This document shows positions 1 through 41,702 of a DNA stretch of 41,702 bases, piece after piece (position 1 is the first letter of the stretch; the number at the start of each line of letters is the position of its first letter). The translations under genes and the position numbers were made by a program. The DNA is from an uncultured bacterium (lineage in GTDB: Bacteria; Hydrothermota; Hydrothermia; UBA1063; CAJXJZ01): the NCBI GenBank assembly GCA_913055745.1, contig CAJXJZ010000012.1, forward strand, positions 1-41,702. Direction: 5' to 3'. The notes beneath the pieces are model-generated. The model saw nothing but the letters and a program-made list of their open reading frames with translations. It had not been told where the DNA came from and did no database searches.

Positions 1-255
1 GCTTTCTGAAGAGGTAGGAGAAGAGGTTGAGGAAGAAGAGAAAGAGGTAAGTGAAGAAGAGGTTAAGGAAGAGGCTAAACCAGAGGAGGAACAAGTAGAG
101 GAAGTTATTGAAGAGCCTGAGAAAGAGGAGGAGGAAGAGTTTTCCCTTGAGAACCTTGAGAGTATGCTTTCTGAAGAGGTAGGAGAAGAGGTTGAGGAAG
201 AAGAGAAAGAGGTAAGTGAAAAAGAGGTTAAGGAAGAGGTTAAATCAGAGGAGGA
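1..255 (+). repeat. 165-bp tandem repeat encoding an acidic 55-residue unit
   Basis: Positions 1-60 recur at 166-225 with one visible mismatch (a Glu to Lys codon change), and similarity fades after about 255. The period of 165 bp keeps the reading frame, so it encodes a 55-residue unit starting 'LSEEVGEEVEEEEKEVSE'. The near identity at DNA level suggests a recent duplication. More copies may lie left of the window. Confidence 0.85.
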
Positions 256-841
256 GGTGGTAGAAGAAGCAGAGAAAGAGGAAGTGGCTGAAGAGGCTGA
301 GGAGAGTCAAGTAGAAACACCTCCAAAGGCGCAGGAAGGGAGTAAGTCTAAAGAAGAGGTAGAAGAAGTGAAAGAGGAAGAAAAAGAAGAGGTTGAAGTT
401 GAAGAAGAAGTTAAAGCATCTGTAGAGCAACCAGCAGAAACGAAAAAAGGCGCTTTGGTTGTTCCAGAGGAAAAGAAGGCTGTTATTGAAGACATACTGA
501 GAAAAATGGTTTCCCTTACAACAGACATAAAAGGTGGCTTTATCGCCGACATAAATGGAAATATTGCAGCATCTCACTTTAAGTCAGGTTCTTTAAAAGG
601 GAATGATCTTGGATATCTTGGTGAGCACGCGGGTATGATATTTGCAATCCTCAAACAAGTAACTGGTCAAGAGATTGAAGATATAACAATATCTCTTAAA
701 GATGAGAATCTCATGGGTGCACCTGTTCTTGATGGTGATCTCTTTGTATTTGTATCAACATCAAAGAAGACCCTTAAACTTGCTCTTATAAAAGCATACC
801 TGAAGAAGACAGTGGCCAGTCTTACAAAAGAACTATCATAG
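2..841 (+). CDS. Glu-rich roadblock/LC7 domain protein (N-terminus outside window)
   Basis: The reading frame is open from the left edge, so this is the C-terminal part of a longer protein; the ATG at 164 is internal to a repeat and is not a credible start. Roughly the first 160 visible residues are a low-complexity acidic region (Glu/Val/Lys), probably disordered. The last 115 or so residues, from about 480 to 841, look like a roadblock/LC7 fold (a helix, then 'GGFIADINGNIAAS', then a second strand/helix set). Roadblock proteins such as MglB bind small Ras-like GTPases and often act as their GAP. The MglA-type GTPase 72 bp downstream makes that the most likely role here, but this is inference from context. 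The long acidic extension is unlike the short classical MglB. Confidence 0.8.
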   Translation, partial: LSEEVGEEVEEEEKEVSEEEVKEEAKPEEEQVEEVIEEPEKEEEEEFSLENLESMLSEEVGEEVEEEEKEVSEKEVKEEVKSEEEVVEEAEKEEVAEEAEESQVETPPKAQEGSKSKEEVEEVKEEEKEEVEVEEEVKASVEQPAETKKGALVVPEEKKAVIEDILRKMVSLTTDIKGGFIADINGNIAASHFKSGSLKGNDLGYLGEHAGMIFAILKQVTGQEIEDITISLKDENLMGAPVLDGDLFVFVSTSKKTLKLALIKAYLKKTVASLTKELS

Positions 842-865
842 ATTGTGCATATGGTTTGATAGTTC
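830..865. repeat. Inverted repeat spanning the roadblock stop codon and the mglA -35 box
   Basis: GAACTATCA (830-838) and TGATAGTTC (857-865) are perfect 9-bp inverted arms separated by 18 nt. The left arm ends just before the TAG stop of the roadblock gene. The right arm overlaps the TTGATA -35 hexamer of the next gene. There is no T-run, so a classical terminator is unlikely; an operator-like site or weak hairpin is possible. Confidence 0.45.
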
Positions 866-884
866 ACATTATAGAGTTTATCAT
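856..884 (+). promoter_or_regulatory. Sigma70-like promoter for the MglA-type GTPase gene
   Basis: TTGATA (856-861), a 17-bp spacer and TATCAT (879-884). Transcription would start near 891 and give a short leader containing the AAAGAGG Shine-Dalgarno at 901-907 before the GTG at 914. Confidence 0.5.
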
Positions 885-913
885 ATACAGAAACTAAATA
901 AAAGAGGCCGAGA

Positions 914-1516
914 GTGGTTATTGATTTTAAAAATAAAGAGATAAAGTTTAAAATTGTTTATTACGGTCCTGGGCTTAGTGGAAAAACGACGAACTTAAAG
1001 TACATATTTAGTAAATTTATGGGTCCAAAGGGCAAACTTTTGAGTGTTGATACAAAAGGAGAAAGGACATTATTTTTTGACCTTCTCCCTATAGAGATAA
1101 ATCTTGTAAAAGGATTTAAGACGAGATTCTTTCTCTATACTGTTCCAGGTCAGGTTTTTTATAAGGCAGCAAGGAAACTTGTACTGAGGGGAGCAGATTG
1201 TGTTGTTTTTGTTGCAGATTCCTCACAAAAAAGAATGGAGGAAAACAAAGAGTTGTTCAAAGAAATGCACCAAAATCTCAAAATGTTTGGACTTTCAGAT
1301 GGTAATAAAATACCCATTATTATGCAATATAACAAAAGGGACCTTCCTGATAAGGTGCCTATTAATGTCTTAGAGCGTGAATTAAATATCTATCATTATC
1401 CATATATTCTTGCTATTGCCTACCAGGGAAAGGGTGTTATGAAAACCCTTGAAATGGCAATCAAGTTAATTATAAAAGAGCATATAAAAAAGCAGAAAGC
1501 AAAGGCAAAAGGCTAA
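914..1516 (+). CDS. mglA: MglA-type small Ras-like GTPase
   Basis: This 200-residue protein has the features of bacterial MglA GTPases: a P-loop 'GPGLSGKTT' at residues 18-26, the divergent G3 'TVPGQ' near 76-80 in place of DxxGQ, and the G4 'NKRD' at 140-143. 'FFDLLPIE' before G3 is also typical. MglA cycles between GTP and GDP and sets cell polarity, motility-machinery position or secretion in several phyla. The start is GTG with AAAGAGG 6 nt upstream. The roadblock protein just upstream is the expected partner, either as GAP or scaffold. It converges on folC with only 3 bp between the stop codons and no obvious terminator. Family assignment is firm; the cellular process it controls is not visible here. 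Confidence 0.9.
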   Translation: MVIDFKNKEIKFKIVYYGPGLSGKTTNLKYIFSKFMGPKGKLLSVDTKGERTLFFDLLPIEINLVKGFKTRFFLYTVPGQVFYKAARKLVLRGADCVVFVADSSQKRMEENKELFKEMHQNLKMFGLSDGNKIPIIMQYNKRDLPDKVPINVLERELNIYHYPYILAIAYQGKGVMKTLEMAIKLIIKEHIKKQKAKAKG

Positions 1517-1519
1517 TTT

Positions 1520-2824
1520 TTATTCTATAACAGAGTATAGTTTTTTACCAGAATATATTCCTTTTTTTGCAAGGTATTTTATTATATCTCCTGCCAAAAA
1601 GAAAGACCCTGTTATAACAAAAAGTCCGTCTCTTTTAGATAGTTGCTCTAAAAATTCCTCCTGAGACATGACTTCTGATGGCTTAGAAGAGATGCTTGAA
1701 AACAATGCCTGAATATTTTCTCTCTTTTCGCTGCGAGGCGTATTTGCCTCAGTGAAAATAAATCTGTCAAAAAAATCCTTTAAGATATAAAGTGATTCTT
1801 TTATGCGTTTATCTTTCATGATTGCAAAAACAAGTGTCTTTTCGCCTTTATAATTGCCGTAATAAAATTTAAGTTCACGTAAAAGATTAGAAAGTGACAT
1901 TGGATTGTGCGAGCCATCTATTATTATAAGTGGGTCTTCATAAACTTTTTCAAAACGCGCAGGCAATTCAAGATGGGATAAATTACAATCAGTAATACCA
2001 AGAGAGAGGGATGACATGCATGCCAATGCTGCACTCTTTACAAGGAATCTTCCTACAAGAGGAATAGTGATTTGAAGTTTTCCTGCCTTAAGAGTGTCTA
2101 TGTTTACAATTGTACCTTCTTTGTAGTATTCGACGTTTGTAATTGCAAAATCCTTGTTTTCTATAGTGAGTTTGATATGTCGCATTTTTGCCATTTCATT
2201 TAGAACATATGATACCTTAGGGTGTTGCCTAAGCGTTATTAACTCTCCATTATCTACGCCTGATACCTTCTCAAATGTTATGTCCATGAGGCTATTGCCC
2301 AAAATGTTTGTGTGGTCATAACCAATTTCTGTTAACACATGGATTTTTGCGTTTATGAGTCTTGTGGTATCCAGTCTTCCTCCAAGGCCTGCTTCAAATA
2401 CAGAATAGGGCGCACTTAGGTTTTTGAAATACTTTATGGCAAGTAGCGTAAGTACTTCAAAATAGGTTCTAATACCTCGTTTTTTTTCTATATGGGTTGA
2501 AATTTCTTCTATAAGGTTTGCAAATTCTGTTTTCTTAATATACTCTGAACCTATCTGTATGCGCTCTCTAACAGAGATAAGATGTGGAGATGTGAAAAGG
2601 CCTGTCCTGTAACCATTATTAGAGAGTATCTGCGCAAGCATCATAGAGGTTGAACCTTTACCTTTTGTGCCTCTTACTATTATTGGGCTATTCAGTTTTT
2701 CTTCTGGATGATCAAAAAGAGATAGAAGGTTAAGAAAATCTAATAATGACTTTGGTCCTCTTTTAGGAGTTTTCTCATAATTTATGAGTGAAAACAGCCA
2801 CCTTTCCGCTCTATCGTAATCCAT
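1520..2824 (-). CDS. folC: Folylpolyglutamate synthase / dihydrofolate synthase
   Basis: The 434-residue protein matches FolC of the Mur ligase family, which adds glutamate to dihydropteroate and folates with ATP. It shows the P-loop 'GTKGKGST' near residues 53-60, 'LFTSPHL' with the 'RERIQI' region after it, 'EAGLGGRLD', and the 'IGYDHTNILG' segment. A C-terminal ligase domain contains 'DGSHNP'. Length is normal. The start at 2824 is preferred because the conserved N-terminal helix begins almost at once, although it overlaps the 3' end of the Nudix gene by 43 bp. It is last in a gltX-Nudix-folC run. A folP gene lies at 20615-21451, so folate synthesis genes are scattered in this genome. Confidence 0.93.
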   Translation of the reverse strand: MDYDRAERWLFSLINYEKTPKRGPKSLLDFLNLLSLFDHPEEKLNSPIIVRGTKGKGSTSMMLAQILSNNGYRTGLFTSPHLISVRERIQIGSEYIKKTEFANLIEEISTHIEKKRGIRTYFEVLTLLAIKYFKNLSAPYSVFEAGLGGRLDTTRLINAKIHVLTEIGYDHTNILGNSLMDITFEKVSGVDNGELITLRQHPKVSYVLNEMAKMRHIKLTIENKDFAITNVEYYKEGTIVNIDTLKAGKLQITIPLVGRFLVKSAALACMSSLSLGITDCNLSHLELPARFEKVYEDPLIIIDGSHNPMSLSNLLRELKFYYGNYKGEKTLVFAIMKDKRIKESLYILKDFFDRFIFTEANTPRSEKRENIQALFSSISSKPSEVMSQEEFLEQLSKRDGLFVITGSFFLAGDIIKYLAKKGIYSGKKLYSVIE

Positions 2825-3228
2825 TGGTGTGCTCTACGCAATAACTCTACCATGTTTGAAAACCCTAAGGTGTGCTCTGCCTCTCTATACTTGAACCAAT
2901 CGTATTTCAAATGTTCTTTGGATATGCGAATAGGTTTTTCCTTTTTAAGACACGCCAGAAAATAGATATTTTTTTTACTAACTGGTTCACCATTCTTGAA
3001 AAAGATATAACTTGTGTAGTCTTGAAAGCCCGGGATAATTTCAATATCTCCTTCATCAAGGCCAGTTTCTTCCTTTAACTCCCTTAGCGCTGCTATCTTA
3101 GGTGTTTCAGAATCCTCTATATGTCCCTTTGGAAAACTCCAATGCGTTGGATGTCTCAGAAGTAAGTAGTATACCTCCTCATCCTTGATTTTGTACAATA
3201 TAAATCCTGCGGATACCTCTTCATTCAA
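2782..3228 (-). CDS. Nudix hydrolase, Ap4A-hydrolase-like
   Basis: A 148-residue single-domain Nudix protein. The Nudix box fits G-x5-E-x7-REUxEExGU exactly: 'GHIEDSE' followed by seven residues and 'RELKEETGL', near residues 35-57. The preceding 'WSFPKGH' and N-terminal 'SAGFILY' resemble bis(5'-nucleosyl)-tetraphosphatases (MutT/NUDT2 type), which cleave Ap4A or similar dinucleotides; substrate is inferred only. The start is TTG at 3228, inside the end of gltX (8-bp overlap), and no better start exists. Placement directly after glutamyl-tRNA synthetase is suggestive, since aminoacyl-tRNA synthetases make Ap4A as a by-product. Confidence 0.85.
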   Translation of the reverse strand: MNEEVSAGFILYKIKDEEVYYLLLRHPTHWSFPKGHIEDSETPKIAALRELKEETGLDEGDIEIIPGFQDYTSYIFFKNGEPVSKKNIYFLACLKKEKPIRISKEHLKYDWFKYREAEHTLGFSNMVELLRRAHQWITIERKGGCFHS

Positions 3229-4651
3229 TCTTTATCTTCTCCTTAATCTCTGATAATCTCTGAATGACTTTCTCTTTTCCGAGTACTTCCATAAGTTCAA
3301 ACAATCCAGGGCCTATGGTTTTTCCTGTAAGAGCCACTCTTATGGGATGTATGATCTTTGACGGTTTTATATCATTTTTTTCAGCAAAGCCCCTGATTAC
3401 CTGCTCAATACCATCTACATTGAAGTTTTGCAATTTAGCAAGTTCTTCTTTTATACTATCAAGAAGTGTGAAAACCTCTTCTGACTTAAAATACTTTCTT
3501 ATACCCTTTTCTTCATACGGAAAATCATCTTTGAAAAAGTATTCTGAAAAAGGTGGAAACTCAGAAAGGGTTTTAATGCGTTCTTTAAAAAGTGGAATAA
3601 TTTTCCTAAGTAAATCCTCTGTTTCTTTGTTTTTAACGAGACCAGATTCTTTAAAATATGGTAGGGCAAGTTTAAATAATTCATCATCACTCTTTTTCCT
3701 TATATACACAGCATTCATCCAGTATAGTTTTTTATAATCAAAAACAGATCCTCTCTTCCCAATTTTTTTCAAATCAAATAGATTTACCATCTCATCTAAA
3801 CTCATTATCTCAATATCATTTCCAGGAGACCAACCCAAAAGGGCAAGGTAATTTATAAGTGCCTCGGGTAGTATTCCAAGCTTCTTGAATTCTCTTACAG
3901 ATGTTGCCCCATGACGCTTGGACAGTTTCCCTTTGCCAGAAGGTGCAAGAATAACAGGTAGATGTGCGAATCTTGGAGGTTCGAAGCCAAATGCTCTATA
4001 AAGAATGATATGGTAGGGTGTGGATGGTATCCATTCGTCCGCTCTCATTACATGGGTTATGCCCATCATATGATCATCTATGACATTTGCAAGGTGATAG
4101 GTAGGGTATCCGTCGGATTTTAAAAGGATAATATCCTCAAGTTCGGTATTCTTAACTGTTATCTTTCCATGAATTTCGTCATAAAAGGTGGTTTCGCCTG
4201 AGAGGGGTACTTTTAGTCTTATTACATATTTTTTACCCTGTTTTTCAAGTTCTTTGACTTCATCCTCTGTGAGATTCCTGCATTTTCTATCGTATCCTGG
4301 TTTAAGTCCCATCTTTCTCTGTTCTTCCCTTAAAGCCTTAAGCCTCTCAGGAGAGCAAAAGCACTTATATGCCTTCCCTTCTTCTACTAATTTATGCGCA
4401 AGTTTGCGATATATTTCGGTCCTTTGTGATTGAAAAACAGGTCCTTCGTCCCATGATAGCCCAAGCCATTTTAAAGATTCCATAATGTCTTCTACTGAGT
4501 TTGGAACATATCTTGTTCTGTCTGTATCTTCTATACGAAGAAGAAAAACTCCTTTGTTTTTCCTTGCAAAGAGCCAGTTATAAAGAGCAGTCCTGGCCCC
4601 ACCAACATGTAAAAAACCTGTAGGAGATGGCGCAAACCTAACCTTTATCAT
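3221..4651 (-). CDS. gltX: Glutamyl-tRNA synthetase
   Basis: A 476-residue class I aminoacyl-tRNA synthetase of normal length that charges tRNA-Glu (in many bacteria also tRNA-Gln, which is then amidated). The HIGH-type signature is 'PSPTGFLHVGGARTA' near residues 8-22 and the KMSKS-type signature is 'KLSKRHG' near 243-249. The N-terminal 'IEDTDRTR' is also characteristic. The ATG at 4651 has no Shine-Dalgarno; a promoter whose -10 box ends 6 nt upstream suggests a leaderless message. The Nudix and folC genes follow with overlaps, so they probably share this transcript. Confidence 0.96.
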   Translation of the reverse strand: MIKVRFAPSPTGFLHVGGARTALYNWLFARKNKGVFLLRIEDTDRTRYVPNSVEDIMESLKWLGLSWDEGPVFQSQRTEIYRKLAHKLVEEGKAYKCFCSPERLKALREEQRKMGLKPGYDRKCRNLTEDEVKELEKQGKKYVIRLKVPLSGETTFYDEIHGKITVKNTELEDIILLKSDGYPTYHLANVIDDHMMGITHVMRADEWIPSTPYHIILYRAFGFEPPRFAHLPVILAPSGKGKLSKRHGATSVREFKKLGILPEALINYLALLGWSPGNDIEIMSLDEMVNLFDLKKIGKRGSVFDYKKLYWMNAVYIRKKSDDELFKLALPYFKESGLVKNKETEDLLRKIIPLFKERIKTLSEFPPFSEYFFKDDFPYEEKGIRKYFKSEEVFTLLDSIKEELAKLQNFNVDGIEQVIRGFAEKNDIKPSKIIHPIRVALTGKTIGPGLFELMEVLGKEKVIQRLSEIKEKIKIE

Positions 4652-4657
4652 GCCTAT

Positions 4658-4686
4658 ATTTTATAGGATTTACGATGTATTAACAA
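4658..4686 (-). promoter_or_regulatory. Promoter for gltX, leaderless type
   Basis: Read on the minus strand: TTGTTA (4686-4681), a 17-bp spacer, TAAAAT (4663-4658), then 6 nt to the gltX ATG at 4651. The -35 box directly follows the stop of the FIST gene. Transcription would begin at or next to the ATG. Confidence 0.5.
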
Positions 4687-4687
4687 A

Positions 4688-5920
4688 TTATCTATTAAAA
4701 ATATTTATTAAATTGGTTGAACTGTTTGTATAAGCCTCTTTCGCGTTTTTGTAGAAAATTTCCAGGTAAGTATTAAACATGAGAAAAGGCCTATTTCCCA
4801 TTATTTGTTTTATGTTTTCTAAGTCCTTTAAATAGTCATTTTTCATTCGTATTAATCTAAAGATTGATGAAAAAATTATGCCACCTACTACTTTTTCATT
4901 ATTATTTTCTATAAGCGATCTTGTGTGTTCTATCATTCTGTTAGTATCTGCTTCCATAATCCAAATTGTACTTCCCTTTGCAATCTCTCCATTAAATTTA
5001 AGGGCATCTTCTTCTGTTCTCTTGATGGCTATTCTTATTTCAGGATGCTTAGGTGACCTTGGATTTGGAAAACCGAATTGATATGTAGCGAATATTAGTG
5101 GGAGGTTTTTTGTTATTGTATCTTCTGATAAGCCTTTTTTGCTAATATATTCCTTATATGTTATAAATGCTGGCCTTTGGTTAAGTTTTAAAACTATGCT
5201 ATCATGTGCCTCCGTAATTTTAAATGGTATACGTGGGTATAAGCCTGATGCTATTTTGTTTTCCACATTGTATTTGGTAAAAATTGATATAAAGATAAAG
5301 CCATTTTTTATGATTTCTATATTATTTTTAAAAGCAAAAACCAAAAAATCTTGTTTCTGTGGAATTTCAGGATGGAGAATGGCACCTGTAAGTGGAATAT
5401 TATATATACCCTCTGAGTTAAGTTCTTTTTCGTAAGTATCAATGAGTAGATGCCCATTCTGATAAGAATCTCCTATTAGTAAATTAAAAGCTGTCTTAAA
5501 AGTAGTTGTGTATTTGGTATGATATTTTATAAATTTTTTAATTGCAACAGGTATACCATACTCAATCTTATGTTCTTTTGAATTTGTAGGAAACCATACA
5601 GATGCCCGGAATACATCTTTTGATAACGCTAACACTCCTATACCTTGTTTTGGGATAAAAGCGCTTTCTGTTGCTATTATACCTCTTGGCTTTACGCCTA
5701 CAATCTGCGTTTTGGGAAAGATTTTAGTAAATCTTTTAACCACCTCTACAAGATTAAAATTCAAAGATGCGCTTACTATTATGACTTCAGGGTCTGTATC
5801 TATTATGGGTTGAAGTTTATCAAGTAATGTATCATCAGGGGGTATGGTGTTAGTGGAAAGTGCAAAGGTAAAAATAGGTGGGACTTCTTTTTTCGGTTTC
5901 TTTTTTCCAAATAATCCCAT
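4688..5920 (-). CDS. FIST-domain sensory protein
   Basis: This 410-residue cytoplasmic protein (basic start 'MGLFGKKKPKK', no membrane segment) looks like a stand-alone FIST protein. The FIST N-like part spans about residues 15-225 and includes the alternating strand/Gly pattern around 'QIVGVKPRGIIATES' and 'GIGVLALS'. The FIST C-like part is about 240-395, ending with 'GGIIFSSIFR', where the family usually has a similar strand followed by a Ser/Cys. FIST domains are thought to sense small molecules, possibly amino acids, and are usually coupled to kinases or cyclases; here no output domain is fused. It lies 40 bp after dinB but has its own TATAAT box 6 nt before the ATG. Assignment rests on fold-level pattern and is moderate. 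Confidence 0.65.
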   Translation of the reverse strand: MGLFGKKKPKKEVPPIFTFALSTNTIPPDDTLLDKLQPIIDTDPEVIIVSASLNFNLVEVVKRFTKIFPKTQIVGVKPRGIIATESAFIPKQGIGVLALSKDVFRASVWFPTNSKEHKIEYGIPVAIKKFIKYHTKYTTTFKTAFNLLIGDSYQNGHLLIDTYEKELNSEGIYNIPLTGAILHPEIPQKQDFLVFAFKNNIEIIKNGFIFISIFTKYNVENKIASGLYPRIPFKITEAHDSIVLKLNQRPAFITYKEYISKKGLSEDTITKNLPLIFATYQFGFPNPRSPKHPEIRIAIKRTEEDALKFNGEIAKGSTIWIMEADTNRMIEHTRSLIENNNEKVVGGIIFSSIFRLIRMKNDYLKDLENIKQIMGNRPFLMFNTYLEIFYKNAKEAYTNSSTNLINIFNR

Positions 5921-5926
5921 GTATAC

Positions 5927-5955
5927 ATTATACTGTAATTTATGTGTATTTTAAA
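5927..5955 (-). promoter_or_regulatory. Promoter for the FIST gene, leaderless type
   Basis: On the minus strand, a perfect TATAAT (5932-5927) sits 6 nt before the ATG at 5920. A weak TTTAAA (5955-5950) is 17 bp further upstream. A 10-bp palindrome, ATGTATACAT (5919-5928), bridges the -10 box and the start codon and could be an operator. Confidence 0.55.
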
Positions 5956-5960
5956 GTCCT

Positions 5961-7127
5961 TTATCGTACCTTTGGTGGGATAGACTTTGGCAATTTGTTG
6001 ATGTTGAGGAGAGATAATGGCATCACAGAAAAGTCCCCATACTTTTGGTAAATGTTATACAAAAGATCACTTGTTGATTTATTAGAAAATAGTTCTGCAT
6101 GCGTATCTAATGGTATGAGATTGTGTATAGTAACACCCACAAGCCTTATTGGTTTTTTGATAGGTATATGGTTAAATAACCATTTTGCTGCCATATATAT
6201 GTCTTCATATCGGTAAAGGTAGGTTGAGATTTGTTTCTGTTTATTGATCGAAGAAAAATCAGAGAATCGGAGATGGAGGGATATGCCCCTTCCCATTTTT
6301 TTAAGTCTATATGCCCTTTTAGAAACTTTAATGGACAAATACAAAAGATAACTCATTAATATTTCTTTATCACGAGTTGGGTAGGGTAGTGTCTCTGAAT
6401 GTCCTATGGATTTTATTATGTCTTTATATGGTGTAAGAAAGTAGCCTGCATCTTTTCCCATTGCAAGGCGTTTAAACCATATCCCCCTTATGCCAAAGAG
6501 TTTTTGCAAGTATTCTGTATCAGCATTTTGCAGGTCTCGTCCTGTTGAAATACCATTTTTAGTTAAAATCTCAGCGCTCTTTTTGCCTATTCCTGGTATT
6601 TCCTGGACTTTAATTGAACCCATAAAATCTATGACCTCTTCCTTTTTTACCATTCCAATACCATCTGGCTTTGATTTTTTACATATCACTTTTGCTACTA
6701 CCTTAGAAGGGCCTATTCCTATGGTAAGGGGGAGTTTATACAACCGTTTTATCTCTTTTTTTATCGTTTTAGCAAGTAATATGGGGTCATTTTTATAGTA
6801 GGTTATATCCATGAACGCTTCATCAATGGATGCAACTTCGACATCTTTTGCAAATTTTTTCAGTGTATTCATCACATTCTCTGATATTGCAGCATATTTT
6901 GTAATATTACCTTGAATAATGTATATATCTGGCAGAATGCTCTTTGCTATGTATAAGGGCATGCCTGATTTTATGCCGAATTTTCTTGCCTTGTAGGATG
7001 CGGATGCAACAACTCCCTTTTTTGGATGACCGGTTGCCACCACCACGGGCCTTTCCTTTAAATAAGGGCGAGAGGCAGTCTCACATGAAACAAAGAAGGC
7101 ATCCATATCAACATGCATGTACATCAC
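5961..7127 (-). CDS. dinB: Y-family DNA polymerase IV
   Basis: A 388-residue translesion polymerase. The catalytic motif 'HVDMDAFF' is at the N-terminus, 'SASYKARKFGI' follows, and the second acidic motif 'SIDEAFMD' is near residues 99-106. A helix-hairpin-helix thumb region ('IPGIGKKSAEIL') and a little-finger domain complete the usual architecture. It copies damaged templates with low fidelity. The frame opens with GTG at 7127, but the ATG at 7124, which overlaps the upstream stop as TGATG, is equally likely. It is third in the lexA cassette and so probably LexA-repressed. No beta-clamp peptide could be assigned with certainty. Confidence 0.95.
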   Translation of the reverse strand: MMYMHVDMDAFFVSCETASRPYLKERPVVVATGHPKKGVVASASYKARKFGIKSGMPLYIAKSILPDIYIIQGNITKYAAISENVMNTLKKFAKDVEVASIDEAFMDITYYKNDPILLAKTIKKEIKRLYKLPLTIGIGPSKVVAKVICKKSKPDGIGMVKKEEVIDFMGSIKVQEIPGIGKKSAEILTKNGISTGRDLQNADTEYLQKLFGIRGIWFKRLAMGKDAGYFLTPYKDIIKSIGHSETLPYPTRDKEILMSYLLYLSIKVSKRAYRLKKMGRGISLHLRFSDFSSINKQKQISTYLYRYEDIYMAAKWLFNHIPIKKPIRLVGVTIHNLIPLDTHAELFSNKSTSDLLYNIYQKYGDFSVMPLSLLNINKLPKSIPPKVR

Positions 7128-7375
7128 TCCACCCCCTGGTGTATCTCCTCAACCTTCCATGTATTAAGTGGTGTTGTGTAAGAAATGATGATAATGTTTA
7201 CCTCATCAGTAAGGGAGAAATAAAAGATGGTTTTATCACCCTGTCTTTCTTTCCATGAATGGAGTACACGGGTTATTTTGAATGTAATGCCTTTATATTT
7301 TACATATCTGGGAATAATTTTCCCGCCTGGATAAAAGGCTGCATATACAATTGGAAGAGATAGGTGCCTCTTCAT
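7124..7375 (-). CDS. Small conserved-looking protein between lexA and dinB (DUF6504-like pattern)
   Basis: An 83-residue protein whose ATG overlaps the lexA stop (ATGA) and whose stop overlaps the dinB start, so translation of all three is coupled. No signal peptide or membrane helix. The spacing of 'ITRVLHSWKE', an aromatic strand ('IFYFSL'), and a final 'WKVEEI' resembles the small DUF6504 proteins found beside dinB/imuB-type polymerases in other phyla. That likeness is by eye and should be treated as tentative. Its position argues for a role linked to translesion synthesis, for example as a polymerase accessory subunit. No catalytic motif is visible. Confidence 0.75.
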   Translation of the reverse strand: MKRHLSLPIVYAAFYPGGKIIPRYVKYKGITFKITRVLHSWKERQGDKTIFYFSLTDEVNIIIISYTTPLNTWKVEEIHQGVE

Positions 7376-7962
7376 TGTAACTTCCTTATAACCAATGTTG
7401 CTTTACCTATGATTTCAAAATGGTCCTCCTCATGGATTTCTATGTCTCTGTAAGAGGGATTTGCAGCCTTTAAAACCGCCTTTTCTTTTGTTTTATAAAA
7501 AATTTTTAGAGTAATTTCTCCATTTATCTTTGCCAGAACAATATCCCCGTTTGTAGGATAGCCTTTCTGGGATATTAATACCATATCCCCATCATAAATC
7601 CCTATTCCAACAAGGCTGTCTCCTTTAACCTTTACCATAAATCCCTCTTCTTGGCCTGCGAGTTTTGGATCTATGGTAAACATTTCATCATATATAGGTT
7701 CACTATCTATGGGCATACCTGCAGATGTTATACCTATTAAAGGAAATGTCGCTGGCTTTTTTATAATTTGTATACCACGTGCTTTACCTGGTATAAGTTT
7801 TAATACGCCCTTTTTCTCAAGTGCTTTAAGGTGTTGTTGAACGCCACGAGGTGTATTGATACCCATAAAACTTGCTATCTCTCTGTAAGTTGGAGGATAA
7901 CCGTTTGTAAGGATGTAATCCTCTATGAACCGTAAGACCTTTTTCTGTCTATCAGTAAGCAT
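7372..7962 (-). CDS. lexA: LexA SOS repressor
   Basis: A 196-residue LexA with an N-terminal winged helix ('LTDRQKKVLRFI', recognition region near residues 26-45) and a C-terminal S24 autoprotease domain. Cleavage would occur at Ala81-Gly82 in 'TSAGMP'; the catalytic dyad is Ser116 in 'KGDSLVG' and Lys153 in 'ITLKIFY'. The open frame extends 11 codons further upstream to 7995, but that extension overlaps a perfect TTGACA/TATAAT promoter and a palindrome, so the ATG at 7962 is the real start. LexA should repress itself and the following 83-aa and dinB genes until RecA-stimulated self-cleavage. Confidence 0.96.
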   Translation of the reverse strand: MLTDRQKKVLRFIEDYILTNGYPPTYREIASFMGINTPRGVQQHLKALEKKGVLKLIPGKARGIQIIKKPATFPLIGITSAGMPIDSEPIYDEMFTIDPKLAGQEEGFMVKVKGDSLVGIGIYDGDMVLISQKGYPTNGDIVLAKINGEITLKIFYKTKEKAVLKAANPSYRDIEIHEEDHFEIIGKATLVIRKLQ

Positions 7963-7964
7963 GG

Positions 7965-7978
7965 TATACATTTGTATA
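7965..7978. promoter_or_regulatory. Putative LexA operator
   Basis: TATACA-TT-TGTATA (plus strand) is a palindrome with perfect 6-bp arms lying between the lexA -10 box and the start codon, where autorepression is expected. It matches neither the E. coli CTGT-N8-ACAG box nor the Gram-positive GAAC-N4-GTTC box. Assignment rests on position and symmetry only. Confidence 0.55.
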
Positions 7979-7980
7979 GT

Positions 7981-8009
7981 ATTATACTCTCTCATCCATA
8001 GTCTGTCAA
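7981..8009 (-). promoter_or_regulatory. Consensus sigma70 promoter of lexA
   Basis: On the minus strand, TTGACA (8009-8004), exactly 17 bp, TATAAT (7986-7981): both hexamers are perfect consensus. The start point would be near 7974, within the palindrome, leaving a leader of about 12 nt without a clear Shine-Dalgarno. Confidence 0.85.
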
Positions 8010-8031
8010 GTATTTGTTTTTATCCAGTTTT

Positions 8032-8059
8032 TTGTGATTTACATTTGAGACTTTATAAT
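8032..8059 (+). promoter_or_regulatory. Promoter for the 8069 lipoprotein gene
   Basis: A perfect TATAAT (8054-8059) lies 9 nt before the ATG at 8069. TTGTGA (8032-8037) is 16 bp upstream as a weak -35. It is divergent from the lexA promoter. The implied leader is only 2-3 nt. Confidence 0.45.
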
Positions 8060-8068
8060 ATACAAGAT

Positions 8069-8683
8069 ATGAAAACCAAAATTGGATCTCTTTTCCTATT
8101 TTTGTTTTTGACAAGTGGCGCAGGTTGTGGCAAGAAGGAGTTTTTTACAGATTACATTCCACTCTCTATGGGCTCTGTATGGGTGTTTGAAGATAATGAT
8201 GGTTCAATGGCGGAAATAGAGATAACGGATGATTCTCTTACCGCTTATAGGGATACAATTTTTAAGTTATTTTTTCTTGGGAATAATATAGACTTTATGA
8301 AAACACCTAATACCCTATCATGGCGTCTTACTAAAAGGTATTTAATAGAAGACAGAGAAGTTGTTTTGGAAGATAGGTACTATCCTTTTTTTGAGATGCC
8401 CTTTATAGAAGGTAGAACACGACACATTGTTTATGAAAACCATGATAGTTATTCTGGAGCATATTTTAAAAGGGTGTATGATTATACCTATGGTATGGAA
8501 CATGAGCGCGTAAGGGTAGATATAACCTCAGATGTTCTATATGTTTATAATAACGATTCTGTGAATGATGTTTCATCATATACTTTTTTCCTATCTCCAG
8601 ATACAGGTTTTGTAAAAATAATATACACTCTGAATGGCAAGGTGCATAATCTTAAACTGAAAGAATATAAAAAAGGCGAATAA
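8069..8683 (+). CDS. Predicted outer-envelope lipoprotein of unknown function
   Basis: About 204 residues. The N-terminus 'MKTKIGSLFLFLFLTSGAGC' is a lipoprotein signal with Cys20 as the lipidated residue. The open frame runs further upstream to 7925, but the signal peptide and the promoter at 8054-8059 fix the start at 8069. The mature protein is rich in aromatic and acidic residues and predicted strands ('MGSVWVFED', then several Tyr-rich strands), like small beta-sandwich lipoproteins. No enzymatic motif was found and no family recognised. The stop is followed after 1 nt by the exchanger start, so it heads the operon with the carrier, PHP and mtnA genes. Confidence 0.8.
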   Translation: MKTKIGSLFLFLFLTSGAGCGKKEFFTDYIPLSMGSVWVFEDNDGSMAEIEITDDSLTAYRDTIFKLFFLGNNIDFMKTPNTLSWRLTKRYLIEDREVVLEDRYYPFFEMPFIEGRTRHIVYENHDSYSGAYFKRVYDYTYGMEHERVRVDITSDVLYVYNNDSVNDVSSYTFFLSPDTGFVKIIYTLNGKVHNLKLKEYKKGE

Positions 8684-8684
8684 A

Positions 8685-9614
8685 ATGCTTTTAAGTTGGA
8701 TACTTGTTCTTTTGGGACTCTTTTTCCTTTACATAGGTGCAGAAGGATTTGTTAAAGGGGCTGTGAGTATTGCAAGAAGAACAGGTATTGCTGAATATGC
8801 CATAGGTGCAACCCTTGTTGCCTTTGGAACGAGTCTTCCAGAACTTGCAGCAGGTGTGTATGCCGCATACAAAGGTAGTACGGATATCTCAGTTTCAAAT
8901 GTGGTAGGGTCAAATATATTTAACATAGGCCTTGCCCTTGGTTTACCCGCGGCATTCTTTAGTATTAAAACAGAAAGGGAGATCTTTCATTTAGATATCC
9001 CAACTTTTTTCGCCTCTATTATACTTCTTTTCCTCCTATCATTTGATGGCACTCTTTCAAGATTGGATGGCACCATTTTATTAGTTTCCTTTGTAACTTT
9101 TACTATTTATCTTCTTCGAGATAGGGAAGTTATTGACATAGAGGAAATACCAAAGGACACTTATTCTATTCCTATTTCTTTGGTTATAATTGCGATATCG
9201 GGCATTCTTCTATATATTGGTGCGAGGTTTCTTGTTAATGGTGGAGTCCATATAGCCCGCAACTTAGGTGTAAGTGAATGGGTCATAGGTGCTACAGTTG
9301 TTGCCATTGGTACAAGCGCTCCAGAGTTTTTCACATCTTTTGCCGCGTTAAGACATAATGAAGATGAACTTTCTGTGGGAAACATTATAGGTTCAAACAT
9401 TATAAATATTTTTCTTGCGTTAGGTGCTGCATCACTTACGCGTCCTTTGCCTGTCTCTCATGTTGCTATATATTTTGATTTTGTTAGTATGTTCTTTTTC
9501 TCATTATTAATTGCTTTTATGTTATCAGACAGAAAGATAAGCCAGGAGTCAGGTGTTTGGCTCTTGCTGCTTTTAGTTGCATATATCTTAGGCATGATGA
9601 GGATGCATAGATGA
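8685..9614 (+). CDS. Sodium/calcium exchanger family membrane protein (YrbG/CaxA-like)
   Basis: A 309-residue polytopic membrane protein with about ten predicted helices and the internal duplication typical of the CaCA superfamily. The two alpha repeats are 'ATLVAFGTSLPELAAG' with 'VVGSNIFNIGLALG' (about residues 42-85) and 'GATVVAIGTSAPEFFTS' with 'NIIGSNIINIFLALG' (about 203-248). The GTSxPE glutamates line the ion site in known structures. It most likely exports Ca2+ in exchange for Na+ (or K+/H+). Length matches prokaryotic exchangers. It starts 1 nt after the lipoprotein stop and overlaps the PHP gene by ATGA. Confidence 0.93.
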   Translation: MLLSWILVLLGLFFLYIGAEGFVKGAVSIARRTGIAEYAIGATLVAFGTSLPELAAGVYAAYKGSTDISVSNVVGSNIFNIGLALGLPAAFFSIKTEREIFHLDIPTFFASIILLFLLSFDGTLSRLDGTILLVSFVTFTIYLLRDREVIDIEEIPKDTYSIPISLVIIAISGILLYIGARFLVNGGVHIARNLGVSEWVIGATVVAIGTSAPEFFTSFAALRHNEDELSVGNIIGSNIINIFLALGAASLTRPLPVSHVAIYFDFVSMFFFSLLIAFMLSDRKISQESGVWLLLLLVAYILGMMRMHR

Positions 9615-10435
9615 AGTGTGATCTTCACATTCATACAACTTATTCGGATGGAAAATATCCACCAGAAAAGGTGGTGAAATTTGCTTATGATGCAGGACTT
9701 TCTCATATTAGTATTACTGACCATGATACAGTCTGTGGAGTAGAGGAGGCCATAGAGCATGGTAAAAAGTATGGACTTGTTGTCATCCCTGGTATAGAGT
9801 TTTCCTCTTTTTTTGATGGAAGGGATGTGCATATCCTGGGCTATTTTATAGATTATACATCAAAAAATGTTAGAGAATACCTGTTCAAATTAAAAAAAGA
9901 AAGAGAAAAAAGGGCTAAAAAGATCGTTGATAAACTCAATGAAATGGGATACGAGATAGAATTCAATCGTATTAAAGAGATAGCAAAGGATGGGGCGATT
10001 GGAAGGCCGCACATAGCCACTGCCCTGTATGAGAAGGGCTATATTGATACAAAAGAAGATGCTTTTTATGGACTTATAGGGAATGAGGACCCTGCCTATG
10101 TACCAAAATATGAGGTATCTGTCCAGGACGCCATAAAATTTTTAAGGGAGAATGGCGCTCTTGTAGTTCTCGCACATCCTGGGCTTATTGGTGATAGAGA
10201 AATGGCCCTGAAGGTGCTTGAATTTGGTTTTGATGGGATAGAGATCTATCATCCAAAGCACACAAAAAGTGACATAGAGTTTTTCAGGGACTATGCACTA
10301 AAAAACAATATGATTATAACTGGTGGATCAGATTTCCACTTTTTTACTTCTTCTTCGAAGATTGGCATAATGGATTATGATTGTAGCAAAGTTATAGAGG
10401 AATTTTACAAAAGGGGGTTTTTCAATGATAAATAA
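9611..10435 (+). CDS. PHP-domain phosphoesterase (RNase AM/YciV-like)
   Basis: A 274-residue PHP protein. The metal ligands begin with 'DLHIHTTYSDG' (His6, His8, Asp13), then 'ITDHDT' near 36-41, 'PGIEFSS' with Glu near 62, 'LAHPG' near 190 and 'GGSDFH' near 240. This pattern fits the trinuclear-metal enzymes that hydrolyse 3',5'-nucleoside bisphosphates or trim 5' ends of structured RNA (YciV/RNase AM). Substrate is inferred from family; a DNA polymerase III-type role is unlikely because no polymerase domain is fused. It is translationally coupled to the exchanger (4-bp overlap) and to mtnA (11-bp overlap). Confidence 0.88.
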   Translation: MKCDLHIHTTYSDGKYPPEKVVKFAYDAGLSHISITDHDTVCGVEEAIEHGKKYGLVVIPGIEFSSFFDGRDVHILGYFIDYTSKNVREYLFKLKKEREKRAKKIVDKLNEMGYEIEFNRIKEIAKDGAIGRPHIATALYEKGYIDTKEDAFYGLIGNEDPAYVPKYEVSVQDAIKFLRENGALVVLAHPGLIGDREMALKVLEFGFDGIEIYHPKHTKSDIEFFRDYALKNNMIITGGSDFHFFTSSSKIGIMDYDCSKVIEEFYKRGFFNDK

Positions 10436-11444
10436 ACCCGTTGAACTTTATAGGGATACCTTGAGAATTATTGATCAAACGAGATTGCCAGAACTCATGA
10501 GATACGAGTACATCTACACCCTAAGGCAGGGCATAAGGGCAATAAAGGAACTTAAAGTAAGAGGAGCGCCGCTCTTGGGCATTTTTTCAGCATACTTGGT
10601 TACGCTCCTTGCCATGCGTTCAAAGGAACGTTATTTAAGCAGACTTAAAAAAAGACTCTTAAATGCCATTTCTAAGATAGAAAATACAAGGCCCACTGCT
10701 GTGGACCTTTTTAAAGCGATGAATGAAATGAAAGATATAATTAGAAAAGCGAAAACAAAAGAGGATTTAGTTCAAATGCTACGGGATAAGGCAACCCGGA
10801 TAGATGAGTCCTTAGGAGAAAAATGTGAAAGATTATCCGAATATGGTCTTACATTGTTTGAACCTAATAAAAAATACAGAATAATGACCATATGTAATAC
10901 AGGCTTTTTTGCCACAAATCATATCGGTACTGCCCTTGGCATAATCTATAAATTGCATGAAAAAGGTATGATAGAAAAGGTTTATGTGCCTGAAACAAGA
11001 CCCCTTTTACAAGGCGCTCGTCTTACTATGTGGGAATTATCACAGAATAGCGTGCCCTCTGTACTTATTACAGATAATGCTACGGGTTTTATAATGGAAA
11101 AAGAGGGGATAGATGCTGTTATAGTTGGCGCTGATAGGATTGCGAGAAATGGAGATACAGCAAACAAAATAGGGACATTAAATCTTGCCATTTTAGCACA
11201 TTACTTTGACATCCCTTTTTATGTGGCGGCGCCCTTTACCTCTTTTGATCTTAGCATTGCAAGTGGTATAGGAATACCCATAGAAACAAGGAGTGAGGAT
11301 GAGGTAAAGAGAATTAGAAAATGCCTTATCACCAAAGAGGATGCAAGAGCACTTAATTTTGCCTTTGACATTACACCAAACTTTTTGATAAGTGCCATAG
11401 TCACAGATAAAGGAGTGTTTAAAAAGCCATATAATTTTATCTAA
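10425..11444 (+). CDS. mtnA: S-methyl-5-thioribose-1-phosphate isomerase (MtnA/eIF2B-like)
   Basis: A 339-residue member of the MtnA/aIF2B family. It has 'VRGAP' at 45-49, the active-site Cys157 in 'ICNTGFFAT', 'ETRPLLQGARLTMWEL' near 190-205 and the catalytic Asp237 in 'VGADRIARNGDTANKIGT'. Known MtnA enzymes convert 5-methylthioribose-1-phosphate to the ribulose form in methionine salvage; relatives act on ribose-1,5-bisphosphate or 5-deoxyribose-1-phosphate. The usual 'CNAG' reads CNTG here, a minor change. No other methionine salvage gene is nearby, so the physiological pathway is open. AAGGGGG upstream of the ATG at 10425 is a good ribosome site. The stop overlaps that of the convergent YfiM-like gene. 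Confidence 0.9.
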   Translation: MINKPVELYRDTLRIIDQTRLPELMRYEYIYTLRQGIRAIKELKVRGAPLLGIFSAYLVTLLAMRSKERYLSRLKKRLLNAISKIENTRPTAVDLFKAMNEMKDIIRKAKTKEDLVQMLRDKATRIDESLGEKCERLSEYGLTLFEPNKKYRIMTICNTGFFATNHIGTALGIIYKLHEKGMIEKVYVPETRPLLQGARLTMWELSQNSVPSVLITDNATGFIMEKEGIDAVIVGADRIARNGDTANKIGTLNLAILAHYFDIPFYVAAPFTSFDLSIASGIGIPIETRSEDEVKRIRKCLITKEDARALNFAFDITPNFLISAIVTDKGVFKKPYNFI

Positions 11445-11713
11445 AAATAATCTTCAATAAGCACGCCTGAAGTTGCACCTACTATATCCCAGAAGAGGTC
11501 TTTAAAACTGAACTTTGTCTTTTTTACTTTAAGGTCATATATTTCTTTTGATATACCTATGGCGGCAGTGATGGCTATGGACCTTTTTATGCTATGCGTT
11601 TTCTCATATAGAACCTGGCCCATAATATAAGAAGCACCAAAATGCTTGGTTTTGTCTTTACCAAAGAATGGATCATATAGAAGTGGAAGGATTATAAAAA
11701 GTTTAATGGTCAT
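11441..11713 (-). CDS. YfiM/DUF2279-like small envelope protein
   Basis: A 90-residue protein with a short hydrophobic N-terminus, then 'DKTKHFGASYIMG', 'GISKEIYDL' and a 'FSFKDLFWDIVGATSG' segment. The order 'DKxxHF ... KExYD ... SxKDLxWDxxG' is characteristic of the YfiM-like/DUF2279 envelope proteins, whose function is unknown. It is the last gene of the long minus-strand run, overlaps the nitrilase-like gene by 11 bp, and overlaps the convergent mtnA stop by 4 bp. No terminator is visible between them. Confidence 0.75.
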   Translation of the reverse strand: MTIKLFIILPLLYDPFFGKDKTKHFGASYIMGQVLYEKTHSIKRSIAITAAIGISKEIYDLKVKKTKFSFKDLFWDIVGATSGVLIEDYF

Positions 11714-12506
11714 CTATACAGAGGTTTTTGTAAAGCAGGATGCGCCTATCTTCTTTGATGTCGTTGAGTGGGGTTATTTTTTTGTTTTCTGCTAAGGATG
11801 GATCTATATCCACAATTTTAACAACCTCATCGCTTTCTCCAGCACTTTCTAATATCTTCCCATCTGGTCCTACTATTTGGCTTAAACCAGTAAATCTTAC
11901 GCTATTTTCTTCTCCATACCTGTTGCTTGTAATAGAAAATACCCTGTTTTCTATACTTCTTACTCTCATCCCGGCCTGTCCCATACCCGGTAAGACGAGA
12001 TTTGAGGAATGCGCTAATATGTGTGCCCCTTTGAGCATAAGGATCCTTGCATGCTCTGGAAATGCCCAGTCAAAGCAGACCATAAGGCCTATATTCACAT
12101 CTTTATAATGGATAACCATGGGTTCATTGTATGCTATATCAAAGATAGTCTTTTCCTTGTAAAAAAGGTGTATTTTTCTGTACACCTTAACACGTCCATC
12201 TGGATAGAATGCTACCTGGGCGTTGTATAGTTTGTTTCCCTTTCGCTCTGCCATACCTGTTATGATAAGCGTATTAGCGCTCTTTGCAAGGTCTTTGAAA
12301 AACGCACTCTGCTTACCCTTTGGTATCTCTTCTGAGAGGGGTAAGAGTTCTGCTTTATTCTCAAATACATATCCAGTTGTAGCAAGTTCAGGCAAAACGA
12401 TAAGGTCTGCTTCTTTTATGTGTTCTTTATACTTTTCAATGAGTAAGAGGTTCTCTTCTATCTTCTTGTGAATAGGTCTAAACTGAAAAAAACCAACCTT
12501 AAACAT
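11703..12506 (-). CDS. Carbon-nitrogen hydrolase (nitrilase superfamily)
   Basis: About 267 residues from the ATG at 12506. The catalytic triad is Glu40 ('VLPELATTGY'), Lys111 ('YRKIHLF') and Cys144 ('LMVCFDWAFPE'). These enzymes hydrolyse nitriles, amides or N-carbamoyl groups; the length and 'WAFPEHARIL' fit the amidase/omega-amidase/N-carbamylputrescine branches, but the substrate cannot be read from sequence. The frame is open to 12533, but the conserved strand 'KVGFFQF' begins right after the tandem ATGs at 12509 and 12506, which have GAGGTG about 10 nt upstream. It overlaps the AMMECR1 gene slightly, which suggests translational coupling. Confidence 0.9.
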   Translation of the reverse strand: MFKVGFFQFRPIHKKIEENLLLIEKYKEHIKEADLIVLPELATTGYVFENKAELLPLSEEIPKGKQSAFFKDLAKSANTLIITGMAERKGNKLYNAQVAFYPDGRVKVYRKIHLFYKEKTIFDIAYNEPMVIHYKDVNIGLMVCFDWAFPEHARILMLKGAHILAHSSNLVLPGMGQAGMRVRSIENRVFSITSNRYGEENSVRFTGLSQIVGPDGKILESAGESDEVVKIVDIDPSLAENKKITPLNDIKEDRRILLYKNLCIDDH

Positions 12507-13053
12507 CATCGTAAGAAAACACCTCAGCCTCAAACCTGTATATCTTTACCTCGGGGTCTTTATAACAATCAGGTGGAAGCCCTGCCTTAAGACAGGTGTA
12601 TGAAAGGAATTGTGTTAAGTTCCATCCCTCCTCAACAGGAACCTGAGGGAGTAAAAGGCCGGAATACATGCCTTTTTTTATCATGAGACCATCCCTTTTT
12701 ATCTTTATCTCTTTTATGGAGTTTACGAGATAAAGAGGGGATAGGGCTGATATCTCATAACTAAGTTCATTGAGTTCTTCCTCCTTAACAGGCGTAAACC
12801 TTGGGTCATTAAGGGCCGCCTCCCTTGCAACATCCCATACAGCAAGGTAAAGGGGCTTAATTGGAATAACATACCCGATACATCCTCTAAGTTCACCGTG
12901 TTTTTTGAGGGTTACAAAGGCGCCTCTCGGCTCTAAGAGGACAGGGTCATCTGTATGTGGTATATCCCTTTTTATGCCTTTTACGCTGGATACAACGCTT
13001 TCCTTTGCCACATATAAAAGAAATCTCTTCTGCTGGTTGTTCAACTTTTCCAT
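12499..13053 (-). CDS. amrA: AMMECR1-domain protein (AmmeMemoRadiSam system protein A)
   Basis: A 184-residue AMMECR1 protein. The hallmark 'GELRGCIGY' lies near residues 52-60, followed by 'AVWDVAREAALNDPRFTPV' and 'YEISALSP'. The family occurs beside MEMO and, in many genomes, a dedicated radical SAM protein; its biochemical role is unknown. Here it directly follows MEMO with 1 bp between the genes, and no matching radical SAM gene is adjacent. Length is normal. The terminal 'EAEVF' strand is typical for the fold. Confidence 0.92.
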   Translation of the reverse strand: MEKLNNQQKRFLLYVAKESVVSSVKGIKRDIPHTDDPVLLEPRGAFVTLKKHGELRGCIGYVIPIKPLYLAVWDVAREAALNDPRFTPVKEEELNELSYEISALSPLYLVNSIKEIKIKRDGLMIKKGMYSGLLLPQVPVEEGWNLTQFLSYTCLKAGLPPDCYKDPEVKIYRFEAEVFSYDDV

Positions 13054-13054
13054 A

Positions 13055-13876
13055 TCATGCCTCCTTCAAGAATGCAAGGGATAGATATCCCACAACATAA
13101 CCTGTATAATCACCTGTTACCTCAGCAGAGTTTGTATAATCAATAAATACGGGCTTTATCCCTCTCTTTTCTGCGGCAAGGAGGAAGGCTGTAATACCCA
13201 TTGCGCCGCAAGCCATTGCTTTCTCTTCAAGGATATTTTTATAAAACGCCTTTGCATCCATGCTCATAATAAGATCGCGGGTAAACCCATCCATTCTAAG
13301 TGCCTCATCATAGCTATAACCATGATATAGGTCAGAACTTATGGCAAATGCTACCTTATCGTCGTCTATGAACTGTGAAAGACCTTCTCCTATGGCATTT
13401 AAAGAGCCCTTCTCTGGAAAGCCAAAGACCACGGGTACTATTTTTACATCTTTGCCAAGCACATACTGGATAAAAGGTAATTGAACCTCAATGGAGTGTT
13501 CCCTTCTGTGAAATGTAACATCATCTAAGAAATACTTTGTACTACTCAGCAGCCTGGTGGCTCTTTCTGTATCAATATATACCTCTCCCAATGGTGTTAT
13601 CCATGAACCTTCTTTCCATATTGATGCGCCATAGAATACATAATGATGTGATGGCCCAAGTATGATAACTGTTTCTATATCTTCATCTTTTAACTGCATG
13701 TACGATGATGCTGCTATCTTACCTGAGTATATGTATCCTGCGTGTGGTGAGAGAACAGCCTTTGTATGTTTTACTTTTTTTCGGGCTGCCCCCTCAAAGA
13801 GGTCCTCTAACATGTCTTCAAGTTGCTTTTTGTCCTCTGGATAGAAACTTCCAGCAAATTCAGGGTATCTTATCAT
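13055..13876 (-). CDS. amrB: MEMO family protein (AmmeMemoRadiSam system protein B)
   Basis: A 273-residue MEMO1-like protein, related in fold to class III extradiol dioxygenases and LigB. Signatures include 'MIRYPEFAGSFYP' at the start, 'LSPHAGYIYSG' with a metal-binding-type His45, 'LGPSHHY' near 95-101, 'REHSIEVQLPF' and 'MACGAMGITAFL' near the C-terminus. Human MEMO is proposed to be a copper- or iron-binding oxidoreductase; bacterial function is unclear. ATGA overlap with hslU indicates coupled translation. Confidence 0.93.
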   Translation of the reverse strand: MIRYPEFAGSFYPEDKKQLEDMLEDLFEGAARKKVKHTKAVLSPHAGYIYSGKIAASSYMQLKDEDIETVIILGPSHHYVFYGASIWKEGSWITPLGEVYIDTERATRLLSSTKYFLDDVTFHRREHSIEVQLPFIQYVLGKDVKIVPVVFGFPEKGSLNAIGEGLSQFIDDDKVAFAISSDLYHGYSYDEALRMDGFTRDLIMSMDAKAFYKNILEEKAMACGAMGITAFLLAAEKRGIKPVFIDYTNSAEVTGDYTGYVVGYLSLAFLKEA

Positions 13877-15216
13877 ATTATATACCTTGAAAGGTCCTCG
13901 TTTTCAATGAATTTTGCGAGTTTTGATTCTACGGTACGTGCATTTATAGTAATTTCTTTGACATCTATATCAGGCACTTCAAAAAGATGGTCTTCAAGTA
14001 TCTTTGCCATAATAGTCTGTAATCTCCTTGCACCAAGGTCTTCCATTCTTTCGTTGGCAAGATTGGCATAATGAGCTATTTTTTTAATGGCTCCATCAGT
14101 GAATTTTAGCGATACACCTTCAGTGGCAAAAAGTGCCTCATATTGCCTTAGAAGTGAAGTCTCTGTCTCTGTTAGAATCCTATAAAATTCCTTTTCGCCA
14201 AGTGGTGAAAGTTCCACGCGTATAGGAAACCTTCCCTGAAGTTCTGGTATTAAGTCTGATGGGCTATGTTTGGTAAAGGCACCTGCTGCAATGAAAAGTA
14301 TGTGGTCTGTTTTAACAGGGCCATATTTTGTAGCAACTGTTGTACCTTCTACAATTGGTAAGAGGTCTCTCTGTACCCCGCTCCTTGATACATCAGGCCC
14401 AGAGGTAGTATCAGAGCCAACTATTTTATCAAATTCATCAATAAATACTATGCCGCTTTCCTCAACCCGTTCCTTTGCCTCTTCTCTTAGTTTTGTCTGG
14501 TCAATGTATTTTTCAGATGCCTTTTCAAGTAGGAGTTTTCGTGCATCGCCGACCTTCATTTTCTTTCGCTTTTTTTTCTTTGGAAAGAGGTTTTTAATAG
14601 GTTCTGGTAGATCAAGGTCTCCTAAGTCCATCCCGGATTCAAATCCAGCACCTATTACGCCAAACATAGGTGGTGTGGTGGTCTCTTCAATCTCTACCTC
14701 AACTTCTCTATCATCAAACTTCCCTTCAAAAAGCATTTCTCGAAGTTTTATAAAAGTTTCGTTCTCTTCATCTTCTATAACCTGTGGATAGAGTTCTTTT
14801 AATAAAATGCGAGAGACATCCTGTTCTGCTTTCTTTCGTACCTTTTGCATCATTTCCATTTTAACCAGGGATATTCCAGATTCCATAAGGTCTCGTATCA
14901 TTGATTCCACATTCCTGCCTACATACCCAACCTCTGTGTATTTTGTTGCCTCAACCTTTACAAACGGTGCTTTTATGAGTTCTGCGAGCCTTCTTGCTAT
15001 CTCTGTTTTTCCAACACCTGTTGGTCCTATCATTATAATGTTGTTTGGTGATATTTCCTTTTTAAAATCGTTTGGTACACGTAACCTTCGCCATCTGTTT
15101 CTTATGGCAATGGCAACCATCTTCTTTGCATCATCTTGTCCTATTATAAACCTTGATAACTCTTTAACTATTTTTCTTGGTGTTAGAGCACCATAATCTT
15201 TTTCCTGTATTGCCAT
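13873..15216 (-). CDS. hslU: ATP-dependent protease ATPase subunit HslU (ClpY)
   Basis: A 447-residue AAA+ unfoldase. The N-terminal 'LTPRKIVKELSRFIIGQ' is diagnostic, Walker A is 'GPTGVGKT' at 64-71, the 'EVGYVGRNVES' pore loop follows, an I-domain with acidic and Lys-rich stretches spans about 110-240, and Walker B is 'FIDEFDK'. The C-terminus 'EDLSRYII' is the tail that docks into HslV, so a functional partner protease is expected. hslV is normally adjacent but is absent here; the upstream gene is the M14 peptidase, whose 3' end overlaps this start by 34 bp. AAGGGG 6 nt before the ATG at 15216 supports the start. Confidence 0.96.
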   Translation of the reverse strand: MAIQEKDYGALTPRKIVKELSRFIIGQDDAKKMVAIAIRNRWRRLRVPNDFKKEISPNNIIMIGPTGVGKTEIARRLAELIKAPFVKVEATKYTEVGYVGRNVESMIRDLMESGISLVKMEMMQKVRKKAEQDVSRILLKELYPQVIEDEENETFIKLREMLFEGKFDDREVEVEIEETTTPPMFGVIGAGFESGMDLGDLDLPEPIKNLFPKKKKRKKMKVGDARKLLLEKASEKYIDQTKLREEAKERVEESGIVFIDEFDKIVGSDTTSGPDVSRSGVQRDLLPIVEGTTVATKYGPVKTDHILFIAAGAFTKHSPSDLIPELQGRFPIRVELSPLGEKEFYRILTETETSLLRQYEALFATEGVSLKFTDGAIKKIAHYANLANERMEDLGARRLQTIMAKILEDHLFEVPDIDVKEITINARTVESKLAKFIENEDLSRYII

Positions 15217-18173
15217 GCTTTACCCCTTATTTCCATAAAGTATATGCCCTTCTTAAATCTTTTATTGATAGATATACGGTTTTGCCCTTTTCTTATAGTA
15301 AATCTTTTAGATTGTACCATCCTTCCTGTAATATCAAAGAACCGAACATTAAGATGGCCGTTGTAATTAGCATTAATAGTGAATTTTATACCATCTTGCC
15401 GCATATGAATTGTTGGAATATAAACACTATTTTTTAGAGGCGTCCTTTTCTCCTGTATCTTAGATACAAAAGGTGTATCTGTGGTGAATTTTATAAAACT
15501 CCCTGGAATGAGGGATGCCGCTGTATTATCATAGTTGCCGTTGTAAAGATACTGAAGACCTGTGGTCTCATCTGGTGATTCTATGCCAACCGTCTGGTCT
15601 TGTGTATTGTCAAGTCTTTGATATGCAAATATTATCTCACCATCACCTGTTATAGTGGGGTAATATGTAGGGTCTCTCAATATAACCTCAAATGTTTCAA
15701 TCTCACTATTATTGCCATATCGTGGAACGCCTGCCCACTCTACAATGAAGATATGACCTGTGTCATCGTAATGATAATAAATATTGCCCCCTTGTGATGG
15801 GTCAAGGTCATCCCATGATGGAGCAATAACGCCATAAGGTGCACCACTTTGTGGTATTGTGGAATTTGAATATACAGCATCGCTTTGGCTTATAAAGGAG
15901 AGCCATCCATTGGAGGAGATATAAACTGAATCGTAATTTATTCCATAGTATTTAAATGTAAACGGTAAACTTAAAGGAGTGACAGACTCATCTCCGACAT
16001 TTGGCACGGGAGTGCCTATACCCTGTATATCAATAAACTCTATATGCTCCCACTCTGTGTACATAGTATCTAATCTGTCATAGGCATAATATCCATATGC
16101 ATCAGGTCCCTCTACCCATGTAGAATCTTTCCAACCAACGGTGTATGTGAGTGTATCCTGTTTTGTAATTGTATCGTATGTGCATGTTGCAACCAATTGA
16201 ACATATGCCCCAAGCGGTGTGCCATGTGATACAGAAAAGCCAAAATCAATAAATGTGTCTTTACCTGCTTGTATGCTATCTATGCTCATTGTATCGGTAT
16301 TTACGGTGATATATGATGAGAGTGAACTAAGCCAGACCTTTACATCATAACCGGTTTCAGTGCCAAAGTTTCCATAACTTAGCCTTATAAACCCCATATC
16401 AGAAGGGTCAAGATGGCCATTTATATTACCAGATGTATCAATGATGCTATCTGTTTTTAATGAGATAACAGGCCTATTCTCCAAGAGATTCTCCACTGCA
16501 TCAAGGTCAAATCCGGCTATGCTACCAGATGATGGATTACCACCTGCGTCCTGTATTTTTAGGTATCTTGCTGTTGTAAGTCCTGAGCCCTGTATTGAGA
16601 AGGTTGTTGTGCCATATCCATCTCCTATGTATGTCCAGGGCCCTCTATAATTTGTTGAGGCATAAACCTTAAAATGCTCATTCTGATACCCATCATCCCC
16701 TTCGTACACAGTAAAAGACCCAGAAATGGGCGTTCTCTCTCCCATATCCACCACTACCCAGCCTGTATCGTTAAGGGATACATAATCCCCATCTGGTGCG
16801 CCCAATATTGAAGGAATATGAGGTTTTATAACAGGTGTACTCTCTCTGTCAATGGCTGCTGCTACTGGTTTATAGATATAATATCCATTTGCTCTTGTAA
16901 GATAGATGTCAAGTTTGACAGAGGAGTCTGGTGGCACGGTTATATTGTTTATGGTTTTGGTTGCATATCCATTTGCCCATACCTTAATACTGTATGTGCC
17001 AGGGAGGGTTGGGAGGAAGTAATCCCCTGTTTCCCTGTCCGTATATACGGGCCAATCCCTTTCTATGCCGTATATAACAGCCTCACGAATAGTATCCCCA
17101 CTTGTGCTATCTATCACATAACCGTGTATACCAACACCTGCCTTTTGAATAAATGCAATGATTGCACCCTTGTTTATCTTCCATGTAGTATCAAGTTCTG
17201 TATCAGGGGGGACAAACTCATGACATAGTTCAATAGTAACATCGTTTATGCCATCAATACCCATGGAATAATCATTTAAATCACCATAGGTTTGATACCA
17301 GTCGTATCCCTCAGTTACCCAGTATCCATCACCCTCTGCTGCTGTTGAGTCTCCATACATGTTTGCATAGGTTACAACAAGCTGGCTGTCTGGTATGTGG
17401 TCAGGGGAGTAGTTCCATATATAGTTTACTGCAGGGTGATATGTATGGTATGTAAGACCCATGGTGAAGTTCTCTCTCTGGCTCCATCTGTACATGGCAT
17501 CTGTTTCTGGCTGTCCATAGGGTATTGTATCTCCACCGCCCCCAGTCCACATATATCCATAGTTTCTATTTAAATCTTTGCCATTGGCATTGTATCTTGT
17601 TTGTGCCTCGTGTCCATCAGGGTTGAGCATAGGCAAGATCCATATCTCTCTATTGTTTACAAGGTTTGTTATATATGTATCGTTTCCGTATTTTTCCGTA
17701 AGGTATGCGAGAAGGTAAAGGGGTATTTCTGCGCTGGGCCATTCGTTTCCATGATGGCATCCCACAATACGCACCTCTGCCTCATCCTCTTTTATATTGG
17801 GGTTATCAGAGACCTTTGCAGCGAGGATTAGTCTTCCCTGTACAGAATACCCAATGGTATCAAGTTTTACAATATCAGGGTGTGCCATGGCAATGGAATC
17901 CATTATGGATATGATCTCGCTGTAAGTATGGTAATGCATGGTGAGTGATGTATCAACCTTTGTTGTGGGTTTTGTTCTCGCTTTGGTGTATGCCCTTATA
18001 TCAGGTATTAGCACCTTTACATCAAATCCCATGGACCTGAGTGTTTTAAGGTCTTTGTCCTTTATATATATTGTCGCTTTGTTTTGTGATACATCAACAA
18101 TAGAAAATTTATATAGGGTTTTCAAGTCTTTTTTGCTGGATATAGGCACCTTAACCAGCATATCTGCCCTCAA
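15183..18173 (-). CDS. Secreted M14 zinc carboxypeptidase with C-terminal sorting domain
   Basis: A 996-residue multidomain protein. Residues about 75-345 are an M14 (carboxypeptidase T-like) domain: zinc ligands His141 and Glu144 in 'HHGNEWPS', the Asn-Arg of 'DLNRNYGY', His243 in 'LTYHTYHP' and catalytic Glu315 in 'VTIELCHEF'. A carboxypeptidase regulatory-like beta-sandwich follows (about 350-430), then discoidin-like and beta-rich segments with 'YYGINYDSVYISSNGWLSF'. The last 75 residues resemble the Por/T9SS or FlgD-like sorting module ('VRFFDITGRMV ... GIYFMEI'). TTG at 18173 is the first canonical start but cuts off the signal peptide, which is encoded immediately upstream (18174-18215). 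It probably digests extracellular peptides. Confidence 0.9.
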   Translation of the reverse strand: MRADMLVKVPISSKKDLKTLYKFSIVDVSQNKATIYIKDKDLKTLRSMGFDVKVLIPDIRAYTKARTKPTTKVDTSLTMHYHTYSEIISIMDSIAMAHPDIVKLDTIGYSVQGRLILAAKVSDNPNIKEDEAEVRIVGCHHGNEWPSAEIPLYLLAYLTEKYGNDTYITNLVNNREIWILPMLNPDGHEAQTRYNANGKDLNRNYGYMWTGGGGDTIPYGQPETDAMYRWSQRENFTMGLTYHTYHPAVNYIWNYSPDHIPDSQLVVTYANMYGDSTAAEGDGYWVTEGYDWYQTYGDLNDYSMGIDGINDVTIELCHEFVPPDTELDTTWKINKGAIIAFIQKAGVGIHGYVIDSTSGDTIREAVIYGIERDWPVYTDRETGDYFLPTLPGTYSIKVWANGYATKTINNITVPPDSSVKLDIYLTRANGYYIYKPVAAAIDRESTPVIKPHIPSILGAPDGDYVSLNDTGWVVVDMGERTPISGSFTVYEGDDGYQNEHFKVYASTNYRGPWTYIGDGYGTTTFSIQGSGLTTARYLKIQDAGGNPSSGSIAGFDLDAVENLLENRPVISLKTDSIIDTSGNINGHLDPSDMGFIRLSYGNFGTETGYDVKVWLSSLSSYITVNTDTMSIDSIQAGKDTFIDFGFSVSHGTPLGAYVQLVATCTYDTITKQDTLTYTVGWKDSTWVEGPDAYGYYAYDRLDTMYTEWEHIEFIDIQGIGTPVPNVGDESVTPLSLPFTFKYYGINYDSVYISSNGWLSFISQSDAVYSNSTIPQSGAPYGVIAPSWDDLDPSQGGNIYYHYDDTGHIFIVEWAGVPRYGNNSEIETFEVILRDPTYYPTITGDGEIIFAYQRLDNTQDQTVGIESPDETTGLQYLYNGNYDNTAASLIPGSFIKFTTDTPFVSKIQEKRTPLKNSVYIPTIHMRQDGIKFTINANYNGHLNVRFFDITGRMVQSKRFTIRKGQNRISINKRFKKGIYFMEIRGKAWQYRKKIMVL

Positions 18174-18215
18174 AAGCCCGATTGAAATTAAAAATATGGT
18201 TATGCATTTTTTTAT
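18174..18215 (-). other. In-frame signal-peptide extension of the M14 peptidase with likely AUA start
   Basis: Reading in the frame of the M14 gene upstream of 18173 gives 'IKKCITIFLISIGLLRA', a textbook signal peptide. It starts at an ATA codon (18215-18213) with GGGAG (18227-18223) 7 nt upstream, ideal Shine-Dalgarno spacing. There is no ATG, GTG or TTG between the in-frame stop upstream and the TTG at 18173. Either AUA initiates, or one A-to-G sequencing error or mutation hides an ATG ('MKKC'). Confidence 0.65.
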
Positions 18216-18217
18216 TG

Positions 18218-19762
18218 TTAATCTCCCTTTGGATTAAAGCCAAGGAACATAGGCATCTGGTTTCTCAATATCTTCACAATTATGGGTTTATTTGAATGTT
18301 TATACTTTTTCACCGCTCTTTTAAAACTCAAAAGTCCCTTAACTTCTATCTCCCCTACCTTCACTATAACATCACCCTTCCTAAATCCTGCATCATCAGC
18401 AGGTGAGTTTGGCGAGACTTTTATAATAACCACCCCTTCCTCTTGAGAGAGGCCCATCGCCTTTGCCATATCTGAACGGGCATCCACAACAACAAGCCCT
18501 GCCCATTTTGCCTTTCCAGGTTCTACCTCCTCTTCTTCTGACTTTTCACCCTTTGCCATGCTCTCTTTTTCTGGATATTCTGTTAATTTCATTGTTATCT
18601 TCCTTATTTTCCCATTGGGGCTTTTTACCTTCAATGTTACACGCGTGCCAGGGGGTGTCTCTGCAACCATTATCCTGAATTCCTGTAGGTCTGTAACCTT
18701 CTTGCCATTATAACTCAGAATAATGTCTCCTTCTTTCAGTCCTGCCTTTTGTGCAGGTGTCCCATCAAGCACCTCTGCCACTAAAACGCCATAAGGCTTT
18801 TTAAGTCCATAGGCTTTTGCAAGGTTTTCATCAACTGGCTGTGGCCTTATTCCCATGTATCCCCTTTGTACCTTTCCATGGGCTATAAGCTGTTTTGCAA
18901 CCCATTTGGCTGTGTTTATAGGTAGGGCAAATCCTATGCCAACAAACCCTCCAGATGGGGATGTTATGGCAGTGTTTATACCGATTACTTCGCCTTTTAT
19001 ATTTAGAAGTGGACCCCCGGAGTTTCCTGGATTTATAGCAGCATCAGTCTGGATAAAGTCTTGATAATCAGGGCCCTGTGGGAGTGGAATACCTGATCTC
19101 CCTTTGGCGCTTATGACACCAACAGTGAGGGTCCTGTCAAGGCCAAAGGGATTGCCTATGGCAATAGCCCAGTCTCCTACCTGAATACTATCAGAATTGC
19201 CCAATCTAAGAACAGGTAAATCCCCAGAATATTCAATCTTGAGAACAGCCACATCTGTCCTTGGGTCAGCGCCCACCAATTTGACTTTATCCCCTTTTAG
19301 GATCTTTTTGTCAGATAATTTTACTATTATTTTATCAGCGTTTCTTACTACATGGTTATTGGTCAATATGTAGTAATACTTACCATCTTTTCTAAAAATA
19401 AAACCCGAACCCAATGACCTTTCTTTAAACTCCCTCTCAGGTATTTTAAACTGAGGTATTTGGTCCCCAAAGAACTTTTTAAAGAATTCATCAAAGGGCA
19501 GTTGAAACTCCCCACCTTGCTGTTTTATTATATGTTCTGTTGAAATATTAACTACTGCTGGCATAGCGAGTTTTGCTACTTTTGTAAATGGACTGTAGCC
19601 GTCAGGATTAACTAAAGGTACTGTAGCAGAACTTGATATATTCGTTGTATCTTCACTATGGAGCACCCCGGTTATGTTGAATCTTGCGGAGAGTATGAGA
19701 CCTGCTATTATCCCTATCACGAACAGGGATATTCCTGTTATCCATTTTTGCTCTTTATTCAT
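18218..19762 (-). CDS. htrA: HtrA/DegP-family periplasmic serine protease
   Basis: A 514-residue protein with an N-terminal membrane anchor (about residues 8-26), a trypsin-like protease domain with His137 ('TNNHVV'), Asp170 ('RTDVAVLK') and Ser248 ('NPGNSGGPLL'), then two PDZ domains (about 300-390 and 425-510). This Do-like architecture degrades or refolds misfolded envelope proteins. An acidic linker ('KSEEEEVEPGK') separates the PDZ domains. It overlaps the upstream lipoprotein gene by 8 bp, and its stop lies 2 nt before the presumed AUA start of the M14 peptidase. Context suggests an envelope-proteostasis role. Confidence 0.95.
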   Translation of the reverse strand: MNKEQKWITGISLFVIGIIAGLILSARFNITGVLHSEDTTNISSSATVPLVNPDGYSPFTKVAKLAMPAVVNISTEHIIKQQGGEFQLPFDEFFKKFFGDQIPQFKIPEREFKERSLGSGFIFRKDGKYYYILTNNHVVRNADKIIVKLSDKKILKGDKVKLVGADPRTDVAVLKIEYSGDLPVLRLGNSDSIQVGDWAIAIGNPFGLDRTLTVGVISAKGRSGIPLPQGPDYQDFIQTDAAINPGNSGGPLLNIKGEVIGINTAITSPSGGFVGIGFALPINTAKWVAKQLIAHGKVQRGYMGIRPQPVDENLAKAYGLKKPYGVLVAEVLDGTPAQKAGLKEGDIILSYNGKKVTDLQEFRIMVAETPPGTRVTLKVKSPNGKIRKITMKLTEYPEKESMAKGEKSEEEEVEPGKAKWAGLVVVDARSDMAKAMGLSQEEGVVIIKVSPNSPADDAGFRKGDVIVKVGEIEVKGLLSFKRAVKKYKHSNKPIIVKILRNQMPMFLGFNPKGD

Positions 19763-20591
19763 GTCCTACACCTCCTATGTTTATATTCTGCGATACTTTA
19801 ACATCTGTGTAAACTTCAATCTCTTTATTTAATTTACTAAACCCAGGAAATATATAATTATCTTTTAACCTAAATTTTTCACTTGCTTCAAGTGGCCTTC
19901 CGTCATCTAAAAGATGATAAATATATCCTGATGTAGAGCCTTTTGTAAAACTTTTATACGCATAGGTTCCTATATATCCTGCATCCTTTACATCAAAAGA
20001 CCCCTTAAAAGTTATATATGCACTCCCTTTTGCACTTTTTGACCTGTCAATGCCTTCATAACGATATACCTTGCTTCCTATTTTTGTTTCCTTTTTATAA
20101 ATATCAAGTGGTTTGAATGTTCCAGGATGCTGGTAATCGTATAGCAAAGAAAATACCTCATAATCAGCCACAAACTCAGCATTGCTACCTTGAAGTGTGG
20201 GTAACTTCTCTATTCCACGAATATCAACAACATCACCACCTGGGGTAAGTCTAATTGTTATAGTATGTCCTTTTAATCTATCAAAAACCTCTGTGGCAAA
20301 TGGTTTACCATTATGGGTAACAGCGCCCGAAGCCCTTGTTATGTTCAAATTGAGTGTTATAAACTCACTTGAGACCTCAGAGACCGTTTCACTGAGTCCA
20401 AGATTGTATTTCATGATGTAATTTCTTATGCTGTCGCCTTCTTTAATTGTAATAGTACGTTCTATTTTCATAGTGTAATCGGCAGTTTGACCGGGGGTGA
20501 ACCTAAGACTGAATGTGGCAGGTTTTTTGACAAATGTCTTTGCACAACCTGACAAGAAAAATATGGCTATAAGAAAAGATAACTTCTTCAT
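19755..20591 (-). CDS. Predicted lipoprotein of unknown function
   Basis: A 278-residue protein with a lipoprotein signal ('MKKLSFLIAIFFLSGC', lipidated Cys16). The mature part is beta-rich: 'RFTPGQTADYTMKIER' is followed by repeated amphipathic strands. The opening resembles proteins that begin with an 'F.PG..Y.Y...' strand (DUF6263-type), but this is only a weak visual likeness. No catalytic motif is seen. GGAGGGTAAT before the ATG is a strong ribosome site. Its end overlaps htrA by 8 bp, so it is co-translated with the protease and may work with it in the envelope. Confidence 0.8.
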   Translation of the reverse strand: MKKLSFLIAIFFLSGCAKTFVKKPATFSLRFTPGQTADYTMKIERTITIKEGDSIRNYIMKYNLGLSETVSEVSSEFITLNLNITRASGAVTHNGKPFATEVFDRLKGHTITIRLTPGGDVVDIRGIEKLPTLQGSNAEFVADYEVFSLLYDYQHPGTFKPLDIYKKETKIGSKVYRYEGIDRSKSAKGSAYITFKGSFDVKDAGYIGTYAYKSFTKGSTSGYIYHLLDDGRPLEASEKFRLKDNYIFPGFSKLNKEIEVYTDVKVSQNINIGGVGHE

Positions 20592-20614
20592 ATTACCCTC
20601 CTTGAGTATAAAAT

Positions 20615-21451
20615 TTAATTATTTTTGTTTGAATTGTCAATAGTTTGAAAAGGCTTAAGAGCATTTAATAGGTCTTTGTGTGGTTCTATATCGTGCACAC
20701 GTAGAATATCAATGTTTTTTAAGGTAAGATATGATGATATGGCAAGTGTACCCCAAAGACGTTCTGAGGGACTTTCCTTACCAGTAAGATAACCAATGAG
20801 GGATTTTCTTGAATGCCCTACGAGTATAGGGAATCCCAATTCTTTGAACTTTTCTATATTCTTAAGGATTTCAATGTTGTGTTCTTGCTTTTTTCCAAAG
20901 CCTATCCCAGGGTCAAGTATTATTTTTTCCTTCTTTATACCGTGCGATAAGGCGAAATCAATCCGTTCTTCAAAAAAATCCCTTATTTCACTTACAACAT
21001 CATTATACTCGGGATTTTTTTGCATATCTTTTGGCTTTCCCTTCATATGCATTATTACAATGTAAGATTGAAATTCCTTGACAACATTCACCATATCCTT
21101 ATCAAATCTCATGCCAGAGATATCATTTACCATGATAGCACCCTTTTTAAGAGCGTATTCTGCTACCTTAGATTTATATGTATCAACAGAAACAGCATAA
21201 CGTTGTGTGTCTATATAAAAAAGGGCTGAACCTACTCTTCTTAATTCCTCTTCCTCTGGTACAGGTTCTGCACCAGGCCTTGAAGATTCTCCACCTATAT
21301 CAATAATATCTACTTTATGCCTTATAAGTTCGTCTATACGCTTTTTCAGTGCATCTTCCTCCATATATCTGTTGCCATCATAAAAAGAATCAGGGGTAAT
21401 ATTTAGAATACCCATTAAAAGTGGTTTGTTTTTAAAGGAAATAGCTCTCAT
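20615..21451 (-). CDS. folP: Dihydropteroate synthase
   Basis: A 278-residue DHPS, which condenses p-aminobenzoate with 6-hydroxymethyl-dihydropterin diphosphate. The signatures are 'GILNITPDSFYDG' near residues 14-26, 'DIIDIGGESSRPGAE' near 50-64, 'MVNDISGM', 'LDPGIGFGK' and the terminal 'RVHDI' phosphate-binding segment. Length is normal. The start at 21451 overlaps the upstream secreted-protein gene by 4 bp. No other folate gene adjoins it; folC is 18 kb away in this window. Confidence 0.95.
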   Translation of the reverse strand: MRAISFKNKPLLMGILNITPDSFYDGNRYMEEDALKKRIDELIRHKVDIIDIGGESSRPGAEPVPEEEELRRVGSALFYIDTQRYAVSVDTYKSKVAEYALKKGAIMVNDISGMRFDKDMVNVVKEFQSYIVIMHMKGKPKDMQKNPEYNDVVSEIRDFFEERIDFALSHGIKKEKIILDPGIGFGKKQEHNIEILKNIEKFKELGFPILVGHSRKSLIGYLTGKESPSERLWGTLAISSYLTLKNIDILRVHDIEPHKDLLNALKPFQTIDNSNKNN

Positions 21452-22629
21452 CTTAGTATGATCTCCTTCTTCCCATTTTTGATGTAAATTCCTCTTTTCA
21501 ATGTTCCTTTAATTTTTCTACCATCTATGGAGAATACACCCTTTGGCCATTTTTTAGCCCTATGTTTTTTTGTTTCTCTTATTGTAGAATAGGTATCATC
21601 ATAAACAAAATACCCATTGTTGGCATTATCAATAGACAATATTGCTGGGAAATAAGATGTTTTATCCCCTGAAATCATTGAAAAATTATTTTGGTATATG
21701 CTTATTTTTGGGAGACTTGTATTGTATGGAGAAGTCAGGACAGATTCATATAGGTAATTATCATCAATAAAGAATACCTTAAGAGAGTCCTTTGCTGGAA
21801 TGATTACAGGATATTTTTCTGGAACGGTATCGGCTGATATTGTATTGTATTGCCATGTATCACCCTCATGATATGAAACAGCAAAAAAGATGTCAGGGTC
21901 GGGTACGGCAGAGGAGGATAACCTTTCGTATGCTACAAAAACTGTATCATATGTTGCATAGATGGAAAAATGCCCTGTATCTGGTATCATACTGTCTATT
22001 AAAATGGGTGTTGTAAAACTTGCTGGATATGAACCGTTTAAAAGGTAAAGATAGTTTTCATCAGTGATTTTCTTTTCATAGATTATGTGCAATCTATCTC
22101 CGGTATTGTTGAGGGATGTTGTAAAATCAAAGTTTATAATACCTGTATCTATTAAAACTGTATCAAGTGGATAAAATGAGGTACCATAGTCTGATGAATG
22201 GGTCATAAATAGTCCTGAATCGTTTTTAAGAACCATGTACCATATGGGAAAAGAATACTGGTGAATGTATCCATCATTGTAAAGAAGCAATTTCTCTGCT
22301 TTTGTGTGAATACTGTATATTGTATCAGGACTGAGATGTACAAACCTTATTATCTGGATGCTGTCATACGCTATTTTCCTCGCCATTATAAGTATGGAAT
22401 CGTAAGAAGATATACTAAATACACCGATAGAATCATGAAGTTCGTAAAACAATGTTGGATGTTCGTTGAAAATATGATATAGAAGGAGGGTGTCACCATC
22501 CCAGAGTGCCGCATAGGTTATAGCACTATCTTGGGAACTTATTGCGCATTTTTTTGCTGGATGTAATGGTACCTGTTGCCATGTTAGTACAAAAAGCAAA
22601 AGATATGTCATATTCACATTATAAATCAA
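21448..22629 (-). CDS. Secreted beta-propeller-like protein with degenerate C-terminal sorting motif
   Basis: A 393-residue protein with a short N-terminal signal ('MTYLLLFVLTW'; the ATG at 22611 is as plausible as 22629). The body has repeated strands with Asp/Ser-rich turns, including 'HSSDYGTSFYPLDT' and 'SYHEGDTWQYNTI', which resemble the BNR/sialidase-type 'S.D.G..W' turns, so a propeller fold is likely. The last 35 residues ('GVFSIDGRKIKG ... RGIYIKNGKKEIIL') resemble a shortened T9SS-type sorting tail. No catalytic site could be named. It sits between the HAD phosphatase and folP and overlaps folP by 4 bp. Confidence 0.7.
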   Translation of the reverse strand: MIYNVNMTYLLLFVLTWQQVPLHPAKKCAISSQDSAITYAALWDGDTLLLYHIFNEHPTLFYELHDSIGVFSISSYDSILIMARKIAYDSIQIIRFVHLSPDTIYSIHTKAEKLLLYNDGYIHQYSFPIWYMVLKNDSGLFMTHSSDYGTSFYPLDTVLIDTGIINFDFTTSLNNTGDRLHIIYEKKITDENYLYLLNGSYPASFTTPILIDSMIPDTGHFSIYATYDTVFVAYERLSSSAVPDPDIFFAVSYHEGDTWQYNTISADTVPEKYPVIIPAKDSLKVFFIDDNYLYESVLTSPYNTSLPKISIYQNNFSMISGDKTSYFPAILSIDNANNGYFVYDDTYSTIRETKKHRAKKWPKGVFSIDGRKIKGTLKRGIYIKNGKKEIILR

Positions 22630-22654
22630 CCATTATGTATGTCAAAAAAGGATT

Positions 22655-23140
22655 TTACTTATTTAAAATATCCTTTGCCACTTTGGAAAAATCCGTATCT
22701 GGAAACACCTTTATACCCTTAGCACCAACATTCTGAGCGAGTTTAATATCAGAATCTTTATCACCAATTACATATGATGTTTTTATGTCTATATCAGGGT
22801 ATTTTTTGAGAAGGCGTAATATCATAAAAGGTTTAGGTTTTCTGCAGCCACATCTTTCCTTTGGATGATGGAAACATACTTGTATATCTTTTATAAATAC
22901 TTTATGCTCTTTTAATATCTCAACTAATGTCCTATTTATCCGCATAACCCGTTTCCTTGAGACCCACCCCCTTTTCACACCTGATTGGTTTGTTACAATA
23001 AAGAGGTAAAAACCAGCATCTTGAAGGGCTCTAAGTCCTTCTATGACACCTTTTTTTAGTCTTATAAACTCTGGTGTATTTAAATACCCTTTTTCCTCAA
23101 TAATTGTGCCATCTCTATCAAGGAAGATTGCCTTCTTCAT
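22655..23140 (-). CDS. HAD phosphatase, GmhB-like (heptose bisphosphate phosphatase type)
   Basis: A 161-residue HAD-IIIA phosphatase. The nucleophile motif is 'FLDRDGT' (Asp8, Asp10), motif II is 'VTNQSG', and the zinc loop 'CFHHPKERCGCRKPKP' has the C-x-H and C-x-C ligands of GmhB/HisB-N. 'GDKDSDI' is motif IV. GmhB removes the 7-phosphate of D-glycero-D-manno-heptose 1,7-bisphosphate for LPS core or S-layer glycan precursors; histidinol-phosphatase activity is the alternative. It begins inside the 3' end of rdgB (23-bp overlap). It supports, but does not prove, heptose-containing surface glycans. Confidence 0.88.
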   Translation of the reverse strand: MKKAIFLDRDGTIIEEKGYLNTPEFIRLKKGVIEGLRALQDAGFYLFIVTNQSGVKRGWVSRKRVMRINRTLVEILKEHKVFIKDIQVCFHHPKERCGCRKPKPFMILRLLKKYPDIDIKTSYVIGDKDSDIKLAQNVGAKGIKVFPDTDFSKVAKDILNK

Positions 23141-23720
23141 TTAGAAAATCAATAAATTCCTTGAGTTTTTTAAATGCCTTATGCCTATGAGATACCAAGT
23201 TTTTTAATTTTTCAGGCATTTCAGCAAAGGTCATTTTTAATGGAGGATAGTAAAAAATAGGATCATAACCAAAACCATTCTTGCCCCTTTGCTCTGTGAG
23301 GATAATACCATCTACTCTGCCTTCAAAATGAAAGTATCTTTCTTCACCTAAGTAGAGGACAGCGACTGTTATAAAATGCGCTGTACGCTCTTTTTCTGGG
23401 ACTTTTTTGGCAAGTTCAATGAGTTTTTTTCTGTTATCCTCATATGTTGCATTCTCCCCTGCAAACCGTGCAGAGTATACCCCCGGTGCTCCATTAAGAA
23501 AATCACAGCAAAGTCCTGTATCATCAGCAATGACAGGCAATTTTAATGCTTTGTAAAGCGTTTCTGCTTTAATAAGGGCATTTTCAAGGAATGTCTTTCC
23601 TGTCTCTTCAGCATGGTATTCAATACCTATATCCTTTGGAGTCATTATGCTGTAAGGGTGCATAATTCTTTCTATTTCTCTCTTTTTGTCAGGGTTATTT
23701 GAGGCAAGAAGAAAATACAA
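23118..23720 (-). CDS. rdgB: XTP/dITP diphosphatase (RdgB/HAM1)
   Basis: A 200-residue house-cleaning nucleotide pyrophosphatase that hydrolyses dITP, XTP and similar deaminated purines to monophosphates. It shows 'LASNNPDKKREI' at the N-terminus, 'ETGKTFLENALIKA', 'VIADDTGLCCDFLNGAPGVYSARFAG' region, 'GFGYDPIF' and 'SHRHKAF' near the end, all typical. The start codon is TTG at 23720, 1 nt after the SPOR gene stop; the protein begins correctly with the first beta strand, so no other start is needed. Confidence 0.95.
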   Translation of the reverse strand: MYFLLASNNPDKKREIERIMHPYSIMTPKDIGIEYHAEETGKTFLENALIKAETLYKALKLPVIADDTGLCCDFLNGAPGVYSARFAGENATYEDNRKKLIELAKKVPEKERTAHFITVAVLYLGEERYFHFEGRVDGIILTEQRGKNGFGYDPIFYYPPLKMTFAEMPEKLKNLVSHRHKAFKKLKEFIDFLNEEGNLP

Positions 23721-23721
23721 T

Positions 23722-24213
23722 TTATTTATTTATCTCAGTTTCAACAACAAATGCGTCTGGATATCCTTCTTGACGCAGTTTCTCCTTGTATTGTTCTGCC
23801 TCCTCCTTAGATGAAAAATCGCCCACCCTTACTTTATATGGCCCATCTATAGATGGGTCGTACTCAATGTAAACAGGAAGTGAAAGAACACTTTCTGCTT
23901 CTTTTTTTGCCTTCTCTGCACGTTCTTTTGTGGAAAAGGCAAAGATCTGCACCCTAAAGCCATGCACCTTGTTTGTATTTTCAGCCTGGGTTGGTGATGT
24001 TATTTCAGGTGCTTTCGCATTCTTTGCTGTGGTGTCTGGTATGAAGTTGAAATAACTGGTTGTGTCCCTGCTGGTTGTATCAAGAGTAGCCTCTTCTTTT
24101 CCAGTATCTTCTGTTTTTTCTTCCTTAACAATTACGACCTGTTTACGTGGTGCACATCCAGAAAGGATAAAAAGCGAGAGCAGAACAGAAAAAAAGACCT
24201 TCAATTTATTCAC
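23722..24213 (-). CDS. SPOR-domain lipoprotein
   Basis: A 163-residue lipoprotein with signal 'MKVFFSV..LSGC'-like lipobox (Cys20), a Thr/Asp-rich linker of about 55 residues, and a C-terminal SPOR domain (about 84-160) with two repeats, '[16 protein letters not shown]' and '[16 protein letters not shown]'. SPOR domains bind denuded peptidoglycan glycans, often at division sites. It overlaps the 3' end of rpmE by 8 bp. The likely role is envelope remodelling, but the partner is not identifiable. Confidence 0.92.
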
Positions 24214-24430
24214 TCTCTGTTTTCCAATTATACTTCTTTATGAATTTTTCAACACGTCCACTCTGGTCCACACCATAGCGGGATTTTTTCTCACCTGTAT
24301 AAAATGGGTGACATTTAGAGCATATTTCCACATGTATTTCCTTTTTAGTGGAGCCAGTCCTTATCTCATTGCCACATGCACATTTAATTACAGCATCTGG
24401 ATAATACTTAGGATGAATTCCTTTTTTCAT
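24206..24430 (-). CDS. rpmE: 50S ribosomal protein L31
   Basis: A 74-residue L31 with the zinc-binding Cys pattern ('KCACGNE' and '[12 protein letters not shown]'), so it is the C+ form. The start '[17 protein letters not shown]' is typical. A GGGAGGAAT ribosome site precedes the ATG at 24430, and a TTTACA-17-TATAAT promoter lies at 24489-24461. It is the first gene of the long minus-strand run ending at 11441, so a ribosomal-protein promoter may drive the downstream envelope and metabolic genes. Confidence 0.97.
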
Positions 24431-24460
24431 TTATTATTCCTCCCTTTTTGTTTGTCTTAA

Positions 24461-24489
24461 ATTATAATGCAAAACCTATGAAGTGTAAA
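24461..24489 (-). promoter_or_regulatory. Promoter upstream of rpmE
   Basis: On the minus strand, TTTACA (24489-24484), 17-bp spacer, TATAAT (24466-24461). The leader of about 24 nt contains GGGAGGAA. The divergent 24566 promoter lies next to it. Confidence 0.7.
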
Positions 24490-24512
24490 TACACCGGCCC
24501 GGGATGCGTTGT

Positions 24513-24541
24513 TTGACTTTTCCAAGTATTTATAATAAAAT
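24513..24541 (+). promoter_or_regulatory. Promoter of the 24566-28381 operon
   Basis: TTGACT (24513-24518), 17-bp spacer, TAAAAT (24536-24541). A start near 24548 gives a leader with CGGAGGG (24554-24560) before the ATG at 24566. A second TATAAT-like box (24531-24536) overlaps it. Confidence 0.65.
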
Positions 24542-24565
24542 ATACTTGTTAAGCGGAGGGAGAAT

Positions 24566-25273
24566 ATGTTATATATGTATCTTTTAATGCTATTTTTTGG
24601 AAGCAGTGCAAAGCCTGTTGTGAAAAATATCGGAGAAGGCAGGGATTTTGGTAATATAAAAGGCATTTGCCAATGGGGCACACGTTCGCACTCGCAAATG
24701 ATTGTAAAACTTATATCATTTGATAAATACAAGGTTGCATTGCTTAAAGAGTGGATATTTGGGGGAAAGGAAAAATTGGATACAACCACATATAATTTTA
24801 AGATTGATGGAAAAAGTATAAAAATAGAAGGGATGCCATATTTTACAGGTATGTACACCTATTCTCCAACTTTTATCGCTATTTTTGAAAAAAAGGTGCA
24901 CTGGCGATATATCTCATCAGATTCTTGCAAAAAAAGTACATATTTTAAATATCCTGGAAAAGGATTGTTCTTTTTTGATGTTAGATCAAAGGGGCATATA
25001 AAGCCGTGCAATATAATGAGTATTAACACAGAAGTGGCTGAATTCTCGCCCTTCTATGAAACAAAAAACAATCATCTATTCTTCCTACGGGTAGGAGACA
25101 GTCTTCAGGATAGCATCAAGGTTGTCATTGCCAGAGAGGGGAAATTACAAAAGAGCCAGTATATTAGAGAGGGAGAGTTGTACTTAGGTATTATGGATAA
25201 CGCTCACTATGATGTACAGATAGGGCAACTTGATATTAACTTACCAGAAGCATTGAGGTTGTTGGGACAATGA
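24566..25273 (+). CDS. Secreted protein of unknown function heading a five-gene operon
   Basis: A 235-residue protein with an N-terminal signal peptide ('MLYMYLLMLFFGSSAKP', cleavage likely after SSA). The mature part is basic and beta-rich with several aromatic strands and four scattered cysteines; 'FSPFYETKNNHLFFLRVGD' resembles a carbohydrate-binding or Ig-type strand pair, but no family is recognised. The last 35 residues ('YLGIMDNAHYDVQIGQ') may form a final strand. It is well expressed by appearance: promoter, GGAGGG ribosome site. It overlaps the next gene by ATGA. Confidence 0.75.
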   Translation: MLYMYLLMLFFGSSAKPVVKNIGEGRDFGNIKGICQWGTRSHSQMIVKLISFDKYKVALLKEWIFGGKEKLDTTTYNFKIDGKSIKIEGMPYFTGMYTYSPTFIAIFEKKVHWRYISSDSCKKSTYFKYPGKGLFFFDVRSKGHIKPCNIMSINTEVAEFSPFYETKNNHLFFLRVGDSLQDSIKVVIAREGKLQKSQYIREGELYLGIMDNAHYDVQIGQLDINLPEALRLLGQ

Positions 25274-25542
25274 AACACATAGAGGTAATTAAGTTTATAA
25301 AAGAGATATTAAAACAAAGGCATGAGAACGCCATATTGGATGCGATAGTCTCTTTTGCTCTGTATTTCTTTGTTATAATTGCCGTTGTCGTTGGTGTCAT
25401 TTTTCTTATAAAGGTGTTGCCCTGGATTGTAAAACAGACAGGAGGACCTGTATACAGTTTATTTAGTGCGAAGAAAGGAAAAGAAGAGCGTAAAGAGGTT
25501 TACCATCACATTGACAGACCTTTGAAAAAACTTGAATTTTGA
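25270..25542 (+). CDS. Small single-pass membrane protein
   Basis: A 90-residue protein with a charged amphipathic N-terminus (about 1-22), one strong hydrophobic segment (about 25-50, 'YFFVIIAVVVGVIFLIKVL') and a basic cytoplasmic-type tail containing His-His near residues 79-80. No family is recognised. ATGA overlap with the upstream secreted protein and a 4-bp overlap with the following radical SAM gene show tight coupling. It could anchor or tether a partner, but no direct evidence exists. Confidence 0.75.
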   Translation: MKHIEVIKFIKEILKQRHENAILDAIVSFALYFFVIIAVVVGVIFLIKVLPWIVKQTGGPVYSLFSAKKGKEERKEVYHHIDRPLKKLEF

Positions 25543-26468
25543 GTAATTTTCCATATAGAAAAGCATCCGCCTTTTTTAAGGACAAGTTTAATGCGAGGGT
25601 TTACAGGGTTGCTGTAGATGCAGGATTCACCTGTCCTAACAGGGATGGTACCCTCGCAAGGGGAGGGTGTATTTTCTGCGATGAGGAAGGCTCTCGTGCA
25701 TCTTATGTAAATCCGAAGGCGCCTATAAAGGAACAGGTTTTAGATGGCATAGGAAAATTAAAATCTTCTTACGGTGCAGAAAAGTTTATCGTTTATTTCC
25801 AATCTTATAGTAACACCTATGCCCCAATAGAAAAACTTAGATTGCTCTATTTTGAGGCGCTTTCATCACATCCTGATGTAATAGGTATTTCTATTTCAAC
25901 AAGGCCTGATTTACTTCCAGAAAGCGTTTTAGACCTCCTTGAAGAGATTTCAAAAAAATACTTTGTAATGCTGGAGATAGGCGTTCAAACCTTTAATTAT
26001 AAGAGCCTTATTAAAGCAAGGAGGTTTCATACAGTATCTGATTCAATTGATGCTATCTTGCGTGCAAAGAAAAGAGGGTTGCATGTTGTAGCACACATGA
26101 TACTGGGCCTTTTTGACGAGATAAACATTGAGACCATTGAAGGGGGGAGAATACTCTCTGTACTTGGAGTAGATGGAGTGAAAATTCACCATCTCTATGT
26201 TATAAAGGATACCCCATTGGAAGGTCTTTATAGAAGAAATAGGGTAAAGGTTTATGAAAACCCTATGGATTTTGCAAACCTTGTTGTGCGTTTCCTTGAG
26301 AATATAAGTCCTTCTATGGTGATACACAGGGTGCAGGGTTTCGCACCTAAAAGGCGACTTGTTGCACCTTTGTGGACATCTAATAAGCACATAATATCAA
26401 ACTTAGTTGAAAAAATTATGAGGGAAAAAGGGACATATCAGGGTAAATTTTATAGGTACAATGACTAA
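25539..26468 (+). CDS. Radical SAM protein, YhcC/YtqA (TIGR01212) type
   Basis: A 309-residue radical SAM enzyme. The cluster-binding cysteines are Cys32, Cys44 and Cys47 in 'CPNRDGTLARGGCIFC', a C-x11-C-x2-C spacing that is characteristic of the YhcC/YtqA family rather than the common CxxxCxxC. The family's 'ISTRPDLLP', 'EIGVQTFN' and 'AHMILGLF' segments follow. Its reaction is not established; some members are described as tRNA-modifying or as partners of Fe-S proteins, which remains uncertain. The start is TTG at 25539, overlapping the previous stop as TTGA, and its end overlaps the next radical SAM gene by 8 bp. Confidence 0.9.
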   Translation: MSNFPYRKASAFFKDKFNARVYRVAVDAGFTCPNRDGTLARGGCIFCDEEGSRASYVNPKAPIKEQVLDGIGKLKSSYGAEKFIVYFQSYSNTYAPIEKLRLLYFEALSSHPDVIGISISTRPDLLPESVLDLLEEISKKYFVMLEIGVQTFNYKSLIKARRFHTVSDSIDAILRAKKRGLHVVAHMILGLFDEINIETIEGGRILSVLGVDGVKIHHLYVIKDTPLEGLYRRNRVKVYENPMDFANLVVRFLENISPSMVIHRVQGFAPKRRLVAPLWTSNKHIISNLVEKIMREKGTYQGKFYRYND

Positions 26469-27768
26469 GGTTCTTGTCGTTAATCCGCCTGTATATGATT
26501 TTTCTTTGTATGATTTTTGGCTTAAACCCTATGGGCCACTCAGGATATATGCCTTTTTAAAGAGATATAATAATTTGAATGTTAGGTTCTTTGATTTTCT
26601 TGATAGATACAGCCCTTATGTAAATGCCTATGGCTATAAATACAAAGATGCCTACGGGAAGGGTAAGTTTTTGGGTGTGCAGATAGAAAAGCCTTCTGTT
26701 TTGGAGTTTGTAAAGAGAAAATACAAGAGATTTGGTATACCACCTGTTTATTTTGAAGATGAACTTCGGTCTTTTAAGCCCGATTTTGTACTTGTATATA
26801 CGGGTATGACTTATTGGTACCCTGGGGTAATAGAGGTGATGAACAGTGCAAGGAGTATTCTCGGGAAAAAAGTCCATATTGTAACAGGAGGGATCTTAAG
26901 TACATTATGTCCAAACTTTTTAAAAGAAAAGGGCGTAGATACAGTGATAGAGGGTGAAGCCTTTGATAAACTTGCAAGTATTTTTGATTTGCCATCTAAG
27001 AAAGAAGAAGACCATATACTACCTTGTTGGAGTGCCTACAAGGAATTACCCTATGTTGTCATAAGACTTACAGAAGGCTGTCCTTTTAGATGTCCCTATT
27101 GTGCATCTTATATCTTAAAGCCAAGATTTAGAGTACTTGATATAGATAGAACATTTGAACATGTAAAAAAAATGGCGTCAAAAGGCATTAGGGATTTTGT
27201 CTTTTATGATGATGCCTTGCTTGTAAGGAAAAAAGATGCGTTATTTCCGTTTTTGGAAAAGGTGATTAAAGAGCGTCTTTCTTTGAGGTTTCATACGCCT
27301 AATGCACTTCATGCCAGATTTATAGATGAGGAGACGGCATATATTATGAAAAAAGCAGGATTTTCAACAATCTATCTTGGTTTTGAGTTTCAGGATGAAA
27401 GGTTGCAAAAAAAGATGGGAGGTAAGGTATATACCTATGAGTTTGATAGGGCTGTTAATAATCTTCTTCAAGCAGGTTTTAAAAGAGAGAGTATAACAGG
27501 CTACGTTTTTCTGGGTATATTGGGGCAATCCCCGGATGAGGTAGAGCGGGCATTGAGACATGTTAACTTTACTGGTATAAGGGTGATGCTAAGTGAGTTT
27601 TCCCCCATTCCTCGTACGCCACTTGGCAATAAGGCCATTAAGGAGTATGGTATAGATGACCTTCTTTTAACCAATTGCTCGGTATTTCCACTTATTTCAA
27701 TGGGTGAGGAAGCAGTAAAATATCTAAAAAACCTAAAAAATAGACTAAACGCGAGTATTCCAAAATAA
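26461..27768 (+). CDS. B12-binding-type radical SAM enzyme of unknown substrate
   Basis: A 435-residue protein. Residues about 1-175 form a Rossmann-like cobalamin-binding-type domain ('MTKVLVVNPPVYDF', 'PDFVLVYTG', 'IVTGGIL'), though the classical DxHxxG is absent. The radical SAM core starts at about 198 with the CxxxCxxC motif Cys207, Cys211 and Cys214 in 'TEGCPFRCPYCAS', then 'FYDDALLV' and 'YLGFEFQDE'. Related enzymes methylate or rearrange unactivated carbons, including in lipid and antibiotic pathways. The substrate is unknown. It is tightly coupled to the YhcC-type radical SAM gene (8-bp overlap). Confidence 0.9.
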   Translation: MTKVLVVNPPVYDFSLYDFWLKPYGPLRIYAFLKRYNNLNVRFFDFLDRYSPYVNAYGYKYKDAYGKGKFLGVQIEKPSVLEFVKRKYKRFGIPPVYFEDELRSFKPDFVLVYTGMTYWYPGVIEVMNSARSILGKKVHIVTGGILSTLCPNFLKEKGVDTVIEGEAFDKLASIFDLPSKKEEDHILPCWSAYKELPYVVIRLTEGCPFRCPYCASYILKPRFRVLDIDRTFEHVKKMASKGIRDFVFYDDALLVRKKDALFPFLEKVIKERLSLRFHTPNALHARFIDEETAYIMKKAGFSTIYLGFEFQDERLQKKMGGKVYTYEFDRAVNNLLQAGFKRESITGYVFLGILGQSPDEVERALRHVNFTGIRVMLSEFSPIPRTPLGNKAIKEYGIDDLLLTNCSVFPLISMGEEAVKYLKNLKNRLNASIPK

Positions 27769-27775
27769 TAGAGAC

Positions 27776-28381
27776 ATGCCAAGTAGTTATCATGAGCAGA
27801 TTCCAATCATTATTGATATACTACTCAGGATAAAACCAGCCTCCTTATTGGATGTTGGTGTGGGTTTCGGAAAATACGGATTTCTTGCAAGAGAATATCT
27901 TGAGATATGGGATAATGATAAGGGATATGGTAGTTTTAAGGTTAGAATAGATGGTGTAGAACCTTTTGCAAGGTATATTACTCCATGTCATGAGTATATT
28001 TACAACAATATCTATAATATGGATATCTTAGAGTTTGTTAAAGAGCAAAAGATGGGATATGACCTTGTACTTCTTATTGATGTTTTGGAGCATATAGATA
28101 AGGATGAGGGGAAAAAGCTATTACAAATACTTTTGAGAAAAAACAGAAATATCCTCATTTCAACCCCAAAGGTATTTAATAAGCAAGGCGAAGTTTTTGG
28201 CAATAAATATGAAGTCCACAGGTCTTTTTGGAAGAAAAAGGAACTTTTGAGTTTTAAGAGCGGAATAGTAATACCATTTAAATGGTCTCATATTGTCTTT
28301 CTTGGCAGGGATTATAAAAAACTTAAAAGGTATAGATTAAAAAGACATCTTATCAAATTTTTCCCTGGACTCATACAATAA
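27776..28381 (+). CDS. Class I SAM-dependent methyltransferase
   Basis: A 201-residue methyltransferase. Motif I is 'LLDVGVGFGKYG' (about 20-31), a second acidic loop 'IDGVEPF', and motif IV region 'DLVLLIDVLEHI'. The 'DVLEHID' is typical of small-molecule or lipid methyltransferases of the class I fold, and the 'STPKV' strand follows. Substrate is unknown. The gene starts 7 nt after the B12-radical SAM stop and closes the operon. A catalytic pair with the radical SAM enzymes on the same substrate is possible but unproven. Confidence 0.85.
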   Translation: MPSSYHEQIPIIIDILLRIKPASLLDVGVGFGKYGFLAREYLEIWDNDKGYGSFKVRIDGVEPFARYITPCHEYIYNNIYNMDILEFVKEQKMGYDLVLLIDVLEHIDKDEGKKLLQILLRKNRNILISTPKVFNKQGEVFGNKYEVHRSFWKKKELLSFKSGIVIPFKWSHIVFLGRDYKKLKRYRLKRHLIKFFPGLIQ

Positions 28382-28404
28382 TTCTTTCAAAATCCTTGTG
28401 CCTT

Positions 28405-28471
28405 AAGACTTATATGTCAAGAAATAATACACCTATTTCATTAATTCGTACTGCTAACAATTATAAGTCTT
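28405..28471. repeat. Spaced 10-bp inverted repeat
   Basis: AAGACTTATA (28405-28414) and TATAAGTCTT (28462-28471) are perfect 10-bp inverted arms separated by 47 bp, in the intergenic stretch between the methyltransferase stop and the cyclase promoter. No T-run follows, so an intrinsic terminator is unlikely. Two half-sites for a regulator or a long stem-loop are possible. Confidence 0.5.
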
Positions 28472-28498
28472 TAATTTACATTATTTTTTGATACCCCC

Positions 28499-28527
28499 TT
28501 GACTTTCCCTTCTTGTTATGTCATAAT
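28499..28527 (+). promoter_or_regulatory. Promoter for the cyclase gene, leaderless type
   Basis: TTGACT (28499-28504), exactly 17 bp, CATAAT (28522-28527), then 6 nt to the ATG at 28534. Transcription would begin at or next to that ATG, which therefore is the start rather than the TTG at 28513 that opens the frame. Confidence 0.7.
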
Positions 28528-28533
28528 AAGGAT

Positions 28534-31500
28534 ATGAAGTGTCCTGTTTGTGGTAGAGAAAATCCTGATGATGCTGTATTTTGTATATATTGTGGGGCTA
28601 ACCTAAATCCTACCAAGATTCGTAAACCCCTTGGAGAAAGAAAACTTGTAACGGTTTTATTCGCAGATATAGTAGGGTTTACCACTATGAGTGAGGAACT
28701 TGATCCAGAAGAGGTACTAAAAATTATAAATACATTTTTTGAAAAACTTGAAGAACCTGTCCGTAAATATGAGGGAACAATAGATAAATACATGGGTGAT
28801 GCTGTAATGGTAGTTTTTGGAGCACCGTTGGCTCACGAAAATGATTCAGAAAGGGCCGTATATACTGCACTTGAGATGCAAAGAATATCTAAGGAATTCA
28901 GCAAAAAGGTGGATAAAAAAATAAGGTTGTCCATAGGCATTAATACTGGACTTGTTGTAACTGGGGAGGTGGGTGGAAAAGAAAAAGCACTTTACTCTGT
29001 AATAGGCGATACTGTTAATGTGGCTAAACGCGTTCAGGAATTTGCAGGCCCTGGTGATATTATAGTTACAGAGAGCGTTTACCATCTGACAAATTATTTA
29101 TTTGATTATCAAGAAATTGGAACTATCACAGTAAAAGGAAGAAGACAGCCGGTTAAAGTTTTTAAGGTTTTAAACCATAAAACAACCTCAAGCAAGGACG
29201 CTTATATTAAAGGGAAACTCGTTCCATTTATTGGCAGAGAAGAAGAACTTGAGAAGATTATTGAACGAAAAGATTATGCATTTTTAAAGAAAAAGGGTCA
29301 GATCGTTGTCATCTCAGGAGAACCTGGCATTGGAAAATCAAGATTGAAATTTGAAATAAAGAACTCTGTTGATAGAAACAATGTGTTTGTGTTTGAAGGA
29401 AAGAGTGCTCCACATACAAAGCATATCCCCTATTGGCCTATTATAGAGATTCTAAAAACGATCTTTGAGATAGATGAGTTTGACACAAAGGATGTAATAA
29501 AGGAGAAGTTAGAAAAGCAATCTAAAAAATTTAATCTTGACAAGGAAAATTTAGAGGCTATTATGGAAATAATCGGTTTGAGTGAGGTCTCTTCTTATGA
29601 ATTTAAACAACTTAAGTTTGCCGTATGGAATATTATTAAAAAACTGTCTGAAATAAAGCCCATAATGCTCATTTTTGAGGATATACATTGGATGGACATA
29701 TCTTCACTTGAAATTCTTTCCTATCTTGCTGAGGCAATAAAAGACGTTCCTGTTTTAATGGTCCTTATTACAAGAAGTGGATTTTTGCCTGAAATACCTG
29801 TAAGTTATAATGTTCTTAACATTTATCTTAAACCATTTACAATGGAGGAGAGCAAAGATTTTGCAGCAAAACTACTTGGTGTTGTGGTATTACCAGAAGA
29901 ATTTGCTGATGTTGTTCTTAAAAAGGCAGAGGGCAACCCATTTTTTATAGAGCAGATTGTATCACATCTTGTTGATAGAGGTTATATTGAGGTAAAAAAT
30001 AGAAGTCTTATTATTAAGAAAGAAATAAGGGAAGAGGATATTCCTCATAGCATCCACAGCATTATATCTGCAGAGATAGATAGATTGCCCCGCGACCTTA
30101 AAGAGATTGTGAAGAAGGCCTCTGTTATAGGTAGGGAATTTAATGTAGAGATTCTTAAAAAACTTGCGGAGGAAGAAAACATTGAGGACTTACTGCTCAC
30201 CTTGCAGGGTAAGGGAATTATTTATCGTAGTAGAACCCAGGCAAATACTTTTATTTTTAAGCATACCTTTATTCGGGATGTTGCATATAATATGTTATTA
30301 AAATCTGAAAAGAAATATCTTCATACGAGGATTGCTTACATCCTTGAAGAACTGTATCAAGACAGAATAGATGAATATACAGACCTTATCTCATACCATC
30401 TCCTTGAGGGCAAGGCATATCAAAAGGCTCTTAATTACATGCTCAAGTCAGCAGAAAAAGATACAAGATTACATCTTTTCAAGAGTGCTTCACAGAAGTA
30501 TGATACTATTACAAAGGTCGTAGAGGCACTCAATAAGGAAGGTACAAATGTACCTCATAATGTGCTTTTTAGAGTGTATCTCGGTAAAGGTCGTGTATCG
30601 GAATACCTTGGCCTGTGGGATAGGGCACAAAAAGAGTATTCAAAAGCAATGGAATATGCAAAAATGGTTGATAATTCCTACGGTATAATAGATGCAACAT
30701 GTGGAATGGCTCGTGTGCTATACCTCAAAGGTTTCGTAGATCAATCCTTTAAACGTGCAGAGTATGCAAAAAAACAAGCTGAAGAGCTAAACTATAAGGT
30801 GGGTCTTGCAGAATCCCTTTACATTATTGGACAGATTAACCAACTCAAGGGAAATATTAGCGAATCACTTGAACTTATAGAGAAGTCTATGTCTATTTTT
30901 GAGGAAATTGGCTACAAGGGAAGACAGATAGAGTTATCTATAAGGAAATCATATCTTTGCACTATAATTGGGGAGTATAAAGAAAGCCTTAAAACGCTTA
31001 GAGATGCTCTTCAAATTGCAAAAGAGAGGGATGATAAGTACTCCATAGGAAGAATACTTGGGGAAGTGGCAAGAGTTGAGATTTTGAAGAACAGAAGCGA
31101 ATATGCAAGAGGGGTTGCCAAGGGGGGATTGCAGTATCTTTCAGAAATCGGGGACCTTGGAGGGCAGGCAGAACTTTTGAACATTCTTGCTGATTCATAT
31201 CTTAGGGAATCCGAATATGGTGAGGCTCTGTCGGTTCTAAGAAAAGCACTTGATATATACAGGCAGATTGGGGAGAAAAAGGGTCTTGCGCATACCATGT
31301 CAAAAATAGCGGAAATACTCTTTTACTATATAGGGGACAAGGATGAGAGTCTCGCGTATCTAAAGCAGTGCAGTAGAATACAAAAAAGTATGGATGATAG
31401 ACTTGGTCTTGCTTATTCCTACCTCAGATTATCAGACCTTTATGCACATAATGGTCAGTTCAGCATATCAAAGAATTTTGCCACTCGTGCCAAAGATATA

Positions 31501-32184
31501 GGCGAAGAGGGTGGCATAAAATCCATATATATAAGGGGGCTTTCGCGGATTGCGGAGATAGAGTTCTTTGAAGGCAAATATGATGAGGCGCAGAGGCTTT
31601 TAGGTACTGCCTATAATACCATGAAAAAGTCAAAAGTAAATATACAAACTCAAATGGATTTTTATAAAAGAGCAGTACTTATTTATTCAGTTTTAGGAAA
31701 ATATGATAAGGCTGAGAATTACATTCAGGAATTTGAAGGTATTAAGGATATACCCAAGGATATATTTTCAGCCTCCGTGTTAATGGAAAAGGCAAGATAT
31801 TTTGTGTTAAGTGGTAAATATAAAAAGGCGAAAGAACATGTTTTTGACCTATTTTCAAGGGTGTTTAACTTTGAGAACAAGGAACTATATTCCATCTCTA
31901 TGATACTTAAAGGACTTGTAATTGCAGAATTGGAAGATTATACAAAAGGCAAAGAGTCTGTAGAAGAGGGTATCACGCTTGGCTTTTTGTTCCTCTCACC
32001 ATTTGACTTAGCCCTCTCGCAATTTTTATATGGAAAAGTGGCGCTTGCTCATGGAGATAGAGAGGGACTTCTATTGAACTTTACCAATGCCGTGGAGATT
32101 TCTAAAACAAACAATATAGTTCCCATACTTGGCCTTGTCAGAAAATTTAGAGAAAAGCACAAAGGTATTGACATTATGCTTTAA
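28534..32184 (+). CDS. Zinc-ribbon class III nucleotidyl cyclase with ATPase and TPR domains
   Basis: A 1216-residue signalling protein. Residues 1-24 are a zinc ribbon ('CPVC ... CIYC'). About 34-205 is a class III cyclase homology domain with metal-binding Asp45 ('FADIVGFT') and Asp89 ('YMGDAVMVVFG') and the catalytic Asn/Arg in 'VIGDTVNVAKRVQE', so it is probably active in making cAMP or cGMP. About 225-420 is a STAND/AAA-type ATPase with Walker A 'GEPGIGKS' and Walker B 'LIFEDIHWMD'. A winged-helix-like stretch leads to about 600 residues of TPR-like helical repeats. The architecture couples ligand or protein sensing to cyclase output. It heads the operon with the HEAT and HD-GYP genes. 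Confidence 0.9.
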   Translation: MKCPVCGRENPDDAVFCIYCGANLNPTKIRKPLGERKLVTVLFADIVGFTTMSEELDPEEVLKIINTFFEKLEEPVRKYEGTIDKYMGDAVMVVFGAPLAHENDSERAVYTALEMQRISKEFSKKVDKKIRLSIGINTGLVVTGEVGGKEKALYSVIGDTVNVAKRVQEFAGPGDIIVTESVYHLTNYLFDYQEIGTITVKGRRQPVKVFKVLNHKTTSSKDAYIKGKLVPFIGREEELEKIIERKDYAFLKKKGQIVVISGEPGIGKSRLKFEIKNSVDRNNVFVFEGKSAPHTKHIPYWPIIEILKTIFEIDEFDTKDVIKEKLEKQSKKFNLDKENLEAIMEIIGLSEVSSYEFKQLKFAVWNIIKKLSEIKPIMLIFEDIHWMDISSLEILSYLAEAIKDVPVLMVLITRSGFLPEIPVSYNVLNIYLKPFTMEESKDFAAKLLGVVVLPEEFADVVLKKAEGNPFFIEQIVSHLVDRGYIEVKNRSLIIKKEIREEDIPHSIHSIISAEIDRLPRDLKEIVKKASVIGREFNVEILKKLAEEENIEDLLLTLQGKGIIYRSRTQANTFIFKHTFIRDVAYNMLLKSEKKYLHTRIAYILEELYQDRIDEYTDLISYHLLEGKAYQKALNYMLKSAEKDTRLHLFKSASQKYDTITKVVEALNKEGTNVPHNVLFRVYLGKGRVSEYLGLWDRAQKEYSKAMEYAKMVDNSYGIIDATCGMARVLYLKGFVDQSFKRAEYAKKQAEELNYKVGLAESLYIIGQINQLKGNISESLELIEKSMSIFEEIGYKGRQIELSIRKSYLCTIIGEYKESLKTLRDALQIAKERDDKYSIGRILGEVARVEILKNRSEYARGVAKGGLQYLSEIGDLGGQAELLNILADSYLRESEYGEALSVLRKALDIYRQIGEKKGLAHTMSKIAEILFYYIGDKDESLAYLKQCSRIQKSMDDRLGLAYSYLRLSDLYAHNGQFSISKNFATRAKDIGEEGGIKSIYIRGLSRIAEIEFFEGKYDEAQRLLGTAYNTMKKSKVNIQTQMDFYKRAVLIYSVLGKYDKAENYIQEFEGIKDIPKDIFSASVLMEKARYFVLSGKYKKAKEHVFDLFSRVFNFENKELYSISMILKGLVIAELEDYTKGKESVEEGITLGFLFLSPFDLALSQFLYGKVALAHGDREGLLLNFTNAVEISKTNNIVPILGLVRKFREKHKGIDIML

Positions 32185-32206
32185 GGTCTTTAAAATATAA
32201 ACTAAC

Positions 32207-33907
32207 ATGGAAAATCTTTATTTAGACAAGTTAAAAGAATTTACAAAAAGTCTGGGTAAGGCTTATCGGGCTTTTAAAATATACCCGGAGGGTCATGAAA
32301 TACCTTTAATCTTTTTAAGGGAACTCTGGGAGAAGATTAGAGAACTCTTTAGATGGAAACCTGAGATCTCTTTTATTATTGATGAAAGGCGACTACTTGA
32401 TCCTGCTGGGAATGTAATTTATGAAGAAAAGGCATCGGAGGACAATATTGCATGGATCTTCTATCGTGGCGGACTTAGAGGAGTATCAATCGCACCAGGA
32501 GTCACTTCGGATGAGGTAAAAGAATTTCTTGAAGCAATATCGAAAAAAGCATTAATAGAAAAGGACCCGTATGCTTTCATTGCTCTTTTAGGGCAGAAAA
32601 ATTTAGAGAATTTCCAGTTTGAACTTGCAGAGGATTACATAAAGAGTATGGACTTTCCTATACCTGAGACTATGGAAGATATTCTTGAACACAAGGATGT
32701 TGAACCTACAGGTGAGCCCATGGACGAAGAGAGCGAGGAGATCATAGAGCAAGAAGATACATCCATTATGCTGCAAGCAAGAGAAGTGGTTGAAATAACA
32801 AAGGACGAGGAAGAATACATTTCTAAGGAAATTGAAGAAGAGCAAGGAGAAGACAAATTAACCAAGTCTGTTAATTATCTTTTGTACTGCCTTAATTTTG
32901 AAAAGGATGCAGAGTGGTACAAAAAAATTCTTAGAGGCATAGAGGAGTATATCTACCGCTCCCTTTCTAAAGGTGATATAGGCAAATCCCTTAAAATTGT
33001 TAAGTTGCTTCAGATGTTTGAGAAGAATTACATGGCTACGGACATCACAAAGTCCTCCTACATTGAGGAAATCTACCGAAGTCTTGGAGAGAAAGAGAAT
33101 ATTGATTATATACTCAATTCAGATAACAATTTAAAACCAGAGTTTGTTACAGAGTATATCTCAATGCTACATCCAGATGCAGTTAGTATAATAATGCCCA
33201 AAATACCTAATTTAAAGAGCAATCAACTAAAAAATGCGCTGGTTTTGGGCATATCGCAAATATCAGGTCTTAGGCCTAATCATTTAGAAAAATATCTTAA
33301 ACTTGAAGCAAATGAGCGGAATAAACCAATTATAACCTTTGCGCTCTCAGTCTTAGCTAAGGTAAAGTTTAAAGACCTAATACCAATGGTTATTGCATAT
33401 AAGGATTCACCTGATAGTGAAATACGTCGCGCTGTCCTTGAAACCCTTGTTGATATAGGGACTGTTCAGTCCTATAATGCGGCTATGAGTTTCTTTGACG
33501 ATGAAGATGAAAATGTAAGGCTGATTGCTTATCAACTGTTTAAGAAATATAATCCTTCAAAACTTAAGAAGGTGCTCAAAGACAAACTCCTATCTAAGGA
33601 ATTGGATGATTTGAGTTTTGTAGAGAAAGAAATACTCTTCAACTCTGCTATATCTTTGGATGATCCAGAAATTACAGAATTACTAAAAAATATAATAACA
33701 CGAAAGAGGAGCATTTTCAGAATCATCTTAGGAGATAAAAAATATCACGAAACAGAGAAACTTCTTGCCATAACAGCGGGTAATTTGAACACATCCAATA
33801 CCTTTGATATATTGTTAGCCTGCGTATCTTATGGTAACAAGAAAATAAGAGGGCTGTGTCAGGAGTTACTTTCTAATAAAAAGAGGGGGAAAAATGCCCA
33901 AACTTGA
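32207..33907 (+). CDS. HEAT-repeat-like protein with an N-terminal module shared with the HD-GYP neighbour
   Basis: A 566-residue soluble protein. About 1-120 is a module with 'KAYRAFKIYPEGHEI', a strand region 'ISFIIDERRLLDPAGN', and 'VKEFLEAI'; the same order occurs at the N-terminus of the next gene. A Glu-rich linker (about 165-225) follows, then mainly helical repeats (about 300-560) that look like degenerate HEAT repeats ('IRRAVLETLVDIGT', 'VRLIAYQLFKKYN'). No catalytic motif. It starts 22 nt after the cyclase and overlaps the HD-GYP gene by 14 bp, so it is probably a scaffold or regulator in the same pathway. Confidence 0.8.
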   Translation: MENLYLDKLKEFTKSLGKAYRAFKIYPEGHEIPLIFLRELWEKIRELFRWKPEISFIIDERRLLDPAGNVIYEEKASEDNIAWIFYRGGLRGVSIAPGVTSDEVKEFLEAISKKALIEKDPYAFIALLGQKNLENFQFELAEDYIKSMDFPIPETMEDILEHKDVEPTGEPMDEESEEIIEQEDTSIMLQAREVVEITKDEEEYISKEIEEEQGEDKLTKSVNYLLYCLNFEKDAEWYKKILRGIEEYIYRSLSKGDIGKSLKIVKLLQMFEKNYMATDITKSSYIEEIYRSLGEKENIDYILNSDNNLKPEFVTEYISMLHPDAVSIIMPKIPNLKSNQLKNALVLGISQISGLRPNHLEKYLKLEANERNKPIITFALSVLAKVKFKDLIPMVIAYKDSPDSEIRRAVLETLVDIGTVQSYNAAMSFFDDEDENVRLIAYQLFKKYNPSKLKKVLKDKLLSKELDDLSFVEKEILFNSAISLDDPEITELLKNIITRKRSIFRIILGDKKYHETEKLLAITAGNLNTSNTFDILLACVSYGNKKIRGLCQELLSNKKRGKNAQT

Positions 33908-35252
33908 ACTGGATAATGTACTTATATTATTTGTTTCAACCTTAAAGAGTGCCAAACTTTACGATGAGGGCCATCCTCTTTTAAAGAGCAATCTCAAAAG
34001 ACTCCTTGGTGTAATAAATAATTCGGTAGAGGAAGATAATGAATTCAGTTTGGCTGTAAAGAATTGGTATATTTACATAATGGGTGAACGTATCAGAATA
34101 CACGCATTAAATTTTACTTATGTCAAGACAGTTCTTGATATGTTTAAAAACAAGAATATTGGCGGATTTGTTGTGAAGGATAAACTTGAAGCAACACAAC
34201 TTTTAACCTTTTTGCGTATTCTTTATACAGAGGGACTTAAAAAAGAGCATATAGAAAAGAAGATTAGTGATGCAGGACTTTCTGAAAAGATAAATATACT
34301 ACCTCTTATACAGAAAGGTGAAATACTGGACCCTAAACAACGGGTAAAAACCGTATACTTTGAGACTATTGGCCTCGTTAAAAATATTGCAATGACAAAA
34401 GATATGAAAAAAATGCGTACGAAACTGAGCGTTGGTGTTTATTACCTTATAGATACATTAAAAACTTCAGAACAGTTGTTACTTGGTCTTACAGTAGTAA
34501 AGAATTATGACAATTATCTTTACAATCATTCTGTTAATGTGGCAATACTTTCCCTTTCTATGGGTGTAAGACTGGGTCTTAAAACAAGTCATCTTCTTGC
34601 CCTTGGTCAAGCGGCTCTTCTTCACGATGTGGGGATGTCAACGTTACCCAAAGAGATTGTATCAAAACCCAGTGTGCTCACTCCTGATGAGTGGGATATA
34701 ATAAGGCAACATCCCATAAGAGGTGCTGAACTTTTGTGCGAACTTCTTGGTGTAACTGAGGAGTCTGCTCCGTGCATCATTTCTGTCCTTGAACATCAAA
34801 GAAATTATGATAAGTCTGGGTACCCTGAATTTATCCAGATGGATAAACAGAGTTTACTAAGTCGTATCATCAGAATATGTGATTTTTATGATGCTGTGAC
34901 CACACCAAGGGTTTATAGTCCCGTGCCCATGACCACTTCGGAGGCATTAAAGCATTTAATTGAAGGTTCAGGTAAATTATTTGATCCGGTTCTTGTGAAG
35001 TACTTTGTAAATCTTATTGGGATATATCCTATAGGAACATTGGTATTTTTAAACACAGGAGAGTGGGGTATAGTAATTGGACAGTCTAAGAGTAAAGAAA
35101 ACTTTGATAAACCAATAGTTCAAGTTATTAAGGATGCCTCAGGAAATGATATAAAGCCAAAGGTTATTGACCTTGCATTTTCAGAGAAGTTTATTATGAA
35201 ATCAGATACACCATGGAAATATGGCATAGACCCTGCTCAGTATTTTATTTAA
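33894..35252 (+). CDS. HD-GYP domain phosphodiesterase with an altered HHE motif
   Basis: A 452-residue protein. Residues about 1-125 match in outline the N-terminal module of the preceding protein ('SAKLYDEGHPL', 'FVVKDKLEATQLLTFLRIL'). About 205-375 is an HD-GYP domain with His212, His244-Asp245 ('LLHDVGM'), His273, 'SGYP' (308-311) and Asp330/Asp333 ('CDFYDAV'). HD-GYP enzymes hydrolyse cyclic di-GMP. The usual HHE before GYP reads His-Gln-Arg here, so one metal ligand is lost and activity may be reduced or different. GAGGGGG upstream supports the ATG at 33894. The pyrE gene follows after 3 nt. Confidence 0.9.
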   Translation: MPKLELDNVLILFVSTLKSAKLYDEGHPLLKSNLKRLLGVINNSVEEDNEFSLAVKNWYIYIMGERIRIHALNFTYVKTVLDMFKNKNIGGFVVKDKLEATQLLTFLRILYTEGLKKEHIEKKISDAGLSEKINILPLIQKGEILDPKQRVKTVYFETIGLVKNIAMTKDMKKMRTKLSVGVYYLIDTLKTSEQLLLGLTVVKNYDNYLYNHSVNVAILSLSMGVRLGLKTSHLLALGQAALLHDVGMSTLPKEIVSKPSVLTPDEWDIIRQHPIRGAELLCELLGVTEESAPCIISVLEHQRNYDKSGYPEFIQMDKQSLLSRIIRICDFYDAVTTPRVYSPVPMTTSEALKHLIEGSGKLFDPVLVKYFVNLIGIYPIGTLVFLNTGEWGIVIGQSKSKENFDKPIVQVIKDASGNDIKPKVIDLAFSEKFIMKSDTPWKYGIDPAQYFI

Positions 35253-35255
35253 TAT

Positions 35256-35825
35256 ATGGACAGGATAAAACTGCTTGAAGAACTTGGTGCAATAAAGAGA
35301 GGGCATTTTCTTTTAACTTCAGGACTGCATTCAGATACTTATATTGAAAAGTTTAGACTCTTTGAGCATCCTCATATGCTATTTAAATTCATAGAGGAGG
35401 ATTTAAATAAAATTGCTGGACTCGGATTTGATGCTGTTATAGGTCCACAATTGGGTGGTGCATTTGTGGCGTGTTCAGTTGCGTCTTTGTTAAAAAAGGT
35501 TGCTATTTATGTAGAAAAAGATGCAGTTGGAGATTTTTACATAGGAAGAGGTTTCAAAATAGAAGGCAAAAAACTCCTTCTTGTGGATGATGTGCTTACA
35601 ACAGGCAGTTCAATTAAGAAGATACTTAAACTCCTTGATAAGAGGGCAGAAGTTTCGGGCATATATGTGCTTGTTGATAGAAGAGAGAAGAAAACAGATA
35701 ATTTTATGGGTATTCCACTTATCTCTGGAACTTGGTTTAATGCAATCGTGTATGAACCAGATAAATGTCCACTCTGCAAAAAGAAAATACCCCTAACAAC
35801 CAAAAAGACGGATATTATAAAATAA
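35256..35825 (+). CDS. pyrE: Orotate phosphoribosyltransferase
   Basis: A 189-residue type I PRTase that converts orotate and PRPP to OMP in pyrimidine synthesis. The PRPP loop 'LLVDDVLTTGSS' is near residues 107-118. 'GHFLLTSGLHSDTYIEK' near 16-32 is the typical orotate-site start, and 'IGPQLGGAF' is the pyrophosphate loop. A CPLC-type pair near the C-terminus resembles some PyrE variants. It is coupled to the signalling genes by a 3-nt gap, which may be accidental. Confidence 0.9.
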   Translation: MDRIKLLEELGAIKRGHFLLTSGLHSDTYIEKFRLFEHPHMLFKFIEEDLNKIAGLGFDAVIGPQLGGAFVACSVASLLKKVAIYVEKDAVGDFYIGRGFKIEGKKLLLVDDVLTTGSSIKKILKLLDKRAEVSGIYVLVDRREKKTDNFMGIPLISGTWFNAIVYEPDKCPLCKKKIPLTTKKTDIIK

Positions 35826-35830
35826 TTTTA

Positions 35831-35903
35831 TGGAGCTGAGGGGATTTGAACCCCTGGCCTCCAGAGTGCGATTCTGGCGCTCTCCCACCTGAGCTACAGC
35901 CCC
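35831..35903 (-). tRNA. tRNA-Ala (anticodon CGC)
   Basis: A 73-nt cloverleaf: acceptor GGGGCTG pairs with CAGCTCC including the G3-U70 wobble that is the alanine identity element; D-arm GCTC/GAGC; anticodon stem CCAGA/TCTGG with loop ATCGCAC giving anticodon CGC; T-arm AGGGG/CCCCT with TTCAAAT. The discriminator is A73. The 3' CCA is not encoded. It reads GCG alanine codons and lies 5 bp from the convergent pyrE stop. Confidence 0.97.
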
Positions 35904-35917
35904 AAATGTTGGCTATT

Positions 35918-35946
35918 ATTATAATTTTAGTATGATGAACTTGCAA
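35918..35946 (-). promoter_or_regulatory. Promoter for tRNA-Ala
   Basis: On the minus strand, TTGCAA (35946-35941), 17-bp spacer, TATAAT (35923-35918), then about 14 nt to the tRNA 5' end. It separates the tRNA from the YacP-like gene upstream. Confidence 0.7.
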
Positions 35947-35954
35947 TGATAAAT

Positions 35955-36413
35955 TTATTCAATACCCCATAGGTCTTTTAATTCTTTGTTTATATCATCC
36001 ATTTCCTTTTTGCTAAGACCATCTTTCCTTACTTTTTTGTGATAACTTTTCCTTTCCTTTTTCTTTATAATTTGAAAAAACTCTTCAATGCTTATTACAC
36101 TGGACCCTACAGACTTTACACGCATAGAAAGGTGTACATCGTTCGTAACAACGATTTTATTGTCTGCACCTTTCTTTAAGAGTAAATTTACAATATAAGT
36201 ATCCGCATCCTGCGCTGTTCCAGAGACCTTAACAAAACCCACGAAATCTGGTGGTATATCAAACTTACCATCAAACACTATAACAAAGTTGTGTCCAAGT
36301 TCCTTCATCAAAACAGGTACTATGGATTTAACAGTAAGAATGGGATCTTCTTTAAGATATGAGTTAAATAGAGGATGTTTAAGCAAATTATAACCATCAA
36401 TAATGTATTTCAT
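35955..36413 (-). CDS. YacP-like NYN-domain RNase
   Basis: A 152-residue NYN (PIN-like) protein. The acidic active-site pattern includes 'YIIDGYNLL' at the start, 'IVFDGKFD', 'ADTYI' near residue 71 and 'VVTNDVHL' near 87. Bacillus YacP (Rae1) is a ribosome-associated endonuclease that cleaves certain mRNAs; the catalytic acidic residues are all present here. Length is near normal, with a basic C-terminal tail. It is monocistronic or co-transcribed with tRNA-Ala, and a promoter 6 nt upstream of the ATG suggests a leaderless message. Confidence 0.85.
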   Translation of the reverse strand: MKYIIDGYNLLKHPLFNSYLKEDPILTVKSIVPVLMKELGHNFVIVFDGKFDIPPDFVGFVKVSGTAQDADTYIVNLLLKKGADNKIVVTNDVHLSMRVKSVGSSVISIEEFFQIIKKKERKSYHKKVRKDGLSKKEMDDINKELKDLWGIE

Positions 36414-36419
36414 ACGCTT

Positions 36420-36448
36420 AGATTAACATAAAAAGAGTGAATTTCCAA
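36420..36448 (-). promoter_or_regulatory. Promoter for the YacP-like gene, leaderless type
   Basis: On the minus strand, TTGGAA (36448-36443), 17-bp spacer, TAATCT (36425-36420), then 6 nt to the ATG at 36413. The hexamers are weak, but spacing repeats the pattern of gltX and the cyclase gene. Confidence 0.4.
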
Positions 36449-36474
36449 AAGGTCTTTAATAGAGGGGCAAACAA

Positions 36475-37608
36475 TTATAAAACTAAATGCTCCAGGTAAT
36501 CTGCCTGTTTTGGTATTACCTTGCTGCTCTCAAAAGCATTAAGAAATCTCTGTCTTGCATGCTCTCCCATTTTTAGTCTTAGTTCCTCGTGGCTTAACAT
36601 TATATCTATGCTATGTGCTAATGCTTGTGGGTCACCAGGGGGTACGAGTAACCCTTCTTTATTATGCTGAAATATATCAGGTATACCGCCTGTATTTGAG
36701 GCAATCACAGGGGTACCAACAGATAGTGATTCAATAACAGTAGTAGGGAAGTTATCACTGCGGCTTGGAACAACACTAATTGTAGAGCGAGCAAGGTGCT
36801 TTAGAACCTCATCGTGTGGCAATTCTCCAAGAAAATGACAATGGTCTTGTACGCCTAATTCATCGGCTAGTTTCTGGTATTTTGTCTTCATAGGGCCTGC
36901 GCCAATAAACTTCACCACGAGGTCAGGATACTTGTGGTGAAGTAGCGAAATACCTTTAATTAACACATCCTGCCCCTTACAAATATCCAAACGGCCAACG
37001 CATACAATAGTATTTGTATCCCGCACAAAAGAAAACTTAAATTGTTTAAGTGGATCTGGCATGGAGTTATGAAGTATGTGAATCCGGGAAGATGGGATAT
37101 GGTAAATAGTAGTCAAGTCCAAAGCCCCGGCACTGGAAACAGGTACAAGATGTGTACAAAGACGATAGATTAACATTTTGCGAAAATTGAGCAAAGATAT
37201 TTGCCATGGAGGTCTCTTGGCATCTAATCGAATAGCCTCATTTAGTGTGTGATACCAGGCAATTCTAATAGGTACCTTAGCAAGATACCCTGCAAGCATT
37301 AAAACATTTACAGACCCAAAATTTGCCAAAATAGCGTCTGGCTTTTCTTCTTTAATACGTTTTAATGCAAACCAAAGGTCTTTTATCCGTGTTGGGCGTG
37401 GTGAAGGAAAGGCAAAGACATCAGGAAAATCTCTGACTTTTTGAGAAGATTTAGGCCAGGTCATGAATACTACACGATGTCCCCTTTTTGTAAGTTCCTT
37501 TCCAAGATTGAGAAAATGTATTACCACAGGAGAGACAGGTCTTTTCTTTGCCAGACCACCAATGCCTATCATAAAGATGCGAGAATTCATGTTCCTTTTA
37601 GGATGCAT
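36475..37608 (-). CDS. GT4-family glycosyltransferase
   Basis: A 377-residue GT-B fold enzyme (glycosyltransferase family 4). The N-terminal acceptor domain begins at 'RIFMIGIGGLAKKRPVSP'; the donor domain contains 'IVCVGRLDICKGQDVLIKGI' and 'SRSDNFPTTVIESLSVGTPVIAS' with 'NTGGIPDIF', the nucleotide-sugar site. The catalytic E-x7-E pattern is changed, with Asn at the first position and Glu at the second. The ATG at 37590 is as plausible as 37608. The protein overlaps the methyltransferase gene by 11 bp. It probably builds a surface polysaccharide or glycolipid; sugar donor unknown. Confidence 0.88.
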   Translation of the reverse strand: MHPKRNMNSRIFMIGIGGLAKKRPVSPVVIHFLNLGKELTKRGHRVVFMTWPKSSQKVRDFPDVFAFPSPRPTRIKDLWFALKRIKEEKPDAILANFGSVNVLMLAGYLAKVPIRIAWYHTLNEAIRLDAKRPPWQISLLNFRKMLIYRLCTHLVPVSSAGALDLTTIYHIPSSRIHILHNSMPDPLKQFKFSFVRDTNTIVCVGRLDICKGQDVLIKGISLLHHKYPDLVVKFIGAGPMKTKYQKLADELGVQDHCHFLGELPHDEVLKHLARSTISVVPSRSDNFPTTVIESLSVGTPVIASNTGGIPDIFQHNKEGLLVPPGDPQALAHSIDIMLSHEELRLKMGEHARQRFLNAFESSKVIPKQADYLEHLVL

Positions 37609-38422
37609 TAGGATTTACGAAAGCCCATGCATATAGGGTGGGAGAATGTTCAATCCCAAATAAAAGTCGTATAGACCTTGCTATTGAAGGGACAGAAAAA
37701 GAAGTGGGACGCCAAAGATGTCTCTTATGAATTCTGACAGACCCAAAACCTGAGAGTAATAAAGTTTTTTTAAGTGACTCGGCTGAGAAAAAATTTACAT
37801 GAATAGGAGGACCACTTGCTCCCCAATTATTTGATTTTTGATAACTTGTCCTAAACCAATTTGGTGTACTCAACAGCAAGCATCCATTGGGACGTAGTGC
37901 TTTTCTTATTACTTTAAGGTATTCTGCGACATTCCAGATATGCTCAATAACCTCCCACATAACAATAAGATCACAGGATTTTTCAGGAATATCAGGTATC
38001 TTACCTTTGATGACATGAGCCTCTAATTTTAAAGAGCGAGCGAATTGAACTGCAACTTCTGAGATATCATAATCTGTATATGTCCATCCCCTTGAACGTG
38101 CTATCAAGCCAAACTCACCAATCCCACCTCCAATTTCTACCATTCTGCGGCCATGACATAATTTCTCTGTTTTTCTGAGAAGCCAAGTTTCATAGGGCCG
38201 ATAAGGTTTCTTACCATGTAACAATTGCTCATACTTTTGACGATGTTGCTTATATATCTCACCTTCAAAAAGGCGGTCATACAGGTTTCTATCTTGTTCT
38301 TCACCCTTGTAGGATGCATATACTGTGTTACACACTGAACATTGCATGAGGGAATAACCATTGACAGTTCTATTTAATTTCACAATCTCACCTGTCTGTC
38401 CACATATGCGACATTTTTCCAA
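37598..38422 (-). CDS. Class I methyltransferase with N-terminal zinc motif
   Basis: A 274-residue protein. An N-terminal zinc-ribbon-like segment has 'CRICG' and 'CSVC' pairs (residues 4-7 and 28-31). A class I methyltransferase follows, with 'MVEIGGGIGEFG' as motif I near 97 and 'SCDLIVMWEVIEHIWN' near 150. The family includes methyltransferases in polysaccharide and glycolipid clusters. The start is TTG at 38422, with GGAG about 6 nt upstream. It is followed with overlap by the GT4 gene; the pair likely modifies or assembles a glycan. Confidence 0.85.
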   Translation of the reverse strand: MEKCRICGQTGEIVKLNRTVNGYSLMQCSVCNTVYASYKGEEQDRNLYDRLFEGEIYKQHRQKYEQLLHGKKPYRPYETWLLRKTEKLCHGRRMVEIGGGIGEFGLIARSRGWTYTDYDISEVAVQFARSLKLEAHVIKGKIPDIPEKSCDLIVMWEVIEHIWNVAEYLKVIRKALRPNGCLLLSTPNWFRTSYQKSNNWGASGPPIHVNFFSAESLKKTLLLSGFGSVRIHKRHLWRPTSFSVPSIARSIRLLFGIEHSPTLYAWAFVNPNAS

Positions 38423-38488
38423 AATTATCTCCTCTTTTTATCCGATACGGTTTCTTCTAGTACTTGAAACTTAAATTATAACTTTTTA

Positions 38489-38517
38489 ATTATAAAGTGA
38501 ATAAAGAGGATTGACAA
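38489..38517 (-). promoter_or_regulatory. Promoter for the methyltransferase-GT4 pair
   Basis: On the minus strand, TTGTCA (38517-38512), 17-bp spacer, TATAAT (38494-38489). A leader of about 60 nt carries GAGGAG before the TTG start at 38422. Confidence 0.7.
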
Positions 38518-38563
38518 ATAATCATCGGCCAATTAAAAAACAAAGAGAAGTAAGATGCGTGCT

Positions 38564-38592
38564 TTGATTGTACAAAATTATTATATTATAAT
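38564..38592 (+). promoter_or_regulatory. Promoter for the 38602 membrane protein gene
   Basis: TTGATT (38564-38569), exactly 17 bp, TATAAT (38587-38592). The ATG at 38593 directly abuts the -10 box and would precede the transcript start, so the ATG at 38602 is the real start. Confidence 0.75.
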
Positions 38593-38601
38593 ATGTACAG
38601 G

Positions 38602-40107
38602 ATGTTTACTGATAGCAGAAAGTCCGATGTATTAATCCATATTTTATTTGGCACTTCTGTGATATTCTTATATCTTTTTATTACCCATCTGGGTATAGGT
38701 ATTGGCACAGATAGTTTTTCTTACTTTGGTATGGCAAGGGATATTTTAGACAATATAAGACATGGTGTTTATTGGTTTAAAGGTATTTCAACACACTTTC
38801 CGCCACTTTACCCTCTTTTGTTGTCTTTATTTCATGTATTGGGCCTTTCTTTACCCCAAAGCGCGAAGTTATTGGGAGGGATTGTTTTTATCATTGATGC
38901 ATATCTATTTTATATTACAGCATATAAGAAGACGCATTCCTATGCTATTGCTATCATAGCATCCTATATTGTTATTTTCACATTTATTGTTCTATTTGAT
39001 TACGCCCTAACAGAACCTATTTTCTATATGTTTCTTGCGCTTTTTATATTGCTCATTCAGAGCGAAAAGGATAATTCAATCTGGTTCTTTTTAGTATTAA
39101 CCCTGGCGCCCCTTCTCAGGTATGCAGGCATATCGCTATTTTTCACTTATATAGTATGGGTTTTATTCAAATATAGAAGTAAAGATAGAGAAAGAAGGAT
39201 ATTTTATGCTGTTTTAACAATAATTCCAACTTTGTTATATATGTTTTCAGGCGAAGGAGTGGGCGCAAGAGAGTTCTCTTTTAAAGTATTCAGACTTGGA
39301 AGTTTCTTTTATCATTTATTGTTTATACCATTTAAGGTTTTCATATCACTGAATGATATACCCCTTTTACCTCTATCTTACACTTATGTGAAATTGTTCC
39401 AACTGTTCTGTATTTTTCTTGTTTTATTTGCCATCTATCTGCCTTTTATTAGAAAATTTAATCTAAAGGATTTATTAAATAGTAATGCTATAAAAGAGAG
39501 ATGTCTTAAAAATATTGTTTGTATTTTCATTATAATATACAGTGGGTTTATAATATTCTCAAGAATGTTTGTAGATGGAATCATCCCTGCAGATAGAAGG
39601 ATTTTTTCTCCTCTTTCAATTGCACTGGTTTTAGATGGCTTTCCTGCGCTCTTGTATGAAAACAGAAGAAGTATCCTGACAAAAATATATGTATTAACTG
39701 TATTAATCATTGGTATTGCAGCAAGTTATAAACTCTATTCCTACGGTATAGGATTTGTCTCAATGCGATACAGACAATCTGAAACATTAAAGAGATTCAT
39801 AAACATTGATAAAATGACCCATAATAATTGCTATGTATATTCAAATATACCTGAAGTAATAGGAATATATGCCAAAAGGCATGCAGAGAAACCCCCACGA
39901 TCTTTCTTACTCTCACAAGGTAAACCCAATCCATATTGGAAAAGAGACATAAAAGATATAAACAGTTTTCCTGGGTGTAAGATTTTTGTGTATTTCAAAG
40001 GTGGAAGATGGTTTGTTGTGAATGTGGATTCTCTTATTAAATACCTTAATTCCCAGAATCTCAAAGTTATAAAATCAAATGATGGCACGATAGTTTTATC
40101 AGAATAA
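38602..40107 (+). CDS. GT-C-type polytopic membrane glycosyltransferase-like protein
   Basis: About 501 residues with some ten predicted helices, then a soluble periplasmic-type C-terminal domain (about 400-500). The first outside loop 'IGTDSFSYFGMARDIL' contains the Asp often catalytic in GT-C enzymes, and 'FPPLYPLLLSLFHVLG' is typical of the PMT/ArnT-like superfamily. Such proteins transfer sugars from polyprenyl-phosphate donors outside the membrane; substrate is unknown. The frame opens at 38593, but the promoter at 38564-38592 places the start at 38602. It converges with another GT-C-like gene at 40199. Confidence 0.75.
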   Translation: MFTDSRKSDVLIHILFGTSVIFLYLFITHLGIGIGTDSFSYFGMARDILDNIRHGVYWFKGISTHFPPLYPLLLSLFHVLGLSLPQSAKLLGGIVFIIDAYLFYITAYKKTHSYAIAIIASYIVIFTFIVLFDYALTEPIFYMFLALFILLIQSEKDNSIWFFLVLTLAPLLRYAGISLFFTYIVWVLFKYRSKDRERRIFYAVLTIIPTLLYMFSGEGVGAREFSFKVFRLGSFFYHLLFIPFKVFISLNDIPLLPLSYTYVKLFQLFCIFLVLFAIYLPFIRKFNLKDLLNSNAIKERCLKNIVCIFIIIYSGFIIFSRMFVDGIIPADRRIFSPLSIALVLDGFPALLYENRRSILTKIYVLTVLIIGIAASYKLYSYGIGFVSMRYRQSETLKRFINIDKMTHNNCYVYSNIPEVIGIYAKRHAEKPPRSFLLSQGKPNPYWKRDIKDINSFPGCKIFVYFKGGRWFVVNVDSLIKYLNSQNLKVIKSNDGTIVLSE

Positions 40108-40111
40108 TGAG

Positions 40112-40127
40112 GTTGATTATTATCAAC
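40112..40127. repeat. Small palindromic hairpin in convergent spacer
   Basis: GTTGAT-TATT-ATCAAC is a perfect 6-bp stem with a 4-nt loop, a few bases after the stop of the 38602 gene and between two convergent membrane protein genes. It lacks GC-rich arms and a T-run, so it is at most a weak bidirectional terminator. Confidence 0.3.
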
Positions 40128-40198
40128 ATTGATTTTGTGAAAATAATGTCTCTGCGATGTAGATTATTTTTGAGGAACATTGGGGTATAGCACAATAA

Positions 40199-41701
40199 TC
40201 AATCGTTTTGGCTGAATTTATAAATCTTGAAATAATTATTTTCATAAACCGATGGTAGATCAAGTTTGGGTGTATCGTCTTCTATTACAATGTATGATGC
40301 ATGATACTTTTGGGCAAGATGTTCCAGGTCTTTTGCACTTAAATTTTTGTAATTTTTGAAATCTTTATATCTTTTAAAGTATTCTTTTGCATAATCATAA
40401 CTCAAAGTAACGGGGTTATCTTCAATAGTAAAGACAATACTCCTTTCTGAGAACACCCTGAAAGTTGGTCTGGAATATGGAGGGTACAGAGGGGTAAGAA
40501 AAAGCGCATTTACTTTTGTATGCCTTTTTGCCCATAATTGCGCATCAATCCAGGCCCTGTTTCTTTTACTAAGTGATGTTAAATAATGATGTGGAAAATG
40601 AATAGTGTGGCGGTATTGCTTGATTGATATGTAAAATAATGGTGGAATAAGAGTGATAAAAGTAAGGCTACCTAATATAACCTTTCCTGTTTTTTGTTCT
40701 ATAAAATGATGTATGCGAGAGGATACATTGTTTTTTAATATAGCAATAAAAAATAGTATTCCTGCCCATAAGGGGGCAAATGGCATTGGTGTAGGAGATA
40801 ATTTAAATTTGTTTAAAATAAGCCTTAACAGAATTATTGTTAAAGCAATACCCAATAATCTGTAAATGTAACTTTTTTCATTGAATAAGTGCCACAATAA
40901 ATAGGCTGTATAGATAACAAAAAGCCAGTATATAAAGATAATATTGCGTAAAAGTTGTAGATGCATAACTATAGAAATGGGCATAAGTTCACCAAATATA
41001 ATATTTATTAAAAAGAGAAACAACGATGTAGTAAAAAGTAGAATAGATTTTTCATCATTTTTTGTTAAACCATCTTTTCGCCTTTTTACAAAGATGACCA
41101 ATAGAAACAACAAAGAAACTACATCCAAACCTATCCATGCCTGAAATCTCCATAATAATGGAAAAATCCAAGTTTCTTTTCCTATATACTTTAGTATATA
41201 TAGATGTTCCCTGTTTACAAAAAATGTGCCATGGTTATATTGATTATAGCGAAAAATGAATTTGTAAAATAAAGGGCTTGAAATAACCAAGAATGCTATC
41301 ATGGAATAAAAGAATGCTTTCATATCTTTTTTGATTAAAAGATACAAGAATAAAGATATGATAACAGCAATTGGTGTAAGCGGGTGCAAGATAAAGGCAA
41401 TAGATGCAATAACGGAAGACAATATATATCTATCATCCATAAAAAGATATAGGGAAAATAGAGCTAAAGATATACTTGTAAAACGGGGTACAAGATATGA
41501 GTCGTAGGCTCTTGGCACAATGCCTAATGCTTTCAAGGTTAAGGGACTTAGGGATAGCATTAAAGAGAGTAATGCTACAGCCTTATTTTTAAACAAGGAA
41601 TAACTAAGTTTATAAACAGCAATAAAAAGTAGGATTAAGAAAAGTAAATAAGTAATAAAGAATACGGTTTCCATATCATTAAATTTCTTTAAAATAAGAC
41701 C
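40199..41701 (-). CDS. GT-C-like polytopic membrane protein (N-terminus beyond window)
   Basis: The reading frame stays open to the right edge ('GLILKKFNDMETVFF' precedes and includes the first visible ATG at 41674), so the N-terminus, where the GT-C catalytic Asp loop would be, is probably missing. About 500 residues are visible with roughly ten hydrophobic segments and a soluble C-terminal domain of about 100 residues after 390. The hydrophobic pattern and 'FILHPLTPIAVI' resemble oligosaccharyltransferase/PMT-like membrane enzymes. No catalytic motif can be assigned. It converges with the 38602 gene, and both share the membrane-plus-terminal-soluble-domain layout. Confidence 0.6.
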   Translation of the reverse strand, partial: GLILKKFNDMETVFFITYLLFLILLFIAVYKLSYSLFKNKAVALLSLMLSLSPLTLKALGIVPRAYDSYLVPRFTSISLALFSLYLFMDDRYILSSVIASIAFILHPLTPIAVIISLFLYLLIKKDMKAFFYSMIAFLVISSPLFYKFIFRYNQYNHGTFFVNREHLYILKYIGKETWIFPLLWRFQAWIGLDVVSLLFLLVIFVKRRKDGLTKNDEKSILLFTTSLFLFLINIIFGELMPISIVMHLQLLRNIIFIYWLFVIYTAYLLWHLFNEKSYIYRLLGIALTIILLRLILNKFKLSPTPMPFAPLWAGILFFIAILKNNVSSRIHHFIEQKTGKVILGSLTFITLIPPLFYISIKQYRHTIHFPHHYLTSLSKRNRAWIDAQLWAKRHTKVNALFLTPLYPPYSRPTFRVFSERSIVFTIEDNPVTLSYDYAKEYFKRYKDFKNYKNLSAKDLEHLAQKYHASYIVIEDDTPKLDLPSVYENNYFKIYKFSQND

Positions 41702-41702
41702 C

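Follow-up and report, generated by a model that had tools for sequence, protein, structure and literature searches.

A genus-level five-gene operon in candidate division WOR-3 that probably joins independent functions, including a predicted MnmL/YtqA enzyme

Do five genes that follow each other in a single operon of an uncultured bacterium work in one pathway, or do they share only their expression? The window (the whole stretch of DNA analysed, 41,702 nucleotides) makes up contig 12 of a 1.79-Mb genome whose completeness is 95% and whose nearest relatives are MAGs of the candidate division WOR-3. An earlier note on this DNA had read the five genes as a dedicated biosynthetic or modification pathway with an envelope component, and as the best candidate for an undescribed system in the window. 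Our analysis favors another reading, to which we give a probability of about 0.7: the operon is real and has been selected within one WOR-3 genus, and it joins functions that work independently. Most likely it combines an enzyme of the tRNA wobble uridine, an orphan radical enzyme acting independently, a methyltransferase and a pair of envelope proteins specific to the lineage, and the adjacency of the five genes may simply provide shared expression. The features of the locus are the following.

24513..24541, + strand: promoter TTGACT-17-TAAAAT, matching the consensus at 10 of 12 positions; its -10 box and the ribosome-binding stretch are both kept in L032 and L033
24566..25273, + strand: gene 1, encoding a probably exported protein of 235 aa; related genes in G001 and G003 and, by itself, in G007
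25270..25542, + strand: gene 2, encoding a 90-aa protein with a single strongly predicted transmembrane helix; C-tail YHHID[RK]PLKKLEF conserved
25539..26468, + strand: gene 3, predicted MnmL/YtqA tRNA-modification radical SAM enzyme; TTG start; TIGR01212
26461..27768, + strand: gene 4, B12-binding-type radical SAM protein of a multi-phylum family without curated function
27776..28381, + strand: gene 5, putative methyltransferase of the class I SAM type, with motif LLDVGVGFGKYG
28534..32184, + strand: class III cyclase/AAA/TPR protein gene; own promoter-like site at 28499-28527; same neighbor in L032, L033 and L034

Conservation of the block within the genus

The arrangement is as the earlier note had described it: genes 1 to 4 overlap successively by 4, 4 and 8 bp and a 7-nt gap separates gene 4 from gene 5, making the block a candidate single transcription unit. 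That note had proposed a search for the five-gene order in related genomes, and we found it retained in three further species of the genus (G001, G003 and G002, at loci L032, L033 and L034, respectively), the L034 contig beginning inside gene 3. The overlaps are 4/4/8 in L032 and 4/1/8 in L033, and the gap preceding gene 5 is nearly unchanged in both. Between the species of the genus, the proteins of the block are 52-79% identical and synonymous change is saturated. Purifying selection acts on each of the five genes (pS 0.70-1.00 vs. pN 0.15-0.31), and the saturation of synonymous change together with these non-synonymous values indicates that they are real and constrained. At L032, rpmE and the SPOR-domain and HAM1-family genes that flank the block are retained too, so that the conservation of the block there is partly general synteny. 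At L033 the block is whole despite different upstream genes, which hints at some benefit of staying together.

The single good promoter that had been claimed for the operon is present upstream of gene 1. Although sites of this kind often arise by chance in DNA so rich in A and T (24 found vs. 16 expected), the TAAAATA box and the ribosome-binding stretch GGAGGGAGA are invariant across three diverged species. The conserved overlaps and promoter demonstrate a selected unit, though not a shared pathway. Judged from these sequences, the block is a genuine genus-level operon. The cyclase/AAA/TPR gene at 28534-32184 probably lies outside it. The 1216-aa product of this gene has zinc ribbon, class III cyclase, AAA and TPR regions; the gene is conserved beside the operon and is followed by HEAT-repeat and HD-domain genes. 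Elsewhere in the window, positions 15183-18173 encode an M14 zinc carboxypeptidase whose C-terminal sorting domain is of the Por type, which suggests that this WOR-3 lineage has a type IX-like secretion system.

A predicted wobble-uridine enzyme and a putative methyltransferase

Gene 3 matches TIGR01212 with 310.4 bits over model positions 2-301 of 302, 130 bits more than the curated equivalog threshold of the family (180 bits), and it exceeds the cut-offs of PF16199 and PF04055. By these matches it is assigned to the named family MnmL/YtqA, which acts on tRNA wobble uridine 34; hence the earlier view that none of the substrates could be guessed no longer holds for this enzyme. MnmL/YtqA acts in the synthesis of nm5s2U34 or mnm5s2U34 (PMC12548931, PMC12245174), and in Bacillus the step after MnmL is the methylation of nm5s2U by MnmM (PMC9976899). 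Elsewhere in the same genome, MnmG, MnmE and MnmA exceed their cut-offs (814, 355 and 262 bits). As a member of its family, the product of gene 3 would act after MnmE-MnmG, using a SAM-derived radical to convert cmnm5(s2)U34 of tRNA into nm5(s2)U34. Among 60 WOR-3 relatives, MnmL exceeds its cut-off in 26, standing at unrelated loci in the other families. MnmG occurs in these relatives as well, no homolog of the MnmM family was found in the 60 genomes, and no MnmC-type methyltransferase domain was found in the genus. In WOR-3, the last methylation step at the wobble uridine would be either absent or performed by another, unrecognised enzyme.

The description of gene 5 as a methyltransferase agrees with the annotation of its relatives (class I SAM methyltransferases); some of these lie among glycosyltransferases. 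The glycine-rich motif I, DxGxGFG, is invariant in five aligned homologs, but the match to PF13489 is below cut-off (21.3 bits vs. 27). Within the phylum, the only relatives of gene 5 are those of the genus and a clear one in G045; G045 carries gene 5 away from MnmL and has no gene 4 ortholog. Distant relatives occur in plasmids and phages, and two of the best lie inside glycosyltransferase clusters; our search of viral contigs with gene 5 found nothing. The enzyme may methylate a glycan, a small molecule or RNA.

Genes 3 to 5, which are adjacent, could instead form a tRNA-modification module, in which MnmL yields nm5(s2)U34, gene 5 replaces MnmM/MnmC to produce mnm5(s2)U34, and gene 4 adds an extra radical modification of tRNA. 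The lack of MnmM in the relatives and of the MnmC-type domain in the genus speaks for such a module, as do the neighbors of gene 4 elsewhere (MiaB, TilS, MnmG and archease/RtcB, see below) and the presence of Hen1-type RNA methyltransferases among the best matches of gene 5 to solved structures, which are weak. Yet most MnmL-bearing relatives have neither gene 5 nor MnmM, gene 5 is not beside MnmL in G045 and has relatives among glycosyltransferases, and Planctomycetota have gene 4 without MnmL. We thus regard this module as unlikely.

Two lineage-specific proteins

We infer that genes 1 and 2 encode lineage-specific envelope proteins. Gene 1 has no Pfam or NCBIfam family over cut-off. Its earlier description as secreted stands as far as the hydrophobic N-terminus is concerned; this short stretch is the sole basis for export, and from sequence an export signal is only plausible. 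The structure prediction that had been proposed for the 235-aa protein yielded an AF2 model of low confidence (pLDDT 37.6, three input sequences) consisting mostly of strands. An intact homolog of gene 1 occurs without the other block genes in a sister family (G007, L186 3465-4172), where it is flanked on either side by fragmentary reading frames and followed by a transporter gene.

Gene 2 was rightly seen as a one-helix membrane protein: the helix prediction is strong, with a hydropathy over 19 residues of 3.14 at residue 29, and its homologs are confined to the genus. A small protein with a conserved C-tail that precedes two radical SAM genes could recall a RiPP-like system, with gene 2 as the precursor peptide and genes 3 and 4 as its modifying enzymes. 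We rejected gene 2 as a RiPP precursor, since it has a strong transmembrane helix and is found in the genus only, many genomes that lack it having genes 3 and 4, and since no RiPP maturase model exceeded its cut-off. A RiPP-like system is therefore very improbable here.

An orphan radical SAM family across phyla

Genes 3 and 4 both carry PF04055 over its cut-off, bearing out the claim of two radical SAM enzymes. Gene 4 matches PF02310 (37.2 bits, cut-off 32.1) and PF04055 (76.1 bits, cut-off 29.5), and no NCBIfam model over cut-off. The cysteines of its CxxxCxxC motif (C207, C211 and C214) are invariant, and these three radical SAM residues are the only invariant cysteines in 28 members of the family, which conserves the motifs YDFWLKPYG, FYDDA, HTPNA and SPIPxTP. 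Gene 4 would thus encode a radical SAM enzyme of orphan function whose Rossmann domain is of the B12 type. C-methylation or a similar radical reaction is its most likely activity, on a substrate probably unrelated to genes 1, 2 and 5.

Close relatives of gene 4 are present in 34 of the 60 WOR-3 genomes, and further ones in genomes that bear the labels Planctomycetota, Omnitrophota, Acidobacteriota, Sumerlaeota, Thermodesulfobacteriota and others. In five or more other phyla gene 4 stands apart from the other block genes, and genes 1, 2, 3 and 5 adjoin it solely within the genus. Its co-occurrence with MnmL in the 60 relatives gives a Fisher p of 5e-6 by genome and of 0.10 by family, the latter not significant; no MnmL passes its cut-off in 10 of the 34 relatives that carry gene 4, some of these genomes being incomplete. 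Outside the WOR-3 phylum, MnmL was present in all 15 non-Planctomycetota genomes with gene 4 that we tested and lacking in all 20 of the Planctomycetota ones. We rejected a dependence of gene 4 on MnmL, given these 20 genomes.

The survey of gene 4 neighborhoods that the earlier note had suggested revealed neighbors that vary among lineages. In a sister family (f2; L140 3951-7552, L141, L142 and L175), gene 4 follows a TIGR03960 B12-type radical SAM gene with a gap of 2-4 nt. In 24 loci of Planctomycetota (within L042-L098), gene 4 is followed downstream by a MiaB gene in the same orientation, one confirmed by model and the others by clustering; the spacing ranges from 12 bp to ~5 kb, so the linkage survives insertions. 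Archease/RtcB are also among the neighbors in Planctomycetota, TilS lies beside gene 4 on the opposite strand in Omnitrophota, and in another WOR-3 family (G048) MnmG is near it with one gene between. Numerous unrelated genes are found beside gene 4 as well, and by a rough hand count RNA-modification genes near it are not clearly above expectation. The tRNA genes near gene 4 in several phyla (MnmL, MiaB, TilS, MnmG and RtcB) provide a lead to an RNA link. If gene 4 represented a so far undescribed B12-type radical SAM family that modifies tRNA or rRNA in several phyla, this would account for MnmL, MiaB, archease/RtcB, TilS and MnmG as neighbors; we hold this to be a tentative and rather doubtful reading of gene 4.

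One pathway or several?

Outside the genus, genes 1, 3, 4 and 5 are each seen without the others, and the full set is found in the genus only. The earlier note had held that genes scattered in relatives would mark the arrangement as accidental: they are indeed scattered beyond the genus and stay together within it. A dedicated pathway, e.g., one in which genes 4 and 5 decorate a glycan or lipid that genes 1 and 2 handle, would fit the order, overlaps and promoter kept in the genus and the gene 5 relatives in glycosyltransferase clusters. The assignment of gene 3 to MnmL and the scattering of the block genes weigh against it, and we consider such a pathway quite unlikely. What counts against an operon joining independent functions, the reading we prefer, is the persistence of the whole block at L033 beside different upstream genes, together with the co-occurrence of gene 4 with MnmL in the relatives and in the 15 genomes outside the phylum.

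The locus can hardly be retained as the best candidate for an undescribed system, being for the most part an ordinary mixed operon, one more example of MnmL, from WOR-3; the part that still deserves interest is gene 4. It leads to a useful by-product, a sharply delimited, deeply conserved radical SAM family without a curated name, which has cultured hosts (Thermodesulfobacterium).

Comparison with known systems

Gene 3 resembles known MnmL/YtqA in exceeding the TIGR01212 cut-off and in having MnmA, MnmE and MnmG in its genome. It differs in sharing an operon with unrelated genes and in that MnmM, the next enzyme in Bacillus, was not found. MnmM (YtqB, PF06962) is the methyltransferase expected after MnmL, whereas PF06962 has no match in this genome (G000), gene 5 included.

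For the larger part of its length, the AF2 model of gene 4 (pLDDT 92.4) resembles AprD4, MgmA, TsrM and MiaB. With MiaB/MtaB it shares a two-domain fold (TM 0.60-0.65), but it has no invariant cysteines beyond CxxxCxxC. We rejected gene 4 as a methylthiotransferase: the three extra, N-terminal cysteines of the auxiliary cluster are absent, and TIGR00089 gives 20.8 bits vs. a cut-off of 251. With the cobalamin-dependent radical SAM methyltransferases MgmA and TsrM and the diol dehydratase AprD4, gene 4 has in common PF02310 and PF04055, and its model matches 6fd2 (AprD4), 9ccb (MgmA) and 6wte (TsrM) with TM 0.59-0.68 by query length. To our knowledge AprD4, the best fold match, is not an established cobalamin user; hence the B12-type domain alone is no proof that gene 4 uses cobalamin. 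Gene 4 differs from these three enzymes in sequence, being just 12-16% identical to them and having motifs of its own.
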